From assembly GCF_018069705.1 (NCBI RefSeq), contig NZ_CP072943.1, positions 62,001 to 126,000 of the forward strand: a DNA stretch of 64,000 bases. Reading direction: 5' to 3'. This DNA is from Aminithiophilus ramosus (GTDB taxonomy: Bacteria; Synergistota; Synergistia; Synergistales; Aminithiophilaceae). Positions 1-64,000 of this stretch are shown one piece after another. The number at the start of each line of letters is the position of its first letter. Positions within the stretch are counted from its first letter, which is position 1. A model generated the notes under the pieces. It was not told the origin of the DNA. It did no database searches and saw nothing but the letters and a program-made list of their open reading frames with translations. The translations under genes were made by a program, and so were the position numbers.

Positions 1-2
1 GC

Positions 3-368
3 CTGACCGTCGGCGAGGCCTTCTGCCGTGGTATCCTCTGCAACTGGCTCGTCGTCCTGGCCGTATGGATGAGCATGGCCGCCACCGACATCGCCGGCAA
101 GCTCCTGGCCATCCTTTTCCCCATCACGGCCTTCGTCGCCTCGGGCTTCGAGCACTGCGTGGCCAACTTCTTCCTCATCCCCGCCGGCCTCCTGGCGGCG
201 GGGGAGGGGGCGGAGGCCCTCCTTTCTCCGGCCCGGCTCTCCCTGGGAGGCCTTTTCCGCAACCTCGTCCCCGTGACGGCGGGCAACATCGTCGGAGGCG
301 TCCTCTTCGTCGCCGTCGCCTACTTCTTCGTCTTCCGCGACAGGCTCAGGAGGCCCGACGGGCCGTGA
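3..368 (+). CDS. Formate/nitrite transporter (FNT family), C-terminal part
   Basis: The frame is open from the window edge, so only the C-terminal ~121 residues are present. The visible part has the hydrophobic segments and the RGILCNW-type stretch typical of FNT channels (FocA/NirC), followed by a helix that reads SGFEHCVANFF and a last membrane segment ending in a short basic tail. FNT proteins are pentameric inner-membrane channels for formate, nitrite or hydrosulfide. The stop overlaps the GTG start of the MobA gene, so the two are translationally coupled. With mobA next door and fdhD nearby, formate is the most likely substrate, but that is inference from context. Confidence 0.85.
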   Translation: MTVGEAFCRGILCNWLVVLAVWMSMAATDIAGKLLAILFPITAFVASGFEHCVANFFLIPAGLLAAGEGAEALLSPARLSLGGLFRNLVPVTAGNIVGGVLFVAVAYFFVFRDRLRRPDGP

Positions 369-1000
369 CGCCCGCCGCGGGACCTCTGGAGGCCTCGGCC
401 GTCGTTCTCGGCGGCGGCCGGGGACGGCGGATGGGGGGCAACAAGCTCTTCCTGGCCGTCGACGGCGTCCTTCTTCTGGAGCGGGTTCTGCGGCGTCTCG
501 TCCCCCTCTTCCCCGAGATCGTCCTGGCCGTGGGCCCCGAAGACGAGGAGCCGCTGAGACGACGCCTCCCCTCCCTCTCATCGGCCCGGCCCGTCGCCGT
601 CGCCGTCGACGCCGTCTCCGGCCTGGGGCCCCTGCAGGGGCTGACGTCGGCCCTGAAGGCTCTGAGGGGCGACTGGGCCTTCGTCGTCGGCTGCGACATG
701 CCCTGGATCCAGGAGGCCGTCGTGCGGAGCCTGTGGCAGGCCCGGGAGGCGGGAAGCGACGTCCTCTGCGCCTCCGTCGACGGCTACCTCGAACCCCTCC
801 ACGCCTTTTACCGCCGCACCTGTCTTCCCTTCGCCGAGGCGGCCCTCGCCTCGGGCGACCGACGCCTCAAAGCCTTTTACGGCGATGTCCGCGTCACCGT
901 CGTCGCCGAGGCGGCCTTCCGATGTCTTCCCGGCTACCGCCGATCCTTCCAGGGCATCAACACCCCCTCCGAGCTGAACCGTCTCACCGATCTTCCCTGA
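365..1000 (+). CDS. mobA: Molybdenum cofactor guanylyltransferase MobA
   Basis: A 211-residue protein, normal for MobA. It begins at a GTG that overlaps the stop of the upstream channel gene (GTGA). The N-terminal nucleotide-binding signature LGGGRGRRMGG followed by K is clear near residues 16-29, and GCDMPW near residue 110 is the metal/nucleotide-binding aspartate motif. The C-terminus has QGINTPSEL, the usual INTP motif of the family. MobA transfers GMP from GTP to molybdopterin to make the bis-MGD cofactor of formate dehydrogenases and other DMSO-reductase family enzymes in the cytoplasm. The pairing with an FNT channel and with fdhD points to a formate dehydrogenase maturation locus. Confidence 0.9.
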   Translation: MTPAAGPLEASAVVLGGGRGRRMGGNKLFLAVDGVLLLERVLRRLVPLFPEIVLAVGPEDEEPLRRRLPSLSSARPVAVAVDAVSGLGPLQGLTSALKALRGDWAFVVGCDMPWIQEAVVRSLWQAREAGSDVLCASVDGYLEPLHAFYRRTCLPFAEAALASGDRRLKAFYGDVRVTVVAEAAFRCLPGYRRSFQGINTPSELNRLTDLP

Positions 1001-1063
1001 GGGACTCTCTGCGGCAGAAGGATGCCGCTTGGCGTCGGTCCGCAGTGCATGCTCGATTAAACC

Positions 1064-1092
1064 TTGACTTCCTGTGGACGATCCCATATTGT
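1064..1092 (+). promoter_or_regulatory. Sigma-70-type promoter of the chemoreceptor gene
   Basis: TTGACT, a 17-base spacer and TATTGT sit about 130 bases upstream of the chemoreceptor start. The -35 box matches 5 of 6 consensus bases and the -10 box 4 of 6. The spacing is ideal. No stronger promoter-like pair is visible in the 220-base gap after mobA. Confidence 0.5.
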
Positions 1093-1220
1093 TCTTACAA
1101 TCGGCATCAAAGCCCCATCGCCCGAGGGCGGGGGCCGAAGGGGGGTGTCGTCTCTCCCTTTCTTCATTGCCGCCTTTGAGAGAGTCCGCTACAGAAGAGA
1201 ATGAGGAGGCGTCTGAAGGA

Positions 1221-2975
1221 ATGGGCAAAAGCCTGGTCTCGCGAATCGTCTTTATCACCGTCGTCGGCGTCACGCTCCTTTCCGGTTCCCTGCTCTACTT
1301 CTCCGGACGAGGCCTTCAGGCGATGGGAGCCTCCATGGCCCGCTCGGCCGAGGCCCTTCTGGCAAGGGAGATCGAAGACAGGGACGGGGCCAACGACGAG
1401 GCGCTGGCCGCCTACGGCGAGACTCTGGCCCAGTATCTGGCCTGGATTTCGGCCAACCCCATCTGGAACTTCGACATGGATCTTCTCGGCGAATACACGA
1501 AGGGGATGGGGGAGCTGCCCAACCTGGCCTACGCCGTTGTCTACGACGACAAGGGGAACGTCGCCGCCGGCGCCAAGAGATCCGGCGCCTCGCTGCGGAC
1601 CTTCGGCAAGGACGTGGTCCTCGACGGCAAGGTCCTGGGCAGAGCCGAGGTGGCCATCGATGCCTCCTATCTGGAGGTCCTCCGCCGAGAGGGCGTCGCC
1701 GCCAAGGATGTCCTGACGAAGGTCTTCATCGACGAGGCGGGCCGCTCCGGGAAGGCCCTCTTCTGGAAGATCCTTTTCATCGCTCTCGCCGGAACGGCTG
1801 TCGTCATCGCCTCCACGGTGGCCATGCTTTTCCGCATCGTCGCCCCCCTCCGCAGGATGACGGGCATCGTCGAGGATCTGGGGCAGGGGGAGGGCGACCT
1901 CACCGTCCGGCTCCTTCTCCGTTCCGAGGATGAGGTGGGACGCCTGGCCACCTCCCTCGATCTCTTCCTGGACAAGCTCTCCCGTCTTGTGGGGGAGATC
2001 GTCGAGATCGCCGAGGGGCTGGGCGGCGATTCGGATCGCCTCGACGCCCTGGCCCGCGATTCCCTGGCCGGGGTGGAGACGATGACCGGAGCCGTCGAGC
2101 AGATCTACGTCCTCTCCGAGTCGAACGCCGCCGCCGTCGAGGAGACCAGCGCCGGCGTCGAGGAGGTGGCGGCCAACGCCAACGCCTCGGCCCGCTCCGC
2201 CGAGGAGGGGGCTCTGGCCTCGGCCAGGACGACGGAGCTGACGCGCGATGTGGCCGGACGGCTGCGCGAGGTCGTTGCGGCCCTGGGGCGGGTCGAGGCC
2301 AGTTCGTCCGAAAACCGGACCAAGATGGGGGCTCTCTCGCGGGGCGTCGAGGCCATTACGGGCCTCGTCGGTGCCATCACGCAGATCGCCGATCAGACGA
2401 ACCTTCTGGCTCTCAACGCCGCCATCGAGGCGGCCCGGGCCGGAGAGGCAGGACGGGGGTTCGCCGTCGTCGCCGAAGAAGTGCGCAAGCTGGCCGAGGA
2501 GTCCAACCGGGCCGCCCGGGAAATCACGACCATCATCGCCCCTCTGCGCAGCTCGACGGGCGAGGCCATCGCCGCCGCCGCCGATGCGGAGCGGGTTCTG
2601 GCCGCCCTTTCCGTTTCGGCTCTCGGCGTTCAGGAGAAGCTGACGACTGGCCTTTCGGAGATGTCGGGCGTCAACGACGTGATGCAGAACATCGCCACCG
2701 TCTCGTCCATGCAGTCGGCGGCCAGTGCCGAAATGGCCAAGGCCATCGACGGCATCGCCGGCGCCACGGCGCGCACGGTGGATCATCTCGGAGGCATACG
2801 CCAGTCGGCGTCGACGACGGCAAGGGCCTTCGAATCGGTCGTCGACGGGGCTCGGGCTCTTTCCGAGGCCGTGGCAGGCCTGAGGCGCCTCCTGGGCCAG
2901 TTCAAGATCGAGAGGGAGCGGAGCACCGCCCCTCTCCCTCTTCCTGCCTCACGACAGGGCCGAAAGGGGGCTTAG
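1221..2975 (+). CDS. Methyl-accepting chemotaxis protein
   Basis: A 584-residue receptor. The ATG at 1221 is preferred because GAGGAGG lies about 12 bases upstream and the next residues form the first membrane helix (about 8-28). A periplasmic or extracytoplasmic sensor region of about 150 residues follows, then a second helix near 181-205, a HAMP domain near 206-260 and the long coiled-coil signalling domain. The hairpin tip carries the highly conserved [19 protein letters not shown] stretch followed by [16 protein letters not shown]. Such proteins pass ligand signals to CheA/CheW. The short C-terminus lacks a CheR-tethering pentapeptide. A substrate-binding protein gene follows immediately; the receptor might read that protein, but nothing in the sequence proves it. 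Confidence 0.92.
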
Positions 2976-3126
2976 GGCGAGGGGATCGAGATTCTGGATG
3001 GCAGGTGCGAGGATCGGTCCCCCGAGGGGGACCTGCCTGAAAAAGGCGGATCACGACGGAGACAGCGGATGCGCCCCGAGGAAAGGACCCGGCGGGGCGA
3101 CGAGAGAAAGGGAGGTGCGACACGTG

Positions 3127-3867
3127 ATGCGACGCATGATCGTGGCGATGCTGATGGTTGTCCTTTCCGCCGGACTCTGCTTCGGCGAGACGAAGGTCAT
3201 AACGGCGGCGACCGACCCCTGGCCCCCCTTCATGGATCCCGACTCGCCCACGGAGGGGCTCAGCATGGAGATCGTCCGGGCCGCCCTCGGCCGGGAGGGC
3301 TACGAGGTCAAAATGCACTTCATGCCCTGGGCCAGGGCGGAAGAGGACGTCCGCGAGGGAACCTACGACATCCTGCCCAACACGTGGATGACCGACAGCC
3401 GCAAAGAGGTCCTTCTCTACAGCGAACCTTACGCGGCCAACGAGCTGAAACTGGTGAAGCGCAAGGGAGACCCCTTCGAGTACGAGGGAATGGAGAGCCT
3501 CAAGGGACTCACCGTCGGCATCATTCGGGACTACGGCTACGGTGACGCCTTCATGAGCGACCCCGCCTTCAAGCGCGATCCCGTCCCCGACTTCGTCACC
3601 AACGTGAAGAAGCTTGTCGCCGGCCGCGTCGACCTGACGCTGGAGGACGAGATCGTCGGCCGGAACCTCCTCGCCACGGCGGCGCCGGAGCTCCTCGACC
3701 AGATCGAATTCACGAAAAACCCCATGAGCGTCCAGAATCTCCACGTCACCTCGGGCCTCAAGAACCCCAGGGCGAGGGAGATCATCGAGGCCTTCGACAG
3801 AGGGCTTGCGGCCATCAGGGCCGACGGGACCTTCGACGAGATTCTCTCCCGCTACGGCATCAAGTGA
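3127..3867 (+). CDS. Periplasmic substrate-binding protein, family 3 (amino-acid type)
   Basis: A 246-residue secreted protein. The ATG at 3127 has GGGAGGT 9 bases upstream. Residues 1-22 form a signal peptide ending in the CFGETK region. Mature features are TAATDPWPPFMD near the start, a typical family 3 solute-binding motif, then LKGLTVGIIRDYGYGD in the middle hinge region and a C-terminal FDEILSRYGIK ending common in these proteins. The length is normal for the family. No permease or ATPase gene is adjacent, so it may serve an ABC transporter encoded elsewhere or act as a ligand-presenting partner for the upstream chemoreceptor. The ligand cannot be told from sequence alone. Confidence 0.82.
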   Translation: MRRMIVAMLMVVLSAGLCFGETKVITAATDPWPPFMDPDSPTEGLSMEIVRAALGREGYEVKMHFMPWARAEEDVREGTYDILPNTWMTDSRKEVLLYSEPYAANELKLVKRKGDPFEYEGMESLKGLTVGIIRDYGYGDAFMSDPAFKRDPVPDFVTNVKKLVAGRVDLTLEDEIVGRNLLATAAPELLDQIEFTKNPMSVQNLHVTSGLKNPRAREIIEAFDRGLAAIRADGTFDEILSRYGIK

Positions 3868-3870
3868 CTT

Positions 3871-3913
3871 CGGAGGAGGCGAAGAGGCTGCGACCTCTTC
3901 GCCTCCTCCGTTT
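3871..3913 (+). terminator. Strong hairpin between the convergent binding-protein gene and fdhD
   Basis: A perfect 17-base-pair stem (3871-3887 with 3894-3910) around a 6-base loop is followed by TTT. It separates two convergent genes and probably stops both transcripts. The T-run is short, so the call rests mainly on stem strength and position. Confidence 0.7.
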
Positions 3914-4701
3914 CATGCCCGGGGGGCCAGCTCGACGATCCGCTCCGGGACGGAGTAGACGTTCATTTTTCCCTTGCGGACGAAGCCGACGAGGGTGACG
4001 CCCCCGGCCGCGGCGGTCTCGACGCCCGAGGCCGTCGCGGCCGAGACGCTTGCCAGGAGAGGAAGGCCGGCGTCGAGGGCCTTGCGGACCATGTCGGCCG
4101 CCAGCCGTCCCGAGAGGGCCATGAAGCAGTCGGCCAGATCGATTCCCTCCCGGACGGCCCAGCCGATGGCCTTGTCCATGGCGTTGTGCCGCCCCCCGTC
4201 TTCGACGCGAAAGAGGGGACGTCCCTCCTTCGAGGCCAGAAGGGCCACGTGGGCGCTGCCGGTGCGGCGGAAAAGCGGCCCCTCGGCGAGGGCGTCGACC
4301 GCCTCGAAGAGGGAGGCGGCCTCCAGGGCCCATCGGACGGGGAGGGGCGGCGGGGCCTTTCTGCCGCCGCAGGCCTCGGAGGGACCCGCCGACGCCCTGC
4401 GGACCGGGCGGCTTTCGGGTGTGAGGCCCCGGAGGGGGAGACGCCGTCTCACGGATAGCCCGTCGGCCGTCGTCTCGACGGAGAGGATCTCGTCGCGGGA
4501 GCCGATCATCCGCTTCGAGAAGAGGTGGCCGAGGGCCCAGAGCTCCTCGTCGCCGGGCGAGAGGACGACGACGGCCTCCTCCTTCCCGTCGACGACGAGG
4601 GTGAGGGTCCTTTCGCGGAGCAGGTCATCGTCGAAGGTCTCGACCTGTCCGGAGCGAAAGACCTTCCAGACCTTCCGGAGCGTTACGGCGTCGCGTTCCA
4701 T
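3913..4701 (-). CDS. fdhD: Formate dehydrogenase sulfurtransferase FdhD
   Basis: A 262-residue protein of normal length. The C-terminal half carries the family signatures EDGGRHNAMDKAIGWA, SGRLAADMVRKALDAGLPL and GVTLVGFVRKGKMNVY. FdhD takes sulfur from IscS and inserts it into the molybdenum cofactor of formate dehydrogenase. It fits with mobA and the FNT channel nearby. One oddity is the central cysteine loop: in E. coli the conserved CxxC pair supports sulfur transfer, but here the loop reads SEACGGRKAPPP with only one cysteine. The protein may work through a single persulfide cysteine, as the sequence around the loop is otherwise intact. The gene converges on the binding-protein gene. Confidence 0.9.
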   Translation of the reverse strand: MERDAVTLRKVWKVFRSGQVETFDDDLLRERTLTLVVDGKEEAVVVLSPGDEELWALGHLFSKRMIGSRDEILSVETTADGLSVRRRLPLRGLTPESRPVRRASAGPSEACGGRKAPPPLPVRWALEAASLFEAVDALAEGPLFRRTGSAHVALLASKEGRPLFRVEDGGRHNAMDKAIGWAVREGIDLADCFMALSGRLAADMVRKALDAGLPLLASVSAATASGVETAAAGGVTLVGFVRKGKMNVYSVPERIVELAPRA

Positions 4702-4797
4702 GACCGAATCCTCCCGTCTTCCCGCCTCGATTTCTCCACGAGAGAGCGCCGAAAGGGGTGGGCCCTGACGGTTCCCTCCCTTTCGGTCCCTTTGCGG

Positions 4798-6917
4798 TCA
4801 GATCGGCTGCCCTGTCTCCAGAAAGAGGGCGAACCGCTCGGCCCACAGGGGATCGAACTGACTCCCGGCGCAGCGGCGGATCTCGGCGATCGCCTCGTCG
4901 TGGCTTCGGGGCGGGGCGTAGGTGCAGCCCGTCATGGCCTCATAGGCGTCGACGAGGCTCATGATGCGGCTTTCGAGGGGGACGGACTCGCCTGCCGGAG
5001 GTGTCGTCTTCCTGAAGGGATAGCCCCGTCCGTCCCATCGCTGGTGGTGATGGAGGATCGCCTCGGCCAGGTCGGCCAGATGGGGGATGGCCGAGGCGAT
5101 GCGGTAGCCGATCTCGGGGTGGCTCCTGATGGCCCGCCACTCGTCGGCGTCGAGAGGGCCCTTCTTGGCGACGACGGCTCCGTCGACGCCGACCATGCCG
5201 ATGTCGTGGAGCGAGGCCAGGCGGGTCATCCTCTCCCGGAAGGGGGCGTCGATGTCGGGCCGGGAGAGGAGAAAGGCCCCCATGAGGGTCCGGCATCGCT
5301 CCATGTGGTTGATGCGCCGTCGCTCCTTGGCGTCGATCCTGTCGAGGAAGACGTCGAGGAGGGCCCTCTGCGTGTCGGCCCGGCGCGTCTCCTTGCGGGC
5401 GTACATCCTCTCGTCGGCGTCCTTGACGACCTCCTCCAGGCTCCGCCGGGCGGCGTCGTCGCGGGCCATCCCCCAGGCCATGAAAAGGGGGATGTCGTCG
5501 TCCCCGCCGTCACCGTTCCCGTTGCGCCGGAGGCGTTCGCCCAGCCGCTCCGCCAGGGCCCTCTCTCTGGCGTCGTCGCTGCGGGGAAGGAGGAGGACGA
5601 ACTCGTCGCCGCCGATGCGGGCCACGATGTCCTCCGGTCCGGCGACGTCGCGGAGGACGTCGGCCGCTTTCTGGAGGAGTCGGTCTCCCCAGAGATGGCC
5701 CAGGCCGTCGTTGACGAGCTTGAGGCCGTTGACGTCGCACATGACGGCCGTCACCGGGTCCTGGTCGCCCCGCCCCAGGCGGTGGAGGGCCTCCTCGAAG
5801 AACTGGCGGTTGTGGAGCCCCGTCAGGCCGTCGCGGATCCCCCGCTCGCGGATTTCGGCGATGGAGGCGTTGACCCGCCTCTTCAATTCGTTTACGGCCT
5901 CGCCGATGTGACGGAATTCCTCGGGCAACGGGGCGAGGGCCTCCTCGGGCAGGGGGGTGTAGAGCCCCTCGGCCGTGGCCGCGAGAGTTTCCGCCAAGGT
6001 TTTCAGGGAGCGGGAGATGCGGCGGGAAAGGAGGAAAAAGAGCCCCGTCCCCACGCCTCCCAGGAGAAGGAGGCCGAGGCCCGCCGCGTGTGTCACGCGG
6101 CGGGTTCCTGCGTTGATCTCGGCGAAATCGAGCTCGGCGCCGATGAAAAGGCCGCTTCGGGCCAGGGGCTGGAGGAAAAGAAGCGCCCTTCCCCCTTCGC
6201 CGTTGCCGACCTCGACCGTCAGAGCTCCGGGCCTTGAGCCTCCGTGGCGTCGAAGAGGGGGGGCGACGAGGGAGGGTACTCCTCGGAACGCCTCAGGGGA
6301 CGGCCCGATCCGTCGAAGAGGCGGAAACGCCCCGACTGGCCGAACCGTTGATCCTTGATCATGTCGATCAGCTGGGCGAGCCTCACGGCGCCGAAGAGGA
6401 GGCCGTCGAAGGTCCCTTCCCTGAAGAGGGGGACGGAGAAGACGACGATGGGGTCGCCGTCGACGCGGCTCAGGAGGACGGGGGAAATGGCCTCCTCGCC
6501 CCGGAGTGCGGCCTGAAAGTAGGCGCGGTCGCTGAGGTCGATGGTCCTGTCGGGAGCCGCGCCTTCGGTGGCGCCCGCGACGGGCCGTCCCCGGACGTCG
6601 ACGTAGGCCAGGTTCGTCAGAACCTTTCCCCTGCCGACGAGGGCCTGGAAATCGGCCGCCATGGCCTCGAGATCCCTCGACCGGACGGAGGCGAGATCGG
6701 CCGCGTTCCGGACCCGCTCCATGATGTCCTGCTCGAACCATCGGTTCATGTGGGAGGCCTGAAGGACGAGGGCATTTTCGGCGGCCTTGACGGCCGTGTC
6801 CAGGGCATGGCTCCGTTCCTCTACGATGAACAGGAGGAGAGGGAGGGCCGTCGCGGCGACGAGAACGGTGAGCGTGACGATGAACGCTTTGCGGACGCTG
6901 TCGGGGAAAAAGGCCAT
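4798..6917 (-). pseudogene. Membrane sensor with dCache, HAMP, GGDEF and HD-GYP domains, frameshifted
   Basis: The ATG at 6917 has GGAGG upstream. The first frame (about 232 residues) has one membrane helix (12-33) and a dCache-like sensor, and stops at 6219. The next frame continues without a gap in homology: end of the sensor domain, second membrane helix, HAMP, a GGDEF domain with an intact RIGGDEF motif, and an HD-GYP-type domain with LHDIG, SHPEIG and RWDGRGYP motifs. The total length of 2120 bases equals 706 codons plus 2 bases, and the joint lies in a CTCT dinucleotide repeat (on the coding strand) near 6219-6226. A 2-base duplication explains the break. If intact, it would make and/or degrade cyclic-di-GMP in response to an external ligand. 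Whether the break is biological or an assembly error cannot be decided here. Confidence 0.85.
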
Positions 6918-7188
6918 GGACGACGCCTCCCGGAGTGGACGAAGCTGTTTGGGAATCTCTTTAAACTATACGCTTTAGCCGCACTCGCAGGAAGGCTCGC
7001 CCCTGCCGAGAAAAGGTTCGGATGCAAGGGACTCCCGATCGGCAGGCGAAAAACGATCAGGAGCGTCATCGGTCCGGCCGGGCGAGGCGACCGGAAGAGC
7101 GAAACGTTGGCCTCGAACCCGCACCTGCGGATCGATGGGTAAAGATCTTGAAGCCCTGTCGGTGTCCTTGCGAGCCTGTCGATAGGCA

Positions 7189-7230
7189 GACACGAGAGAC
7201 CGCCCTTCCGGAAGGGCGGTCTCTCGTGTC
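7189..7230 (-). terminator. 42-base perfect palindrome downstream of the alcohol dehydrogenase gene
   Basis: Two 21-base arms meet at TTCCGGAA without any loop bases. It lies 50 bases beyond the stop of the frameshifted alcohol dehydrogenase, in a 360-base gene-free gap (6918-7279). There is no good T-run on either side, so the terminator role is inferred from stem strength and position. The rest of the gap holds no recognisable gene. Confidence 0.55.
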
Positions 7231-7279
7231 TCCACCCCCCGTCGATCGGGAAGCGGGCCTGTCTCTGACGTGACCTCTC

Positions 7280-8495
7280 TCAGCGGCTGCAGGGTCTGAG
7301 GGAGCGGCGGTAGATGGCCGCCACCGTCTCCTTCGGCGCCGGAGTGGGGGCCATGGCCAGAAGGCCGTCGAGGGAGGGCGTCGTCATGGCCAGATCCGTC
7401 AGGCGGTCGATGTCGCCCTCGCCGTAAGCCCTGATCTTCCAGCTTGTCGGGAACGCCGACGGAGGCGAGCCAGCGCTCCATGGCCCGGGCGGCCCGTTCC
7501 GATTCGGCCGGGAGGCCCTTGAGGTCCTCGACGAAGGGGGCCAGAAGGGAGGTGAGGACTTCGGGGCAGGCCGGGTAGATCTGGGCGATGACGGCCGGAA
7601 GAATCATGGACAGGCCCAGGCCGTGGGCCAGATCGGGCCTGACGGCCGAAAGGGGGTGTTCCAGGGCGTGGGTGAAGTGGAGCAGGCCGTTGTCGAAGGC
7701 GATTCCGGCGATGAGAGAGGCGTAGAGAAGGTGGTAGCGGGCCGTCAGATCACCGGGGTGGGCCAGGGCCTGAGGAAGGTAGGCGGCGACGAGGCGGGCC
7801 GTCTCCCGGGCCAGGAGAACCGTATAGGGCGAGGCGGCCTTGCTCGTGGCGGCCTCGATGACGTGATTGAGGGCGTCGATGGAGACGAAGCGCGTCTGGT
7901 CGGCCGAGAGGCCCGTCATGAGGGCCGGATCGTCGATGGCGTAGGCCGGGTAGATGCAGTCGTAGGCGATGGCCGGCTTGTAGTCCTTCTCGGGAAGGCT
8001 GACGACGGCGAAACGGTCCGCCTCCGTCCCCGTTCCGTGGGTGAGGTTGACGGCGACGACGGGCACGGCCCTGTCGGGGACGAAGCGCAGCTCGTAGAGG
8101 TCCCGGGCGTCCCTGTCGGGATACTGGAGCAGAATGGCGGCGCTCTTGGCGGCGTCGATGGGACTGCCTCCGCCGATGGCGACGACGGCCTGGGCCCCGA
8201 AGTCGCGGCCCATCTCGACGGCCTCGTCGACGCTGTCCACGGTGGGGTTGGGCGTGATCCGGTCGTAGAGGACGTGATCGACGCCGTATCGGTCGAAGGC
8301 GGCCCGGACGTGATCCCAGGCGCCGGTGCTCCTGTAGGAGCCCCGGCCCGTGACGCAGAGGACCTTGCCGATCCCCCTGCCGGAGAGGTCGGCCATGATG
8401 GCGTCCATCTTGGTGATGGCCCTCGCGCCGAGGTAGACCGTCGTCTTGGCCCGGATCGTGCGGATCTCATGGACGGGCATTTTGGAATCACACAC
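7280..8495 (-). pseudogene. Iron-containing alcohol dehydrogenase, frameshifted near its C-terminus
   Basis: The GTG at 8495 has AGAGGG 7-8 bases upstream. The first 350 residues are a clear group III (Fe-ADH) enzyme: the NAD-binding VVAIGGGSPIDAAK motif, the metal ligands in DALNHVIEA and in FTHALEHPLSAV, and LAHGLGLSMILPA. After KLEDQG the reading frame drifts into low-complexity sequence. The expected C-terminal tail (AYGEGDIDRLTDLAM and so on, ending with stop at 7280) is intact in the next frame. The 1216-base span equals 405 codons plus one base, so a single inserted base near 7436-7442 explains it. The enzyme would normally oxidise or reduce a short-chain alcohol or aldehyde with NAD(P). 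The broken tail lies in the helical domain, so activity is doubtful if the shift is real. Confidence 0.85.
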
Positions 8496-8550
8496 AAGGC
8501 ATCCCTCTTATTGAGATTGATATACCTATCACATTTAGATCGACGGAGAG

Positions 8551-8579
8551 AGGGTAGCATCGGAAAGAGGGGGTGTCAA
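8551..8579 (-). promoter_or_regulatory. Promoter of the alcohol dehydrogenase gene
   Basis: Reading the minus strand, TTGACA (8579-8574), a 17-base spacer and TACCCT (8556-8551) lie about 56 bases before the GTG start. The -35 box is a perfect match, the -10 box is weak (3 of 6). The remaining 230 bases up to the HAD gene show no gene. Confidence 0.5.
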
Positions 8580-8807
8580 GATCGATCTTGATGTCGCTTC
8601 AAAAATAGAGGACAACGGAAAGGAGCGCCGGGCCGGAGAGCTCGGCAGGGAGGGGAAGCCGATCGGCGGGCGACAGGGCGAAGGTTTTCTAGACGCGGGC
8701 CGCTGAGAGAGCGGGCATGTTGACTCGGGCCACACGCCAGGCGAACCGGAGCAGGCCTCGTCTCGGCGTTGTCCTGGAGGGTCTGCGGAAGTTCGATGAA
8801 ACGTCCG

Positions 8808-9614
8808 TCAGGGGAGGGAGAGGACGTGTCTTTCCAGGGCGAGGGCCACGCCGTCGTCGTCGTTGGAGGCGGTGACGATGGCGGCTCTTTCCCGGGCCAG
8901 AGGGGATCCGTTGGCCATGGCGACGCCCAGGCCGGCCCATTCGATCATGGTCAGGTCGTTCTCGCCGTCGCCGATGGCCATGACCTCTTCTCGTCCGAGG
9001 CCCATCGATCGGGCCAGAAAGGCCAGCGCCCGCCCCTTGTCGACGTCGAGGGGCACCACCTCCAGATAGCCCGGCTTGGAGCGGGGAAGGGAGAGCCGTC
9101 CGGCGAAGCGGGAGCGCATCTCCTCGGCGATGGAGACCATGGCGGTCGCGTCGTCGATGAGGAGCATTTTCGTCGGCTCCCCATCGAGGTCCCAGTAGGC
9201 GTCGCCGAGGGGGACGGCCTCGATGGCGGCCAGCTTCTCGTAGGCACGGGCGCGGTCGTCGTCGCGGCTTTCGACGTAGAGCTCGTCGTCGATGTAGGTC
9301 TGGACGTACCAGCCCCGACGACGGCAGAGGGCGAGGACGTCGGCGGCGAGACCGGCCTCGACGGTCCTGTGGCGGAGGGTACGGCCCGAGGCGGCCTCGC
9401 GGATGAGGCCGCCGTTGTAGGCGATGAGGGTGAGGTTGTCGCCCATGAGGGCGCCGTAGGGGACGATGGAGCGGAACATGCGTCCCGAGGCGACGGTGAC
9501 GACGACGCCTCGCCTCCGGCAGCCCTCGATGGCCTCGAGGGTGCGGGGACGGAGCGTGCCGTCGCTGTCGAGAAGGGTGTCGTCGAGATCGGCGGCGACC
9601 AGTCGGATCGTCAT
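8808..9614 (-). CDS. Cof-type HAD hydrolase, under a cobalamin riboswitch
   Basis: A 268-residue protein. The ATG at 9614 has AAGGAGA 6 bases upstream. Motif I is AADLDDTLLDSDGTL (residues 7-21), the late lysine is in the VDKGRALAFLA stretch and motif IV is GDGENDLTMIEWAG, so it belongs to the HAD IIB (Cof) phosphatase group with a C2 cap. These enzymes remove phosphate from sugar phosphates, pyridoxal phosphate or nucleotides; the substrate cannot be read from sequence. The unusual point is upstream: a cobalamin riboswitch and a terminator lie between 9632 and 9912 on the same strand, and this gene is the only one directly behind them. cobS and cobU lie 1.5-2.9 kb upstream, while no CobC-type alpha-ribazole phosphatase is present. 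A role in that dephosphorylation step is a hypothesis. Confidence 0.85.
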   Translation of the reverse strand: MTIRLVAADLDDTLLDSDGTLRPRTLEAIEGCRRRGVVVTVASGRMFRSIVPYGALMGDNLTLIAYNGGLIREAASGRTLRHRTVEAGLAADVLALCRRRGWYVQTYIDDELYVESRDDDRARAYEKLAAIEAVPLGDAYWDLDGEPTKMLLIDDATAMVSIAEEMRSRFAGRLSLPRSKPGYLEVVPLDVDKGRALAFLARSMGLGREEVMAIGDGENDLTMIEWAGLGVAMANGSPLARERAAIVTASNDDDGVALALERHVLSLP

Positions 9615-9631
9615 GGATGTCTCCTTTTTCG

Positions 9632-9672
9632 AAAAAAAGAAGGGGGCCGCAAGGGGAGGTATCCCGCGGCCC
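9632..9672 (-). terminator. Intrinsic terminator of the cobalamin riboswitch
   Basis: On the minus strand GGGCCGC pairs with GCGGCCC, followed by CCTTCTTTTTTT. It sits between the cobalamin aptamer and the Shine-Dalgarno of the HAD gene, the standard place for a riboswitch expression platform that works by premature termination. Confidence 0.8.
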
Positions 9673-9747
9673 GGAGGATGGGGAGATGCTGACTCCAGGC
9701 CGCCTTCAAGCACCCCAAGCCGCTCCCTCGAGCGGGGTTTTGAGGAA

Positions 9748-9912
9748 AACGCCTGCGGATCGGTCTCCTGGCTTCCGATCGTTCTACTCCCGCGCCTTCC
9801 CGGAGTGGGGATGCTCCAGTGGCTTGCTGCGGTTTCGTCCCGGTTACAGTGGCGGGGCCGCGCCGGACTTTCACCGGCTTCCCGTCATCCGCGGCGACCT
9901 GGTTCAGACTCA
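9748..9912 (-). promoter_or_regulatory. Cobalamin riboswitch
   Basis: The minus strand has the conserved parts of the adenosylcobalamin aptamer in order: GGGAAGCCGGTGAAAGTCCGG-like core, GGCCCCGCCACTGTAA, then AGCCAGGAGACC (the B12 box, at 9773-9762 on the plus strand numbering). The strands GCGGAT (near 9892-9887) and ATCCGC (near 9760-9755) can close the structure. A terminator follows and then the HAD phosphatase gene. In the family, cobalamin binding represses the downstream gene. The 5' end touches the stop of the HD-GYP gene upstream, so the leader must start from a promoter inside or just before that gene end. Confidence 0.93.
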
Positions 9913-9914
9913 CT

Positions 9915-11081
9915 TTACACCTTGGCGGCCCCTTTTTCAACGCCCTCTTTTCCCCCTTTTTCGCGCTCTTTTTCCGCCTCGTCGGAGCCGTCCCCTTCGG
10001 GCTCTCCGTCGAGGACGGCTCCGATCTCCAGGTCGGGATACTGCCTCATGTCGAGGGTCAGGGGGCGGCTGAGGGGGCCCGTCCGCTCGTGGCGGACGAT
10101 GCGGACCTGAGGGCGCAGGGTGTCGTCGACGAAGCAGTCGGTGACCATGCCGATGTGGCCCGTGGAGAGGTAGAGCCAGGTCCCGATGGGATAGGGGGTG
10201 ACGATTTTCTGGTAGATGTCGACGACGGCTGGGTCGAAGAGGCCTCCCGACTCGGCGGTGATCTGGGCGAAGGCCTCGTAGGGGCGCAGGGCCTCCCGCC
10301 AGGGGCGGCGCGAGACGAGGGCGTCGTGGACGTCGGCGACGGCGACGATGCGGCTGAAGAGGTGGATCGCCTCGCCTTTCAGGCCCGACGGGTAGCCGCT
10401 GCCGTTCCATCTCTCCTGATGCTGGAGGGTGACGATGCGTGCCGTGGGCCAGACGTTGCCGTAGCCCTCGAGAAGCTCCCATCCGAAGCGGGGGTAGTGG
10501 TAGAGAAGTTCCCGCTCCTCGCGGCTCAGGGGGCCCGACCGGGTGAGGATCCGGCTGGGGATGAAGGCCTTGCCGATGCCGGCCAGAAGGGCACCCAGGC
10601 CGAGGTTGTGCAGCTGCGCCTCGGGGAGGGCCATCCTCCGGCCGATCATCATGGAGAGGATCATGGTCTGGACGCTGTGCTGGTAGGAGTAGCCGTCGTT
10701 GCTGCGGACGTCGAGGAGGTGGACGACGAGGTCGGGCTGGCTGAGGACTTCGTCGAGGACGGAGCGGACGACGTCGAAGAGCTGGTCGAAGTCGGCGACG
10801 AGGGCGGCCTTGGTGCTGTTCCGGGTGGCGTCCTCGTAGGTCCGATGGAGTTCCCTGATGGCCCTTCCCAGGTTCCGGTGGCTGATGAGGGGACGCACCT
10901 CCAGATCGGGAAAGCGATCGTCCCGGACGTAGACGAAGGGGACCTCCATCCGGTCCAGCATGCCGACGAGTCTCTCGTTCAGCTGAATCCCCTCGGCAAG
11001 CAGAAGGGTTCCCTTTTCCGAGTAGAGGGGACGGGCGAGAATCATCTGAGGTTTGAGGGAGCGGGTATAGACGAGCTTCAT
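9915..11081 (-). CDS. HD-GYP-type domain protein with degenerate metal site
   Basis: A 388-residue cytoplasmic protein with no membrane helix. The ATG at 11081 has GGAGGG upstream. The fold markers of HD-GYP phosphodiesterases are present in order: QHSVQTMILSMMIG, LLAGIGKAFIP, YHYPRFGWELL and QERWNGSGYPSGLKGE. The defining HD pair in the second motif (normally LLHDIGK) is replaced by AG, and the usual HHE before the GYP loop reads QHQE. Several metal ligands of a cyclic-di-GMP phosphodiesterase are therefore missing, so a catalytic role is doubtful and a binding or scaffolding role more likely. The C-terminus (about 30 residues) is a charged Glu/Lys/Gly-rich tail. The stop abuts the cobalamin riboswitch. 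Confidence 0.82.
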   Translation of the reverse strand: MKLVYTRSLKPQMILARPLYSEKGTLLLAEGIQLNERLVGMLDRMEVPFVYVRDDRFPDLEVRPLISHRNLGRAIRELHRTYEDATRNSTKAALVADFDQLFDVVRSVLDEVLSQPDLVVHLLDVRSNDGYSYQHSVQTMILSMMIGRRMALPEAQLHNLGLGALLAGIGKAFIPSRILTRSGPLSREERELLYHYPRFGWELLEGYGNVWPTARIVTLQHQERWNGSGYPSGLKGEAIHLFSRIVAVADVHDALVSRRPWREALRPYEAFAQITAESGGLFDPAVVDIYQKIVTPYPIGTWLYLSTGHIGMVTDCFVDDTLRPQVRIVRHERTGPLSRPLTLDMRQYPDLEIGAVLDGEPEGDGSDEAEKEREKGGKEGVEKGAAKV

Positions 11082-11166
11082 GGCCTCATCCCTCCCGGAC
11101 GGTTTCGGCTCGCATTCTTTTCGGAGGATTCATTCAGGACGATCATAGCATTCCGAGGGGCTTTCG

Positions 11167-11925
11167 TCATGTGAGGGCGGCGCAGGACAGGAGAGCCGCC
11201 ACCTCTCCGGCCACTTCGCAGGCGCCCAGGACGTCTCCGTTCGTGCCGCCCAGGCGTTTTTCGGCGACGGCGACGAGGCCGGAGGCGACGAGGGAGGCGG
11301 CCAGGAGGGAGGCGAGCCAGAGCTGCGGCGCCAGAGGGAGGAAGAGGCCTGCCGCCGTCAGGGCCAGGAGGAGGTGCCTCGTGGAGAAGGAGAGGACGAT
11401 CTCCCGTCCCAGCCCGGACTCCCAGGGGTAGGTCCCCAGACGGGCGGCCAGGCAGAGGCCGAAACGCCCCGCCAGGGCGGCCATGAAGAGGGCCCTCGCC
11501 GCCTCGAGGGCCTCCATGGAGGCGACGAGGGAGGTCCAGAGGCCCAGGGCGACGACGAGGGCCACGGCGCCGAAGCCGCCGAGACGGCTGTCCTTCATGA
11601 CGGCCCTCATGGCCTCTCCCTTCTTGTGACTTCCCAGCCCGTCGGCCAGGTCGGAGAAACCGTCGAGATGGAGGCTCCAGCCGCAGAGGATGTAGCCGGC
11701 CAGGGCGATCCAGGCGGCCCCCGAGCCCCCGACGAGGGGACGGGCCAGGAGGTGGAGGGCGGCCGAGAGGGCGCCCAGGAGGGCGCCGACGAAGGGGGCC
11801 AGAGGCAGGGCGTCGGCCAGGGATAGGGGTTCCCGGGGCCAGAGGCGGCGAGGGACGGGCAGGGCCGTCAGGAAGCCCAGGAGGAGGAAAAGGCTCTTGT
11901 CCGGGCGGGTCCTCTCAGCGGCCAT
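11167..11925 (-). CDS. cobS: Adenosylcobinamide-GDP ribazoletransferase CobS
   Basis: A 252-residue integral membrane enzyme with about six hydrophobic segments. The family motifs are clear: LDGFSDLADGLGS near residue 88, MRAVMKDSRLGGFGA near 105-120, and GGTNGDVLGACEV near the C-terminus. CobS joins adenosylcobinamide-GDP with alpha-ribazole (or its phosphate) to complete the nucleotide loop of cobalamin. It overlaps cobU by 11 bases, so the two form an operon and act in consecutive steps. Confidence 0.95.
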   Translation of the reverse strand: MAAERTRPDKSLFLLLGFLTALPVPRRLWPREPLSLADALPLAPFVGALLGALSAALHLLARPLVGGSGAAWIALAGYILCGWSLHLDGFSDLADGLGSHKKGEAMRAVMKDSRLGGFGAVALVVALGLWTSLVASMEALEAARALFMAALAGRFGLCLAARLGTYPWESGLGREIVLSFSTRHLLLALTAAGLFLPLAPQLWLASLLAASLVASGLVAVAEKRLGGTNGDVLGACEVAGEVAALLSCAALT

Positions 11926-12484
11926 CGTCGAGGCCTCCCTTGAGGACCAGGGGCAGCCCGGCGACGACGAGAAGAGCCGTCTCGGCCCTGGCGGCGCCGA
12001 TCTGGTTGGCCCTTCCCTGAAGGTCGCGGAAGCGCCGTCCCATGCGGTTGGGAGGTACGAGATCCATGCCCACCTCGTTGGAGACGACGATGAAGCGCTC
12101 CGCCTTCCCGGCGGCGTCGAAAAGGGCTTCGACGGAGGCCAGGATCTTCCGTTCCCCCTCGTGCCAGAGGGTCTCGTCGTCGGATTCGACGGCAGGATCG
12201 GCCAGAAAGAGGCGCGAGAGCCAGACGGTGAGGCAGTCCATGAGGACCACCCCTTCCAGTCCTTCCACGAAGGCCGGAAGGGCCTGGGGCTCCCCCTCCC
12301 AGGTCCGCCACTCTCGGGGGCGGCTCGCGCGGTGGAGGTCGATTCGCCGGGCCATCTCGGCGTCGCCCGCCTCGGCCGTGGCGATGTAGGTCACGTCGGA
12401 GCCGCCCCAACGGAGGGCCAGAGACTCGCCGAGGCGGCTTTTCCCGCTGCGGGCCCCGCCGAGGAGGAAGATTCTCTCTCCCAA
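11915..12484 (-). CDS. cobU: Adenosylcobinamide kinase / guanylyltransferase CobU
   Basis: A 189-residue protein, normal for CobU/CobP. The TTG at 12484 has AAGGTG 8 bases upstream; no ATG or GTG lies between it and the P-loop. GGARSGKSR (residues 9-17) is the P-loop, the TWEGEPQALP region includes the guanylylation neighbourhood and MDCLTVWLS is the Walker B-like stretch. The enzyme phosphorylates adenosylcobinamide and transfers GMP to it, giving the substrate of CobS, whose gene overlaps the 3' end. A promoter with good spacing sits just upstream. No riboswitch is visible in front of this gene, in contrast to the HAD gene at 8.8 kb. Confidence 0.95.
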   Translation of the reverse strand: MGERIFLLGGARSGKSRLGESLALRWGGSDVTYIATAEAGDAEMARRIDLHRASRPREWRTWEGEPQALPAFVEGLEGVVLMDCLTVWLSRLFLADPAVESDDETLWHEGERKILASVEALFDAAGKAERFIVVSNEVGMDLVPPNRMGRRFRDLQGRANQIGAARAETALLVVAGLPLVLKGGLDDGR

Positions 12485-12520
12485 GGATCGTCACCTTCTT
12501 TTCTGAGTTTAATTTACTGG

Positions 12521-12549
12521 AGTATAGTCCGACGGAAAGATACAAGCAA
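12521..12549 (-). promoter_or_regulatory. Promoter of cobUS
   Basis: On the minus strand TTGCTT (12549-12544), a 17-base spacer and TATACT (12526-12521) precede the TTG start of cobU by about 40 bases. The -10 box matches 5 of 6 consensus bases and the -35 box 4 of 6. Confidence 0.6.
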
Positions 12550-12595
12550 GAGCTAATCTGAATCGATCTTTCCCGGCGGGAAGGGCGCTTTTGGG

Positions 12596-12601
12596 TATAA
12601 T
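12596..12601 (+). promoter_or_regulatory. -10 box of the threonine-dehydratase-like gene
   Basis: A perfect TATAAT lies 38 bases before the ATG at 12640, in the spacer divergent from cobU. No convincing -35 box is visible 16-18 bases upstream, so activation by a protein or an alternative -35 contact is possible. Confidence 0.45.
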
Positions 12602-12639
12602 TTACCGGTGAAGCATCTCATTTTAGGGAGGTCCTTGTC

Positions 12640-13620
12640 ATGGAGCCTTTTGTCGCCCCGACGATCACCGATCTGCTCAAGGCCCGGCGCTTTCTCCAGG
12701 GGAGGGTGCGCCACACGCCGACGGAGCTCTCTCTCCCCCTGAGCGATCTCGTGGGAACGCCCGTCTTCGTCAAGTGGGAGAACCGTCAGATCTGCGGCTC
12801 CTTCAAGCTGCGGGGGGCCCTGAACAAAATGTATTCCCTGTCGGCCGACGAGCGCGGCCGCGGCGTCGTGACGGCCTCGAGCGGCAACCACGGCCAGGGT
12901 GTGGCCATGGCCGCGGCCCTTCTGGAGCTGAAGGCCCTCATCTGTGTTCCCGGCAGCTGTCCCGAGACGAAACAGACCGCCATCAGGCGTCTCGGCGGCG
13001 ACTGGGTCGAGCTCCGCGTCGTGGGCCATCTCTACGACGATGCCGAGAGGGAGGCCCATGAGGCGGCCGAGAGGGAGGGGAAGACCTACATCTCCTCCTT
13101 CGAGGACCGCCACGTCGTCGCCGGAGCGGGAACGCTGGGGCTGGAGCTGCTCTGCGACGAGCCCGAGATCGACGTCATCGTCACGCCCGCCGGCGGAGGC
13201 GGGCTGATGAACGGCATCGCCATCGCCGCCAGGACCCTCCGTCCCTCGGTGGAGATCTGGGGCGTCCAGTCCGTCGCCTCCCAGCCCTGGGTCCTCTCCT
13301 GGCCCGGAGGGAAGGTCGTCGAGACGACCTACGACGACTCCCTGGCCGACGGCCTGACGGGGTCCATTCCCCAGAGCCTGCTCACCCTGGCCAAGGAGCG
13401 CGTGGCGGGGATCCTGGCCGTGACGGAGGAGGATATCGCCGAGGCCATCGCCTTCTGCCACAGGGCCCATCATCAGGTCGTCGAGGGGGCCGGAGCCGTC
13501 GGCGTCGCCGCCCTCATGAAGGGCAGGGTGGACGTGGCGGGCCGTCGCGTCGCCGTCGTCATCTCCGGGGGGAACATCGACGAGAGGCCCCTCCTCGACG
13601 TCCTCAACCGCTACGCCTGA
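12640..13620 (+). CDS. Threonine/serine dehydratase-like PLP enzyme (fold type II), no ACT domain
   Basis: A 326-residue protein. The ATG has GGGAGG 7-10 bases upstream. GSFKLRGALNK (residues 48-58) holds the PLP-binding lysine, SSGNHGQGVA binds the substrate carboxylate and PAGGGGLMNGIA is the glycine loop that holds the PLP phosphate. The protein ends right after the catalytic domain, without the regulatory ACT domain of biosynthetic IlvA, so it resembles catabolic threonine dehydratase (TdcB) or serine/threonine dehydratases that produce 2-oxobutyrate or pyruvate plus ammonia. Diaminopropionate or hydroxyaspartate lyase activity cannot be excluded. It fits an amino-acid fermenting organism. 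It stands alone, between cobU and the convergent large AsmA-like gene. Confidence 0.85.
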   Translation: MEPFVAPTITDLLKARRFLQGRVRHTPTELSLPLSDLVGTPVFVKWENRQICGSFKLRGALNKMYSLSADERGRGVVTASSGNHGQGVAMAAALLELKALICVPGSCPETKQTAIRRLGGDWVELRVVGHLYDDAEREAHEAAEREGKTYISSFEDRHVVAGAGTLGLELLCDEPEIDVIVTPAGGGGLMNGIAIAARTLRPSVEIWGVQSVASQPWVLSWPGGKVVETTYDDSLADGLTGSIPQSLLTLAKERVAGILAVTEEDIAEAIAFCHRAHHQVVEGAGAVGVAALMKGRVDVAGRRVAVVISGGNIDERPLLDVLNRYA

Positions 13621-13640
13621 GACGCGGGAGCCGGTCCGGT

Positions 13641-16600
13641 CTAGTTGTAGAAGGAGCCGTCGTCGGGCGCCTCGTCGTCGGTCCCCAGGATCTGGATCAG
13701 GATCTGGTCGAGAATCTGTTGGGTGATCTGGCTGCCCATCTCGGAGCTGCCCTTGCGGACGCCCTGGCCCGTCGGAAATTCGAGACGGAAGGTGAACTGC
13801 TGGGCGTCGCTTCGGTCCTTGGGGTCGGAGGCGCCCGAGGGGATGGGCGTACTCCTCTGTTGGCTCTGCCGGATGGTGAAGTCCTTCAGCAGGGGAGTCT
13901 CCCAGTCTCCGACGAGGCGCAGGCTCACTTCGCGGAAGTCGCGGCCCGTGACGTTGCCCAGGAGGCCGCTCAGAAAGCCCTTGACCATGGCCTGGGAGGT
14001 CTCGGCGAGAGCCAGCTTGGAGAAGGCGCCCAGGAGGGCGCTGAAGGCCTGAAGGTTCACCTCGCCGTAACAGGCGATGTCGAGGTCCTTGCCCGGCGTG
14101 AGGTCCCCGTCGAAGGAGAGGTAGCGGTAGAGGCCGTTTCCCGACGGGGCGGCGGCGCGGCTGCCGGGGAGGAGGTAGAGGGTCTTGCCGTCGATGACGT
14201 AGTTGACGGCAAGGGACCGGTAGGGGATGGGGCCGCCCGCTTTGGAGAGGGCCGAAAAGCCCTCGGCCTGGCCGTCGGCGACGGTCAGATTTCCCCGGCC
14301 GTCGAGGAGCATGGCGCGGCCGTAGGTCCCGGACAGGCTGATCTGGAGGTCGGTCTTTCCCGAAAAGGAGCCCTCCAGGTCCAGGCCGTCGGCCAGGGCC
14401 GGGGCCAGATCGAAGCCTCTGACGGAGAGGTTGCCTCCCCAGATTTCCTCGTCGAGGCCCAGCGACCACTGGGTTTCGACGGCGCCGCCGTAGAAGGTCC
14501 CTTTTCCCTCTTCGATGGTGAGATAACGGTCCAGGACGAGGAAGGGGATCTGGAGATCGTCGAGGCGCAGGCCTCCGAGGCGCAGCGACGGCGAGGTGAG
14601 GGAGCCCGTGGCGGAGAAGGTCGTCCCCAGTTGGGCGTCGAGGCTGATGTCGAAAAGGCCTCCCGTCCTCTTCGGGTCGGCGGCGGAGGCGAAGACGGCC
14701 AGATCGAGTTTTTTGCCGGCCAGGGAAAAGCTCCCTCTCAGGGGGTCCAGGGCGAAACTCCCCCGGGCCTCCAGGGCCGACGTCCCGATCTGTCCCTTTG
14801 CGGCGGTGATCTCGAGGCGCTCCCTGTCGGCCCGGGCCTGGAGGGCGACGTCGGAGAGGGAGAAGTCGCCCACCTTGAAGGTGGGGACGGTCAGCTCCGT
14901 TTCGAGCTGCACCGTCTTGCCCGTGCCCGAAAGCCGGGCCGAGCCCGAGAGGAGGCCTCCGACGGTGAAGGCCAGGTCGTTTCTTCCCGGGAAGGTCGTC
15001 ATGTCGAGGCCGTCGAGGCGGACCTCGATGGCGGCTCCCGTCTCCTTCCGGAAGGAGCCGGACAGAGAGGCCTTTCCCCCGAGCAGGGCAAGAGAGGCCC
15101 TTTCGACGACGAGGCGGTCGCCGTCGAGGGAGAAACGACCCTCGACGGCCTCGACGGGGACGGACCAGGCCGTGGCCCGTCCCTCTCGGACGTGGAGAAG
15201 GAGCTTCGGCCCGGCGAGGGGACCTTCGAGGAGGTAGCCTCCGGAAAGAGAGCTCGACAGGCTTCCCTCGGCGATCGTCCCCTCCAGGGCCTTTTCGGCC
15301 AGGGGGAGGCGGAGAAAGTCGCCCTGGAGCTTCATCGAGGGCGTCGCCGTCAGTTCGATTTTCCCCCTGCCCGTGATTTCCCCGCCCAGGAGAGGGCCGC
15401 TGAGGGCGTCGAGGGCGAGGCTCTTGCCGTCGTAGCGGGCCTCGACGGCGAAGGGCCCTCCCCTGATTCCGCCGAGGGCGACGTCGTCGACGGAGAGAGA
15501 GGCCGTCCACAGGGGCCGATCGAGAGGCCCCTCCAGTTTCCACGAGCCCTGGGAGTCCCCGACGTCGAAGCCGTCGGGGACGAAAAGGCCGAGGGCGAGG
15601 TCGCGGACCCGGCCCGTCAGGGCCAGGGAGGGGGTGGCCGTTCCGAAGAGGGAGACGATTCCCGCGCCCTCGACAACGGCCCCTTCCCATTCTCCCCGGA
15701 TCTTCTCGATGACGGCGTCGCCGTTTCGGACGGAGAAGCGGGCCTCGAAGTTTCCGAGGGGCTTCCCGCAGAGGCGGATCTTGTCCGAACGGATCGTCCC
15801 CTCGTAGGCGGGAGAGGCGGCCGGTCCTCGGAGGGTCATGGTCCCGGCCAGGTCTCCTTCGGGGAGGAGGGCTTCGAGCCAGCCGAAACGGGCCCGGAGT
15901 CTGTGGAGAACGAGGGCGTTCGTGGAAAAGCGGAGATCGAGGGTCGTCCTGTCGTCGAGGGCGACCGTTCCCGCCACATCGACGGGCGCCGCTACCCAGC
16001 GGCCGCTTCCCCTGAGGGAGATGGAGCCTCTCCCGTCGAGGAGGAGTTCGGCGCCGAAGGCCGAGGCCTTCTGACCGGCCAGAAAAGCCTCGGCGTCGAC
16101 GAAGCGGACCCTTCCGGCCAGGTTCGACGTGGGGCCTTTCAGGTCGACGGCGATGGCGGCAAGAGAACCCGAGGCGAAGGAGAGCCAGGGGAAGGCCTTC
16201 TGCCAGCTTCCGATGTCGAGGTTCTCCCCTTCGAGGTCGATGGAGAGGGCCAGCCTCTCGCCGCCGAAGTCCAGATCCAGGTCGCCCCTGACGGGCGAGC
16301 CGTTGGCACGGCTGGCGATCTCGGCGAAGGAGAGGTGCCTTTCCTTCCACGTCCATCGGGCGCGGAAATCGTCGAGGGCGATGCCGACGGCCTGGCCTCG
16401 GGGGAGGTGGAGCGTCCCCGAAAGCGTCGAGGGGCCCTCCCCTCCCAGGGAGAAGGTGACGTCGGGCCTGCCTGAAAGACCGGCCCCGGTCACGCCGGGG
16501 AAGAGCAGGGACAGCTCGCTCAGGTCCAGGGGGGAAGCCCGCCCGGAGAGGGCCAGAGGCGTCAGCGTCCCCGCCAGCTGGAGTCGGCTGTTGCCCAGGG

Positions 16601-17186
16601 AGAGGGAGCCCTCTTCGAGGGAGAGCCTGCCCTCCTTCTGAAGGAGGCGGAGCTTTCCCCTGAAGGGGAGTCCCCGCAAGCGTCCTTCGGCCTCGACGAC
16701 GGCTCCGTCGCTCCGGCTGTCCCAGGTGCCCCGGGCGACGTCGACGGCCTCCCCGCCGGGGGCGAGGAGGTGGGCCTCGATGATTTCGAGGCGCCTGATC
16801 CCCTGCGGCAAGGTGGGGCAGCCCGAGGAGGCGGAGGGGCTCAGACAGGAGAGGTCCAGGGAGAGTCCTTTCAGGCGCAGGAGGGAGATGGCGACCTCTC
16901 CGGCCATGAGGGAGCGGAGGGAGAGGTGGATTTCGACGGCCTCGCCCGAGGCCAGAACCGCTCCCTCCCTCTCGATGGAGAGGCCGTCGGCCCGGTACCC
17001 CCTGAGGGGGTTGCCCCGGAGGGAGGCCACGACGAGACGACCGCCCAGGGCCTTTTCCAGCTCGGCCTGGGCGACGAGACGAAGGCGGTCGCTCCCGAGG
17101 TTCGACCGGGAGACGACGTAGATGAGGATGAGGGGGACGATGACGAGGACAAGTCCTCCCAGCAGGACGCGCGCTTTGCGTGAAAT
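13641..17186 (-). CDS. Large AsmA/TamB-like envelope protein, probable ATT start
   Basis: The frame encodes about 1181 residues. The N-terminus has one membrane anchor (residues about 8-27), then a very long periplasmic region rich in repeated beta-strand patterns of the type seen in AsmA and TamB (many short stretches like SGSARLSG, LEGPLAGPKLLLHV, GLFDISLDAQLG). Proteins of this class bridge the envelope and carry phospholipids to the outer membrane. No ATG, GTG or TTG is available in frame before the GTG at 17030, which would cut off the membrane anchor. An ATT at 17186 lies 7 bases after a perfect AGGAGGA (17200-17194) and gives a full anchor. The C-terminus reads FTFRLEFPTGQ and ends with a Gln/Ile-rich helix. 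It is convergent with the dehydratase gene. The family call is by architecture, not by a single motif. Confidence 0.75.
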   Translation of the reverse strand: MSRKARVLLGGLVLVIVPLILIYVVSRSNLGSDRLRLVAQAELEKALGGRLVVASLRGNPLRGYRADGLSIEREGAVLASGEAVEIHLSLRSLMAGEVAISLLRLKGLSLDLSCLSPSASSGCPTLPQGIRRLEIIEAHLLAPGGEAVDVARGTWDSRSDGAVVEAEGRLRGLPFRGKLRLLQKEGRLSLEEGSLSLGNSRLQLAGTLTPLALSGRASPLDLSELSLLFPGVTGAGLSGRPDVTFSLGGEGPSTLSGTLHLPRGQAVGIALDDFRARWTWKERHLSFAEIASRANGSPVRGDLDLDFGGERLALSIDLEGENLDIGSWQKAFPWLSFASGSLAAIAVDLKGPTSNLAGRVRFVDAEAFLAGQKASAFGAELLLDGRGSISLRGSGRWVAAPVDVAGTVALDDRTTLDLRFSTNALVLHRLRARFGWLEALLPEGDLAGTMTLRGPAASPAYEGTIRSDKIRLCGKPLGNFEARFSVRNGDAVIEKIRGEWEGAVVEGAGIVSLFGTATPSLALTGRVRDLALGLFVPDGFDVGDSQGSWKLEGPLDRPLWTASLSVDDVALGGIRGGPFAVEARYDGKSLALDALSGPLLGGEITGRGKIELTATPSMKLQGDFLRLPLAEKALEGTIAEGSLSSSLSGGYLLEGPLAGPKLLLHVREGRATAWSVPVEAVEGRFSLDGDRLVVERASLALLGGKASLSGSFRKETGAAIEVRLDGLDMTTFPGRNDLAFTVGGLLSGSARLSGTGKTVQLETELTVPTFKVGDFSLSDVALQARADRERLEITAAKGQIGTSALEARGSFALDPLRGSFSLAGKKLDLAVFASAADPKRTGGLFDISLDAQLGTTFSATGSLTSPSLRLGGLRLDDLQIPFLVLDRYLTIEEGKGTFYGGAVETQWSLGLDEEIWGGNLSVRGFDLAPALADGLDLEGSFSGKTDLQISLSGTYGRAMLLDGRGNLTVADGQAEGFSALSKAGGPIPYRSLAVNYVIDGKTLYLLPGSRAAAPSGNGLYRYLSFDGDLTPGKDLDIACYGEVNLQAFSALLGAFSKLALAETSQAMVKGFLSGLLGNVTGRDFREVSLRLVGDWETPLLKDFTIRQSQQRSTPIPSGASDPKDRSDAQQFTFRLEFPTGQGVRKGSSEMGSQITQQILDQILIQILGTDDEAPDDGSFYN

Positions 17187-17280
17187 GGGCCTTTCCTCCT
17201 GTCCGTCGGTCGCGTCGGGCCCGTGCTATGATCGGGACGGAGCGAGGGTATCGTAGGCTGAGTCGAAAGGAAGTGACGTC

Positions 17281-18090
17281 GTGGACTCCCTCGACGGGAA
17301 GGCGCACCATCTGGAGACGATTCTGGCGGCGATGGATCACGCCGTCGTCCTCTATTCGGGCGGAGTCGACAGCTCCCTTGTAGCATATCTGGCCCGCCGT
17401 GTCATCGGCGAAAGGGCCTGGGCCGTGACCCTTCTTTCTCCCCTGTCCCCGCCCGGCGAGGTGGAGAGGGCCCGGGCCTTCGCCGCCGAGGCCCGTCTCG
17501 GCCTGGCGGAGATCGCCGTCGACGAGACGGCTCTCCCCGAATTCGCCGCCAATCCTCCCCATCGCTGTTACCTCTGTCGGAAGGTCCGACAGGAGGTGGT
17601 CCGGCGCTGGGCCGCCCCTCGCGGTTTTTCCCTTCTTCTGGATGGCATGAACGTCTCCGATCTCGACGACGATCGGCCGGGGATGAGGGCCGCCGACGAG
17701 GAGGGCGTCCGCCATCCCCTCATCGAGGCCGCCTTCGCCAAGGCCGACGTGCGGGACCTCTCCCGCCGTCTGGGCCTCTCGGGGTGGGACCGTCCGGCCC
17801 AGCCCTGTCTGGCCAGCCGTTTCCCCCACCGTTTCGCCCTCGACGGGGAGCGCCTCGACCGCGTCGCCAGGGCCGAGGCGTTTCTGAAGGACCTCGGCCT
17901 GGAGGCGTTTCGCGTCCGCCACCTGCCCTACAGGACGGCCGTCGTCGCCGCCTCGCGGCCCGAGGTCCTTCTGGAAAGGCGTCAGGAAATCCTGAGGACT
18001 CTGGGCGGTCTGGGATTCGATTTCGTCACCGTCGATCTCGAAGGCCTCGTCTCGGGGAGCCTCAACAGGACAAAGGAGGAAGAGCGATGA
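17281..18090 (+). CDS. larE: LarE, ATP-dependent sulfur transferase for the nickel pincer cofactor
   Basis: A 269-residue protein. The GTG start has AAGGAAG 8 bases upstream. YSGGVDSSLVAYLA (residues 24-37) is the PP-loop that adenylates the substrate carboxylate. A CxxC pair lies in HRCYLCRK near residue 97, and a third cysteine in AQPCLASRFPHRF near residue 178. LarE in Lactobacillus uses a single sacrificial cysteine at the last position, whereas a three-cysteine type (as in Thermotoga) is reported to hold a [4Fe-4S] cluster that carries the sulfur; the residues here match the latter. It overlaps larC by 4 bases (ATGA), so they are co-translated. The partner larB and a lactate racemase larA are not in the window. 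Confidence 0.92.
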   Translation: MDSLDGKAHHLETILAAMDHAVVLYSGGVDSSLVAYLARRVIGERAWAVTLLSPLSPPGEVERARAFAAEARLGLAEIAVDETALPEFAANPPHRCYLCRKVRQEVVRRWAAPRGFSLLLDGMNVSDLDDDRPGMRAADEEGVRHPLIEAAFAKADVRDLSRRLGLSGWDRPAQPCLASRFPHRFALDGERLDRVARAEAFLKDLGLEAFRVRHLPYRTAVVAASRPEVLLERRQEILRTLGGLGFDFVTVDLEGLVSGSLNRTKEEER

Positions 18091-19181
18091 TCCTTTTCGA
18101 GCCTCACGCCGGGGCCGACGGAACGAGGCTTCTGGGAGCCCTCGTCGATCTGGGCGGCGATCTCTCCCGCCTTCTTCCCCTGAGGGGTTTTCGGGCCTTC
18201 GGCGTCGAGGCGCTCTCCCTGCGCGCCGAAAGGGGCCGGGAGGGGCCGGGCGCCACGGGCCTCGTCGTCGAGGTGAGGGAAAAGGGGTCCTGGCTTCGCC
18301 GCGACATGGCGGAGGCCCTCGATCGGGCCTCCGATCTCGTCGGCGCCTCGTCCGCCGTCAGGGAGAGGGCCCTCCGTGCCCTGGCCCTTCTCCTCGAGGC
18401 CGAGAGGGTCCTCGGGGGGGGTGAAACCCTTTCCGTCGAGACGGGCTCCTTCCGGACCGTCGTCGACCTTCTGGGGTTCTTCCTCCTCCTCGACGGCCTC
18501 GGCGAGGGACCCTTCCTCTCGATGCCCCTGGCCGTCGGCTCGGGCGCCGCTTCCGGTCCCGGCGGTCTTGTCCTGTCCCCCTCGCCTCTCGTCGTCGAGA
18601 CGGCCAGGCTGGGCGCCCTCCCGCTCCGGGGAGGCCCGCCGTCGGCGCGGGTCTCGACGACGGCGGCGGCCCTCCTCGCCTCGGCGGAGCGGTTCATCGA
18701 GAGCTTCCCCTCCGGCGTTCCCCTGCGCGTCGGCTACGGTGTCGGCGATCGCGCGGCGGATGCCGTCAGGGCCATCCTGTTCCGAGGGGGCTCCCTCGAG
18801 GAGGCCCATCTCGTCGAGGCCAGCCTCGACGACGCCACGGGAGAGGAGATGGGCCGTTTCCTCGAGGAACTTCAGGCGCTGAGCCTCGAGGCCCACCTCC
18901 TCCAGGCCCTGGGCAAGAAGGGCCGTCCCCTCTTCATCCTCCGCGCCCTGGCCCGGTCCGATCAGGTCGAGGCCGTGAGGGCCTTCTTTCTCGAGCGGAC
19001 GCCCACCCTGGGCGTCCGCTCCTGGCCCGTCCGCAAGGATCAGATGGACCGCCGATGGGAGGTGCGGACGGCTCTCGTCGACGGAAAGGCCTACCCGTTG
19101 AGGGTGAAGATCTCCCGCCTCGGAACGGTCGTCAAGGAGAAGGTCGAGGATGACGACGTCCGGCGCCTCCCCCTTCCTTAG
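18087..19181 (+). CDS. larC: LarC-like nickel insertion protein (pyridinium-bis-thiocarboxylate nickel chelatase)
   Basis: A 364-residue protein whose ATG overlaps the larE stop. The N-terminal region (LFEPHAGADGTRLLGALVDLG) corresponds to the family's start, normally DCFSGISGDM, but several of those residues are changed. The middle has SVETGSFRTVVDLLG and the C-terminal part has EASLDDATGEEMGRFLEEL, matching the ENIDD-type motif of LarC, followed by GKKGRPLFILRALARSD. LarC inserts nickel into the pincer nucleotide in a CTP-dependent reaction. It is somewhat short and divergent. The larE partner overlapping its start is the strongest support. It ends in a 4-base convergent overlap with the P5C dehydrogenase gene. 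Confidence 0.82.
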   Translation: MILFEPHAGADGTRLLGALVDLGGDLSRLLPLRGFRAFGVEALSLRAERGREGPGATGLVVEVREKGSWLRRDMAEALDRASDLVGASSAVRERALRALALLLEAERVLGGGETLSVETGSFRTVVDLLGFFLLLDGLGEGPFLSMPLAVGSGAASGPGGLVLSPSPLVVETARLGALPLRGGPPSARVSTTAAALLASAERFIESFPSGVPLRVGYGVGDRAADAVRAILFRGGSLEEAHLVEASLDDATGEEMGRFLEELQALSLEAHLLQALGKKGRPLFILRALARSDQVEAVRAFFLERTPTLGVRSWPVRKDQMDRRWEVRTALVDGKAYPLRVKISRLGTVVKEKVEDDDVRRLPLP

Positions 19182-20794
19182 CCCATGAAGGGCCGCTGCC
19201 ACTGCCGGGCCGGGACGGTGTTCTCCTTGATGAGCCTCGGACTGAGCCAGCGCAGGAGGTTGGCCCGATAGCCGGCCTTGTCGTTCGTTCCCGAGTGGCG
19301 CGACCCGCCGAAGGGCTGTCGCCCCACGACGGCTCCCGTCGGCTTGTCGTTGATGTAGAAGTTGCCGGCGCTGTGGCGGAGGATCTCTTCGGCGGCGGCG
19401 ATGGCCTCGCGGTCGCGGGCGAAGAGGGCTCCCGTGAGAGCGAACTCCGTCGAGGCGTCGCAGAGATGGAGCGTCTTCTCGAAGGCCTCGTCGGGGTAGA
19501 GGTAGACGGCCACCAGGGGACCGAAGATCTCCTCCCTCATGATCCGGTCCTTGGGATCGCGGGCGACGACGACGGTGGGCTCGATGAACCACCCCTCGCT
19601 GGCGTCGCGGCCTCCTCCGACGAGCAGCTCGTAGCTTTCCGGGTGGTCCCTTATCCGGTCCAGCCAGAGGCCGATCCGGTCGAAGGCCTCCTCGTCGATG
19701 ACGGCGCCCATGAAGTTCGTCAGGTTCTCCGTCGGTCCCACGGGCAGGTCGGCGACCTCCCGCAGCAGATAGTCCCTCACCTGGGGCCAGAGGCTCTCGG
19801 CCATGTAGACCCGCGAGACGGCCGAGCACTTCTGGCCCTGATACTCGAAGGCGCCTCGGACGATGTTGGCTCCGACGGCGACGGCGTCGGCCGAAGCGTG
19901 AACGAAGAGAAAATCCTTGCCGCCCGTCTCTCCGACGACGCGGGGGAAGGAGCGGTAGTGGGCCATGTTCATGCCGATCTGGCGCTGAAGCTCGACGAAG
20001 GTCTCGTAGCTGCCCGTGAAGTGGAGCCCGGCCAGATCGGGATGGCTCAGGACGGCCCCTCCGCTGCGGCTCGCGAAGGGGACGAAGTTGAGGACGCCCG
20101 CCGGCAGACCGGCCTCGACGAGGAGCTTTTGGATCTCGTGGTTGCAGAGGAGAACGGACCGGGCCGGCTTCCAGAGGGCCACGTTGCCGCAGAGGACGGG
20201 CGCCGTCGGCAGATTGCCTCCGATGGAGTAGAAGTTGAAAGGCGAGATGGCCAGGACGAAGCCCTCGAGGGGGCGCCAGTCGAAGCGGTTGATCTCCCTG
20301 TACCCCTGTTCTGGCTGCTCCCCGTAGATGGCGTTGAGAAACCAGACGTTGTAGCGCCAGAAGTCGACCAGCTCGGCCAGGTCGATCTCGGCCTCGTAGG
20401 GCGTCTTGGACTGGTTGAGCATGATGGCGGCCAGGTGGGCCATCCTCCGGGGCCCGCTGAGAAGGTCGGCGGCCCGCTGAAAGACGGCCGCCCTCTGGGG
20501 CCAGGGGAGGCGGCTCCAGGTCCGGTGGGCCTCGAGGGCCGAGGCGACGGCGGCCTCCAGCTCGGCCGGTCCTGCCAGACAGGCCTGGCCCAGAAGGAGC
20601 CGACGGTCGTGAGGGGCTCGGATTTCGACGACGTCGTCGGTCCAGACCTCGCGGCCGTCGATCATGAGGGGAAGGGAAGCCGGCGCCCTCTTCAGCTCTT
20701 CTACGGCCGCCGCCAGGGCCTCCCTCTCGGGGCTTCCCGGCTCGTAGGAGAGGATCTGGTCGGCCTCGTTCCGCGGTCTGTCAAATTTCCACAT
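19178..20794 (-). CDS. 1-pyrroline-5-carboxylate dehydrogenase
   Basis: A 538-residue aldehyde dehydrogenase. The ATG at 20794 is preferred because AGGAGGT lies 7 bases upstream; a GTG at 20803 is in frame but sits inside that site. FNFYSIGGNLPTAPVLCGN is the NAD-binding front, VVGETGGKDF has the catalytic glutamate region, and EYQGQKCSAVSRVY holds the catalytic cysteine. These, the length and the C-terminal PFGGSRHSGTNDKAG motif mark the P5CDH (PutA/RocA) group, which oxidises glutamate-gamma-semialdehyde to glutamate in proline and arginine breakdown. No proline dehydrogenase is adjacent. Upstream lies the DnaA-box cluster. Confidence 0.9.
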   Translation of the reverse strand: MWKFDRPRNEADQILSYEPGSPEREALAAAVEELKRAPASLPLMIDGREVWTDDVVEIRAPHDRRLLLGQACLAGPAELEAAVASALEAHRTWSRLPWPQRAAVFQRAADLLSGPRRMAHLAAIMLNQSKTPYEAEIDLAELVDFWRYNVWFLNAIYGEQPEQGYREINRFDWRPLEGFVLAISPFNFYSIGGNLPTAPVLCGNVALWKPARSVLLCNHEIQKLLVEAGLPAGVLNFVPFASRSGGAVLSHPDLAGLHFTGSYETFVELQRQIGMNMAHYRSFPRVVGETGGKDFLFVHASADAVAVGANIVRGAFEYQGQKCSAVSRVYMAESLWPQVRDYLLREVADLPVGPTENLTNFMGAVIDEEAFDRIGLWLDRIRDHPESYELLVGGGRDASEGWFIEPTVVVARDPKDRIMREEIFGPLVAVYLYPDEAFEKTLHLCDASTEFALTGALFARDREAIAAAEEILRHSAGNFYINDKPTGAVVGRQPFGGSRHSGTNDKAGYRANLLRWLSPRLIKENTVPARQWQRPFMG

Positions 20795-20832
20795 GGGGAA
20801 CACCTCCTGTCTGGGACGTTCAGGGACCGTTA

Positions 20833-20893
20833 TGTGGATAGAACCTTCATGGCCTCGTGAAGCCTGTGGATATGTGGATAAGCCTGTGGATAA
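20833..20893. other. Cluster of DnaA boxes, candidate replication origin element
   Basis: In the 134-base gap between the P5C dehydrogenase and nuclease genes there are four same-direction DnaA boxes: TGTGGATAG (20833-20841), TGTGGATAT (20865-20873), TGTGGATAA (20873-20881) and TGTGGATAA (20885-20893). The last two are perfect matches to the reverse of TTATCCACA. Weaker GGTGGATGG repeats follow. The gene block rsmG-parA-parB and two parS sites lie 2-6 kb downstream, which is the usual neighbourhood of oriC. No dnaA gene is in the window and no obvious AT-rich unwinding stretch was seen, so an oriC is likely but not certain. A DnaA-titrating or regulatory cluster is the alternative. Confidence 0.7.
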
Positions 20894-20928
20894 ACGGTGG
20901 ATGGCGTTGTGGAGAGCGGTGGATGGAA

Positions 20929-21699
20929 TCAGGGAGAGAGGCCGACGATCTGGAGCGGGTGGCCGAGGGAGATCTCGACGCCGCGGTAGCCCGCCTCGAC
21001 CTTGCCGATGACGTCGAGGGTTTTTCCCACCCAGGAGAGGGGGTCGGGGAAGCGCCCCTCTTGGGCGAGGGAGAAGGCCAGGGTCAGACGCTCATCGGCG
21101 TCGGTGACGAGCCAGCGCGTCCGGGTCCTGCGGACCTCGGCCACGTCCAGTCGGACCCGGACGAAGCGGCCGCGGAGATGGGCGAGGAAGGTCCAGATCT
21201 GGGCGGCCGAAAAGGGGCGCTCCCAGGCCAGCCCCCAAAGTCCCCTCCGGTTTCGCCGGGCCTCTTCGAGGGCCGCTTCGATGCGCTCGACATGGCGGTC
21301 GTTGGGTTCGATGAAAAGAGGCAGGGCCAGCCCGGCCCGGATGAGGGCGGCCGTGACGAGAAGCTCCCCCTCGTCGGTGACGAGGCGAGGATGGGCCAGC
21401 AGGCGGCCGTAACGGTCGCGCTCGGCCCGGTCCCTTTCGACGACGATTTCCCGGCCCTCCACAAGCTCGGCGTTGAAGCGAAGGGCCTCCTCTCCCAGCT
21501 CCTCGACGCCCTTGAGGGGATGGTGGAGTTCGGGCGTGTCGATGAGGAGGTAACGCACCCGTTCGATCTGCCCGTCGTCGAATCGGACCCGGACCGTGTC
21601 GCCGTCGAAGACGTCCGTCACGACGGCCGTCGACGTGGCGGCTCCTGCCGGGGCCGCCATAAGGCAGAGCAGGGCCGCAAAAGGACGGATCCGCCTCAG
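20929..21699 (-). CDS. Secreted thermonuclease-like (SNase) protein, probable CTG start
   Basis: The mature part has the SNase-fold signature VTDVFDGDTVRVRFDDG, then RYLLIDTPELHHP with the catalytic Asp/Arg neighbourhood, and ERDRYGRLLAHPRL. These enzymes cut DNA and RNA with calcium. In frame upstream, LRRIRPFAALLCLMAAPAGA forms a good signal peptide. No ATG, GTG or TTG precedes it, except an ATG at 21660 inside the signal peptide that has no Shine-Dalgarno. A CTG at 21699 overlaps the stop of the upstream gene (CTGA) and has GAGGAG 9 bases upstream, so coupled initiation at CTG is proposed. The C-terminal ~90 residues after the nuclease fold are of unknown role. Confidence 0.8.
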   Translation of the reverse strand: MRRIRPFAALLCLMAAPAGAATSTAVVTDVFDGDTVRVRFDDGQIERVRYLLIDTPELHHPLKGVEELGEEALRFNAELVEGREIVVERDRAERDRYGRLLAHPRLVTDEGELLVTAALIRAGLALPLFIEPNDRHVERIEAALEEARRNRRGLWGLAWERPFSAAQIWTFLAHLRGRFVRVRLDVAEVRRTRTRWLVTDADERLTLAFSLAQEGRFPDPLSWVGKTLDVIGKVEAGYRGVEISLGHPLQIVGLSP

Positions 21700-22160
21700 A
21701 AGGAGCCGCTCCTCTCGGGACAGAAGCGGGGCAGTTCGTCGGCCCGGAGGGGCATGCGGTAGAAGATCATCCCCTTGGGCAGGGAGAAGACGAGCTCGCA
21801 GGTCTCGTGGACGACGGCCCGGAAAAGGTGTCCTCCCCAGGCGCGGTGCTGGCTGTCGCCCAAGGTGGCGTGGGCGTGGAAGAAGGGGTCTCCGTTGGGC
21901 TTGCGGCTCACCGTTCCCGAAAGGCCCAGGATCTCCAGCGGCTCGCCGAAGGTCTGCCGCAGGTAGGTGCCGCCTCCGTTCCATCCGATCTCGGCGTCGC
22001 GCATCATCCCGGCGGCGGCGAGCAGGACGGCCGTCGTGATCTCCTCTGCGACGAGAATCGCCTTGAGGACGGGGAAGAAATCGTCGCCCTCCTCCAGCCG
22101 CAGCGCCAGATGCTCGTCCGTCCGGGCCAGTTTCCTCATCCGAAAAGACTTCCTGTCCAT
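21696..22160 (-). CDS. PPC/DUF296 domain protein
   Basis: A 154-residue protein. The ATG at 22160 has AAAGGAG about 10 bases upstream. It has the DUF296 (plants and prokaryotes conserved) pattern: RLEEGDDFFPVLKAILVAEEI at the start, the glycine-rich LEILGLSGTVSRKPNGDPFFHAHATLGD core, whose HAH motif is the predicted metal site, and HRAWGGHLFRAVVHETCEL. Bacterial PPC proteins are small trimeric proteins of unclear role, sometimes fused to AT-hook DNA-binding motifs; no AT-hook is present here. It overlaps the DUF364-type gene upstream by 25 bases and the nuclease gene downstream, so the three are one operon. Confidence 0.8.
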   Translation of the reverse strand: MDRKSFRMRKLARTDEHLALRLEEGDDFFPVLKAILVAEEITTAVLLAAAGMMRDAEIGWNGGGTYLRQTFGEPLEILGLSGTVSRKPNGDPFFHAHATLGDSQHRAWGGHLFRAVVHETCELVFSLPKGMIFYRMPLRADELPRFCPERSGSF

Positions 22161-22933
22161 CGATCCGTCACTCCTTTCCCGTCCGTTGCGACCGTCTCCG
22201 TTAGGGGAATTGCCGTCAGTTGCCACTCCAGGGCGGGACACTCCCAGAAGCCGCCGCCGGCGCCGAGGAAGGAGGCGGCCTCGTCGCTTGTGCCGACGAG
22301 GCGGGGCGAAAGGAGATGGGAGATCCCCAACTCCCGGTAGTGTCGCGGCGTCCAGGGAAGGCCGGGGCCGACGAGGACCGTTCCCTCGCTCTTCCTGAAG
22401 TGGGGGGCCAGGGAGAGGACGCGTCGATCCCTGAGGGCCTCCGAGGAGAGGAAAACCCAGGGGGCTCCCTGAAGAAGGTGCCCCTCCGTCCAGGAGGGGT
22501 AGACGTCGGGCGCCCGGCGCACGTCGTCGAAGATGGACAGATCCCAGCGCCAGCTCCGGAAGAGGAGCACCAGGTCTGGGTCGTAGCCCACGACGGAGGC
22601 CCGCCCGTCGCGGACGAGAAGGCGCAGCGCCTCGGGGCCCGGGCCGGGAGGGGGAGGAAGGAGGGCCTCCGCCGCCGCTCCCGCCAGGGAGAATTCCTGA
22701 GGATAGGGGGAGACGAGGAGGCGGACCAGATCGTGAGCCGAGCCGCCCAGAAGGGCTGCCGTATGGCCCCTGTGGCTCTCTCGGGGCCCCGTTCCGGGCA
22801 GGGGGACGCGGGCGAAACCGGCCCGGCCGTCGTCGAGGACGACGGCCGCACCGTGCCAGCCAAGAAGGAGCCTTTCGACGACGCCGTTTCGTTCCCTTTC
22901 CACTTCGGCCACAAGGGCCTCGAAAAGCCGCAA
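22136..22933 (-). CDS. DUF4213/DUF364-like protein (putative metal-chelation family)
   Basis: About 265 residues. The TTG at 22933 has GGAGG 7 bases upstream; a GTG at 22939 lies too close to that site. The N-terminal half (LLLGWHGAAVVLDDGRAGFARVPLP and a following AAAEALL segment) resembles DUF4213, and the C-terminal half (SEGTVLVGPGLPWTPRHYRELG) resembles the Rossmann-like DUF364, a family proposed to chelate heavy metals and often found near molybdenum or siderophore genes. The match is by pattern only. The stop lies inside the DUF296 gene, in a three-gene operon that ends with the nuclease. It is divergent from rsmG. Confidence 0.5.
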   Translation of the reverse strand: MRLFEALVAEVERERNGVVERLLLGWHGAAVVLDDGRAGFARVPLPGTGPRESHRGHTAALLGGSAHDLVRLLVSPYPQEFSLAGAAAEALLPPPPGPGPEALRLLVRDGRASVVGYDPDLVLLFRSWRWDLSIFDDVRRAPDVYPSWTEGHLLQGAPWVFLSSEALRDRRVLSLAPHFRKSEGTVLVGPGLPWTPRHYRELGISHLLSPRLVGTSDEAASFLGAGGGFWECPALEWQLTAIPLTETVATDGKGVTDRWTGSLFG

Positions 22934-23022
22934 CGTCACGCCTCCATTCTCTGGTACGATAGGAACGGGAAACACAACTCCATTTTAGCCCAAGTGGAAC
23001 GGTCGCCAAGGAGGTCTGACCC

Positions 23023-23718
23023 ATGGCTTCGCCTTTTTTTCGTCTCGCCTCTCCCTCAAGGGAGGCGCTGGCCCCCTTCGAGCCCCTTTTGCGGCGCTAC
23101 GCCCTCCTTCTGGCCGAGGCCAACGCCAAGGCCCGCCTGACGGGGCCGACGAGCGCCGAGGGACTCTGGGAGGAGCATATCCTCGATGCCCTCGTCGCCC
23201 TTCCCCTTCTGCCCCGGGAGGGAGCCGTCGTCGACGTCGGAACGGGAGGAGGCCTGCCCGGCCTGGCCTGGGCCCTTGTGCGACCCGGTCTGACGGTCAC
23301 CCTCGTCGACAGCATCGCCAAAAAGGCGGCGGCCCTCGAAGGCATCGTGAAAGATCTGGCGATAACGAATGCCGTCGTCCGCTCCGTCCGCTCCGAGGTC
23401 GTGGCCCTGGAACGACGGGAGACCTTCCTCGTGGCGACGGCTCGGGCCGTCGCCAGCGCCGATGTCGTCGCCGAACTTCTCAGCCCTCTTGTCGCTCCCG
23501 GCGGGAGCCTCCTGGCCTTCAAGGGGCCTTCGGCCGAGGAGGAACTCCGCCCCGGCCAGGGACGTTGGGGAGAGTTGGGCCTGGGCGAACCCGAGATCTT
23601 TCCCTACGGCCTGGGGGGCAAGTCGCTCTGCGTCGTTCGATGGTTCAAGGAGGCTCCCTGTCCCGGCCGTTTCCCTCGAAGGGCCGGAATGGCCCTCAAA
23701 AGACCCTGGTGGAGGTGA
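23023..23718 (+). CDS. rsmG: 16S rRNA (guanine-N7) methyltransferase RsmG (GidB)
   Basis: A 231-residue protein with AAGGAGG 9 bases upstream of ATG. The SAM-binding loop VDVGTGGGLPGLAWA (about residues 69-83) and the second motif VTLVDSIAKKAAALEGI match RsmG, which methylates G527 of 16S rRNA. The C-terminus has YGLGGKSLCVVRW and then about 20 residues of extension. In many bacteria this gene sits beside the origin with parA and parB, as here. The stop overlaps the region just upstream of parA. Confidence 0.93.
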   Translation: MASPFFRLASPSREALAPFEPLLRRYALLLAEANAKARLTGPTSAEGLWEEHILDALVALPLLPREGAVVDVGTGGGLPGLAWALVRPGLTVTLVDSIAKKAAALEGIVKDLAITNAVVRSVRSEVVALERRETFLVATARAVASADVVAELLSPLVAPGGSLLAFKGPSAEEELRPGQGRWGELGLGEPEIFPYGLGGKSLCVVRWFKEAPCPGRFPRRAGMALKRPWWR

Positions 23719-23723
23719 TGGAG

Positions 23724-24488
23724 ATGAACATCGTGGCTGTGGCCAACCAGAAGGGGGGCGTGGGGAAGACGACGTGCTGCATCAATCTCGCCGCCGAACT
23801 GGGCAGGAGGGGACGACAGGTCCTCCTGGCCGATCTCGACCCCCAGGGCAACAGCACCAGCGGCCTCGGCATCGACAGAAACAGCATATCGAAAAGCGTC
23901 TACGACCTTCTCCTCGGCGAGGCCTCCCTCTCCGACGTCCTCGTCAGGACCCCCTGGGAGGGGCTCTCCCTCCTTCCGGCCACCCTCGATCTGGCCGGGG
24001 CCGAGGTGGAGCTGGCGAGCGCCATGAGCCGCGAGACGCGCCTGAGGCGTGCCCTCGACGGTCTGAACGGCGTCGACATCGTTCTCATCGACTGTCCCCC
24101 CTCCTTGGGGCTTCTGACGCTCAACGCCTTCGTCGCGGCGTCGAAGCTGCTCGTCCCGATTCAGAGCGAGTATTTCGCCCTCGAGGGCGTGGGCCAGCTC
24201 ATGAGGACCCTCAAACTCGTCAGGAACTACCTCAACGAGAGACTCGAGCTGGCCGGCGTCGTCCTCACCATGCAGGATCAGCGGACCCGTCTTTCCCGCG
24301 AGGTGGGTGAGGAAGTCCGGCGCCAGTTCGGACCGCTCGTCTTCGAGACGGCCATTCCCCGGAACGTCCGTCTTTCGGAGGCCCCCAGCTACGGCAAGCC
24401 CGTCGCCTACTACGACGGCTCCTGTCTTGGGGCGGCGGCCTTCGCCGACCTGGCCGGGGAGGTGGAAGAACGATGGCTAAGGCACTAG
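23724..24488 (+). CDS. parA: Chromosome partitioning ATPase ParA (Soj)
   Basis: A 254-residue protein. GGAGGT is 7 bases before the ATG at 23724; an ATG at 23718 is also in frame but almost touches the site. ANQKGGVGKTTCCINLA (residues 6-22) is the deviant Walker A motif with the signature lysine, LLADLDPQGNSTSGLG is A', VLIDCPPSLG is Walker B. ParA binds nucleoid DNA as an ATP dimer and works with ParB-parS complexes to segregate origins. It overlaps parB by 16 bases. Confidence 0.96.
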   Translation: MNIVAVANQKGGVGKTTCCINLAAELGRRGRQVLLADLDPQGNSTSGLGIDRNSISKSVYDLLLGEASLSDVLVRTPWEGLSLLPATLDLAGAEVELASAMSRETRLRRALDGLNGVDIVLIDCPPSLGLLTLNAFVAASKLLVPIQSEYFALEGVGQLMRTLKLVRNYLNERLELAGVVLTMQDQRTRLSREVGEEVRRQFGPLVFETAIPRNVRLSEAPSYGKPVAYYDGSCLGAAAFADLAGEVEERWLRH

Positions 24489-25333
24489 GCCGCGGACTGG
24501 GAGCCCTCCTTCCCGGGGCCTCGTCGCGGGAGGAGGCCCCCGCTCCCGTCGTCTCCCTGCCCTGGAGCTCCCTCCGCCCCAATCCCAGGCAGCCGCGGCG
24601 GGAGATGGACCCCGAGGGGCTGGAGAGCCTCGCCCGCTCCCTGGAGCGCCATGGCCTGCTGGAGCCGATTCTCGTCCGCCCCGCCGAGGGGGGCTACGAG
24701 ATCATCGCCGGGGAGCGACGCTGGCAGGCGGCGAAGCGGGCCGGTCTGGAAAGCGTCCCTGTTCGCGTCCTCGACATCGGCGACGACGACCTCCTGGAGG
24801 TGGCTCTCGTTGAAAACCTCCAGAGGGAGGACCTGACGCCTCTGGAGGTGGCCCGTGCCCTCGCCGCCCTCGTTGAGACGACGAAGAGCCAGGAGGAGGC
24901 GGCCCGCCAGCTGGGCTGGAACCGGTCGACGGTGACGAACAAACTCCGTCTCCTTCAGCTTCCTGCGGAGGTGCAGGCCATGCTCTCCCGGAGGGAACTG
25001 ACCGAGGGCCATGGTCGGGCTCTCCTGGCCGTCGAGGGGGAGGAGGAGAGGATCGCCCTCGCCGAGCGCTGCCGCGACGAGGACTGGTCCGTCAGGAAAC
25101 TGGAACGGGCTCTGAGAGAGACCCCCAAGAAACCCCGCCGGGAGAGAGTCGGCGGAGAAGAGGCGGCCTATCCGGAGGCGGAGCGCCTCCAGCGGCGTTT
25201 CGGGCTCGTTCTTCGCGTCGTGATGAAGGGGCGACGGAGGAGCCTTCGCATCGATGGCCTCGGGGAGAGGGCGACGAGGGAACTCCTCGCCCTGCTCGAT
25301 CGGGAGGGGGAACGGCTATTTCCCGGGGAATAG
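24473..25333 (+). CDS. parB: Chromosome partitioning protein ParB (Spo0J)
   Basis: A 286-residue protein. GRGLGALLPG at the N-terminus is the typical ParA-stimulating basic peptide. EIIAGERRWQAAKRAGL is the CTP-binding GERR motif, VENLQREDLTPLE follows, and a helix-turn-helix region (EEAARQLGWNRSTVTNKLRLLQLP) near residue 145 reads parS. The C-terminus is a dimerisation domain ending in FPGE. Two parS sites lie within 2 kb downstream, in keeping with ParB loading near the origin. Confidence 0.96.
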   Translation: MAKALGRGLGALLPGASSREEAPAPVVSLPWSSLRPNPRQPRREMDPEGLESLARSLERHGLLEPILVRPAEGGYEIIAGERRWQAAKRAGLESVPVRVLDIGDDDLLEVALVENLQREDLTPLEVARALAALVETTKSQEEAARQLGWNRSTVTNKLRLLQLPAEVQAMLSRRELTEGHGRALLAVEGEEERIALAERCRDEDWSVRKLERALRETPKKPRRERVGGEEAAYPEAERLQRRFGLVLRVVMKGRRRSLRIDGLGERATRELLALLDREGERLFPGE

Positions 25334-25343
25334 GGCACTCAAA

Positions 25344-25562
25344 ATGAAGAAACAAGTAGAAGACTTTTTGTCCTTCGGGAGGATCGTCGGCGCCGCTCTC
25401 GTCATCGTCGGCTTCGTCTTTCTCGCCGTTCTCCTGGGTGACAGGGCCAGGACGGCCGGCTATCCCACGTGGGTCGTCGTCCTCATCTATCTGGCCGGTG
25501 CCTTTTTCGGCCTCTGGCAGGGGTGGTTCTCCCTTCGCAGATTCTGGAGGCGCGACGACTGA
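25344..25562 (+). CDS. Small two-helix membrane protein, possibly AtpZ-like
   Basis: A 72-residue protein 10 bases after parB. It starts MKKQVEDFLSFGRI, has one membrane helix near 11-32 and another near 42-62 and ends in a basic tail (RRFWRRDD). The helix-loop-helix layout, with a GD... turn and a Trp-rich second helix, resembles AtpZ/AtpI-family proteins that precede F-type ATPase genes, but no ATP synthase gene follows. The site before the ATG is a weak AGGG. The gene codon usage fits its neighbours. Function is unknown; the AtpZ link is a guess. Confidence 0.6.
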   Translation: MKKQVEDFLSFGRIVGAALVIVGFVFLAVLLGDRARTAGYPTWVVVLIYLAGAFFGLWQGWFSLRRFWRRDD

Positions 25563-25703
25563 CGGCAGACAGGCCTTGCCCGACGAAAAAGGGGTTTCTC
25601 CGGTCTCTTCAACCTCTTCCTTTTGCGCCGGAGGGGCTGAGCTGTGGCCGTGGGCGACGCGGCTTTCCCTGCGAACCCGCAGGTACGTCGGGGCGCGACT
25701 GCC

Positions 25704-25794
25704 GCGTGAAGGGACGCGCCTCGAACCCGCGTCGACGAGGTGACCGGCAGGGGCCTCGAATCGGCGGATCTGGCGACGTTCGCCCGGTCGGGCC
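25704..25794. repeat. Dispersed 91-base repeat, copy A
   Basis: This 91-base stretch, beginning GCGTGAAGGGACGCGCC, matches 30801-30891 without gaps at about 80 of 91 positions. Both copies share the core CTCGAACCCGCGTCGA and end in CGCCCGGTCGGGCC, which is itself an inverted repeat. Both lie in gene-free spacers. Shorter pieces of the same pattern (CCTCGAACCCGC) occur near 7112. Confidence 0.75.
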
Positions 25795-26172
25795 GGGGCA
25801 TCGGGATTCCTCCCGGTCACGTCCGCCGATGGCAGGAAAGGGGCGCTTCAGGGGGCTCGTCGTTCGGGAGCGATCGGGCCGCCTCCCTTTCGAGTGGACG
25901 TCGGCGCCGGACCGACGGCGGAGGGGGCTTCCCCCTGCCCTGGCCGGAGCGAGGAGACAGAGGGGCGCCGCTCCCTCCCCCTCCTTTGACGGCCTGCCGG
26001 GTTCTCTCTTATGGCCCCGAATCGGCAGGCTCTTCGGGAGGCGTTTCGCCGGATCCCGCGATTCGAGGCGATCGTCTCCGCCTTCCCGGTGTCTCCTGGC
26101 CCTGTCGAAGGCTTTCACCCTGTTCGTGTCCGTGCTTCGGGGATGGAGAGGCGACGGGAAGGGGAGCGGCGA

Positions 26173-26188
26173 CGTTTCACGTGAAACA
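26173..26188. other. parS site (15 of 16)
   Basis: CGTTTCACGTGAAACA matches the consensus TGTTTCACGTGAAACA at all but the first base. It lies 0.84 kb downstream of parB. ParB binds this palindrome and spreads from it. Confidence 0.92.
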
Positions 26189-26684
26189 TGTCTTCCCGTC
26201 TCGCACCCTTGGCCCCTCGGTGAACCTTGTTTCCCTCTTTTCGGGGGGAATCGCCGAAGCGAGTGACCGCTCCCCTCGGCTCGACGGGCAAAAGGGTGGC
26301 AGACGTCACCGGCCCGGCAGGAAGGCCCCAGAAGGATCGAGGCCTTTGTCCTGAACCGGCACCGATGAGGCGCCCCGAGCGGACCTCGAAAAAACGGACC
26401 CGATGGTATCCGCTCAGGCCCGCCGGACCTGCGGTCGCGATATCGGATGCTCGGCGGGACAGGAGGCTCTCTGTGTGCTGACGGGAAGATCGATCGCAGA
26501 CCATCGAGCCCCACGTCAGAGGCCATGGAAATTCCGCCACCGCCCTTCGAGAGATCGGCCACCGGACCGCTGGACAGGGAGGACGTGGCATAAGCTCTAC
26601 CTGGAGGAAGAAAAAACGGAATCCGTCGTGACGGGGGCGGAAGGACTCCTGGCCTTCTTGTCCCGACCCTGGGCGGAAGGCCTC

Positions 26685-26811
26685 CAGCGGGGTTTTCCTG
26701 GGAGCGTGGGCGTCGTGCCCGCGCCCGCCCCGAAGGGGGCGGTGGGGTTGCCCTCTCATTGCCGTCGCTGTCGAGGTGACATCATTCGGGTCGGAAACCC
26801 TGCGGGACGAT
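26685..26811. repeat. Direct repeat of about 126 bases, copy 1
   Basis: It starts CAGCGGGGTTTTCCTGGGAG and ends GCGGGACGAT. Copy 2 starts 188 bases downstream and is nearly identical. Within it, CCCGCCCCGAAGGGGGCGG forms a hairpin. No protein frame is conserved between the copies, because small indels shift it. Confidence 0.85.
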
Positions 26812-26872
26812 AGACCCGTCCCGCGCGCCGCCAAGATGGCCGCGCTCCCGGCGAGGGCAGAACCTGCGACCA

Positions 26873-26998
26873 CAGCGGGGTTTTTCTGGGAGCGTGGGCA
26901 TCGTGCCCGCGCCCGCCCCGAAGGGGGCGGTGGGGTTTTCCTTCATTGCCGTCGCTGTCGAGGTGACATCATTCGGGACGGAAACCCTGCGGGACGAG
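26873..26998. repeat. Direct repeat of about 126 bases, copy 2
   Basis: Second copy of the element at 26685, with only scattered substitutions and two or three short indels. The 61 bases between the copies are not repeated. The copy ends 217 bases before the perfect parS site. Confidence 0.85.
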
Positions 26999-27215
26999 AT
27001 CACCCGAAGGCTCTTGCATCCGCCTTTCGGCCCTGTCGATGGAGCGTCTTCTCTTTCGAGCCGGCGGGTTCGAAAACCTCTCCCGTTCCGTGCCGTTTCG
27101 CCCTTCTCGTCCTTCCTTATGACGGGGAAAATTCCTGCGATAAAGTCCCTTTTTTCCGACAACTTCGAGGCCTCTTCTTTTGCTACGATAGGTCCTGTCC
27201 TTTTGTCGCCGTTCA

Positions 27216-27231
27216 TGTTTCACGTGAAACA
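27216..27231. other. parS site (perfect)
   Basis: TGTTTCACGTGAAACA matches the ParB site exactly and is extended to a 20-base perfect palindrome (27214-27233). It is 28 bases before the start of the HIT gene, so ParB bound here could also affect that gene. Confidence 0.97.
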
Positions 27232-27258
27232 TGGTTTCGAGATCGGGAGGTGGTCGGT

Positions 27259-27744
27259 TTGGAAACGCTCTTCGCGCCCTGGCGGATGGCTTATATCGCG
27301 AGTCCCAAGGAACATGGAGGCTGCATCTTCTGCGATTTCCCCCGAGAGGATAAGGATCGGGAGAGGTTCATCCTGGCCCGGGGCGAGAGCTGCTTTGTCA
27401 TCCTCAACGCCTTTCCCTACAATCCGGGCCATCTCATGGTCGTGCCCTACCGTCACACCTGCGACTACGGCTCGCTCACGGCCCGGGAAGTGACGGAAAT
27501 GCACAGCCTCTCCGCCAAGGCCGTGGCCGTCATGAACCGCACCATGAAACCTCAGGGTTTCAACATGGGCATCAACCTGGGCAAGGTGGCCGGAGCGGGC
27601 GTCGAGGGGCACCTCCACCTTCACGTCGTCCCCCGCTGGAACGGCGACGTCAACTTCATGCCCGTCCTGGGGGCGACGCGGGTCCTTCCCGAAGGTCTGG
27701 TCGAGACCTATCGGTGGATGAGAGAGGCCTGGGATCTTGAGTGA
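27259..27744 (+). CDS. HIT family protein (AP4A phosphorylase-like)
   Basis: A 161-residue protein. The TTG at 27259 has GGGAGGT 7 bases upstream and gives the family start METLFAPWRMAYI. CIFCDF is the first part of a zinc site, NAFPYNPGHLMVVPYRH is the middle motif and GHLHLHVVPRW is the histidine triad near residue 120. HIT proteins of this type split dinucleoside polyphosphates or nucleoside phosphoramidates. The stop overlaps the start of the next gene. Confidence 0.92.
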   Translation: METLFAPWRMAYIASPKEHGGCIFCDFPREDKDRERFILARGESCFVILNAFPYNPGHLMVVPYRHTCDYGSLTAREVTEMHSLSAKAVAVMNRTMKPQGFNMGINLGKVAGAGVEGHLHLHVVPRWNGDVNFMPVLGATRVLPEGLVETYRWMREAWDLE

Positions 27745-28366
27745 GGGGCGGGATGTCTATCTCGAGCCGGAACGGGCGGGGAAAGCCGAGCTGCAGATCA
27801 AGAGATCCCGCTTCCTGGCTCAGGTCTGCCTCGTCGGCGACGAGGAGAGCTCCCGGGAGGCCCTGAGGGAGGTCGGCCGTTCCCTGGCCGACGCCAATCA
27901 CCACTGCTGGGCTCATCGCCTCGGTTTCCCCTCGCCGAGAGAGTACTATTCCGATGGCGGCGAGCCTTCCGGGTCGGCGGGCAAACCCATTCTGGGAGCC
28001 CTGCTGCGGGCCGACGTGACGAATGCCCTCGTCGTCGTCACCCGCTATTTCGGCGGGATCAAGCTGGGTGTTCGAGGACTCATCGAGGCTTACGGCGCCG
28101 CGGCCAGGGCGGCGCTCGAGGCCTCGGGAAAAACCGAAAGGCGCCTTTCGAGGCGCCTCGAGGCGGAGATCCCCTACGAGGCTCAGGGGATCCTTCTCCA
28201 TCAGATCGGTCAGATCGGCGTCGACGGCGAGTCCCTGCGATCTCGCTACGGCGAAAGCGTGACTCTGGAGATGGCCGTTCCTCTCTCCTTCGTCGGAACG
28301 GCCGAGACCTTTTTCGAGGGATACCGTCATCGCGGCTCGGTGCTGCGCTGGCGGTGGGTGGAGTAG
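27737..28366 (+). CDS. YigZ/IMPACT family protein
   Basis: A 209-residue protein with a TTG start inside the end of the HIT gene. The family's signatures are present: KRSRFLAQV, ANHHCWAHRLG, YYSDGGEPSGSAGKPILG and VVTRYFGGIKLGVRGLIEAYG. YigZ proteins are related to the eukaryotic translation regulator IMPACT; the bacterial role is unclear. Co-translation with the HIT gene is likely. Confidence 0.93.
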   Translation: MSEGRDVYLEPERAGKAELQIKRSRFLAQVCLVGDEESSREALREVGRSLADANHHCWAHRLGFPSPREYYSDGGEPSGSAGKPILGALLRADVTNALVVVTRYFGGIKLGVRGLIEAYGAAARAALEASGKTERRLSRRLEAEIPYEAQGILLHQIGQIGVDGESLRSRYGESVTLEMAVPLSFVGTAETFFEGYRHRGSVLRWRWVE

Positions 28367-28429
28367 GGCCCCCCGAGGGCCCGTAGCCGGGCGAAGAGAT
28401 AAGAGCGACGCCCCAAGGAGGCGGTTTTC

Positions 28430-29938
28430 GTGTTCGATGAAGGAAGTCGAGATGTTCTCTCCGAGCGATTGAAACACCCTGTCTGCCGCAGTCTTCTCCG
28501 CGATGTCACCGACGAGGAGCTGCGCGCGCTGGCGGCCCACGAGCTGGTGCCGAACAACCAGGAGTCCTCTCTCTACGTGACGCGCATCCGATCGCGGAGC
28601 AAGGAATTCACCGAGCTGGTCTATGACCTCGACGAATCCCATCTGCTTCTGCTTCAGCAGGTCTGGGGCTACCTCCGGTGGCAGCAGATGATCCGCGTCA
28701 CCTCCCGCATCGGTTCGCCGGCGGGAGCCGAGATCCTGACCAACCTCTACGTCACGCGCCGCTACGCCCGGATCGCCCAGATGTACAGCTACAACTTCTA
28801 TCCCCAGACCGACGAGGACTTCGCCGACATCGTCACCGTCGTCGTCCCCGAGTGGCATCAGCGGAAGATCCTCGCCTTTCCCCAGGAGCGGGTCACCTAC
28901 ATCCTCGGGAGCGACTACTACGGAGAGGCCAAGATGGCCACGCTGCGCATGGCCATGCACATCGTCCGCGAGGAGCTCCAGGGACTGGGACTTCACGCGG
29001 GCAGCAAGATCGTCCGCGTCCGGGACAAGTCGGAGGGACTGACCGAGAAGGGCCTTCTCGTCTTCGGCCTCTCTGGCACGGGGAAGACGACGATCACCAC
29101 GGCCGATCACGGCTTCGAGGCCCCCGAGGGCGTCGAGGTCCTTCAGGATGACATCAATCTCCTCCTTCCCGACGGGACGTCGCTTGGGACGGAGCGGAAC
29201 TACTACATAAAGACCGATAACGTCTCCAAGCAGGAGCCCCTGCTCGTCGCCGCCCGCGACAGAAGGGCCATCCTGGAAAACGTCTGGGTCGACGACGACG
29301 GCGACGTCGATTTCGACAACCATGCCATCAGCACCAATGGACGAGGGCTCGTCCCCCGCGACGCCATCCCCAACACGTCGGAGCGGATCGATCTCCCCCG
29401 CGTCGACGTCCTTCTCTTCAACATGCGCCGCTACGACATCCCCCCCCTGGGGCGGCTCATCTCGCCCGAACAGGCAGCGGCCTACTTCATGCTCGGCGAG
29501 TCGACGATCACCAGCGCCGAAGATCCCTCCAGGGTGGGGCAGGCCAAGCGCGTCGTCGGCTTCGATCCCTTCGTCGTCAACAGGCCTCACACCAACGGCA
29601 ACCGTCTTCTCCAGATCCTGCGCAACAACGACCACATCCGCTGCTATGTCCTCAACACGGGACGCATCGGCGGCCGCGACGGCCTGAACGTGACGCCCGA
29701 CGTCACCTTCAACTCCATCGAGGCCCTCCTGCGGGAAAACCTCACCTGGCGCTACGACGACATCCTGGGCTACGAGGTCCCGGAAAGGCTGCCCTTCGAC
29801 GGGGGCGAGGCCTACGACCCCTACCGTCATTACTCGCGAGAGGAGTATGCCAAGGTCATCGGAGCCCTCCGCAAGGAGCGCCGGGATTATCTGGCGACCT
29901 TCAAGGGACTGGCCCGGGAGATCATCGACGCTGTCTGA
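28430..29938 (+). CDS. pckA: Phosphoenolpyruvate carboxykinase (ATP type)
   Basis: A 502-residue protein. The GTG start has AAGGAGG 8 bases upstream. GLSGTGKTTITT near residue 207 is the kinase P-loop, LQDDINLL near 230 supplies the metal-binding aspartates, and GSDYYGEAKMATLRMAMH and NGRGLVPRDAIPNTSERIDLP also fit the ATP-dependent enzyme family. It converts oxaloacetate and ATP to phosphoenolpyruvate, CO2 and ADP, or runs in reverse in fermenting bacteria. The protein is somewhat divergent from E. coli PckA, and the substrate loops should be compared before a function is fixed. Confidence 0.88.
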   Translation: MFDEGSRDVLSERLKHPVCRSLLRDVTDEELRALAAHELVPNNQESSLYVTRIRSRSKEFTELVYDLDESHLLLLQQVWGYLRWQQMIRVTSRIGSPAGAEILTNLYVTRRYARIAQMYSYNFYPQTDEDFADIVTVVVPEWHQRKILAFPQERVTYILGSDYYGEAKMATLRMAMHIVREELQGLGLHAGSKIVRVRDKSEGLTEKGLLVFGLSGTGKTTITTADHGFEAPEGVEVLQDDINLLLPDGTSLGTERNYYIKTDNVSKQEPLLVAARDRRAILENVWVDDDGDVDFDNHAISTNGRGLVPRDAIPNTSERIDLPRVDVLLFNMRRYDIPPLGRLISPEQAAAYFMLGESTITSAEDPSRVGQAKRVVGFDPFVVNRPHTNGNRLLQILRNNDHIRCYVLNTGRIGGRDGLNVTPDVTFNSIEALLRENLTWRYDDILGYEVPERLPFDGGEAYDPYRHYSREEYAKVIGALRKERRDYLATFKGLAREIIDAV

Positions 29939-30444
29939 CGTCGCCGCGCCGAATCGTCGCGAAGGGGAGGGGGAGCCGGAGACGGGAGGTCTCTCCGGCT
30001 CCCCCTCTTTATGGTTCGCGTGCCCGGCCGGAGGCTTCCTGCCTTTCCCGTCCCGGCTGTCCCTCGCCTCGGCGGGCAACGAGGGGTGAAACCTCCATCG
30101 GCCCGCCGGGGAAGGGGCTGGAGGAGCGCGGTCTTCGCCTCGAGCCAAAACGACGAGGAGATTCGAGCGGACCTGGAATGCCCGACGAGGTCTGCCCGGA
30201 CGCGTCCTCAGATTGGCGGACCTTGTCCTCTTTGTTCTTGAGCGGCGACGTTTCGCTCCCTCGCGGGACGATGGCCCCGGTCCCCTCGGGCTTCGGCAGG
30301 GCCGAACGGGGTCTTCGTCGCCGATGCTCGAGGAGGCAGGGAAAAAGAGAGCGCAAAGAGAGAGGTGCCGCCGGTGGGATGACCTAAGGTCAATGAAAAT
30401 CAACATCTTCTTCCCCTTTTTATCCTCTCCGATCGCTGCCCCCG

Positions 30445-30502
30445 CCGGGACGGCTTCAAAGCCCCCCTCCCTCCGGGAGGAGAGCCTCCAAAGCCGTCCC
30501 GG
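30445..30502. repeat. Inverted repeat with 12-base arms
   Basis: CCGGGACGGCTT (30445-30456) pairs perfectly with AAGCCGTCCCGG (30491-30502). The inner part can form a second short stem (CTCCC with GGGAG). No T-run follows. It is part of the gene-free spacer between pckA and bioY. Confidence 0.7.
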
Positions 30503-30628
30503 GTTCGTCAGATCTCTCCGCCGAGGCTTTCCGATTCGGGCTTCTCGGAGAAAAAGGGATTTAGCTCGACCGGCAAGGCTGCAAAGAGCCTTAAGGTCAA
30601 AAAGCTTCTTAAAAAGAGCAGACAAGGG

Positions 30629-30663
30629 CAGGAGCCTGTCAGGCTGAGCCCGACAGGCTCCTG
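30629..30663. repeat. Inverted repeat with 12-base arms
   Basis: CAGGAGCCTGTC (30629-30640) pairs perfectly with GACAGGCTCCTG (30652-30663) around an 11-base loop. The shorter sequence GCCTGTC also occurs near 7175. It may be a terminator without a T-run or a small mobile repeat. Confidence 0.65.
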
Positions 30664-30800
30664 GAGGCGACGGGTTTCCCCTGCTCGGCGAGGGGATCAC
30701 CGAAGGTCCCGAATCCTCTGTCCCTGTGGGCCCTGATGGTCTGGGCCCTGAATCCGCAGGCAGGCAGGGAAGGGCCGGAACTCCGTCGATTCCGCTGCGG

Positions 30801-30891
30801 CGTGAAGAGAGGCGTCTCGAACCCGCGTCGATGAGGTGATTGGAAGGGGCCTCGAAGCGGCGGGTCCGGCGGCGTTCGCCCGGTCGGGCCT
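30801..30891. repeat. Dispersed 91-base repeat, copy B
   Basis: Ungapped match to 25704-25794 at about 80 of 91 positions, same orientation, 5.1 kb apart. It ends 48 bases before the -10 box of bioY. Confidence 0.75.
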
Positions 30892-30938
30892 GTGAATCCG
30901 GGTGGGGCAGGCGCCTCGCTTTTTCCCTCCGGCCCGGT

Positions 30939-30944
30939 TATAAT
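30939..30944 (+). promoter_or_regulatory. -10 box of bioY
   Basis: A perfect TATAAT lies 46 bases before the proposed TTG start. The -35 region is poor (TCGCTT at 17-base spacing). A BirA-like half site GTCAACC follows at 30951, but no matching second half was found. Confidence 0.45.
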
Positions 30945-30989
30945 GCCCGTGTCAACCCAAAAAATACAAGGATGACTGGAGGTTTCCCC

Positions 30990-31547
30990 TTGAAGCAGCG
31001 TCTGCGTCTCATGATCCTCGCCTCGCTCTTTGCCGTGCTGACCGTCGTCGGCGCCTTCATCCGCATCCCCTTTCCCGTCATTCCCCTGACGCTCCAGGTC
31101 TTTTTCGTCTACCTGGCCGGCGTCCTTCTCGGGTCGAAGGGAGCCCTTCTCTCCCAGGGGCTCTACATCGCCATGGGGCTCCTCGGTCTGCCCGTCTTCA
31201 CCGTCGGCGGCGGTCTTCAGGCTCTCCTTCGACCCTCGTTCGGCTTCGTCGTCGGATTTGCCGTCGCCGCCTACGTGACGGGAGCCCTGACGGAGCGTCA
31301 CGTAGAGCCGAGTTTCCGGGACTATCTCCTGGCCTGTCTGGCCGGAATGGCTTCCCTCTACGTCGTGGGCGTCGCCGGCCTCTATCTCAATCTCAACCAT
31401 CTCGTCGGCAAGGAGATCTCTCTCTGGGGGGCCGTCAAGGTCGGCGCCCTTCCCTTTCTTCCCGGCGATCTCCTCAAGGCCGTCGCGGCGGCGGCCCTGG
31501 CCCGGCGCGTCGGCGCGGCGGTACGCCAGATGCTGCGTCCCCGTTGA
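30990..31547 (+). CDS. bioY: Biotin transporter BioY (ECF S-component)
   Basis: A 185-residue membrane protein with six hydrophobic segments. TTG at 30990 has GGAGGT 6 bases upstream; an ATG at 30972 is in frame but has no usable site. The sequence has the BioY features IPFPVIPLTLQVFFVYLAGVLLGSK split across helix 2, and GGLQALLRPSFGFVVGF in the substrate region, then LPFLPGDLLKAVAAAAL near the C-terminus. BioY binds biotin and works with the EcfA-EcfT module, which is encoded elsewhere. A terminator follows. Confidence 0.92.
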   Translation: MKQRLRLMILASLFAVLTVVGAFIRIPFPVIPLTLQVFFVYLAGVLLGSKGALLSQGLYIAMGLLGLPVFTVGGGLQALLRPSFGFVVGFAVAAYVTGALTERHVEPSFRDYLLACLAGMASLYVVGVAGLYLNLNHLVGKEISLWGAVKVGALPFLPGDLLKAVAAAALARRVGAAVRQMLRPR

Positions 31548-31587
31548 GGCGGGGCTAGGCGGCTTCGGAGGGTGTGACAGGGTCGTG

Positions 31588-31624
31588 GCGGCCTCCGATG
31601 GGGGAGCGAGCGGAGGCCGCTTTG
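31588..31624 (+). terminator. Terminator of bioY
   Basis: GCGGCCTCCG (31588-31597) pairs perfectly with CGGAGGCCGC (31611-31620), followed by TTT. It lies 40 bases after the bioY stop. Confidence 0.65.
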
Positions 31625-31778
31625 CGACCTAAAAGAGGCCATAGGAACTGATCAATACTGACCAATTGCGTCGAGGGAGCCTGTCGTCCCGTCGGGCGCC
31701 CTCGAACGCCGCCGTCTCCCTTTCGCCGCCCTCCCCTCCTCGCCCGATGAGGCCGTACTTTTTCGCGGCAGGGCTGTT

Positions 31779-31796
31779 TCTTTTTTCCCCTGAGTC
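31779..31796. repeat. Target-site duplication, left copy
   Basis: TCTTTTTTCCCCTGAGTC directly precedes the left end of the insertion sequence and is repeated exactly at 33316-33333 directly after the right end. Confidence 0.85.
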
Positions 31797-33315
31797 TGTC
31801 AAGGGACACTAAAAATGTCATCTAAAAAGAGGGTCTGAGGGACAATGAAAGTGTCGCTTTCGAGGGGCTGAAATCGCCCCCGTCAACAGCCCGCCTTGGC
31901 TTTCCTCCGCGGCGGAGGTCCTTCTAGGGAGGGGAACCCGTCCCTTGCTCGGAGCCGACCGCCGCGGCAGGAGGAGCGGGATTCTGTCGCCAGGGATGGT
32001 CTGCCGCCGGCTTCCTCTGCTTCTTCGTTTTGCATGGAGTGCCTGTCTTCGTCTCGATGACAGGCGGGGGAGTCGCAGGGGGCTCTTTGTCGACGGCTGC
32101 GAGATCGTAGAGCCCGTCATGGACAAGAGCCAGGAGTTTCCCGTCGAGCTTCTCGATGACCTTGACCGCCTGTCCTCTGGCAAGAAGCAGGGGGCGTCTG
32201 CGGGGGCCTATCAGGGCGTACTGTTTTCCGTCGAGGGAAATCGTCGAGTCTCCCGAGGCCTTCCGGTCGGTCTGGCGAGTCAGGAGGAGATCGAGAGCGG
32301 GGCCGTCCGGCGGAGGGAGAAAGGCAGATGCCCCCTCTGCGGGAGGACGAGCGAACCTCGGGTTATGGACCTCTCCCGGGTAGGCGGCGAGCAGGACGTT
32401 GGCCTCTTCGATCGTTTTCACTCCGGCCCGTCGGAAGGCGACGACGAGACGATCCTGAAGAGTTCCCCAGAGCCTTTCGATCCGCCCCTTCGCCTGGGGA
32501 GACCCTGCAGGGACATAGCGAGTTCCGAGAGCCTCCAGAGCGCGGCCGAACTGGGTTACAGGCGCCGAGTCCTCCAGCTCCTCCTTGATCGTCAGTTTTT
32601 CCGACTTGGGAGAAAGGAAGATGGTGTGGCGGTCGGCGTAAAGCTCGCGAGGCACGCCGTGGCGATCAAGCATCTGACGGAGCACGCGGAAGTAGCCGAA
32701 GAGGCACTCATTCCTGGCCATCCACAGACCGAGGACCTCTCCTGTGGCATCGTCAATCACGCCGTGGAGAGTGCAACGCTCACCGATCTCGAACCAATCG
32801 AAAGGAGAGGCGTCCATCTGGACCAGATCGCCTCGTCGGGACCGTCGGACCCTGCGGGAACGCCGCTTCGGGGCCCGGTGGCGATGAACGAGGGACAGGT
32901 TCTCCGCGCGAAGGAAACGGGCGATGCTCTTGGCGCTCAGCACGAGATCATGCTCTTCGGCAAGGAGTTCGGCCATGTGCTGACAGCTCGTATCCCTGTA
33001 AAGACCCTTGGCCAGACTGACGACGAAATCCCGTGTCTCCTGAGAGATTCTGCGCCGGGACGGTTTGCCTCGTCCCTTGTGCAGGAGCCCCTGCGCTCCT
33101 TCTTCCCGGTAGCGTCGTTTGAGCCGAAAGACCTGACGGCGGCTCAGACCGAGCCGATCGGCCACCTCCTGAACCGTCAGGTTGCCCGCGACAGCCTCTT
33201 CCACCAACCCCAAGCGCCTTGCTTCTTTTGTCTTCATGAGTAGGTCTCTCCTGGTCGTCATAAGTGACATTTTCCCTGTCCTCTTCACGAGTGACAATAC
33301 CATTGTCCGGCGACA
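31797..33315 (-). mobile_element. Insertion sequence of the IS1202/ISNCY type, 1519 bp
   Basis: The ends are TGTCAAGGGACACT on the left and, read inward, TGTCGCCGGACAAT on the right. An exact 18-base duplication flanks the element. Near each end there are two copies of a 16-base motif GGACA-N7-TGTC (31804-31819 and 31840-31855 on the left; 33293-33308 and 33266-33281 on the right, inverted), which are probably transposase binding sites. A single transposase gene fills the interior. Long target duplications and repeated sub-terminal motifs are known for this group. The exact duplication suggests a fairly recent insertion. Confidence 0.88.
31924..33237 (-). CDS. IS1202/ISNCY-type DDE transposase
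   Basis: A 437-residue protein. The ATG at 33237 has AGGAGAG 8 bases upstream; upstream ATG codons in frame lie in the terminal repeats. The N-terminal helix-turn-helix (VQEVADRLGLSRRQVFRLKRR split over residues 20-45) is followed by an integrase core with QMDASPFDWFE and VIDDATGEVLGLW (first and second catalytic region), PRELYADRHTIF, and a glutamate region GSPQAKGRIERLWGTLQDRL. The frame is unbroken and all catalytic residues appear present, so the element may be active. The C-terminal tail is Lys/Pro rich. Confidence 0.92.
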   Translation of the reverse strand: MKTKEARRLGLVEEAVAGNLTVQEVADRLGLSRRQVFRLKRRYREEGAQGLLHKGRGKPSRRRISQETRDFVVSLAKGLYRDTSCQHMAELLAEEHDLVLSAKSIARFLRAENLSLVHRHRAPKRRSRRVRRSRRGDLVQMDASPFDWFEIGERCTLHGVIDDATGEVLGLWMARNECLFGYFRVLRQMLDRHGVPRELYADRHTIFLSPKSEKLTIKEELEDSAPVTQFGRALEALGTRYVPAGSPQAKGRIERLWGTLQDRLVVAFRRAGVKTIEEANVLLAAYPGEVHNPRFARPPAEGASAFLPPPDGPALDLLLTRQTDRKASGDSTISLDGKQYALIGPRRRPLLLARGQAVKVIEKLDGKLLALVHDGLYDLAAVDKEPPATPPPVIETKTGTPCKTKKQRKPAADHPWRQNPAPPAAAVGSEQGTGSPP

Positions 33316-33333
33316 TCTTTTTTCCCCTGAGTC
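33316..33333. repeat. Target-site duplication, right copy
   Basis: Exact copy of 31779-31796. Its last base is immediately followed by the -35 box of the lysine operon promoter at 33334. Confidence 0.85.
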
Positions 33334-33362
33334 TTGACAGAAGCGGAAAAGGCCTCCATAAT
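33334..33362 (+). promoter_or_regulatory. Promoter of the lysW operon
   Basis: TTGACA (33334-33339), a 17-base spacer and CATAAT (33357-33362). The -35 box is perfect and the -10 box matches 5 of 6. It lies directly at the edge of the insertion sequence target duplication and feeds the T-box leader. Confidence 0.8.
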
Positions 33363-33424
33363 CCCACTCAACATGAGAGGGAGGACCTCCTTCGGTCCGC
33401 ACCGAAAGGATTCTCCCCGCGAAA

Positions 33425-33670
33425 GCGCGATGAAGCAGGTGGCCCACGCGGGCCCATCCGCCTACAGAGAGGGACGTTCACCGGCTGAGAGACGTCCTGG
33501 CGGTCCGCGAGAGGCCCAAGGCCTGTGGAGCAGACGCCGAAAGCCGCCGAGGCGGATCAGGCGTTCCGGTCGGCCTCCGTTATCGGGCCTTCGAGGTGGG
33601 GCCTTGTCGGCTCAACCGGGGTGGTACCGCGGGTTTCAGATCCCGTCCCCGATTCGGGGACGGGATTTTT
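33425..33670 (+). promoter_or_regulatory. T-box leader, probably lysine-specific
   Basis: The leader has the AGAGAG...GGCTGAGAG Stem I elements (33466-33491), and the antiterminator T-box GGGGTGGTACCGCG (33618-33631). A terminator with a 10-base stem CCCGTCCCCG/CGGGGACGGG (33642-33664) and TTTTT follows. On the 3' side of Stem I, between GGCCC and GCCTG, the bases AAG (33518-33520) are in the position of the specifier codon and read lysine. Uncharged tRNA-Lys would favour the antiterminator and switch the operon on when lysine is short. The specifier assignment is from my pairing by eye. Confidence 0.9.
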
Positions 33671-33742
33671 GTGTTTTTCGCTGTTTTTTGCCTTTCTGCT
33701 TTTCGAAAGGATTCCTGAAGGATCGCGAAGGAGGTTTTTTCC

Positions 33743-33913
33743 ATGGCTCAGGTGACATGTGTGGTTTGCGAAGGACAGGTGGCTCTCCCCGAAGGCGCCC
33801 TCGTCGGCGAGATTCTTCTCTGTCCCGACTGCGGGACGGAGCTGGAGCTCACGGGCCTCGACCCCCTCTCCGTGGAAGAGGCGCCCCAGGTCCAGGAAGA
33901 CTGGGGCGAGTAG
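33743..33913 (+). CDS. lysW: LysW, amino-group carrier protein
   Basis: A 56-residue acidic protein, normal for LysW. AAGGAGG lies 9 bases before the ATG. Two CxxC pairs (VTCVVCEG near residue 5 and LLCPDCGTE near residue 26) form a zinc ribbon. The C-terminal EDWGE is the conserved tail whose last glutamate carries the alpha-amino group of 2-aminoadipate during lysine synthesis. It heads the operon lysW-X-Y-Z-J-K behind a lysine T-box. Confidence 0.97.
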   Translation: MAQVTCVVCEGQVALPEGALVGEILLCPDCGTELELTGLDPLSVEEAPQVQEDWGE

Positions 33914-33914
33914 G

Positions 33915-34745
33915 GTGCTGCGCCTTCTTTTCACCCGTCTGAGGCAGGAGGAAAAGCTTCTCGTCGAGGCGGCCCGTCGCCTTGACGTCCCCCTCTCGCT
34001 GGAGGACGTCAAGGACCGCGTCTGGGGCGCCTCCTGGGCCGAGGACGACGTCTACCTCTGCCGCTGCATCGGTCACGGCCAGAATCTGGCCCTGGCCCGC
34101 CACCTCGAGGGGCGGGGACGGCGCGTCGTCAACGCCGCCTCGGTGATGGAGCTCTGCGGCGACAAACTGGCCACGACGGCCGCTCTCGAGGCGGCCTCCG
34201 TTCCCCAGCCCGCCTACCGCCTGGCCCTTTCCGAGGAGGGAGCCCTGGCCGCCGTCGAGGAGCTGGGGTACCCCGCCGTTCTCAAGCCCGTCACGGGCAG
34301 CTGGGGACGCCTTCTGGCCAAGGTCAACGACAGGGAGTCCGCCGAGGCCGTCATCGAACACAAGGCCCATCTCGGCGCCCATCATCAGATCTTCTACGTC
34401 CAGCAGTACGTGGAAAAAAGCGGCTTCGACGTCCGGGCCTTCGTCGTCGGCGGCGAGCCCATCGGCGCCATCCGCCGAGAAAGTTCCCACTGGATCACCA
34501 ACACGGCCCGGGGAGGCAGGGCCGCCCTTCAGCCCGTCGAGGCCGATCTCGAGGCGATCCTGCGCCGCGTCCACGAGGCCATCGGCGGCGATTTTCTGGC
34601 CGTCGATCTCTTCGGGACCGAATCGGGCTGGCTCGTCAACGAAGTCAACGACGGAGCCGAGTTCCGCAACTCCATCGCCCCCACGGGCGTCGACATTCCC
34701 GCGGCCGTCATCGGCCACTGTGCCCGCTTGGAGCGTCGGCGATGA
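33915..34745 (+). CDS. lysX: LysX, LysW-2-aminoadipate ligase (ATP-grasp)
   Basis: A 276-residue protein starting at GTG one base after the lysW stop, so initiation is probably coupled. It belongs to the RimK-like ATP-grasp group: ELCGDKLATTAALEAA opens the ATP-grasp fold, YPAVLKPVTGSWGRLLAKV is the ATP-binding loop, and DLFGTESGWLVNEVNDGAEFRN is the metal-binding end with the N and E residues. LysX joins the alpha-amino group of 2-aminoadipate (or, in bifunctional systems, glutamate) to the C-terminal glutamate of LysW. Confidence 0.94.
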   Translation: MLRLLFTRLRQEEKLLVEAARRLDVPLSLEDVKDRVWGASWAEDDVYLCRCIGHGQNLALARHLEGRGRRVVNAASVMELCGDKLATTAALEAASVPQPAYRLALSEEGALAAVEELGYPAVLKPVTGSWGRLLAKVNDRESAEAVIEHKAHLGAHHQIFYVQQYVEKSGFDVRAFVVGGEPIGAIRRESSHWITNTARGGRAALQPVEADLEAILRRVHEAIGGDFLAVDLFGTESGWLVNEVNDGAEFRNSIAPTGVDIPAAVIGHCARLERRR

Positions 34746-34896
34746 GAAGACCGACGGCCACGGTTCCTTCCGACGTCCGAGGATGGCTCAAAAAGACGGC
34801 CGCCCGAAAGCGGGGGCTCAAACCGTCGTGGACCGGTCCGGAGTGTCTCTTGTCGGCGCGATGACGCGCTGATCCGATGAAGAGGCATTTCGACGG

Positions 34897-34928
34897 TCCG
34901 CATCCCTCGGGGAAGCGGATCTTTTTTT
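34897..34928 (+). terminator. Hairpin with T-run inside the lysine operon
   Basis: TCCGC-A-TCCC-TCG-GGGA-A-GCGGA forms a nine-pair stem with one mismatch, followed by TCTTTTTTTA. It lies in the 282-base gap between lysX and lysY, so the first two genes may be made in excess, or the gap may hold a second control point. No second T-box or known riboswitch was recognised there. Confidence 0.7.
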
Positions 34929-35027
34929 ATCCCCGTCCCCGCCGGAAGAATCGAGCGGGGGGAACGACGAACCGGCCGGGGGCCCTCCGGGGCCCGAGGT
35001 GGCTTCCATAAGAAAGGAGATCTGTCC

Positions 35028-36068
35028 ATGGCACGCGTCATCATCTGGGGAGGAACGGGGCTGACGGGAGGCGAGCTCCTGCGCCTTCTGGCCGGCCAGG
35101 AGGCGATGGAGCTCGTGGCCGTCACCTCGCGCCGCCGGGCCGGTCAGCCCCTCTGGACCGTTCACCCCCATCTTCGTCCCGACTATCCCGATCTTCTTTT
35201 CACCGCCCCCGACGAGGCCGAAGGCGTCGCGGCCGATCTGGCCTTTCTGGCTCTGCCTCACGGCTCTTCCTTTCCCGTGGCGAGGCGTTGTCTCGATCGG
35301 GGCCTGAAGGTCGTCGACCTCTCGGCCGACTTCCGCCTTCGGGACAGGTCTCTGCGGGAGAGCTGGTACGGTCCGGGAGGAGCCCCTCAGGAGCTCGTCG
35401 AAAGGGCCGTCTACGGCCTGGCCGAGCTTCATCGCCGGGAACTGGGCCAGGCCGATCTGGCTTCGGGAGTGGGGTGCAACGCCACGGCCCTCAATCTGGC
35501 CCTTTTCCCCCTGGCCCGGGCGGGCCTTCTCGAAACGGTCCGGGCCGAGTGCCGCGTCGGCTCCTCGGAGGGAGGGGCGACGCCTTCCGAAGGGGGCCAC
35601 CATCCCTTCCGCAGCCGGGCCCTGCGCATCATCGAGCCCTTCCGACACAGGCACATGGCCGAGACGCTCCAGGAGCTGGACCTCGACGCCTCGCGCCTGA
35701 CGATGACGGTGACGGCCGTCGAGATGGTCCGGGGCATTCAGATGGCGGCCCACATCGGCTTGAGCAAGAGGGTGGTCGAGGCCGACCTTTGGAAGCTCTA
35801 CCGTCAGGCCTTCAAAGGGGAATTTTTTCTTCATCTCACTCCGGCCCGGCCGGCCCATCTCCGCTTTCCCGATCCCCGCCTCGTCCTGGGAAGCAACAGA
35901 GCCCTCGTGGGCTTCGCCCTCGCCGACGACGGCCGCCGCCTTCTCGTCGTCAGCGCCATCGACAACCTCGTCAAGGGGGCGGCCGGGTCGGCCCTTCAGG
36001 CGGCCAACATCATGATGGGCCTCGACGAGCGGCAAGGTCTCGATCTGCGTCCTGCCTACCCCGCATGA
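35028..36068 (+). CDS. lysY: LysY, LysW-aminoadipyl-phosphate reductase
   Basis: A 346-residue protein with AAAGGAG before the ATG. It is an ArgC-type dehydrogenase: IWGGTGLTGGELLRLL is the NADP-binding start and SGVGCNATALNLAL holds the catalytic cysteine in the GCNAT form found in LysY rather than the PGCYPT form of ArgC. GHHPFRSRALRIIEPFRHRH contains the conserved histidines near the active site. It reduces the acyl-phosphate on LysW to the aldehyde. Confidence 0.95.
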   Translation: MARVIIWGGTGLTGGELLRLLAGQEAMELVAVTSRRRAGQPLWTVHPHLRPDYPDLLFTAPDEAEGVAADLAFLALPHGSSFPVARRCLDRGLKVVDLSADFRLRDRSLRESWYGPGGAPQELVERAVYGLAELHRRELGQADLASGVGCNATALNLALFPLARAGLLETVRAECRVGSSEGGATPSEGGHHPFRSRALRIIEPFRHRHMAETLQELDLDASRLTMTVTAVEMVRGIQMAAHIGLSKRVVEADLWKLYRQAFKGEFFLHLTPARPAHLRFPDPRLVLGSNRALVGFALADDGRRLLVVSAIDNLVKGAAGSALQAANIMMGLDERQGLDLRPAYPA

Positions 36069-36123
36069 GGCGCCCAAAAGCGTCTCAAGGCTTTGACCTG
36101 AACTGACATTGGAGGTCTCGATC

Positions 36124-36969
36124 ATGATAGGAATCGTCAAAATTGGAGGGGCCGTCGGCAACGATACGCGCCCGCTGCTGGACGATCTTGCCCGGCGCGT
36201 CGGCCGGGGCGAACGGTGGGTCGTCGTTCACGGCGCCAGCGGCGTCACCGACTCTCTCTGCGAGCTCGCCGGCGTGGCCTGTCGCTACGTCACCAGCCCC
36301 AGCGGCTATCGCAGCCGCTATGTCGGTCCCGCCCAGCGGGCCCTCTTCGAGGCCGCCGCCCTCTCCCTCTCGGGGCGCCTTTCGTCGGAGCTGGCCCTCC
36401 GCGGCATCGCCGCGCCGGTCCTCAGGCCCGACTCGGTCCCGACGGTCCGGGCCGAGCGCAAGGATCTTCTCCGCGCCGTCGAGGGAGGGCGCCGCTTCAT
36501 CCTCCGCGACAACTACAGCGGCACGGTCCGCTCCGTCGCGGGAGAGACGCTTGAGGCGACGTGGCGCTCGGGCGCCCTTCCTCTTTTGCCCCCTCTGGCC
36601 TTCGACGAAGAGAGCGGTCTCAATCTCAACGTCGACGGCGATCGCCTGGCCGCCTCCGTCGCCCTGGCCGTCGACGCCGACTGCCTCGTCATTCTGACCA
36701 ACGTGGCCGGTCTCATGGAGGACCTCTCCCGCCCCGAAAGCCTCGTCACCCAGGCCGGCCTCGAAGATTGGGATCATCTGGAGCGCATGGCCCAGGGCAA
36801 CATGAAAAGAAAGCTTCTGGCCTGCCGCGAGGCCCTCGAGGGCGGGCTGGCCCGCGTCGTTCTCGCCGACAGCCGCCGCGAGGCGCCTCTGAGTCATGCC
36901 GTCGAGGGAGGAGGGACGCAGCTATGGCGCCAATCGCCGGCACTTCGCTCTATGGCGGTCGGTCTCTAG
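36124..36969 (+). CDS. lysZ: LysZ, LysW-aminoadipate 6-kinase
   Basis: A 281-residue amino acid kinase. GGAGGT is 7 bases before the ATG at 36124. VKIGGAVGND (residues 5-14) is the phosphate-binding start, VHGAS and SGYRSRYVG match the LysZ form of the ArgB fold, and LNLNVDGDRLAASVALA near residue 165 is the nucleotide/substrate motif. It phosphorylates the side-chain carboxylate of LysW-bound aminoadipate. The gene overlaps the beginning of lysJ by 46 bases. Confidence 0.95.
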   Translation: MIGIVKIGGAVGNDTRPLLDDLARRVGRGERWVVVHGASGVTDSLCELAGVACRYVTSPSGYRSRYVGPAQRALFEAAALSLSGRLSSELALRGIAAPVLRPDSVPTVRAERKDLLRAVEGGRRFILRDNYSGTVRSVAGETLEATWRSGALPLLPPLAFDEESGLNLNVDGDRLAASVALAVDADCLVILTNVAGLMEDLSRPESLVTQAGLEDWDHLERMAQGNMKRKLLACREALEGGLARVVLADSRREAPLSHAVEGGGTQLWRQSPALRSMAVGL

Positions 36970-38054
36970 AGATCGTCGCCGGAGAGGGCGCCACGGTCCG
37001 AGACCGGTCGGGGAGGGAGTATATCGATTTTCTCTGCGGCCACGGAGCGGCCCTTTTCGGCCACGGTCACCCCGACCTTCGGGCCGCCCTCGTCGAGGCC
37101 TCGGCCCTTCCCTGGACGATCGGCATGGGCCTCGACGCCCCGGCTCGGAGCGCTTTCCTCCGCCTTCTGGGGGGGCTCCTCGAAGAGGGGCGGGCCTATC
37201 TGGCCAACAGCGGCGCCGAGGCCGTCGAGGCGGCCCTCAAGCTCGTCATGCTTCTTCGGCCCGACCGCCGCCGCATCCTCGCCGCCCGACGCGCCTTTCA
37301 CGGCCGGACTCTCGGCGCCCTGGGGCTGACGTTCAACCCCCACTACCGCAATCCCTGGAAGGAGGTGCTCCTCCCCGTCGAGTTTTTCGCTCCCGAAGAG
37401 CTTCCGGGGGCTGTCGACGAGAGGACGGCGGCCGTCTTCATCGAGCCCGTCCAGGGCGAGGGCGGCGTCTTTCCCCTCGACGTCTCCCTGGGACGGGCCC
37501 TCTCCGAGGCCTGTCGACGGGAGGGGGCCCTTCTCGTCGCCGACGAGATCCAGTCGGGATGGGGGCGCTGCGGCTCGTTGCTGGCCTCGCCTCTCGTGGG
37601 GCTCGACCCCGACATGGTCACCCTCGCCAAGGGACTGGCCGGAGGTCTCCCTGCGGGAGCTCTCGTCTGGAAGGGCGCTCTGGGCGATTTCCCGTCGATG
37701 AGCCACGGTTCGACCTACGGAGGGAACCCTCTCGTCTCGGCCGTGGCCCTCAGGGGCCATGAGGTGATCGGACGCGACGGCCTTCTGGAAAGGTCAGTAA
37801 AGGTCGGTTCCTATCTACGCTCCAAACTGTCTCAGCTGCCCTCCGTCGTCGCCGTTCGGGGCCTGGGGCTCCTCGTCGGCGTCGAGATCGAGGGACGGTC
37901 GGCTCCCGTCGTCAGGGCCCTGCAGGAACGGGGGCTTTTGGCCCTTCCCGCCGGGCCTCAGGTGGTCCGTTTCCTCCCGCCCCTCGTGGCCGACGTCCCC
38001 TCCTGCGATCGGGCCGTCGCGATCTTCGCCTCCGTCCTGGAGGGGCGGCCGTGA
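36924..38054 (+). CDS. lysJ: LysJ, LysW-aminoadipate semialdehyde aminotransferase
   Basis: A 376-residue class III aminotransferase. The ATG at 36924 has GGAGGAG upstream and lies within the end of lysZ. IDFLCGHGAALFGHGHP is the N-terminal active-site loop, ANSGAEAVEAALKL binds the phosphate, LLVADEIQSGWGRCG holds the PLP aspartate and VTLAKGLAGGLPAGA the PLP lysine. It aminates the LysW-bound semialdehyde with glutamate to give LysW-lysine. Confidence 0.95.
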   Translation: MAPIAGTSLYGGRSLEIVAGEGATVRDRSGREYIDFLCGHGAALFGHGHPDLRAALVEASALPWTIGMGLDAPARSAFLRLLGGLLEEGRAYLANSGAEAVEAALKLVMLLRPDRRRILAARRAFHGRTLGALGLTFNPHYRNPWKEVLLPVEFFAPEELPGAVDERTAAVFIEPVQGEGGVFPLDVSLGRALSEACRREGALLVADEIQSGWGRCGSLLASPLVGLDPDMVTLAKGLAGGLPAGALVWKGALGDFPSMSHGSTYGGNPLVSAVALRGHEVIGRDGLLERSVKVGSYLRSKLSQLPSVVAVRGLGLLVGVEIEGRSAPVVRALQERGLLALPAGPQVVRFLPPLVADVPSCDRAVAIFASVLEGRP

Positions 38055-39097
38055 CGCCCTGGGGGGCTCTTCTTGCCGATCTCGTGGCCACGCCCGGCGT
38101 GAGCGGCCACGAGGAGGCCGCCGCCTCGCTCCTGAGCCGTCGTCTTCCCGACCTGGGCTGGGAGTCCGTCGAGATCGACGGGGCGGGCAACGTCGTCGGG
38201 CGCCGGGGCCGGGGAGAGAGGGAGCTTCTCCTCGTCGGCCACATCGACACCGTTCCCGGAGGGCCTCCTTTCCGCATCGAGGGCCCTATCCTCTGGGGAC
38301 GGGGCTCCGTCGACGCCAAGGGCCCCCTCTGCGCCCTCGCCGCGGCGGGAGGCGCTCTGCCTCTCCCTCCGGGGTGGCAGGTGACTCTCGTCGCCGCCGT
38401 CGGCGAGGAGCGCGACTCGCGGGGAATGCGGTACCGTCTTCCCCTCCACGCTCCGGCCGGCTGCGTCGTCGGCGAGCCTTCGGGCACGACGGGCGTCACC
38501 ATCGCCTACAGGGGACGGCTCCTCCTGGAGCTGGCGGCCTCCGACGGAGGGGCCCACCGCAGCGGGAACTCAGGTCCTCTGACGGCGACGGTGCTGGCCG
38601 CGGCGGCCCTCATCGGCCGCGTCCGGTCCCTCGACGATCCGTCGCGCCTCGTCGTCGACCGTCCCTCGGCGGCGGTGGCCTTCATGAGAGGCGATGAGGA
38701 GGCGGGACGGTCGGCCTCCGTCGAAATCGACGTCCGTCTCCCCCTCGGCGCCGATCCGGCGGCCTGGGAGGCCGATCTGGCCTCGGTCGTCCAGAACGTC
38801 GAGGTCCGACGCCTCGAGGCCGTCGCCGCTCACCACGTCGGCCGGAACGACGCCATGGCACGGGCCCTGACGTCGGGCGTGCGGACCCTGGGCGCCCGAC
38901 CGGCCCTTCTCGTGAAGGGGGGCACGGCCGATTTCAACCTGGCCGCGGCATGGAACTGTCCCCTGGCCGCCTACGGGCCAGGGGACAGCCGCCTCGATCA
39001 CAGCGACGAGGAGCATCTCTCCCTGGACGAACTGGACCGGAGCGTCGCCGTCCTCCGGGCGGGGCTCGAGGTGTTTCTCGCCTCCCGTCGGGTCTGA
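38051..39097 (+). CDS. lysK: LysK, LysW-lysine hydrolase
   Basis: A 348-residue M20-type metallopeptidase. The GTG start overlaps the lysJ stop (GTGA). [13 protein letters not shown] has the first metal histidine and aspartate, [14 protein letters not shown] the bridging aspartate, [10 protein letters not shown] the catalytic and metal glutamates, and [13 protein letters not shown] the last metal histidine. It releases lysine from LysW and closes the pathway. In some bacteria the same LysW set also makes arginine; no separate argBCDE genes are in the window to decide this. Confidence 0.95.
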
Positions 39098-39112
39098 TCG
39101 TGCGGAAGGGGA

Positions 39113-39153
39113 AGAGGAAGCGGGCCGCCCGATTCGGGCGGCCCGCTTCCTCT
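39113..39153 (+). terminator. Strong hairpin between lysK and macB
   Basis: A perfect 18-base-pair stem (39113-39130 with 39136-39153) around a 5-base loop. It lies between the convergent ends of the lysine operon and the efflux operon. The T-run is lacking, so it may act mainly as a barrier at the ends of both transcripts. Confidence 0.7.
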
Positions 39154-39180
39154 GTATGGAGGAGGTGGTTCGAGGAAGGT

Positions 39181-41111
<1,931 letters not shown>

Positions 41112-41113
41112 GG

Positions 41114-42268
41114 CTAGAACATCCCCGGCCGGGGCGGGGCGCTGTCGGCCTTCTTGGTCGCCTTGGCCGTTCCCGTGACGGCCGTGACGACGGTCTGTCC
41201 CTCTTCGACGTCGCCCGAGATGGCCGTGAAAAGGCCGTCGCTGAGCCCCCGTTCCACGGGCAGGGCCCTGAGGGATCCTCCCTCGCCGGCGATCCAGAGA
41301 AGGTCTCCTCCTGCGGCCTCGCCCGGGGGCGAGAAGCGGAACGCCGCGTTGGGGACGGCCAGGACCCGGCGTGCCGAGGCGATTTCGAAGGTCACGTTGG
41401 CCGTCATGCCCGGCTTGAGCTTCATCTCCTGGTTGTCGACGCGGACGACGACGGTGTAGGTGACGACGTTCTCTTCCGTCTCGGCCTGGAAGCGGACCTG
41501 GTGGACGTAGCCCTCGAAGGTGTCGCTGGGGTAGGAGTCGACGGTGAAGAGGGCCTTCATCCCCTCCCGGAGATAGCCGATGTCGGCTTCGTCGACGGCG
41601 GCCTCGACCTGCATCTTCGTCAGGTCTTCGGCGATGGTGAAAAGGGTCGGCGTCGAGTAGCTGGCGGCCACGGTCTGCCCCTCGCTGACGTCCTTGGCGA
41701 CGACGACGCCGTCCAGAGGCGACGTGATCGTCGTGTAGTTCAGGTTGGCCCTGGCCTTGTCCAGCTTGGCCCTGGCCTGGAGGACCGTCGCCTTCGCCGA
41801 TGTCACCCGCGCCCGGGCTCCCTCGAAGGTGCTCATGGCCGTGTCCACTTCGGAGGCGGCGATGAAGTCCTTGGCGAAGAGGGTCTTCTTGCGCTCGTAA
41901 TCGCGGCGGGCGTCGTTCAGGTCGGCCTCCTCCTCGGCCACCCCCGCCTGGGCGACGGCCAGATCGGCCTCGGCGGCGGCCACCTCGGCCTCGAAAAGGA
42001 TGGGGTCGATGGTGGCGATGACCTGTCCGGCTTTGACGATGCCGTTGTAGTCGGTGAAGATCTTGTTGATCGTTCCCGAGACCTGGGTCCCCACGTCGAC
42101 GGTGTTGACGGCCTCGATGGTCCCCGTGGCGGAGACGGTCTGGACGATGTCGCGGCGCGTCACCTCGGCCGTGAGAAAGCTCAAGGCGGGCTCGGGTTTC
42201 CTGAAATAAAAATAGCCTCCTGCGGCCAGAGCGGCGACGGCGGCAAGAAGGAACAGTTTTCGGATCAT
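41114..42268 (-). CDS. macA: MacA-type membrane fusion protein
   Basis: A 384-residue periplasmic adaptor with a short N-terminal membrane anchor (residues 4-22). It has the order seen in MacA: first lipoyl half (ATGTIEAVNTVDVGTQVSG), a coiled-coil hairpin of about 100 residues rich in Ala/Glu, second lipoyl half (TTITSPLDGVVVAKDVSEGQTV), then beta-barrel and membrane-proximal domains ending with GMTANVTFEIA and a C-terminal tail. It links MacB to TolC. The ATG overlaps the tolC stop by 4 bases (ATGA). Confidence 0.93.
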   Translation of the reverse strand: MIRKLFLLAAVAALAAGGYFYFRKPEPALSFLTAEVTRRDIVQTVSATGTIEAVNTVDVGTQVSGTINKIFTDYNGIVKAGQVIATIDPILFEAEVAAAEADLAVAQAGVAEEEADLNDARRDYERKKTLFAKDFIAASEVDTAMSTFEGARARVTSAKATVLQARAKLDKARANLNYTTITSPLDGVVVAKDVSEGQTVAASYSTPTLFTIAEDLTKMQVEAAVDEADIGYLREGMKALFTVDSYPSDTFEGYVHQVRFQAETEENVVTYTVVVRVDNQEMKLKPGMTANVTFEIASARRVLAVPNAAFRFSPPGEAAGGDLLWIAGEGGSLRALPVERGLSDGLFTAISGDVEEGQTVVTAVTGTAKATKKADSAPPRPGMF

Positions 42269-43563
42269 CCTCGGGAGACCTCCTTTTCGTGCTCCTCTGC
42301 CTTGCCTGCCCTGTCGATTTCCCCACCCAGGGCCTTCTCCAGGGAGGCCAGGGCGAGGCTGTAGTCGTACCGTGCGGCGTTGGCCTCTTTGCGGGCCTCG
42401 TTATAGTCTTCCGTGGCCTGGCGGACCTCCAGCTGGTACCCCACTCCGACGGCGTACCGTCCCATGGAGAGGTCGAGGTTCTCCCGGGCCTGGAGGACGG
42501 TCATCTCCGTGGCGGCGATGTTCTGACGGGCCTCGTCGATCTCCAGAAGGGCCGTGCGGACCTCGAGGGCCACCTGCTGGAGCTGGGAGTCGTAGTCGGC
42601 CTGAGTCTCGGCCAGAGAGGCCCGGGCCTCGGCCGTTTTGGCCGCCGTCAGTCCCCCGTCGTAGAGGGGAATAGCGAGGCTGAGCCCCACCGCCCACTCT
42701 CCGCCGCTGCTGGAGGAGGAGCCATCGCTCCAGTCGTAGCCCCCGGAGGCCGAGAGCTGGGGGTTGAGGCCCAGGCTCTGGTAGCGGACGGTCTCTTCGG
42801 CCTCGAGAAGGGAGAACTCCAACGACTTCAGGTCGGGCCGGAATTCCCTGGCCCTGGCGAAGGCCTCTTCGAAGGAGAAAGAGACCTCCCGGTCGTCCTC
42901 GACGTCGGCGATGTCGTAGCCGCCGGCGAGGACGAGGAGGCCCAGGCTCTTGCTCAGCTCGGCCTTGGCCACGTCGCGGGACGAGCGGGTCTTGATCACG
43001 TCGAGCTCGGCCTGGCTCAGATCGACCTGGGCCGCCGTCACGTCCGACCGGGCCACCGTCCCCGTCTCGTAGCTCACCTTGGCCTTCTCGAGCTGCTCCC
43101 GGTAGATCTCGGCCGTCTCCAGGGCCAGGAGATAGTCCTTCCGGGCCTTGAGGAGGCCGAAATAGGCCTCCTTGACGTCGTAGGCCACGGTCTGACGGGT
43201 CCGCTCCAGGTCGCGGGCCTTGCCGTCGCGGCCGTAGTGGGCGATGCGGATCGATGCCTTCGTGCGGCCGCCGTCGGACAGGAGCTGATTGACGGCGGCT
43301 TCGGCCGTGGAGCTGTCGCTCCCTTCCTTTTCCTTGAAGGACGAGGAGAGCTCCACGGTGGGCCTGAGGGCCGCCTCCTTCTGGCGGATGACCGCCTCCG
43401 CCCCTTCGGTGCGGGCCGCTCCGGAGCGCAGGTCGGGATGGTTGGCCAGGGCCAGGGCGATGCAGGCCTCGAGATCGAGTAAAGTGCCCTCTTCGGCGGA
43501 CGAGGGGCCCGCCGGAAAGGCGAGGCAGGAGAGCAGGAGAAGCAGTGCGGCGAGTCCTTTCAT
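42265..43563 (-). CDS. TolC-like outer membrane channel
   Basis: A 432-residue protein with a signal peptide (residues 1-23, ending PSSAEE). Two outer membrane efflux repeats are visible: the first helical hairpin region after LDLEACIALALANHPDL, the second after FSFEEAFARAREFRPDL, each about 200 residues and rich in Ala/Leu/Glu heptads. The pair SYETGTVARSDVTAAQVDLSQ and GRYAVGVGYQLEVRQA are the paired turn motifs of the family. It forms the outer membrane duct of the pump encoded by the overlapping genes downstream. It is the first gene of the operon and divergent from the two-component system at 43.8 kb. Confidence 0.93.
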   Translation of the reverse strand: MKGLAALLLLLSCLAFPAGPSSAEEGTLLDLEACIALALANHPDLRSGAARTEGAEAVIRQKEAALRPTVELSSSFKEKEGSDSSTAEAAVNQLLSDGGRTKASIRIAHYGRDGKARDLERTRQTVAYDVKEAYFGLLKARKDYLLALETAEIYREQLEKAKVSYETGTVARSDVTAAQVDLSQAELDVIKTRSSRDVAKAELSKSLGLLVLAGGYDIADVEDDREVSFSFEEAFARAREFRPDLKSLEFSLLEAEETVRYQSLGLNPQLSASGGYDWSDGSSSSSGGEWAVGLSLAIPLYDGGLTAAKTAEARASLAETQADYDSQLQQVALEVRTALLEIDEARQNIAATEMTVLQARENLDLSMGRYAVGVGYQLEVRQATEDYNEARKEANAARYDYSLALASLEKALGGEIDRAGKAEEHEKEVSRG

Positions 43564-43596
43564 GGCTCGACCTCCTTTGTGTAGACTGATGGGACG

Positions 43597-43616
43597 ACGA
43601 CATCATTGTATGTCGT
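43597..43616. promoter_or_regulatory. Inverted repeat upstream of tolC, candidate operator
   Basis: ACGACAT-CATTGT-ATGTCGT is a perfect 7-base inverted repeat 34-53 bases upstream of the tolC start, in the 195-base divergent spacer. A TACAAT on the minus strand overlaps it and could be the -10 box of tolC. The neighbouring response regulator is an obvious candidate to bind here; that is inference. Confidence 0.4.
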
Positions 43617-43758
43617 GGCCCGTAAAGAGGCGGTCCAGGGAGGTTAAGATTCCTGAAGAAGCCGAAAGCGACGCTTGAGACACCCTATCCGTTCTTGACG
43701 GAAAAGAGGGGCTCGACGCGATAGAATGAGGATGGCTTTCCGGGAGGAGTGGACCGAT

Positions 43759-44451
43759 ATGGAGAAAATTCTGCTTGTCGACGACGATCTTGAACTTTGC
43801 GATCTCCTGCGGGAGTACCTCGAGGCCGAGGGGTTCTCCCTCGACGCCGTCCACGACGGACGATCGGGCGTCGACAGGGCCCTTCAGGGGCGTTACGCGC
43901 TGGCCGTTCTCGACATCATGCTTCCCGTCATGGGCGGCTTCGACGTTCTCCGCGAGATCCGGAGCCGATCCTCTCTGCCCGTTCTCATGCTCACGGCGCG
44001 CGGCGACGACATCGACCGCATCGTGGGCCTCGAGATGGGAGCCGACGATTACCTGCCCAAGCCCTTCAACCCCCGGGAGCTGGTGGCCCGCATCCGAGCC
44101 GTCCTCCGCCGGGGACGGGTCGATGAGGGGCCTTCGAGCCTGCTTTCCGCCGGCGATCTGGAACTGGACGGAGGGGCCCGGGCCGTGAGGGTCGGAGGTC
44201 AGCCTCTGGAGCTGACCTCCGTCGAGTTCAACCTCCTCGAGACCCTGCTCCGCTCGGCCGGCCAGGTCGTCGCCCGGGAAAAACTCGTCCTCCAGGTCCT
44301 CAAGCGCCCCTACTCCCCCTTCGACAGGAGCATCGACGTCCACGTCAGCAACCTGCGCAAGAAGCTGGGGTCCTACGGCGACGGCTCGGAACGGATCAAG
44401 ACCCTCCGAGGCGAGGGTTACTTCTTCGCCCTTCCTCCCGAGGGGGCCTGA
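43759..44451 (+). CDS. OmpR/CpxR-type response regulator
   Basis: A 230-residue protein. The ATG at 43759 has GGGAGGAG about 10 bases upstream. The receiver domain has LLVDDDLEL (acidic pocket), LAVLDIMLP (phospho-acceptor aspartate near residue 51), MLTARG and YLPKPFNP (conserved lysine near 101). The C-terminal winged helix has the usual LTSVEFNLLETLL start and ends HVSNLRKKLGS and IKTLRGEGYFF. Sequence pattern is close to CpxR. The kinase gene follows 2 bases later. The operon diverges from tolC-macAB, so it probably controls the pump. Confidence 0.93.
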   Translation: MEKILLVDDDLELCDLLREYLEAEGFSLDAVHDGRSGVDRALQGRYALAVLDIMLPVMGGFDVLREIRSRSSLPVLMLTARGDDIDRIVGLEMGADDYLPKPFNPRELVARIRAVLRRGRVDEGPSSLLSAGDLELDGGARAVRVGGQPLELTSVEFNLLETLLRSAGQVVAREKLVLQVLKRPYSPFDRSIDVHVSNLRKKLGSYGDGSERIKTLRGEGYFFALPPEGA

Positions 44452-44453
44452 CG

Positions 44454-45869
44454 GTGAGACGGAACAGCCTTTTTCTGACCCTCTTCCTCTCCTTCCTCGT
44501 CTCGGTCCTTCTGATGGGACTCCTCACCATGGGGCTGACGCTCGTCATGGCCCATCAGGGGATCCTGCGAACGGGCAGGGAGGATCTCCTGGCCGAGGCC
44601 GTCCGAGTCCGGGGGATGGCCCTCATCGAGGTCTTCGAGGCCGAAGGGTACCGGGGCGTGGGGCGCTCGATCCAGAAAGATCCCGTCCAGGACGGCTTTT
44701 TCATCCACCTCTTCGACGGCGACGGAAATCCCATCACCCAAGACCCCATGAGCGCCCGTCTGGCCGATTCCATCGTCGACCGTCTGGCCCGGGGGGAGAC
44801 CTTCTTCCGGATCGGTCCCGTCGTCCTCTCGGCCCGGAGGGTATCGACCGAGAGGGGCTCCTATATCCTGGCCGGCGCCGTCCCCGTGCCGCCGCCCTGG
44901 CACTTCCTGGGACGCAACCCCGTCGAGTTCTGGCTTCGTCTGGCGGGGCTGATCGCCACGGCCGGCGTCGTCTGCTTCCTCCTGGCCCGCCACATCATCG
45001 GGCCCGTCCTGGCCCTGAACAAGGCGGCCCTGGCCGTCACCGAGGGCGATCTTGCCGTGAGGGTGGGCGAGCCGATCCTCCGGCGCGGCGACGAGATCGG
45101 CGAGCTCGGCAGGAGCTTCGACAGGATGACCCGTCACGTCGCCGAACTTCTCGAGGCCCAGGAGCGTCTTCTCCGCGACGTCTCCCACGAGCTGCGGTCT
45201 CCCCTGGCCCGGCTCAACGTGGCCCTCGCCCTGGCTCGGAAGAAGGCCGACGGGAGTCTCGGCGGACCTCTGGACCGCATCGAGAGGGAGGCCGAAAACC
45301 TCAACGCCATGATCGGCCGTCTCCTCTCCCTCTCCCGCCTCGAGGCCGACCTGGGCCCTCTCAGGACGGAGCGGGAGGACATGACGGCCCTTGTCATGGC
45401 CGTCGTCGATGACGCCCATTTCGAGGCCAGCCACCACGGCAAAGGGGTCCGGTTCATCGGAGAGGACGTTCCTCTCTGGCTGGAGTGCAACGGCGAGCTG
45501 GTGAAAAGCGCCGTGGAGAACGTCGTCCGCAACGCCCTCCGCTACACGGCCGAGGGGACCGACGTCGACGTCGAGCTCTTCGCGCCGCTCCGCGGACACG
45601 ACGGCGTCGGGATCCGCGTCGCCGACCGAGGGCCCGGCGTCCCCGACGAGGAGCTGGAAAACCTTTTCCGCCCCTTCTACCGCCTCGAAGGGGCCAGGGA
45701 CCGGCAGAGCGGCGGCGTGGGGCTGGGCCTGACCATCGCCCGACGGGCCGTAGGCCTTCATGGAGGGACGATCCGGGCCCTCAACCGCGACGGAGGGGGT
45801 CTGACTGTCGAGGTTTTCCTTCCCCGCCCGGGAGGAGAGAGGGCGGGCGCGTCCGGCCGGACGGTCTGA
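44454..45869 (+). CDS. CpxA-like sensor histidine kinase
   Basis: A 471-residue inner-membrane kinase starting at GTG just after the regulator. One helix at residues 7-33 and another near 161-180 flank a short periplasmic domain of about 125 residues. A HAMP domain follows, then RDVSHELRSPLARL with the phospho-histidine near residue 245, NVVRNALRYTAEG (N box), DRGPGVPDEEL (G1) and GVGLGLTIARR (G2). All catalytic motifs are intact. A plausible terminator lies after the stop. Confidence 0.94.
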   Translation: MRRNSLFLTLFLSFLVSVLLMGLLTMGLTLVMAHQGILRTGREDLLAEAVRVRGMALIEVFEAEGYRGVGRSIQKDPVQDGFFIHLFDGDGNPITQDPMSARLADSIVDRLARGETFFRIGPVVLSARRVSTERGSYILAGAVPVPPPWHFLGRNPVEFWLRLAGLIATAGVVCFLLARHIIGPVLALNKAALAVTEGDLAVRVGEPILRRGDEIGELGRSFDRMTRHVAELLEAQERLLRDVSHELRSPLARLNVALALARKKADGSLGGPLDRIEREAENLNAMIGRLLSLSRLEADLGPLRTEREDMTALVMAVVDDAHFEASHHGKGVRFIGEDVPLWLECNGELVKSAVENVVRNALRYTAEGTDVDVELFAPLRGHDGVGIRVADRGPGVPDEELENLFRPFYRLEGARDRQSGGVGLGLTIARRAVGLHGGTIRALNRDGGGLTVEVFLPRPGGERAGASGRTV

Positions 45870-45878
45870 ACGGGCCGG

Positions 45879-45910
45879 GAAGAGGGGGGTGCGGGCTTCC
45901 CCCTTCTTTC
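45879..45910 (+). terminator. Terminator of the CpxRA-like operon
   Basis: GAAGAGGGGG pairs imperfectly with CCCCCTTCTTT around a GC-rich loop, ending in a short T-rich stretch. It lies just after the kinase stop and before the flavodoxin-like gene. Confidence 0.5.
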
Positions 45911-45957
45911 GTGAGGGAGCGCAGCTCGCCAGAGGCGACGGAGGAGCGTGAAGGGCT

Positions 45958-46500
45958 TTGAGATTTTTGATCGTTGACGGAAACCCCAGGGCGGATGCCT
46001 CTTTCGACGGGAGGCTGTCGGCGCTGGAGGGGACCCTTGCCGCCGCGGGCCACGAGGTGGAATCGATCCGCCTCCGCGAAAAGAGGTCTCTCCGTCCCGC
46101 CGCCCCCTCGAACCATCACGGAGGGGAGGCGGACCGGGAGAACTTCGACGGCGATCCCGTCGATTTCATGCGCTCCTGCCTCCACGCCGACGGCGTCTTC
46201 TTCGTCTCGCCGCTCGTCGGGGGCTTTCCGCCGCCTCTGCTCGAGACGGCCATGGAGTGCCTGATGCCTCTCGTGCGCCCCTATGTCGAGGTGGCCGAGG
46301 GGGCTCCCCGTCCGCTCCGCTACGGCGTGATGCCCAAGGTGGCCCTGTTCTACGACTGTCAGGCCGACGCCGAGGAGGATCTGCGTCCCGCCATGAAGGC
46401 CTTCGAGCGCTTCGCCCGTGACGCCCACACCGACTTTCTCTTCGCCCGTCCCCTCGGCGACCCTCTCGGGGCGATGCGCCAGATTCTCGAGGCCCTCTGA
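45958..46500 (+). CDS. Flavodoxin-fold NAD(P)H-dependent reductase-like protein
   Basis: A 180-residue protein that starts at TTG. It begins RFLIVDGNPRADASFDGRL, the first strand and phosphate loop of the flavodoxin-like NADPH:FMN reductase fold, then VESIRLREKRSLRP, an ADGVFFVSPLVGGFPPPLLETAMECL stretch that matches the second flavin loop, and a final helix. Such proteins reduce quinones, azo dyes or metals with FMN. The cysteine ligands found in the iron-sulfur variants are absent. The Shine-Dalgarno is weak. The gene lies alone between the Cpx-like operon and the Trk block. Confidence 0.75.
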   Translation: MRFLIVDGNPRADASFDGRLSALEGTLAAAGHEVESIRLREKRSLRPAAPSNHHGGEADRENFDGDPVDFMRSCLHADGVFFVSPLVGGFPPPLLETAMECLMPLVRPYVEVAEGAPRPLRYGVMPKVALFYDCQADAEEDLRPAMKAFERFARDAHTDFLFARPLGDPLGAMRQILEAL

Positions 46501-46581
46501 TCCTCCTGGCGGACCGGTCTCTGCGGCTCCGGGGCTCGCGCAGGGCGCGTCAGCGGTATCCCCGAGGCGATGGGTCTTCCT

Positions 46582-46640
46582 GCATAAGACGCGTGAGGGG
46601 GTTTCAGGCCGAGCCTGCAATCCCCTCACGCGTCTTATGC
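46582..46640. terminator. Strong bidirectional hairpin
   Basis: GCATAAGACGCGTGAGGGG (46582-46600) pairs perfectly over 19 bases with 46622-46640, and the loop can form a further AGGC/GCCT stem. GTTTTC follows on the plus strand. It separates the convergent flavodoxin-like and unknown genes. Confidence 0.8.
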
Positions 46641-46675
46641 GTTTTCACCTCGCCCCGCTTTCGCCGAGGCGATCG

Positions 46676-47005
46676 TCAGGGCTCCCAGCTCCGGGCGGCG
46701 TAGAAGAAGGCCTCCGGGGCGGGAACGGAAGGGGGGAGGTACTCCTCGTGGAGGACCATTTCGGCCCAGCGGTGGCGGTAGCGTTTCTGAGCCAGGGCTT
46801 CCGTGGCGAGGAACTGGTCGACGAGGACGGCCAGGTAGAGGACGCTCAGTCCCTCTCGACGGTGGGCGTCCTCCATGACGCTGCGGACGCGGATGCGCAG
46901 CTCTTCCGGGAGGGACTCCAGCGACGGCGCCGCGGCGACTTCCGGCGTGAGGGAGAGGATTTCCTCGAAGCGTCTCTGATAGGCGACGGTCCGCTCCACC
47001 GTCAT
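46676..47005 (-). CDS. Unknown small protein downstream of the Trk operon
   Basis: About 109 residues if the ATG at 47005 is used. The sequence (TVERTVAYQRRFEEILSLTPE, then ELRIRVRSVMEDAHRREGLSV and LVDQFLATEALAQKRYRHRWAEM in separate helices) suggests an all-alpha soluble protein. I do not recognise the family. An upstream ATG at 47200 would add 65 residues, but these are AT-rich, lack a predicted fold and cover a likely promoter region, so the shorter form is preferred. The start has only a weak GGAAAG directly before it. Confidence 0.5.
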   Translation of the reverse strand: MTVERTVAYQRRFEEILSLTPEVAAAPSLESLPEELRIRVRSVMEDAHRREGLSVLYLAVLVDQFLATEALAQKRYRHRWAEMVLHEEYLPPSVPAPEAFFYAARSWEP

Positions 47006-47212
47006 CTTTCCGAAAAGGCCGTTGGGACACTGAGACAGATTAACTTTTTTTCTGAGAATCCATTTACCTTTCAATCCTTTTCGCGTCCTCCATCGGGTGA
47101 TGCCTTCGGAACAGGCGAGCAGCAGACGGGCGAGAGGAGAGGGATTCAAAGGGGAGACCTCCTTTTCGGATGTAAGGCTTTCGGTAACCAGGGGCGTCAT
47201 GCGGCGCGCCCC

Positions 47213-48688
47213 TCAACGGTCGTTTGAGACAAAGTCCCGCCACAGACGGGCCAGGGCGACGAAGACCACGAGAAACTCCAGTCGTCCCAGGAACATGGCC
47301 GCCGTAAGGGTCCAGAGCGTCGTCGATGTGGCCGTAGCGGAGACGACGCCCACGGAAAGACCGACGGTGCCGAGGGCCGAGGCCGTTTCGAACAGGGCGG
47401 CCTCCAGCGGAATGTCCTGCCCTGCCAGAAGGAGCGTCCCGACGGCGAGGGCGAGTACATACAGGAAAAAATAGACGCCCACCTCTCTGATCTTGCCGCC
47501 GGTGACGGCCGTCTCTCTCTCCCCGTCGGCCATGACGGGGACCAGAAGCGCCCCCGGAGGGAGTAACGCGCCTCTGATCTCCCAGAACAGACTGCGAAAG
47601 AGGAGATGAACGCGAGCCTGTTTGACCCCTCCCGCCGTCGAGCAGGTTCCGCCGCCGATGATCATGAGAACGATGAGGAGACTCCGGCCGAAGCCGTTCC
47701 AATCGCCGTAACTCACCGTCGAGAATCCCGTCGTCGTCAGGGCCGAGAGGGTTTCGAAAAGGGCGACGCGCAGGGCCTTGTCCATCTGGGGATAGAGATT
47801 CCGGCTGACGAAAAGGAAGGCCAGGAGAAAGGCCGACGCGGCGGCGACGACGAGGAGACGGATTTCTCCATTGCGGGCCACGGCCCGGAAGCGGCCTCTG
47901 ACGAGGAGGAAGGCGGTCAGGAAATTGAGGTTGCCCAGGAGCATGAGGGGGATGGAGACGGCCTCCACGGCGGCGCGATCCCAGGCGCCGATGCTCGATC
48001 CGCGCGTCGAAAAGCCTCCCGTCGACACGGCGGCGAAGGCGTGATTGACGGAGTCGAAAAGGGATAACCCCGCGGCGAGGTAGCCCGCGATGCCGATGAG
48101 GGCGTAGGCTCCGTAGAGAGAGAGAACGAGCTTCGTCGAAGAGCGGATGTGGGGAACAAGCTGGTCCGTCCGCCCTTCGGCGGAGGACAGCCCCGTTCCG
48201 TTGGGGCTTCCGGCGAGGGCGACAAGGAAAATGGCCAGGCCCGCGCCTCCTGCCAGCTGAAGGAGGCTGCGCCACAGGAGGAGCAGACGAGGGGCGTTTT
48301 CGACGTCGACGACGGAGAGCCCCGTCGTGGTCCAGGCGCTTACGGATTCGAACAGGGCCTGTACCGGAGTCAGACGGCCCGCCGAGGCCATGGGGAAAGC
48401 GGCGAACACGGAGGCGACGGACCAGACGAGAAGGACCGCGACGGCGCCGTCCTGAAAGGATAGGGTCGCCGGGCTCTTCGGCCTGAAGCTCCTCCAGAGC
48501 CCCCATCCCACCACGCCGAGGGAGAGGCCGGGAACAAGAAACGAGAGGGCCCAGATTCTCTCCTCGGGATAGAAGAGAAGGGCCAGAGGCGGCAGGAAAA
48601 AAAGAAACGACGTCAGCCAGAGAATGCGCCCCGAATAGGCAGCCACGATCAGATAGGGCCGTCGGACCGGCAAGCGTGAGGGGGCCAT
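47213..48688 (-). CDS. trkH: Potassium uptake protein TrkH
   Basis: A 491-residue membrane protein. The ATG at 48688 has GGAGGT 6 bases upstream. About ten hydrophobic segments and four pore loops are visible; the selectivity-filter-like loops are SAWTTTGLSV, AVSTGGFSTRG, SALTTTGFSTV and SALGTVGLSV. GGGTCSTAGGVK after the third loop fits the gating loop of TrkH. It needs TrkA-type cytoplasmic proteins, which are encoded just upstream. Transport is of potassium (and possibly sodium) driven by the membrane potential. Confidence 0.93.
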   Translation of the reverse strand: MAPSRLPVRRPYLIVAAYSGRILWLTSFLFFLPPLALLFYPEERIWALSFLVPGLSLGVVGWGLWRSFRPKSPATLSFQDGAVAVLLVWSVASVFAAFPMASAGRLTPVQALFESVSAWTTTGLSVVDVENAPRLLLLWRSLLQLAGGAGLAIFLVALAGSPNGTGLSSAEGRTDQLVPHIRSSTKLVLSLYGAYALIGIAGYLAAGLSLFDSVNHAFAAVSTGGFSTRGSSIGAWDRAAVEAVSIPLMLLGNLNFLTAFLLVRGRFRAVARNGEIRLLVVAAASAFLLAFLFVSRNLYPQMDKALRVALFETLSALTTTGFSTVSYGDWNGFGRSLLIVLMIIGGGTCSTAGGVKQARVHLLFRSLFWEIRGALLPPGALLVPVMADGERETAVTGGKIREVGVYFFLYVLALAVGTLLLAGQDIPLEAALFETASALGTVGLSVGVVSATATSTTLWTLTAAMFLGRLEFLVVFVALARLWRDFVSNDR

Positions 48689-48689
48689 T

Positions 48690-49346
48690 TCAGACCTCCC
48701 CCAGGAGGGCCCGCTCCAGCTCTCCGATCCGGAGGGGAAGGGCCACGGCGACAAGAAGGTCGCCGGAAAGGAGGATCGTGTCGCCTCGGGGAACGAGGAC
48801 CTCCTCGCCTCGAACGACGGAGACGAGCAGGGTCTCTTTGGGCAGGCGGAGCGAGTGGACCTCCTTTCCCGCGGCCGGGCTTGAGTCGTCGAGGACGATC
48901 TCGAGCAGGCCCAGGCGTCCTCGGGCCAGAGGCGAGAGATGCCCTCCGTCGAAGCGGACCTGCTGCTCCAGCAGATCGACGAGGAGCGTCGTCACCGAAA
49001 AGGGCTCGATCCCCAGGGCCAGAAAGAGGCTTTCCTTGTCGGGATCTCCCGAAAGGGCCAGGGCGCGGGACACGCCCATCTCCTCCAGGGCGATGCGGGC
49101 CGAGACCAGGTTTTCGTCGTCGCGGGGGGAGAGGGCCACCAGAAGATCGGCCTTGTCGGTCTCGGCATCGCGCAGAACGGCGGGATCCGTCCCGTCGCCG
49201 AAAATGACGGGGATCTGAAGTTGTCGGGCGAGCAGAAGGGCTTCGGCATGATCGGAGGTGACGAGCGTCAGCCGATGGCCTTTTTCCAGGATGCGCCGGG
49301 CCATGAAATAGAGAAGCCGTCCGCTTCCGGTGGCCACGATCCTCAT
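48690..49346 (-). CDS. TrkA-type protein with RCK-N and RCK-C domains
   Basis: A 218-residue protein. MRIVATGSGRLLYFMARRI is an N-terminal Rossmann domain with a changed glycine loop (GSGRLL), DLLVALSPRDDENLVSARIA is its middle and the C-terminal 75 residues (LARGRLGLLEIVLDDSS and onward) are a TrkA-C domain. TrkA proteins form a ring that gates TrkH in response to ATP/ADP or NAD(H). It overlaps the second TrkA-type gene by 4 bases and has a 1-base gap to trkH. Confidence 0.87.
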   Translation of the reverse strand: MRIVATGSGRLLYFMARRILEKGHRLTLVTSDHAEALLLARQLQIPVIFGDGTDPAVLRDAETDKADLLVALSPRDDENLVSARIALEEMGVSRALALSGDPDKESLFLALGIEPFSVTTLLVDLLEQQVRFDGGHLSPLARGRLGLLEIVLDDSSPAAGKEVHSLRLPKETLLVSVVRGEEVLVPRGDTILLSGDLLVAVALPLRIGELERALLGEV

Positions 49347-49753
49347 CGCTTTTTTTCCAGGAAGGCCGGGGCCAGATCGAGGGCCGGGCAGACCGTCTCG
49401 ATTCCCAGACGCGACCAGAGTCGGGCCTTCTGGGGCGTTTCGACGCGGGCGACGACGCGCGGGACGGAGAAAAGAGTCCGCGCCGCCTGGGCCGCGAAAA
49501 GGTTGGCGTTTTCGTCGTCGGCCGTAGCCAGGAAGAGATGAGCCTCATGCGTCCCTGCGCGACGGAGCAGTTCCGGCTCGGTCATCTCCCCTTCGAGGGT
49601 GAATCCGCTGAACTCGGGCGGAAGACGACGGAAAGCCCTTCCGTCCCGGTCGATGACGACAAGGGACTCTCCCTGTGACGAAAGCTCGCCGGCGAGCATC
49701 GATCCGAGGCGGCCGCACCCGGCGACGACGACGTAACGGGAGGCCATCGTCAC
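49343..49753 (-). CDS. Second TrkA-type protein, RCK-N domain only
   Basis: A 136-residue protein starting at GTG inside the stop of the regulator gene. YVVVAGCGRLGSMLAGELSS is a good Rossmann glycine loop (GCGRLG), VVIDRD binds the ribose, and HLFLATADDENANLFAAQ matches the RCK middle motif. No TrkA-C domain follows. It presumably pairs with the other TrkA-type protein to form a heteromeric gating ring. The split into a nucleotide-binding half and a full-length, loop-altered partner is unusual. Confidence 0.85.
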   Translation of the reverse strand: MTMASRYVVVAGCGRLGSMLAGELSSQGESLVVIDRDGRAFRRLPPEFSGFTLEGEMTEPELLRRAGTHEAHLFLATADDENANLFAAQAARTLFSVPRVVARVETPQKARLWSRLGIETVCPALDLAPAFLEKKR

Positions 49754-50406
49754 GGCCTGCCGTCGTCGGGCAGCGATCGGAGATCCATGACGAGACGGTC
49801 CAGATTTTTGCGGGCCGGCCGGTAGGCCTCGTCGAGGGAGAGGGCGACGCGGTACTGTTCCTGAGCCTCCAGAGGGTTTCCCTCCTCTTCGAGGAGGCGT
49901 CCCATGAGGTTGAAGGCCTCGGGCCGGCCCGGCAGCAGGCCGAGGGCGCGGCGGAGGAATGCCCTGGCGCTCTGAAACTCCTTTTTCCCGAGAGCCTCCC
50001 GGGCCCTGTCGCAGCAGCCGTCGTAACTTTCCGTCGAGCGGTCCTCCAGGGCCCGACGGACGCGTTCTCTCAATTCGGAGGGGCTGAAGGGTTTCTGCAG
50101 GTAGTCGACCGCTCCCGTCCTGAGAGCCTCGACGGCGGATTCGATGCTGCCGTGGGCGGTGATGACGAGAACCTTGGTCTCCGGCCGACGCTCGGTCAGG
50201 CGATGGAGGACCGTCAGGCCGTCCATGCCGGGTAGCTTGAGGTCGAGAAGGATCAGCCGGTAGCTCTTGGCGGCCGCCATCGCCAGGGCCTCTTCTCCGC
50301 TCAGGGCCGCATCGACGGAATAGCCCGCCTCTCGGAGGGCGTGGCCCAGAACGAGCCGTATGTTCCGTTCATCGTCGACAATCAAAATGGGATTAACATC
50401 GGTCAT
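49750..50406 (-). CDS. Response regulator: receiver domain plus TPR, no DNA-binding domain
   Basis: A 218-residue protein. The receiver has LIVDDERNI, LILLDLKLPGMDG (phospho-acceptor near 55), VITAHG and YLQKPFSP. In place of the AAA+ and HTH domains of NtrC-type regulators there are about 85 residues with two TPR-like repeats (REALGKKEFQSARAFLRRAL; LLEEEGNPLEAQEQYRVAL). Output is therefore probably by protein contact. The gene overlaps the kinase upstream and the TrkA-type gene downstream, so it may act on the Trk complex itself. Confidence 0.88.
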   Translation of the reverse strand: MTDVNPILIVDDERNIRLVLGHALREAGYSVDAALSGEEALAMAAAKSYRLILLDLKLPGMDGLTVLHRLTERRPETKVLVITAHGSIESAVEALRTGAVDYLQKPFSPSELRERVRRALEDRSTESYDGCCDRAREALGKKEFQSARAFLRRALGLLPGRPEAFNLMGRLLEEEGNPLEAQEQYRVALSLDEAYRPARKNLDRLVMDLRSLPDDGRP

Positions 50407-52226
50407 GCTGTTCTCTCCTCGCCTTCGTTTCTCTCTTCTCCCGCCGAGGCTGCCGGAACGGTGAAGCTGAAGGTGCTCCCGGAGCCGAGAGAGGAACGGA
50501 CCCAGATCGCGCCTCCGTGAGCTCTCAAGATCTCGCGGCATATGGGCAGCCCCAGCCCCGTGCCCGTCCGCTGACCCGACACCTGGGCGAATTTCTCGAA
50601 AATACGGGCCTGATCGTCTTCGGCGATCCCTTCTCCGTTGTCGGTGACGTCGACGCGGATCCATCGCCCCATGGCCGACGCGCCGATGTCGATCTGTCCG
50701 CCCTGCTGCGTATGACGCAGGGCGTTGGCGATGAGGTTTGTCAGCACCCAGGCGATCTTGGAAGGATCGATGCGGACCAGGGGAAGAGGATCGCCGAGAC
50801 GGGACGTGACGGATAGGTCCTTCTCCGCCAGCTGGATGGCCATGATCTTGAGCACGTCGTCGACGATGACGCCCAGGGAGACCTCCTCGAAGGAGAGGGC
50901 GATCTGTCCCGCTTCGAGTCGGGAGAGATCGAGAAGATCGTCGACGAGCGATCGAAGTCGATGGAGATCTTCGTCGGCGGCGACGAGAAGTTGTCTCTCA
51001 TCGCCCTCGATTCCGCCGCCGAGATGTTCCCGGAGCAGATCGAGGCTCATGAGGGCGCTTGTCAGCGGCGTGCGCAGCTCGTGGGAGGCTCGGGCGATGA
51101 AATCGCTCTTGGCTCGGTCCAGGGTGACTCTCTGCGTCACGTCTCTGAAGACGATCAGCACGGGAACGGGAGGTTCCCCGCCGTTGCGGATGGGGATGAG
51201 CGAAAGCTCCAGAAGAAGGTTTCGCCGGTCCGTCCCGTGGTCGAAGGGGAGGGTCGTCGGAGAGCGGCCCGTTTCGACGGTCTCTTTGATTTTCTGCTGA
51301 AGTTCCTCGCCGGAGAGACACTCGAAGATATGTCTTCCCAGCGTCCTCTCCGGCGCGAGATCGAGCATGCGGGCGGCCGAGGGGTTGATGTCGGTCACGA
51401 CAAGATGGCTGTCGACGACGACGAGGCCGTCATCCATGGCGGCGATGATGGAACGGCTCTTGTTGGTGGCCGCCAAGAGCTGAGAGACCTTCATCTCATT
51501 CTGCAGCCGGAGCTTACGGACCATTCCGTTGAAGGAGAGGGCCAGCTGGCCGATCTCGTCGCCCGAGAGACCCTCCACGGGGACTTCGGGGTAGTGCCCC
51601 TCTCCGACTTTTTCCGTTCCCTCCAGGAGGCGCCGAAGGGGACGAACGATGCGACCGGGAAGGATGGACCCGAAAAGAATGCCGCCCACTAGCGACAGGC
51701 CGCCCAGAAGGCCGGTGATGCCCACGGCCCTTCGCGCCTGCTGCAGGGCCCGATCCGACGCGGCGAACATGGCGTCGCGGTTCATTCCCTCCAGATGGGC
51801 GAGGGCCTCCGCGGCCTCGTCGAAGGGCAGACCGGCCGAGGTGGAGAGCCGGCTCATGGAATCGATGAGACTCATCCAGATGCGGCGATGGCTTTCTCCG
51901 ACGGCTTCGACGGCAGGCCCCTCTCCGGGAAGGGTCAGATTTCCCCGAGCGCGATGATAGCCCTCCATGAAGGCCATCTCCGCCTCGTACAGCGCGGAGA
52001 AGGTGCCCCTCTCCAGCGGCGGGCCCGAAAGGAGAAGGTGCTGCCGGGAGTGGGCCCGCTCCATGGTGCGGACCGCCTCGATGCTTTCGTAGTTCTCCTT
52101 GAGGATTCCCTCGGCCGATCGTCCCAGGCCGATGAGGTAGAAAAAGGAGATCGCCAGGACGAGGAAATTGAGCAGAACGAGCGCGATCAATCCGAGCAGG
52201 ATCTTGTTCCGAATGGACAACGTCAA
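50403..52226 (-). CDS. Membrane sensor histidine kinase of the Trk operon
   Basis: A 607-residue kinase. The TTG at 52226 has GGAGG 9 bases upstream. Helix 1 is near 9-33, helix 2 near 165-190, with a helical periplasmic domain between them; HAMP, PAS, HisKA (RASHELRTPLTSAL), N box (NLIANALRHTQQG), DNGEGIAEDDQ and GTGLGLPICREIL follow. The layout is like PhoR/KinB. The gene heads the operon kinase-regulator-TrkA-TrkA-TrkH and diverges from kdpD. Confidence 0.92.
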   Translation of the reverse strand: MTLSIRNKILLGLIALVLLNFLVLAISFFYLIGLGRSAEGILKENYESIEAVRTMERAHSRQHLLLSGPPLERGTFSALYEAEMAFMEGYHRARGNLTLPGEGPAVEAVGESHRRIWMSLIDSMSRLSTSAGLPFDEAAEALAHLEGMNRDAMFAASDRALQQARRAVGITGLLGGLSLVGGILFGSILPGRIVRPLRRLLEGTEKVGEGHYPEVPVEGLSGDEIGQLALSFNGMVRKLRLQNEMKVSQLLAATNKSRSIIAAMDDGLVVVDSHLVVTDINPSAARMLDLAPERTLGRHIFECLSGEELQQKIKETVETGRSPTTLPFDHGTDRRNLLLELSLIPIRNGGEPPVPVLIVFRDVTQRVTLDRAKSDFIARASHELRTPLTSALMSLDLLREHLGGGIEGDERQLLVAADEDLHRLRSLVDDLLDLSRLEAGQIALSFEEVSLGVIVDDVLKIMAIQLAEKDLSVTSRLGDPLPLVRIDPSKIAWVLTNLIANALRHTQQGGQIDIGASAMGRWIRVDVTDNGEGIAEDDQARIFEKFAQVSGQRTGTGLGLPICREILRAHGGAIWVRSSLGSGSTFSFTVPAASAGEERNEGEERTA

Positions 52227-52376
52227 CGGCGTCTCCCTCCCGTCGGCAGCGATTCTAGCATGGCGTCCGGCGCCGTCCCTTCTCCCTTGATCGAATCTTG
52301 AGGTACGGATCCGACCTTTTTGATGAATCCTTGAGGGCGAAGGGCTAAAATGTCGGGGAAGAAGGAGGTGGGGCAG

Positions 52377-54281
52377 ATGAAGAGCGTCGACGCCCATCCC
52401 GTTCCGTCGGAATCCCCTGCGTCCCGGCCCGAGCGGATTCTCGTCTGTCTCGGCCCCAGCCCCTTCGGCGAGCGCCTTCTCCGCGAAGGCCTCCGGATGG
52501 CCCGGGCTTCCGGAGGCGAGCTGTGGGCCCTCCACGTGGAGCCCCCCCTTCCCCGCCAGGGGGAGGCCGATCGGCTTTCCATGGAGGGGAATCTGCGTCT
52601 CGCCGAGGAGCTGGGCGCTCGGCTTTTCGTCCGCCCCGGCGACGACGTCGCCGCCGTCGCCGCCGATTTCGCCCGTCGCCACGGCGTGACGCGCATCCTC
52701 GCCGGCAAGCCCCTTCTTCCCCGGTGGAGAACCCTCTTGCGGGGAACCCTCGTGGACCGCATGATCCGTCTCAGCGGCTCCATCTCCGTCGTCGCCTTCA
52801 GCGGCGTCGAGGCCCTTCCCCCCTCCCGCGGCGACGGCCCCTCTCCCCGGGCCTACGGAGGGGGTCTGGCCCTCGCCCTGGCCGCCACGGCCGTCGGGCT
52901 TCCCCTGAGCCGCGTCATGGCTCCCGCCAACGTCGTCATGGTCTACCTCGCCGCCGTCCTCGTGGCGGCCCTTTTCCTCGGCAGGGGGCCTTCAGCGGTG
53001 ACGGCCGTCGTCGGCGTTCTCGCCTTCGACGTCTTTCTCGTGCCTCCCTACTACACCCTGGCCGTCGCCGATTCCCAGTACCTCGTCACCTTCGCCGGCC
53101 TCCTCGGCGTCGGCCTCGTCGTCAGCGGATTGGCCTCGCGGGCCCGAGAGCAGGCCCGCGAGGCCAGGCGCAGGGAGGAGGAGGCCCTGGCCCTTCACGC
53201 CTTCAGCCGCGACCTGGCCGCTGCGGCGTCGAGAGAGGCCGTCGTCGCCGCCGTGACGGAACACCTCTCGCGGATGTTGGGCTGGGATTCGGCCCTTTTC
53301 CTGGCCGACGGATCGGGCGGTCTCCGCGCCGTCACGCCTCTCCCCCCGACGGCCGGTCTGGAGGCGATGGTCGGCGACGTTCATCGCCTCGGCCGATCCC
53401 AGGAGACGACGGGAGGCGCCCTCGGTCTTCCCCTCGAAGTCCCGGGCGAGAAAGTCGGCGTCCTCGTCCTTTTCCCCCGCCAGGAGAGCCGTTCGGGGCG
53501 GCTGCGCGACACGGTCGTCCTCCAGGCGGCCCAGGCCCTTCATCATCTCCTGCTCGACGAGCGGGCCCGCGAGGCGGAGCTCCTCCAGGTCCGCGAGAAG
53601 ATCCAGACGGCCCTTCTCAACTCCATCTCTCACGAAATACGGACGCCTCTGTCGTCCATCACCGGCGTTCTCAGTTCCCTGCGAGGGGGGGCGAAGGCCT
53701 TCGCCTTCGACGAGGCCTCCCGGTCGGCGCTCATCGAGACGGCCTGGTCCGAGGCGCGGCGCCTCAACGGTCTCGTCGGCAACCTGCTCGGCATGAGCCG
53801 CCTCGAGGCGGGAGCCCTTCGGCTTGCCCTCGAGCCCTGCGACCCGGCCGAAATCGTCGCCCACGTCCTGGACCAGATGCACGAGCGCCTCGAGGGACGG
53901 GAGGTCGAAACGGAACTGCCCCGCGAGGCCTGTCTCGTCACCGTCGATTTCATCTTCTTCTCCCTCGTCCTCGTCAACCTCGTCGACAACGCCCTCAAAT
54001 ACAGCCCTCCCGGCTCGCCCCTCGCCCTGGCCGTCCGTCGTTGCGGGAGCGCCTCCCTCGTCTTCGACGTCCTCGACCGCGGACCGGGAATTCCCGAGGC
54101 CTTCAGGGAGAAGGTCTTCGAGAAGTTCTTCCGCCTCGCGCCCGGCGGCGGAGGCACGGGGCTGGGGCTGGCCATATCGAAGGGGATCGTCGAGGCTCAC
54201 GGAGGAACGCTGGAGGCCCTCTCCCGCAGGGACGGCGGAACGGTCATGAGGGTGACCCTGCCGGAGGCGGTCGAGCCGTGA
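52377..54281 (+). CDS. kdpD: Short KdpD-type sensor kinase lacking the N-terminal KdpD domain
   Basis: A 634-residue kinase. AAGGAGGT is 7 bases before the ATG at 52377. The order is a universal-stress-type domain (RILVCLGPSPFGERLLREGL and a later LAGKPLLPRWRTLLRGTLVDRM), four membrane helices of the DUF4118 type (about 160-260, with FLVPPYYTLAVADSQYL), a GAF region, HisKA (NSISHEIRTPLSSITG), N box, and GTGLGLAISKGIVEAHGG. Full KdpD (~895 residues) starts with an extra ~250-residue KdpD domain with Walker motifs that stimulates or inhibits the kinase; this is absent. The response regulator gene overlaps the stop. No kdpFABC genes are near. Confidence 0.92.
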   Translation: MKSVDAHPVPSESPASRPERILVCLGPSPFGERLLREGLRMARASGGELWALHVEPPLPRQGEADRLSMEGNLRLAEELGARLFVRPGDDVAAVAADFARRHGVTRILAGKPLLPRWRTLLRGTLVDRMIRLSGSISVVAFSGVEALPPSRGDGPSPRAYGGGLALALAATAVGLPLSRVMAPANVVMVYLAAVLVAALFLGRGPSAVTAVVGVLAFDVFLVPPYYTLAVADSQYLVTFAGLLGVGLVVSGLASRAREQAREARRREEEALALHAFSRDLAAAASREAVVAAVTEHLSRMLGWDSALFLADGSGGLRAVTPLPPTAGLEAMVGDVHRLGRSQETTGGALGLPLEVPGEKVGVLVLFPRQESRSGRLRDTVVLQAAQALHHLLLDERAREAELLQVREKIQTALLNSISHEIRTPLSSITGVLSSLRGGAKAFAFDEASRSALIETAWSEARRLNGLVGNLLGMSRLEAGALRLALEPCDPAEIVAHVLDQMHERLEGREVETELPREACLVTVDFIFFSLVLVNLVDNALKYSPPGSPLALAVRRCGSASLVFDVLDRGPGIPEAFREKVFEKFFRLAPGGGGTGLGLAISKGIVEAHGGTLEALSRRDGGTVMRVTLPEAVEP

Positions 54282-54970
54282 CGGCCGAGAACCGGCGCGT
54301 CCTCGTCGTCGACGACGAAAAGGCCATCCGCCGCCTCCTCGACCTCGCCCTCTCTCCCCAGGGCTACGCCGTCTTCGAGGCAGCCTCCGCCGCCGAGGGG
54401 CTGGCTCGGGCCATCGAGGTCCGTCCCGACCTGATCCTCCTCGACCTGGGGCTCCCCGACCGCGACGGAAGGGAGTTCATCGAAGAGCTGCGGAGCTGGT
54501 CCCAGATCCCCCTCATCGTCCTCTCCGTCCGCGACAGGGAGGCCGAGAAAATCGCCGCCCTCGACGGCGGAGCCAACGACTACGTCGTCAAGCCCTTCGG
54601 CATCGGCGAGCTTCTGGCCCGCATGCGGGCCGTCCTGCGCCGGGCCCTTCCCGCCGGAGAGGAGCCCCTTTTTCGCGTCGGCGACCTCGAAGTCGATCTG
54701 CCCCGTCGCCGTGTCCTCCTCGGAGGCCGCGAACTCTCCCTGACGCCGACGGAATACGACCTACTCAAAACGCTCATCCGCCACAGAGGCAAGGTCGTCA
54801 CCCACGGCCGCCTCCTCCAGGCGGTCTGGGGCGAGGCCTACCGGGAGGAACGTCATCTCCTCCAGGTCAACATGAGCAACCTGCGCCGCAAGATCGAGCC
54901 CGACCCTTCGAGGCCTCGCTACCTCCTCACCGAGCCCGGCGTCGGCTATCGCCTTCGCGACGAGGGGTAG
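54278..54970 (+). CDS. kdpE: KdpE-type response regulator
   Basis: A 230-residue OmpR-type regulator starting at GTG that overlaps kdpD (GTGA). LVVDDEKAIRRLLDLAL, LILLDLGLPDRDGREFI (phospho-acceptor near 54), VLSVRDREAEKIAALDGGANDY and VVKPFGIGELLARMRAVLRR match KdpE closely. The winged helix ends NMSNLRRKIEPDPSRPRYLLTEPGVGYRL, here cited as separate motifs NMSNLRRKIE and EPGVGYRL. In the absence of a kdpFABC operon it probably controls the divergent Trk operon. Confidence 0.93.
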   Translation: MTAENRRVLVVDDEKAIRRLLDLALSPQGYAVFEAASAAEGLARAIEVRPDLILLDLGLPDRDGREFIEELRSWSQIPLIVLSVRDREAEKIAALDGGANDYVVKPFGIGELLARMRAVLRRALPAGEEPLFRVGDLEVDLPRRRVLLGGRELSLTPTEYDLLKTLIRHRGKVVTHGRLLQAVWGEAYREERHLLQVNMSNLRRKIEPDPSRPRYLLTEPGVGYRLRDEG

Positions 54971-54984
54971 TGGAAAAATATATG

Positions 54985-55013
54985 TGGAAATGTGACCACT
55001 TATTGGGTATAAT
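54985..55013 (+). promoter_or_regulatory. Promoter of the Cys-rich small gene
   Basis: TGGAAA (54985-54990), a 17-base spacer and a perfect TATAAT (55008-55013) lie 56 bases before the ATG at 55069. The area is A/T-rich compared with the rest of the window. Confidence 0.65.
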
Positions 55014-55068
55014 GGCCCCAAGAAATCCGGGCCGGAGCGGTCCGGGATGCCGACAGGAGGTCATCGTC

Positions 55069-55329
55069 ATGAACTGGAAAGAGGCTCCTCAGGATCAGGT
55101 CGTCTGCCCCGAGACGGGGATCACGAAAAAAGAGGTCGTTCAGGCCATCGCTCTGGGGGCGGAGACCGTCGAGGCCCTGGAAGAGCAGTTCGGCTCCTGC
55201 AGCGAGACCTGCGACTGCCGGGAGGGCCTTCAGGCCCTTCTCGACATCTACCTTCCCCTCCTGCAGGAAATGCGCGGAGGCGGGTGCAGCTGCAGCTGCG
55301 GTTCCTGCGGAGGAGGCTGCGAAGGCTGA
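55069..55329 (+). CDS. Small BFD-like [2Fe-2S] domain protein with Cys-rich tail
   Basis: An 86-residue protein. AGGAGGT is 7 bases before the ATG. VVCPETGITKKEVVQAIALG, ETVEALEEQFGSCSE and CDCREGLQALLDIY follow the pattern of the bacterioferritin-associated ferredoxin (BFD)-like domain, which holds a [2Fe-2S] cluster with four cysteines in NirB, NifU and copper chaperones. The last 14 residues are unusual: GGCSCSCGSCGGGC, six cysteines spaced by single Gly/Ser residues. They could bind a second metal centre. The start of the next gene overlaps the stop (TGATG), so the two are co-translated. Confidence 0.75.
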   Translation: MNWKEAPQDQVVCPETGITKKEVVQAIALGAETVEALEEQFGSCSETCDCREGLQALLDIYLPLLQEMRGGGCSCSCGSCGGGCEG

Positions 55330-55676
55330 TGACAGAGGAGCGCACCCTCCAGATTTCCTCCGACTACTGGCTGGGAGAGATCGCCGCTCACAGCGACGGC
55401 AACTTCCGCATCGTCTGGCGGACGATCATTCTGGGATGCTGCTCCGTCTTTCGCGGTGCCGCCGCCTATCTGGGCAGCCCCGAGGAGAACTCGGAAGCCT
55501 ACGAGGTCTTCTCCATCGAGGGAACGGACGGCGCCCGCTGCTGGATCCACCGCGACGTCCTGGACGAGTGGAAGAAGATCAGGCCCACCGACGAGGGCGA
55601 CTACCTCTTCGTCGTCCAGTCCGTGGGGCGTTTCCGCCTCCGTTTCCCCGGAGGGGTCCTTCCGGAAGTGGCCTGA
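55329..55676 (+). CDS. Unknown 115-residue protein, co-translated with the Cys-rich protein
   Basis: The ATG overlaps the stop of the upstream gene. The sequence is mixed alpha/beta without membrane segments: LQISSDYWLGEIAAHSDG, RIVWRTIILGCCSVFRG, EAYEVFSIEGTDGARCW, and VVQSVGRFRLRFPG as separate pieces. Three cysteines (two as a CC pair near residue 38) are present. I do not recognise a family. A strong terminator follows directly, so the two small genes form a self-contained unit. Confidence 0.7.
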   Translation: MTEERTLQISSDYWLGEIAAHSDGNFRIVWRTIILGCCSVFRGAAAYLGSPEENSEAYEVFSIEGTDGARCWIHRDVLDEWKKIRPTDEGDYLFVVQSVGRFRLRFPGGVLPEVA

Positions 55677-55681
55677 GGGGC

Positions 55682-55726
55682 AAAAAAAAGGGGCTCCCTC
55701 CGCGCGCGGAGGGAGCCCCTTTTTTC
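55682..55726. terminator. Bidirectional terminator
   Basis: GGGGCTCCCTCCGCG (55690-55704) pairs perfectly with 55705-55719. An A8 tract precedes and a T7 tract follows, so it works in both directions, ending the small-gene operon and the azlCD operon. Confidence 0.92.
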
Positions 55727-55740
55727 GTAGGTTCCCGTTT

Positions 55741-56055
55741 TCAGAGGAAAAGCTGAAAAAAGACGAGAAGGGCCATGCCGCCGACGATGGTGACGAGGAC
55801 GTTGCGGCTGTGGGCGGCGATGGCCAGGGCTCCCAGCCCGGCCAGGAGGCGGGAGGGGGAGAAGACGTTCCCCTGGGCCGTCTTGGCGTAGAAGATGGCC
55901 GGTGCGACGAGGGCCGCCAGGGCCGCCGGAGGGATGTAGCGCAAGATGGCGTCGACGGAGGAGGGGATCCTGTCGGGGGGGACGAAGCAGGTGAAGAGTC
56001 CCTTGACGACGAGCGAGGCCAGGGAGACGGCCAGGGCGACGACGAGGAAGGTCAT
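55741..56055 (-). CDS. AzlD-type branched-chain amino acid exporter subunit
   Basis: A 104-residue protein with four hydrophobic segments. ALAVSLASLVVKGLFTCFVP, ILRYIPPAALAALVAPAIF and SRNVLVTIVGGMALLVFF match the AzlD family. AzlC and AzlD together export branched-chain amino acids or their analogues, a useful function in amino-acid fermenters. Its ATG overlaps the azlC stop by 4 bases. Confidence 0.9.
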   Translation of the reverse strand: MTFLVVALAVSLASLVVKGLFTCFVPPDRIPSSVDAILRYIPPAALAALVAPAIFYAKTAQGNVFSPSRLLAGLGALAIAAHSRNVLVTIVGGMALLVFFQLFL

Positions 56056-56786
56056 GAGGCCCGTCCTTTCCCGTCGAGGAGGACGCCGGCGGCGACGCCC
56101 AGGAGAAGGGCGGCGAGGAAGCCCAGCTGAAGGGGCACGGCGGGGACGAGGACGACGGCGGCCGGGGCGGCCACGGCGGCGGCCCCGATCCTTCCCCTGT
56201 CTTTCATCTGAGGCGCCAGGAGGGCCGTGAAGACGAGGGGCAGAGTGAAGTCGAGGGGGAGCGAGGCGGGAATGACGGCGCCGACGTGATAGCCGACGGA
56301 AATGCCCGCCGCCCAGGGGAGGAAGATGGCCAAAGAGGCGCCCAGAAGAAAGGCCGTCACGTCCATCTGTCCCCCTGTCGTCTCCACCTCGGCCATGGTG
56401 AAGGCGTAGGACTGGTCGGAGATGACATAGGCGCAGAGAAGGCGTTTCCACCAGGGCTCGTGCCCCAGGAGGGGGACGAGGGAGAGGCTGTACATGGCGT
56501 AACGCATGTTGAGCATCACCGCCGTGGCGACGATGACGAGAAAGGGCGCGTCGGCGCCGAAGAGGTGGACCGTCGCCACCTGGGACGTTCCGGCGATGAG
56601 GGAGAGCGAGAAAAAGCCGCTCTCGAAGGAGGTCAGCCCCGTCTGCTTCATGATGAAGCCGAGGACGACGGCGAAGGGGACGATCCCGACGAGGATGGGA
56701 AGGACGGCCCGGGCCCCCCGGAGGGCGTCGGTCAGGGCTCCGCGGCTCGAGGCGGCGTCTTTACCGCTGAAGTGGGCTTCTGTCAT
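56052..56786 (-). CDS. AzlC-type branched-chain amino acid exporter subunit
   Basis: A 244-residue membrane protein. The ATG at 56786 has AAGGAG 7-8 bases upstream. ALRGARAVLPILVGIVPFAVVLG, FSLSLIAGTSQVATV and VMLNMRYAMYSLSLVP match the family's first half, and YVISDQSYAFT the conserved middle. It pairs with AzlD. The operon is divergent from arsC. Confidence 0.92.
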   Translation of the reverse strand: MTEAHFSGKDAASSRGALTDALRGARAVLPILVGIVPFAVVLGFIMKQTGLTSFESGFFSLSLIAGTSQVATVHLFGADAPFLVIVATAVMLNMRYAMYSLSLVPLLGHEPWWKRLLCAYVISDQSYAFTMAEVETTGGQMDVTAFLLGASLAIFLPWAAGISVGYHVGAVIPASLPLDFTLPLVFTALLAPQMKDRGRIGAAAVAAPAAVVLVPAVPLQLGFLAALLLGVAAGVLLDGKGRAS

Positions 56787-56948
56787 CGTTGGCTCCTTTT
56801 CGCGATCTCGCGAGGCCCGAGCGGTCCTTGCCCTCGAAGGGGCCTTCGGGAGAGGTCCCCGCTTTTTCGTGACCTTTTCGTGACGGACCGGAGGCGTTTT
56901 TTCTGCTTCAATAGGCATTGTAACAGGAAGAGGAAGGAGGCGGAAAAG

Positions 56949-57380
56949 ATGGAACCCTTGAAAGTCCTCTTCATCTGCGGGAAGAACCGGGCCCGGAGCC
57001 AGATGGCCGAGGCCTGGCTCAACAGACTGGGCGGCGGCGCCTTCGTCGCCGAAAGCGCCGGCCTCGAACCGGGCCCGGGCGTCCATCCTCTGGCCGTGGC
57101 CGTCATGGCCGAAGAGGGCATCGACATCGCGGCCAACAGCGTCGACAGCGTCGAGGCCTTTTTCCTCGAGGGGCGGGAATACGACGTCGTCATCGCCGTC
57201 TGCGACGCCGCCAAGGCCGGTCGCTGCCCCGTCTTTCCCGGGAAAGGCGAACGCCTTCACTGGCCCTTCGACGACCCCGAAGGCCTCGAGGGCACGGAGG
57301 AGGAGAAACTGGCCGCGACGCGGTCCATCCGCGACGCGATCCGCTCGGCCGTCGAGGCCTTCATCGCCGCCCGAAGCTGA
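56949..57380 (+). CDS. arsC: Arsenate reductase, low-molecular-weight phosphatase type
   Basis: A 143-residue protein. GGAGG lies 8-9 bases before the ATG. FICGKNRARSQMAEAW holds the catalytic C-x5-R loop (residues 10-16, CGKNRAR). Two further cysteines (VCDAAKAGRC) near residues 81 and 89 are spaced as in thioredoxin-coupled ArsC, which passes the disulfide along the chain. An arsM methyltransferase and an ArsP-type permease lie directly downstream in the opposite direction. A low-molecular-weight protein tyrosine phosphatase is the alternative, but the cysteine pair favours arsenate reduction. Confidence 0.88.
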   Translation: MEPLKVLFICGKNRARSQMAEAWLNRLGGGAFVAESAGLEPGPGVHPLAVAVMAEEGIDIAANSVDSVEAFFLEGREYDVVIAVCDAAKAGRCPVFPGKGERLHWPFDDPEGLEGTEEEKLAATRSIRDAIRSAVEAFIAARS

Positions 57381-57412
57381 AAGGCGGAGCGGGAAGAGCG
57401 TCGGACAGACAG

Positions 57413-57458
57413 AGACACAAGGGCAGGGGACCCCGGCGGGTCCCCTGCCCTTGTGTCT
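57413..57458. terminator. Strong bidirectional hairpin between arsC and arsM
   Basis: A perfect 21-base-pair stem (57413-57433 with 57438-57458) around CGGC, in the 94-base gap between the convergent genes. Both flanks lack long T-runs. Confidence 0.8.
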
Positions 57459-57474
57459 TCTGGGGGGGCTCCGT

Positions 57475-58266
57475 TCAGAGACCCTTGACGGCGGAGATGA
57501 AGGCGCTTGCGACGGTTCCGCTTGCCAGGCGGCGGTCCTCCTCCGAGAGGTCGGGGAAGAGTTCGGCCGCCTCGTCGTCGCTGAAGGCGTAGATCTTGGT
57601 GAGGGTGATCGTCACGTCGTCGAAGGGGACCGCGTCGATCTTGGCCCGGAAGACGTCGACGGGAAGGGCTCCGGCGATGCAGCCCGTCCAGGCCGCCACG
57701 CTGGCCTGGACGGACGGGGGCAGAGGCCGGAGGAGGACGATGTCGGAAAGGGCCATGCGCCCTCCCCTGCGGAGGACGCGGAAAATCTCCCGAAGGACCT
57801 GGTCCTTGTCGGGAGAGAGGTTGACGACGCAGTTGGAGAGGACCCGATCGACGCTCCCGTCGGGGAGGGGAATGGCCTCCATCTCGCCTCGGATGAAGGA
57901 GACGTTCTCCATCCCGGCCCTGCGGCGGTTTTTCTCGGCCTCTTCGAGCATGGCCTCCGTCATGTCCAGGCCGTAGACGTGGCCCGAAGGCCCCACCTGG
58001 AGAGAGGCGAGAAAGACGTCGAGGCCGGCGCCGCTGCCGAGGTCGAGGACCGTCTCGCCCTCTTCGATAGCGGCCAGGGCCGTGGGGTTGCCGCAGCCGA
58101 AGGAGGGGATCTCCAGGCCGTCGAGACGTTCGGCCAGCTCCTGCCGATCGTAGTTGCCTTCGGTGACGGGATCGCTTCCGCAGTCTTTTCCGCAGCAGCA
58201 GGACGCGCTCTGACGCCTGATGGCGTCGGTGTACTTCCGTCGGACCTCTTCTCGGATGTCGCTCAT
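57475..58266 (-). CDS. arsM: Arsenite methyltransferase ArsM
   Basis: A 263-residue SAM methyltransferase. GGAGGAG lies 6 bases before the ATG. VLDLGSGAGLDVFLAS is motif I, and the arsenite-binding cysteines are in the family positions: IPSFGCGNPT (about 57), SNCVVNLSPDK (about 145) and AWTGCIAGALP (about 195). A CCC pair near residue 24 (SASCCCGKDCG) is extra and typical of some bacterial ArsM. It makes methylated arsenicals, which can be excreted. It belongs to the operon trx-arsP-arsM. Confidence 0.93.
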   Translation of the reverse strand: MSDIREEVRRKYTDAIRRQSASCCCGKDCGSDPVTEGNYDRQELAERLDGLEIPSFGCGNPTALAAIEEGETVLDLGSGAGLDVFLASLQVGPSGHVYGLDMTEAMLEEAEKNRRRAGMENVSFIRGEMEAIPLPDGSVDRVLSNCVVNLSPDKDQVLREIFRVLRRGGRMALSDIVLLRPLPPSVQASVAAWTGCIAGALPVDVFRAKIDAVPFDDVTITLTKIYAFSDDEAAELFPDLSEEDRRLASGTVASAFISAVKGL

Positions 58267-58322
58267 GGTATCTCCTCCAGACTGAAAAAGGGGGAAAACG
58301 GGGGGGCTTCTCGCCCCCTCGC

Positions 58323-59486
58323 CTAGCCGACGAGGGCGCCGTAGATCAGGCCGGCCAGGGTGGACAGGGAGACGACGAGGGCCACGAAGGCGACGGTCTT
58401 TTTCGTCCCCAAAACGCTGCGGATGACGAGCATGTTGGGCAGAGAGAGGGCCGGTCCCGCCAGAAGGAGGGCCAGAGCCGGTCCCTGTCCCATGCCGGAG
58501 CCCAGCAGCCCCTGAAGGATGGGCACTTCGGTGAGGGTGGCGAAGTACATGAGGGCGCCGGCCAAAGAGGCGAAGAAGTTGGCCCCCACCGAGTTGCCCC
58601 CCACGAGAGAGGCCACCCAGGAGGGGGGGAGAAGGGCCTCGTGGCCGGGCCGTCCCAGGAGAAATCCGGCGACGAGGACGCCGCCGAAGAGGAGGGGCAT
58701 GACCTGGAGGGCGTAGCCCAGCGTCGACTGGCCCCACTCCTGACGCTCTTCAGCGGAGAACCAGCGCCGCGTCGTGAAAAGGACGAAAAGCAGGGCTGCC
58801 CCCGCGACGGGCCACTTGACGGCGTAGAGAGCCGTCCAGAGTCCGCCTTCGCTGCGGGGGGCGGCGAAATTGGCGAAGACGAGAAAGACGACGAGGCTCG
58901 CCATGTGCCAGACCGTCTTCCAGAGGGGACGTCCCTCCTCGGAGGGAAGTTCGACGAAGCCCTGCTGACGCGAGGCCTCCTCGTTGCGGAAGAGAAGGGC
59001 CATGGCCAGGCCGATGAGGACGCTGAAGGAAATGGCCCCGACGGCGCGGGCCAGGCCGAGCTCGAAGCCCAGGACGCGGGCCGTGAGGACGATGGAGAGG
59101 ACGTTGATGGCCGGCCCCGAGTAGAGGAAGGCCGAGGCGGGGCCCAGACCGGCGCCGCGCTTGTAGATGCCGGCGAAGAGGGGGAGGACCGTGCAGGAGC
59201 AGACGGCCAGAATGGTCCCCGAGACGGCGGCGACGGAATAGGCCACCCACTTCTTCGCCCCCGCGCCGAGATACTTCATCACCGCCTGCTGGCTGACGAA
59301 GACCGATATGGCCCCGGCGATGAAGAAGGCCGGGACGAGGCAGAGGAGGACATGTTCGCGGGCGTACTCGTGGAGCATGGCCAGGGCCTCGAAGGAGGCC
59401 TTGGCCACGCGGGGATCGGCCACGGGCAGAAAGTAGGCCGCCAGGAAGGCGCCGACGATCCAGAGCAGTTTCTTCGTCTCGGTCAT
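58323..59486 (-). CDS. ArsP-type permease (UPF0718)
   Basis: A 387-residue protein with about eight hydrophobic segments. GTILAVCSCTVLPLFAGIYK is the hallmark cysteine pair (CSC) of UPF0718 permeases, and TEVPILQGLLGSGMGQGPAL and LAGPALSLPNMLVIRS follow in the second half. The ATG at 59486 has GGAGGT 5 bases upstream. ArsP proteins export trivalent organoarsenicals such as methylarsenite, the product of ArsM, whose gene follows. It could instead transport another compound. Confidence 0.88.
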   Translation of the reverse strand: MTETKKLLWIVGAFLAAYFLPVADPRVAKASFEALAMLHEYAREHVLLCLVPAFFIAGAISVFVSQQAVMKYLGAGAKKWVAYSVAAVSGTILAVCSCTVLPLFAGIYKRGAGLGPASAFLYSGPAINVLSIVLTARVLGFELGLARAVGAISFSVLIGLAMALLFRNEEASRQQGFVELPSEEGRPLWKTVWHMASLVVFLVFANFAAPRSEGGLWTALYAVKWPVAGAALLFVLFTTRRWFSAEERQEWGQSTLGYALQVMPLLFGGVLVAGFLLGRPGHEALLPPSWVASLVGGNSVGANFFASLAGALMYFATLTEVPILQGLLGSGMGQGPALALLLAGPALSLPNMLVIRSVLGTKKTVAFVALVVSLSTLAGLIYGALVG

Positions 59487-59528
59487 GACAAACCTCCTTG
59501 TGGTAAAAAGGCCACCAATGGGGCGAAA

Positions 59529-59550
59529 GAAAGGCCCCGCAGGGCCTTTC
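59529..59550 (-). terminator. Hairpin between the thioredoxin-like gene and arsP
   Basis: GAAAGGCCC (59529-59537) pairs with GGGCCTTTC (59542-59550). On the minus strand it is followed by TTTC, a poor T-run, so it is more likely an RNA-processing or partial attenuation site within the operon. Confidence 0.5.
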
Positions 59551-59557
59551 CTGTCTC

Positions 59558-59800
59558 TTATTTGTCCAGGCCGCTCAGGAGGGTCTTGACCTGCTCGACG
59601 GTGGGCACCTTTCCCGCCGAGAGGACCTTGCCGTCGACGGCCAGCCCCGGCGTGGCCATGATGCCGAAGTCGAGGATATCGCTGATCTCCGTCACCTTGA
59701 CCAGCTCGTAGTCGAGGCCGAGCTCCCTGGCGGCCGTCTCGGCCGTCTCGGCCAGCTTCTTGCACTTGGCGCAGCCCGTTCCCAGGATCTGTATCTTCAT
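59558..59800 (-). CDS. Small redox thioredoxin-like protein
   Basis: An 80-residue protein. GGAGGT is 7 bases before the ATG. LGTGCAKCKKLAETAE holds the CxxC motif (residues 10-13) at the N-terminus of the first helix, and GIMATPGLAVDGKVLSAG the cis-proline loop. It is of the short MTH895/TM0996-like family often found next to UPF0718 permeases. It leads the operon trx-arsP-arsM and may reduce ArsC, ArsM intermediates or the permease cysteines. Confidence 0.92.
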   Translation of the reverse strand: MKIQILGTGCAKCKKLAETAETAARELGLDYELVKVTEISDILDFGIMATPGLAVDGKVLSAGKVPTVEQVKTLLSGLDK

Positions 59801-59821
59801 CGAGGTCACCTCCGGATGTTC

Positions 59822-59856
59822 TGTGGCAATATTACCACATAAAGAGGCGCTGTCAA
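59822..59856 (-). promoter_or_regulatory. Promoter and palindromic operator of the arsenic operon
   Basis: On the minus strand TTGACA (59856-59851) is followed after 16-17 bases by TAATAT/AATATT. An 18-base near-palindrome TGTGGTAATATTGCCACA (59839-59822) covers the -10 region, with only one mismatched pair. Such sites are typical of ArsR-family repressors. No arsR gene is visible in the window, so the repressor must be elsewhere. Confidence 0.65.
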
Positions 59857-60165
59857 CGGCCTTGGCGGCACATTTGAGGACCGGTTCGCGACCATTGTCC
59901 CCCTCTCTCGTCCCGGAGGGGCGGCTCCGCCGCCGACCGGAGGCGCCTTCGGCCGGGACCGCCTCGCCCATGGATCGGAGGGATTTCCCCAGCCAGACGG
60001 AGAGGAGGGGGCGGTCCGGGGGCGGGCCCGCGAAGGGGCCGTGGCGTCGAAGACGGCGCCCCGAATCGGGGCCGAAGGCTGCTTTTCGGGACCGCCGGAT
60101 CGGGGGCTTGGGCCGATTTTGCCCTGCAGAGACGGCCCGATCGTGGCCTTGCCGATCGCCGTCGG
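59857..60165. other. Spacer of 309 bases with no recognisable gene
   Basis: GC-rich sequence with several short inverted repeats (GGCGGCTCCGCCGCC near 59931, GGTCCGGGGGCGGGCCC near 60014). No Shine-Dalgarno with a supported frame. It lies downstream of the ATC-hydrolase-like gene. Confidence 0.5.
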
Positions 60166-60867
60166 TCAGGGCCTTTTCGAGAATTCCGCCAGGCCGTCGA
60201 CTCTCTCGACGTGGCGAGGCCTTCCCTCGCGCCGGAATCGGAAGTCGCAGCGGGAGGCGCCGTTGCCGATCGTCTCCGTCCTTTCGAGGCAGAGGCCCAG
60301 CTCCTCGAAAACGGCATAGTCGTTGGCGCAGAGGTAGGGAAGGAACCGTTGGGCGCCGCGGCTTCGGTAGAGGTCGACGATGGCGCAGCGGCTGTAGTCG
60401 ACGCCGAAGTCGAAGCCATCTTCCTCGCCGGGCTCGACCCTTCGGGCGGCCCAATCGCCGTCGAAGGCTTTTCGGGGTCCGTCGGGACCACCCGATGGGG
60501 CCCGGAAGAAGGCCTCCCTCATGGCGGCCCGCCCTTCCGGAGGGCACTTCTGTCGGGTGTAGAGGGCCAGGGCGGCCCGATTGACGGCCGCCACGGCCTC
60601 GACGTCGAGGCCCCGCTCTTCGAGGAGTTCGTAGAAGCCCATCTCGTAGGCCGCGCCGAGAAGATTTTCCGTGAGGGGATTGTCCTCTCCGCCGATGTAG
60701 GGCAGCTCGGGCAGGAGGGCGACGAAGCGCTCCCAAGCCTTTTCCGTCACGTTCAGGGCCTCTCCCCGAGGGAGGAGGCGCTCCGCCTCCACTTCGAGGC
60801 AGGCCGCCAGGAAACGGAGGCGCGTCTCGTAGAGGCGCCGCGTTTCCTCCACCATCGTTGCGTTCAT
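60166..60867 (-). CDS. ATC hydrolase-like protein (L-2-amino-thiazoline-4-carboxylate hydrolase family)
   Basis: A 233-residue protein. An N-terminal helical domain of about 80 residues (VEETRRLYETRLRFLAAC) is followed by a C-terminal domain with SRCAIVDLYRSRGAQRFLPYLC, NDYAVFEELGLCLERTETI and GASRCDFRFRREG. This three-part Cys/Asp pattern matches the bacterial ATC hydrolase family, of which one member converts L-2-amino-thiazoline-4-carboxylate to cysteine precursors. Most relatives have no tested function. The gene lies between the arsenic operon and the ABC exporter. The Shine-Dalgarno (GTGAAG) is weak. Confidence 0.75.
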   Translation of the reverse strand: MNATMVEETRRLYETRLRFLAACLEVEAERLLPRGEALNVTEKAWERFVALLPELPYIGGEDNPLTENLLGAAYEMGFYELLEERGLDVEAVAAVNRAALALYTRQKCPPEGRAAMREAFFRAPSGGPDGPRKAFDGDWAARRVEPGEEDGFDFGVDYSRCAIVDLYRSRGAQRFLPYLCANDYAVFEELGLCLERTETIGNGASRCDFRFRREGRPRHVERVDGLAEFSKRP

Positions 60868-61027
60868 GCGATCTTCACCCTTTCGTATCGAGCTTTCGCG
60901 CCGATTCGTTACGCGGACGCCCTATCCCGCCGTGCGTTTCTCTGTCGTGCCCGGGCTTCTCCCCGGGGAGGAGGCGGCTCAGGGGCCGGTCTTTCCCCCC
61001 CCGAGGAGGACCCGGAGGCTTTCCGTC

Positions 61028-62796
61028 TCAGACGGGCAGGCTCTCCGGCGCGGGGGCCAGGCTCCATCCAAGCGATTCCTGCTGGATCTTCCAGAGCCTG
61101 GCGTAGAGGCCGTCCCGGGCCAGGAGCTCCTCGTGGCGCCCCCTCTCGACGACTCGTCCCTCGTCGAGAACGACGATGGAATCGGCCCGGCAGACCGTCT
61201 TCAGGCGATGGGCCACGACGATGACCGTCCGTCCCGCGACGAGGCTGTCGACGGCCCGCTGGATCTCCAGTTCGTTTTCCGGATCAAGAGAGGCCGTGGC
61301 CTCGTCGAGAAGGACCAGGGGCGCGTCCTTGATGAGGGCCCGGGCGATGGAGAGACGCTGCTTCTCCCCTCCCGAGAGGGTGCAGCCCCCCTCGCCGACG
61401 AGGCTGTCGTAGCCTTTGGGCAGCTTCCTGATGAAGTCGTGACACCGGGCCTTCTTGGCCGCGGCGATGACCTCCCCGTCGGTGGCGTCCTCGCGTCCGA
61501 AGCGGATGTTGTTGGCCACCGTGTCCTGGAAGAGGTAGACGTCCTGGAAGACCATGGAGACGCGCCCCATGAGGGCCTCGGGGTCGAGCTCCCTCACGTC
61601 CCGGCCGCCGAAGAGGACCTGACCCGAGTCGGCGTCGTAGAAGCGGGCGATGAGCTTGAGAAGGGTGCTCTTCCCGCTGCCCGAGGGACCGACGAGGGCC
61701 GTCAGGCTCCCCTGGGGGAAGGCCGCCGACAGGTCACGGAGGACGGGGACGTCGCCGTAGCCGAAGGAAAGGTCTCTGACGACGACGGAGGCCGACTCGG
61801 GGGGCGTCTCCGTACCGGCCATGACGGGTTCCCGGCCGAGGCGGAGGATGCGCTCTCCGGCCTGTTCGGCGTAGCGCAGCTCGGCGTAGTTGATCAAAGC
61901 CAGAGTGAGGGGGTCGAAGACGCGGGAGCCTACGACGAGGAAGGTGACGAAGACGAAGGGATCGAGACGGCCGCCCAGGAGGCGGTGGACGCCGACGAGG
62001 ATCATCACCGTCAGTCCCGTCCGCAGGAGGGCCACGGCGGCCATGACGAAGGGGCCGATCGTCCCCTCGAGGCGGATGCTCTCGTTCATCAGTTCCCGGA
62101 AGGATCGTTCGAGGCGTCGGAAGCGACTCCCCGTCAGGTTGAAGGCCTTGACGACGCGGATGCCGTACAGGTACTCCTGAAGGCGGTTGGCGGCCCCGAT
62201 CTTGGCCTTCATGTGGCGCCGTCCCAGGACGCGGAGGAGCTTCGTCGCCGCCGCCATGACGGCGACGGCCAGGGGGAGGGCGAAGAACATGGCCAGGGCC
62301 ATGGTCGGATCGAGGGAAAAGAGGCCGACGAGGGCCAGAAGGGGCATGAGGAGCGCTCCGGCCAGCTGGGGGACGAAGTGGGAGAGGGCCTGCTCCAGAA
62401 GGGCGAAGTCGCCCATGATCATGTTGGCCATGTCGCCGGGATCGCGGCTGGAGAGGTAGCCCAGGGGGAGGCGGCCGACGTGCTCGGCCAGCCTCACCCT
62501 AAGCCCGTAGAGGATGCGGAAGGCGGCGACGTGGGCGGCCATGGAGCCGACGTAGAGGAAGAGGAGAGAGGCGACGAGACCGACGAGGGCGACAAGGCCC
62601 AGTGGGTCATGAGAGGGCCGTCGATCCGGCTTGGATCCTCTACCTTGGCCAGCAGTTCGGCCAGGATGTGATAGACCGACAGATAGGGCGCCAGGGCGCA
62701 GGCGGCGCTGAGGGCCGCCAGGCCACCGGAGAGGACCAGAAGGCCTTTCTTTTCCCCGGCGATCTCCAGGAGTCTGCCGATGGCCTGCTTTTTCAT
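61028..62796 (-). pseudogene. ABC exporter (membrane domain fused to ATPase), frameshifted near the N-terminus
   Basis: The ATG at 62796 overlaps the methyltransferase stop. The first frame gives 66 residues with one membrane helix (LLVLSGGLAALSAACALAPYL) and then loses the pattern after PLMTHWA. The following frame continues (LVALVGLVASLLFLYVG) with the remaining helices, the ATPase Walker A (GPSGSGKSTLLKLIARFYD), signature (CTLSGGEKQRLSIARAL) and Walker B (LVLLDEATASLD). The span is 1769 bases, one short of 590 codons, so one lost base in the GGG run at the joint (minus strand, near 62598-62603) would explain it. The protein would export a peptide, lipid or drug. Only one half-transporter is visible in the window; a partner may lie beyond it. 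Confidence 0.85.
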
Positions 62797-63637
62797 GGTT
62801 TGTCCCCCTCTTTTCGGGAAAGGTCGTCGAAGCCGATGTGGACGATGTGGCAGGACATGGCCCGTCGCAGGGGGGGATGTGGCGGAAGAGCCTCATCGAG
62901 CGCCACCGGGGCCGGGCATAGTCGAAGTAGTTCCATTTTCCGAGGAAGCGGATGGCCTCGGACCAGTCGGCGACCGACTCGGGATCGTCGGGTCCCCAGA
63001 GGAACTCCAGGCCCTCTCCGACCTTGGAGAGGGAGTCGTGCCATCGGGCCCTGCCGACGACGAAGGGCGCCGTCGCCTCGAAGAGCATCTCCCCTCGGGG
63101 AAAGCGCCGGGCCAGCTCGACGAAGAGGGATCGGACCTGCTCCTCGGGGAAATACATGAGGAGCCCTTCGGCGATGAAAAGCGGGGGGCTTTTGACGGCG
63201 CCGATCTCGTCCATCCAGGAGAAATCGAAGACGGATCTGGCGATGAAACGGCGTCGCCCTGTCTCGTCGAAGAACCGTCGCCGCATCTCGATCCCCTCGG
63301 GAAGGTCCAGATCGTACCAGTCGATCTCCCTGGCTCCGATTCTCTCCAGGCGGGAATCGAGCCCGGCGCCGAGATTGACGACGGCCCCCTCGGGGTGGGC
63401 GTCGACGAAGCGCCTCGTCTCCCGGTCCAGAATCATGGACCGGACGGCCACGCCCAGCTGAGACTTCCAGCAGGCGTCGAAGACGGAGAAGTCGTAGTCG
63501 ATCTGCCTCACGATCTCGACGGCCTTGGGGTCCCTGAAAAGTCCGTCCTCTCGGGCCGTCTCGGCGGCCTTGGCCCAGAGGGTGATGAGCATCGTCTCCG
63601 GCAGGCTCCCGATCGGGGATGTCCCGTCCTTTTCCAT
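62793..63637 (-). pseudogene. SAM-dependent methyltransferase (leucine carboxyl methyltransferase-like), frameshifted near its end
   Basis: The ATG at 63637 has AGGAGG 8 bases upstream. GAVVNLGAGLDSRLER is the SAM-binding loop in the form found in Ppm1/LCMT-like enzymes, then DLDLPEGIEMRRRFF and FIAEGLLMYFPEEQVR, as in polyketide O-methyltransferases and their relatives. The frame holds until LFRHIPP, where a run of seven C residues (minus strand, 62870-62876) sits; in the next frame the usual ending LRRAMSCHIVHIGFDD continues to a stop at 62793. The length is 845 bases, one short of 282 codons, so a C8 tract would restore the frame. Substrate unknown. The gene is in an operon with a TetR-type regulator and the ABC exporter. 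Confidence 0.85.
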
Positions 63638-63640
63638 GGC

Positions 63641-64000
63641 TCAGGCCTCCTTCTCTTTCTCTCCTCCCAGGGGGGCGAGGCCTCTCCTGATGACGGCCGT
63701 GATCTGGTCCAGATAGGCGTCGTCGGAGAGGGGCTCGTAACTTCCCTGGCGGACATGTTCCTCCATGTGGCCCCGAAACTCCCACCAGACGTGGACGGCG
63801 CCGCTGATCAGGGCCGTTATGGCCAGGGGGGAGATGTCGTCTCGGATCTCTTTCCGCCTCTGGGCCTCGACGAGAGAGGTCCGGTACCAGCGGTGGATCT
63901 CCTCTTCTCCGCCCCAGGGGGCGTCGTCTCCGGCCAGGCGTCCCCAGTTGGCGATCCTGACCATCGTCGGATTGTCCCGGTAGAAGGCGAAGGCCGCTTC
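63641..64000 (-). CDS. TetR/AcrR-type regulator, C-terminal part
   Basis: The gene continues past the window edge, so the DNA-binding N-terminus is not seen. The visible 119 residues begin EAAFAFYRDNPTMVRIANWG, typical of the ligand-binding domain of TetR proteins (helix with FYRDNP), and continue with ISPLAITALISGAVHVWWE and YLDQITAVIRRGLAPLG. It is followed after 3 bases by the methyltransferase gene and probably represses the operon. A two-domain TetR of about 200 residues is expected. Confidence 0.8.
   Translation of the reverse strand, partial: EAAFAFYRDNPTMVRIANWGRLAGDDAPWGGEEEIHRWYRTSLVEAQRRKEIRDDISPLAITALISGAVHVWWEFRGHMEEHVRQGSYEPLSDDAYLDQITAVIRRGLAPLGGEKEKEA

Follow-up and report, generated by a model that had tools for sequence, protein, structure and literature searches.

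In this study, we examined a window of 64,000 nucleotides, positions 62001-126000 of a single-contig Synergistota genome of 3.11 Mb, for the surroundings of a cobalamin riboswitch; unless a genome is named, coordinates below are those of the window. The aptamer (9741-9907, minus strand) matches RF00174 over model positions 1-189 of 189 with 103.9 bits (E 6e-25; gathering cut-off 31.5 bits) and contains an exact AGCCAGGAGACC box, so that a full-length covariance-model match and the B12 box both place it in this class. It is the single Rfam match across the whole window and the highest scoring of the nine cobalamin aptamers of the genome. The first minus-strand gene after it (8808-9614, ATG at 9614) encodes a HAD-IIB phosphatase of 268 aa (P0001), which belongs to the Cof type with a TIGR00099 score of 176.1 bits against a curated cut-off of 137. 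The preliminary description had placed a cobalamin aptamer with its box directly before a Cof-type HAD gene, and both models bear this out. On the same strand and upstream of the aptamer lie an HD-GYP domain protein (9915-11081), cobS (cobamide synthase, 11167-11925; PF02654, 138.6 bits) and, overlapping cobS, cobU (11915-12484), which was named from sequence and clusters with CobU across the phylum. The order cobS, HD-GYP, HAD is also found in two further genomes, G022 and G123. A sigma-70-like promoter, TTGAAA-17-TAAAGT (9912-9940, minus), is predicted immediately 5' of the aptamer by consensus match only, with nine of 12 positions, and overlaps the end of the HD-GYP gene. For cobU and cobS themselves a plain promoter and no riboswitch had been described; the Rfam search of the window indeed found no riboswitch before them, but the promoter is unproven, since a consensus scan gave no sigma-70-like site before cobU. 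Downstream of the HAD gene, after 327 bp and on the same strand, follows an iron-type alcohol dehydrogenase gene (7270-8478, minus), which, compared with its counterpart in the genome of the same species (G021), has an extra A near 7427 and hence a frameshift near the gene end. As a side observation, the cobU-cobS locus repeatedly carries an HD-GYP gene in families f1, f3, f4 and f8, placed on one or the other side of cobUS (9915-11081 here; L213, L214, L217, L247), and a link between c-di-GMP signalling and B12 assembly is possible.

Directly 3' of the aptamer sits a hairpin, CCGCTC-GAGG-GAGCGG (9720-9736, minus), identical in three genomes, which may by analogy be named P13-like; a kissing loop between L5 and this hairpin, inspected by eye, was not convincing in both species. 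An antiterminator (9666-9703, minus) follows, with 11 pairs between GCGGCCTGGAG (9703-9693) and CTCCGGGCCGC (9676-9666), and an intrinsic terminator (9632-9672, minus), in which GGGCCGC (9672-9666) pairs with GCGGCCC (9650-9644) ahead of TTTTTTT (9638-9632). The 5' arm of the terminator is also used by the antiterminator, which renders the two stems mutually exclusive; this arrangement is conserved in three genomes, both antiterminator arms are unchanged in G021 and in G022, a genome of the same genus, and the two folds lie about 3 kcal/mol apart. The terminator had been called clean, which fits this strain best, where GC stem and T7 are present 5' of the Shine-Dalgarno sequence; in G021 and G022 the U-run is eroded. 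A simple terminator scan with loops of 3-8 bases did not report it, probably because its loop exceeds this range. The U-run is moreover able to pair with the Shine-Dalgarno sequence (AAAGGAG, 9627-9621) in a predicted hairpin (9621-9638, minus), and such a closing hairpin is predicted, with different sequences, in all three genomes. Given the weaker U-run in the two relatives and the hairpin predicted in all three, control may be exerted by termination, by translation, or by both. Riboswitches of this class usually act by repression in response to cobamide, and we infer the same direction here: at scarce cobamide the leader would form the antiterminator and the phosphatase would be expressed, while cobamide on the aptamer would leave the terminator to form and/or the Shine-Dalgarno sequence closed, so that expression would fall. 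The HAD gene would constitute a transcription unit of its own in this genus.

The combination of riboswitch and HAD gene recurred within the genus and, among the more distant homologues examined, nowhere beyond it. The aptamer is conserved in G021, and in G022 aptamer and expression platform are kept in front of a HAD with 73% identity, followed downstream by a NapH-like ferredoxin gene. G022 (82% complete) carries three B12 riboswitches, before the cbi operon, a BtuB-like receptor gene and the HAD gene only. In a further genome of the genus, G023, no HAD was found, but its contig ends inside cobS, which may account for the absence. Apart from G182 of family f10, where a riboswitch precedes cobT, none of the riboswitch places listed outside the genus adjoins a HAD or cobS gene, and no riboswitch lies near the 12 closest HAD homologues outside the phylum. 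The riboswitch before the HAD therefore seems to be peculiar to this genus.

Other aptamers of the genome precede genes of different kinds. A tandem pair (G000:C1:920246-920408 and 920550-920712; L096 8247-8713, minus) lies before genes for aconitase, NADP-isocitrate dehydrogenase and citrate lyase, and a tandem pair also stands before the aconitase gene in G023 (G023:C60:93009-93471); the cluster may serve a way of breaking down glutamate that needs no B12 and is switched off by it. Two aptamers (G000:C1:2629368-2629557 and 2633680-2633873; L095, minus) precede a PduB microcompartment shell/glycyl-radical enzyme cluster and a second such enzyme, and, since a glycyl-radical enzyme works independently of B12, its place behind a B12 switch suggests that isozymes are exchanged. 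One (G000:C1:2365809-2365976; L097) is found before the genes of methylmalonyl-CoA mutase, themselves B12-dependent, as is a riboswitch before the mutase gene in G023 (L176), and one (G000:C1:1102666-1102826; L099) before a periplasmic binding-protein gene that is followed by insertion-sequence-like genes.

The phosphatase itself is 98% identical to its counterpart in Synergistota bacterium L-13 (CP074691.1). In an alignment of 50 sequences the residues D9, D11, T13, K193, D216 and D220, which make up DxDxT, the lysine and GDxxxD, are invariant, and judged by this alignment the active site is intact. The predicted structure (pLDDT 96) is that of a plain Cof-type HAD with a TM-score of about 0.9 to 4dwo and to YidA 1rkq, and the nearest solved structures are HADs of the sugar-phosphatase type. 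The last phosphate in B12 assembly is usually removed by CobC, which is unrelated to HAD. P0001 lacks membership in CobC (TIGR03162; histidine phosphatase fold, RHG motif), and only function could be common to the two.

To place the enzyme in the pathway, we matched the positions of HAD homologues against those of cobS in 141 cobS-bearing Synergistota genomes. In 43 of them, from three families (f3, 6/6; f8, 34/47; f1, 3/4), cobS has a HAD homologue downstream on its own strand, at a distance of 17-201 bp in 38 genomes and of 1.3-1.6 kb in the other 5; the HD-GYP gene occupies the larger gap in our genome, G021, G022 and G123. Where f8 genomes with the pair were examined, the prevailing order is cobU-cobS-HAD-metF-metH (metF and metH named by eye from sequence), and in several cobU, cobS and HAD overlap by 4 bp. 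In several of these f8 operons (L215, L218 and others), metF and metH have between them a 234-aa gene with no NCBIfam match. The operon of family f3 reads HD-GYP-cobT-cobU-cobS-HAD, where cobT is of the TIGR00303 type (299 bits). Activation, guanylylation and condensation are thus covered, which leaves the phosphatase as the sole late step, and the HAD sits there. Family f5 shows cobS-cobU-HAD in 13 of the 21 genomes examined with a HAD that forms a separate clade (support 100), and therefore probably arose from an independent recruitment. In G182 (f10) and in G117 and G118 (f6), a CobC-type histidine phosphatase follows cobS directly. The occurrence of either a HAD or a CobC-type enzyme in one slot is, as far as gene order tells, the pattern of a non-orthologous displacement of CobC. 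In E. coli, CobS recruits CobC, and overproduced CobS is toxic unless CobC is overproduced too (PMC8749415), which would explain why a phosphatase is coupled to cobS.

Of the remaining pathway, this genome has cbiK-btuCDF-cbi genes up to cbiP, preceded by a riboswitch, as well as cobD-cbiB-cbiA at about 796-799 kb (names partly by eye in both cases), and a complete pathway is expected, with an AdoCba-5'-phosphate phosphatase as its final step. A search for canonical CobT (PF02277) gave no hit in this genome, and 42 of the 43 genomes that have the cobS-HAD pair lack it; CobT of the TIGR00303 type did not turn up in the roughly half of this genome searched for it. A tie between the HAD and loss of CobT was dropped, since TIGR00303 CobT is encoded in the same operon in f3 and is present in G163, too. 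An AIR-synthase-like gene (L096:10251-11249), considered as alpha-ribazole kinase, gave weak NCBIfam matches, to HypE, SelD and ThiL.

Because of the conserved gene order and the B12 regulation, we consider it probable, with some reserve, that the HAD is the cobamide-5'-phosphate or alpha-ribazole-phosphate phosphatase of nucleotide-loop assembly. It would remove the 5'-phosphate left by CobS, converting adenosylcobamide-5'-phosphate to adenosylcobamide, would possibly act on alpha-ribazole phosphate as well, and would work in place of CobC or beside it. That a HAD could fill the CobC step had been proposed from the locus alone, and the cobS-HAD order in three families, the second HAD clade in a fourth and CobC-type enzymes in two others strengthen this proposal, but for this genus it is weakened by a CobC-clade enzyme elsewhere in the genome. 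The main doubts, apart from this coexisting enzyme, are that HADs are kept where no cobS was detected and that the family is promiscuous.

The earlier statement that CobC is not visible holds for the window, but not for the genome as a whole, which encodes five histidine phosphatases (from six matches, since one gene is split over two of them). Model matches and context describe one as PspA-like beside serA, one as widespread in the phylum with or without cobS, one as adjoining a dihydrolipoamide-dehydrogenase-like gene and one as of the phosphoglycerate mutase type. The fifth (G000:C1:412253-412858) belongs to the CobC clade: on the CobC equivalog model PRK15004 it scores highest among the four histidine phosphatases tested, with 139 bits (cut-off 250), and the protein groups with support of 100/99 with enzymes near cobS in families f5 and f7, one of which adjoins a BtuR/CobA-like adenosyltransferase gene. 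A CobC-clade enzyme is present in 4/4 genomes of the genus. This enzyme could accordingly be the CobC of the genus, with the HAD acting on another B12- or flavin-linked phosphate, for instance in lower-ligand precursor metabolism or salvage, hence its B12 control. FMN is a substrate of E. coli CobC itself (PMC13389410), and the f5 HAD also matches, weakly and in second place, a model of a riboflavin-pathway phosphatase (83 bits against a cut-off of 220). The gene at 412253-412858, however, resides among XdhC-, nucleotidyltransferase- and FTCD-like genes, a molybdenum-enzyme cluster, with no riboswitch before it in the genome scan and no B12 gene recognised nearby, while the phosphatase coupled to cobS is the HAD. 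In family f3 no CobC-clade enzyme was found at the threshold used, so that the case for a stand-in is cleanest there. We therefore regard such a division of labour as unlikely, albeit deserving serious attention.

The distribution of both enzymes differs between families. Among the f8 genomes with a cobS-HAD pair, 18/34 also have a weak match to the CobC-clade enzyme. In f5 this enzyme was detected at the threshold used in 0/13 genomes with the HAD and in 4/8 without it, where Fisher's p of about 0.012 is only indicative, as the genomes are related. TIGR03162 was discarded as a marker of CobC, since its f3 matches above or near cut-off are the phylum-wide histidine phosphatase, present also without cobS. 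Taken together, the HAD is likely to stand in for CobC in relatives like those of family f3; this is less certain in the present genus, which may possess both a CobC and the HAD.

A second explanation treats the HAD as a general sugar or metabolite phosphatase, which has inherited its cobUS and riboswitch context with the operon and has no specific role in B12 metabolism. The Cof family is promiscuous, and the closest solved structures are, as described above, of the sugar-phosphatase type. The HAD is also kept in G020, G176 and G160, where cobS was undetected, and lies away from cobS in several f8 genomes. None of 77 HAD homologues outside the phylum has cobS or cobU nearby (L040, which has both, is from Synergistota and hence outside this set); the closest belong to Sporomusaceae, whose loci lack both cobU and cobS in the vicinity and, on inspection by eye, any recognisable B12 gene. 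Hitch-hiking can hardly account for a conserved aptamer and platform of the gene's own, for the tight coupling in many genera and for the occupation of this slot by a further HAD clade, which renders a general phosphatase improbable. That the riboswitch serves another gene, with the HAD merely first in the unit, is suggested by the same-strand genes downstream in both this genome and G022 but is highly implausible, since these genes differ (the dehydrogenase here, the NapH-like ferredoxin gene there) while the riboswitch-HAD pair is kept, and since the dehydrogenase is frameshifted and separated by the 327-bp gap.

We propose a model in which a Cof-type HAD would complete nucleotide-loop assembly beside CobS. 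In its broader form, with Cof-type HADs as working cobamide-5'-phosphate phosphatases in much of Synergistota, having entered the cobS operon on at least two occasions and come under a riboswitch of their own in one genus, we give the model an even chance. Reconstructions of B12 assembly from genomes are repeatedly left incomplete at CobC. If the model is true, the HAD closes this gap in a large part of a phylum whose members are anaerobes that ferment amino acids, provides a gene-order rule, a phosphatase beside cobS, by which others could be found, and narrows the enzymes worth assaying to a few. The prediction lends itself to direct testing through the copy under B12 control.

Compared to known systems, the HAD would share with CobC (EC 3.1.3.73, TIGR03162) the expected chemistry, and it shares the slot after cobS, which a CobC-type enzyme takes in G182, G117 and G118, but the folds are unrelated, CobC being a histidine phosphatase and the HAD an aspartate-based, metal-dependent enzyme. 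CobZ of Methanosarcina, a known non-orthologous replacement cited in PMC3223730, is likewise an unrelated phosphatase in CobC's place; compared by description, M. acetivorans CobZ (MA0940) has 183 aa and is not described as a HAD in that paper, while the present HAD has 268 aa. CblZ and CblXY are other proposed replacements of CobC (PMC8620254). In fold, catalytic residues and length, P0001 resembles the Cof-type HAD-IIB structures YidA 1rkq, TM0651 1nf2 and BT 3niw/4dwo. To our knowledge, none of these takes part in B12 assembly or stands under a B12 riboswitch, and we found no report of a HAD as target of a cobalamin riboswitch in the searchable literature. The riboswitch itself, with a full-length aptamer, B12 box and expression platform, conforms to its class, whereas the gene that it would regulate is unusual.
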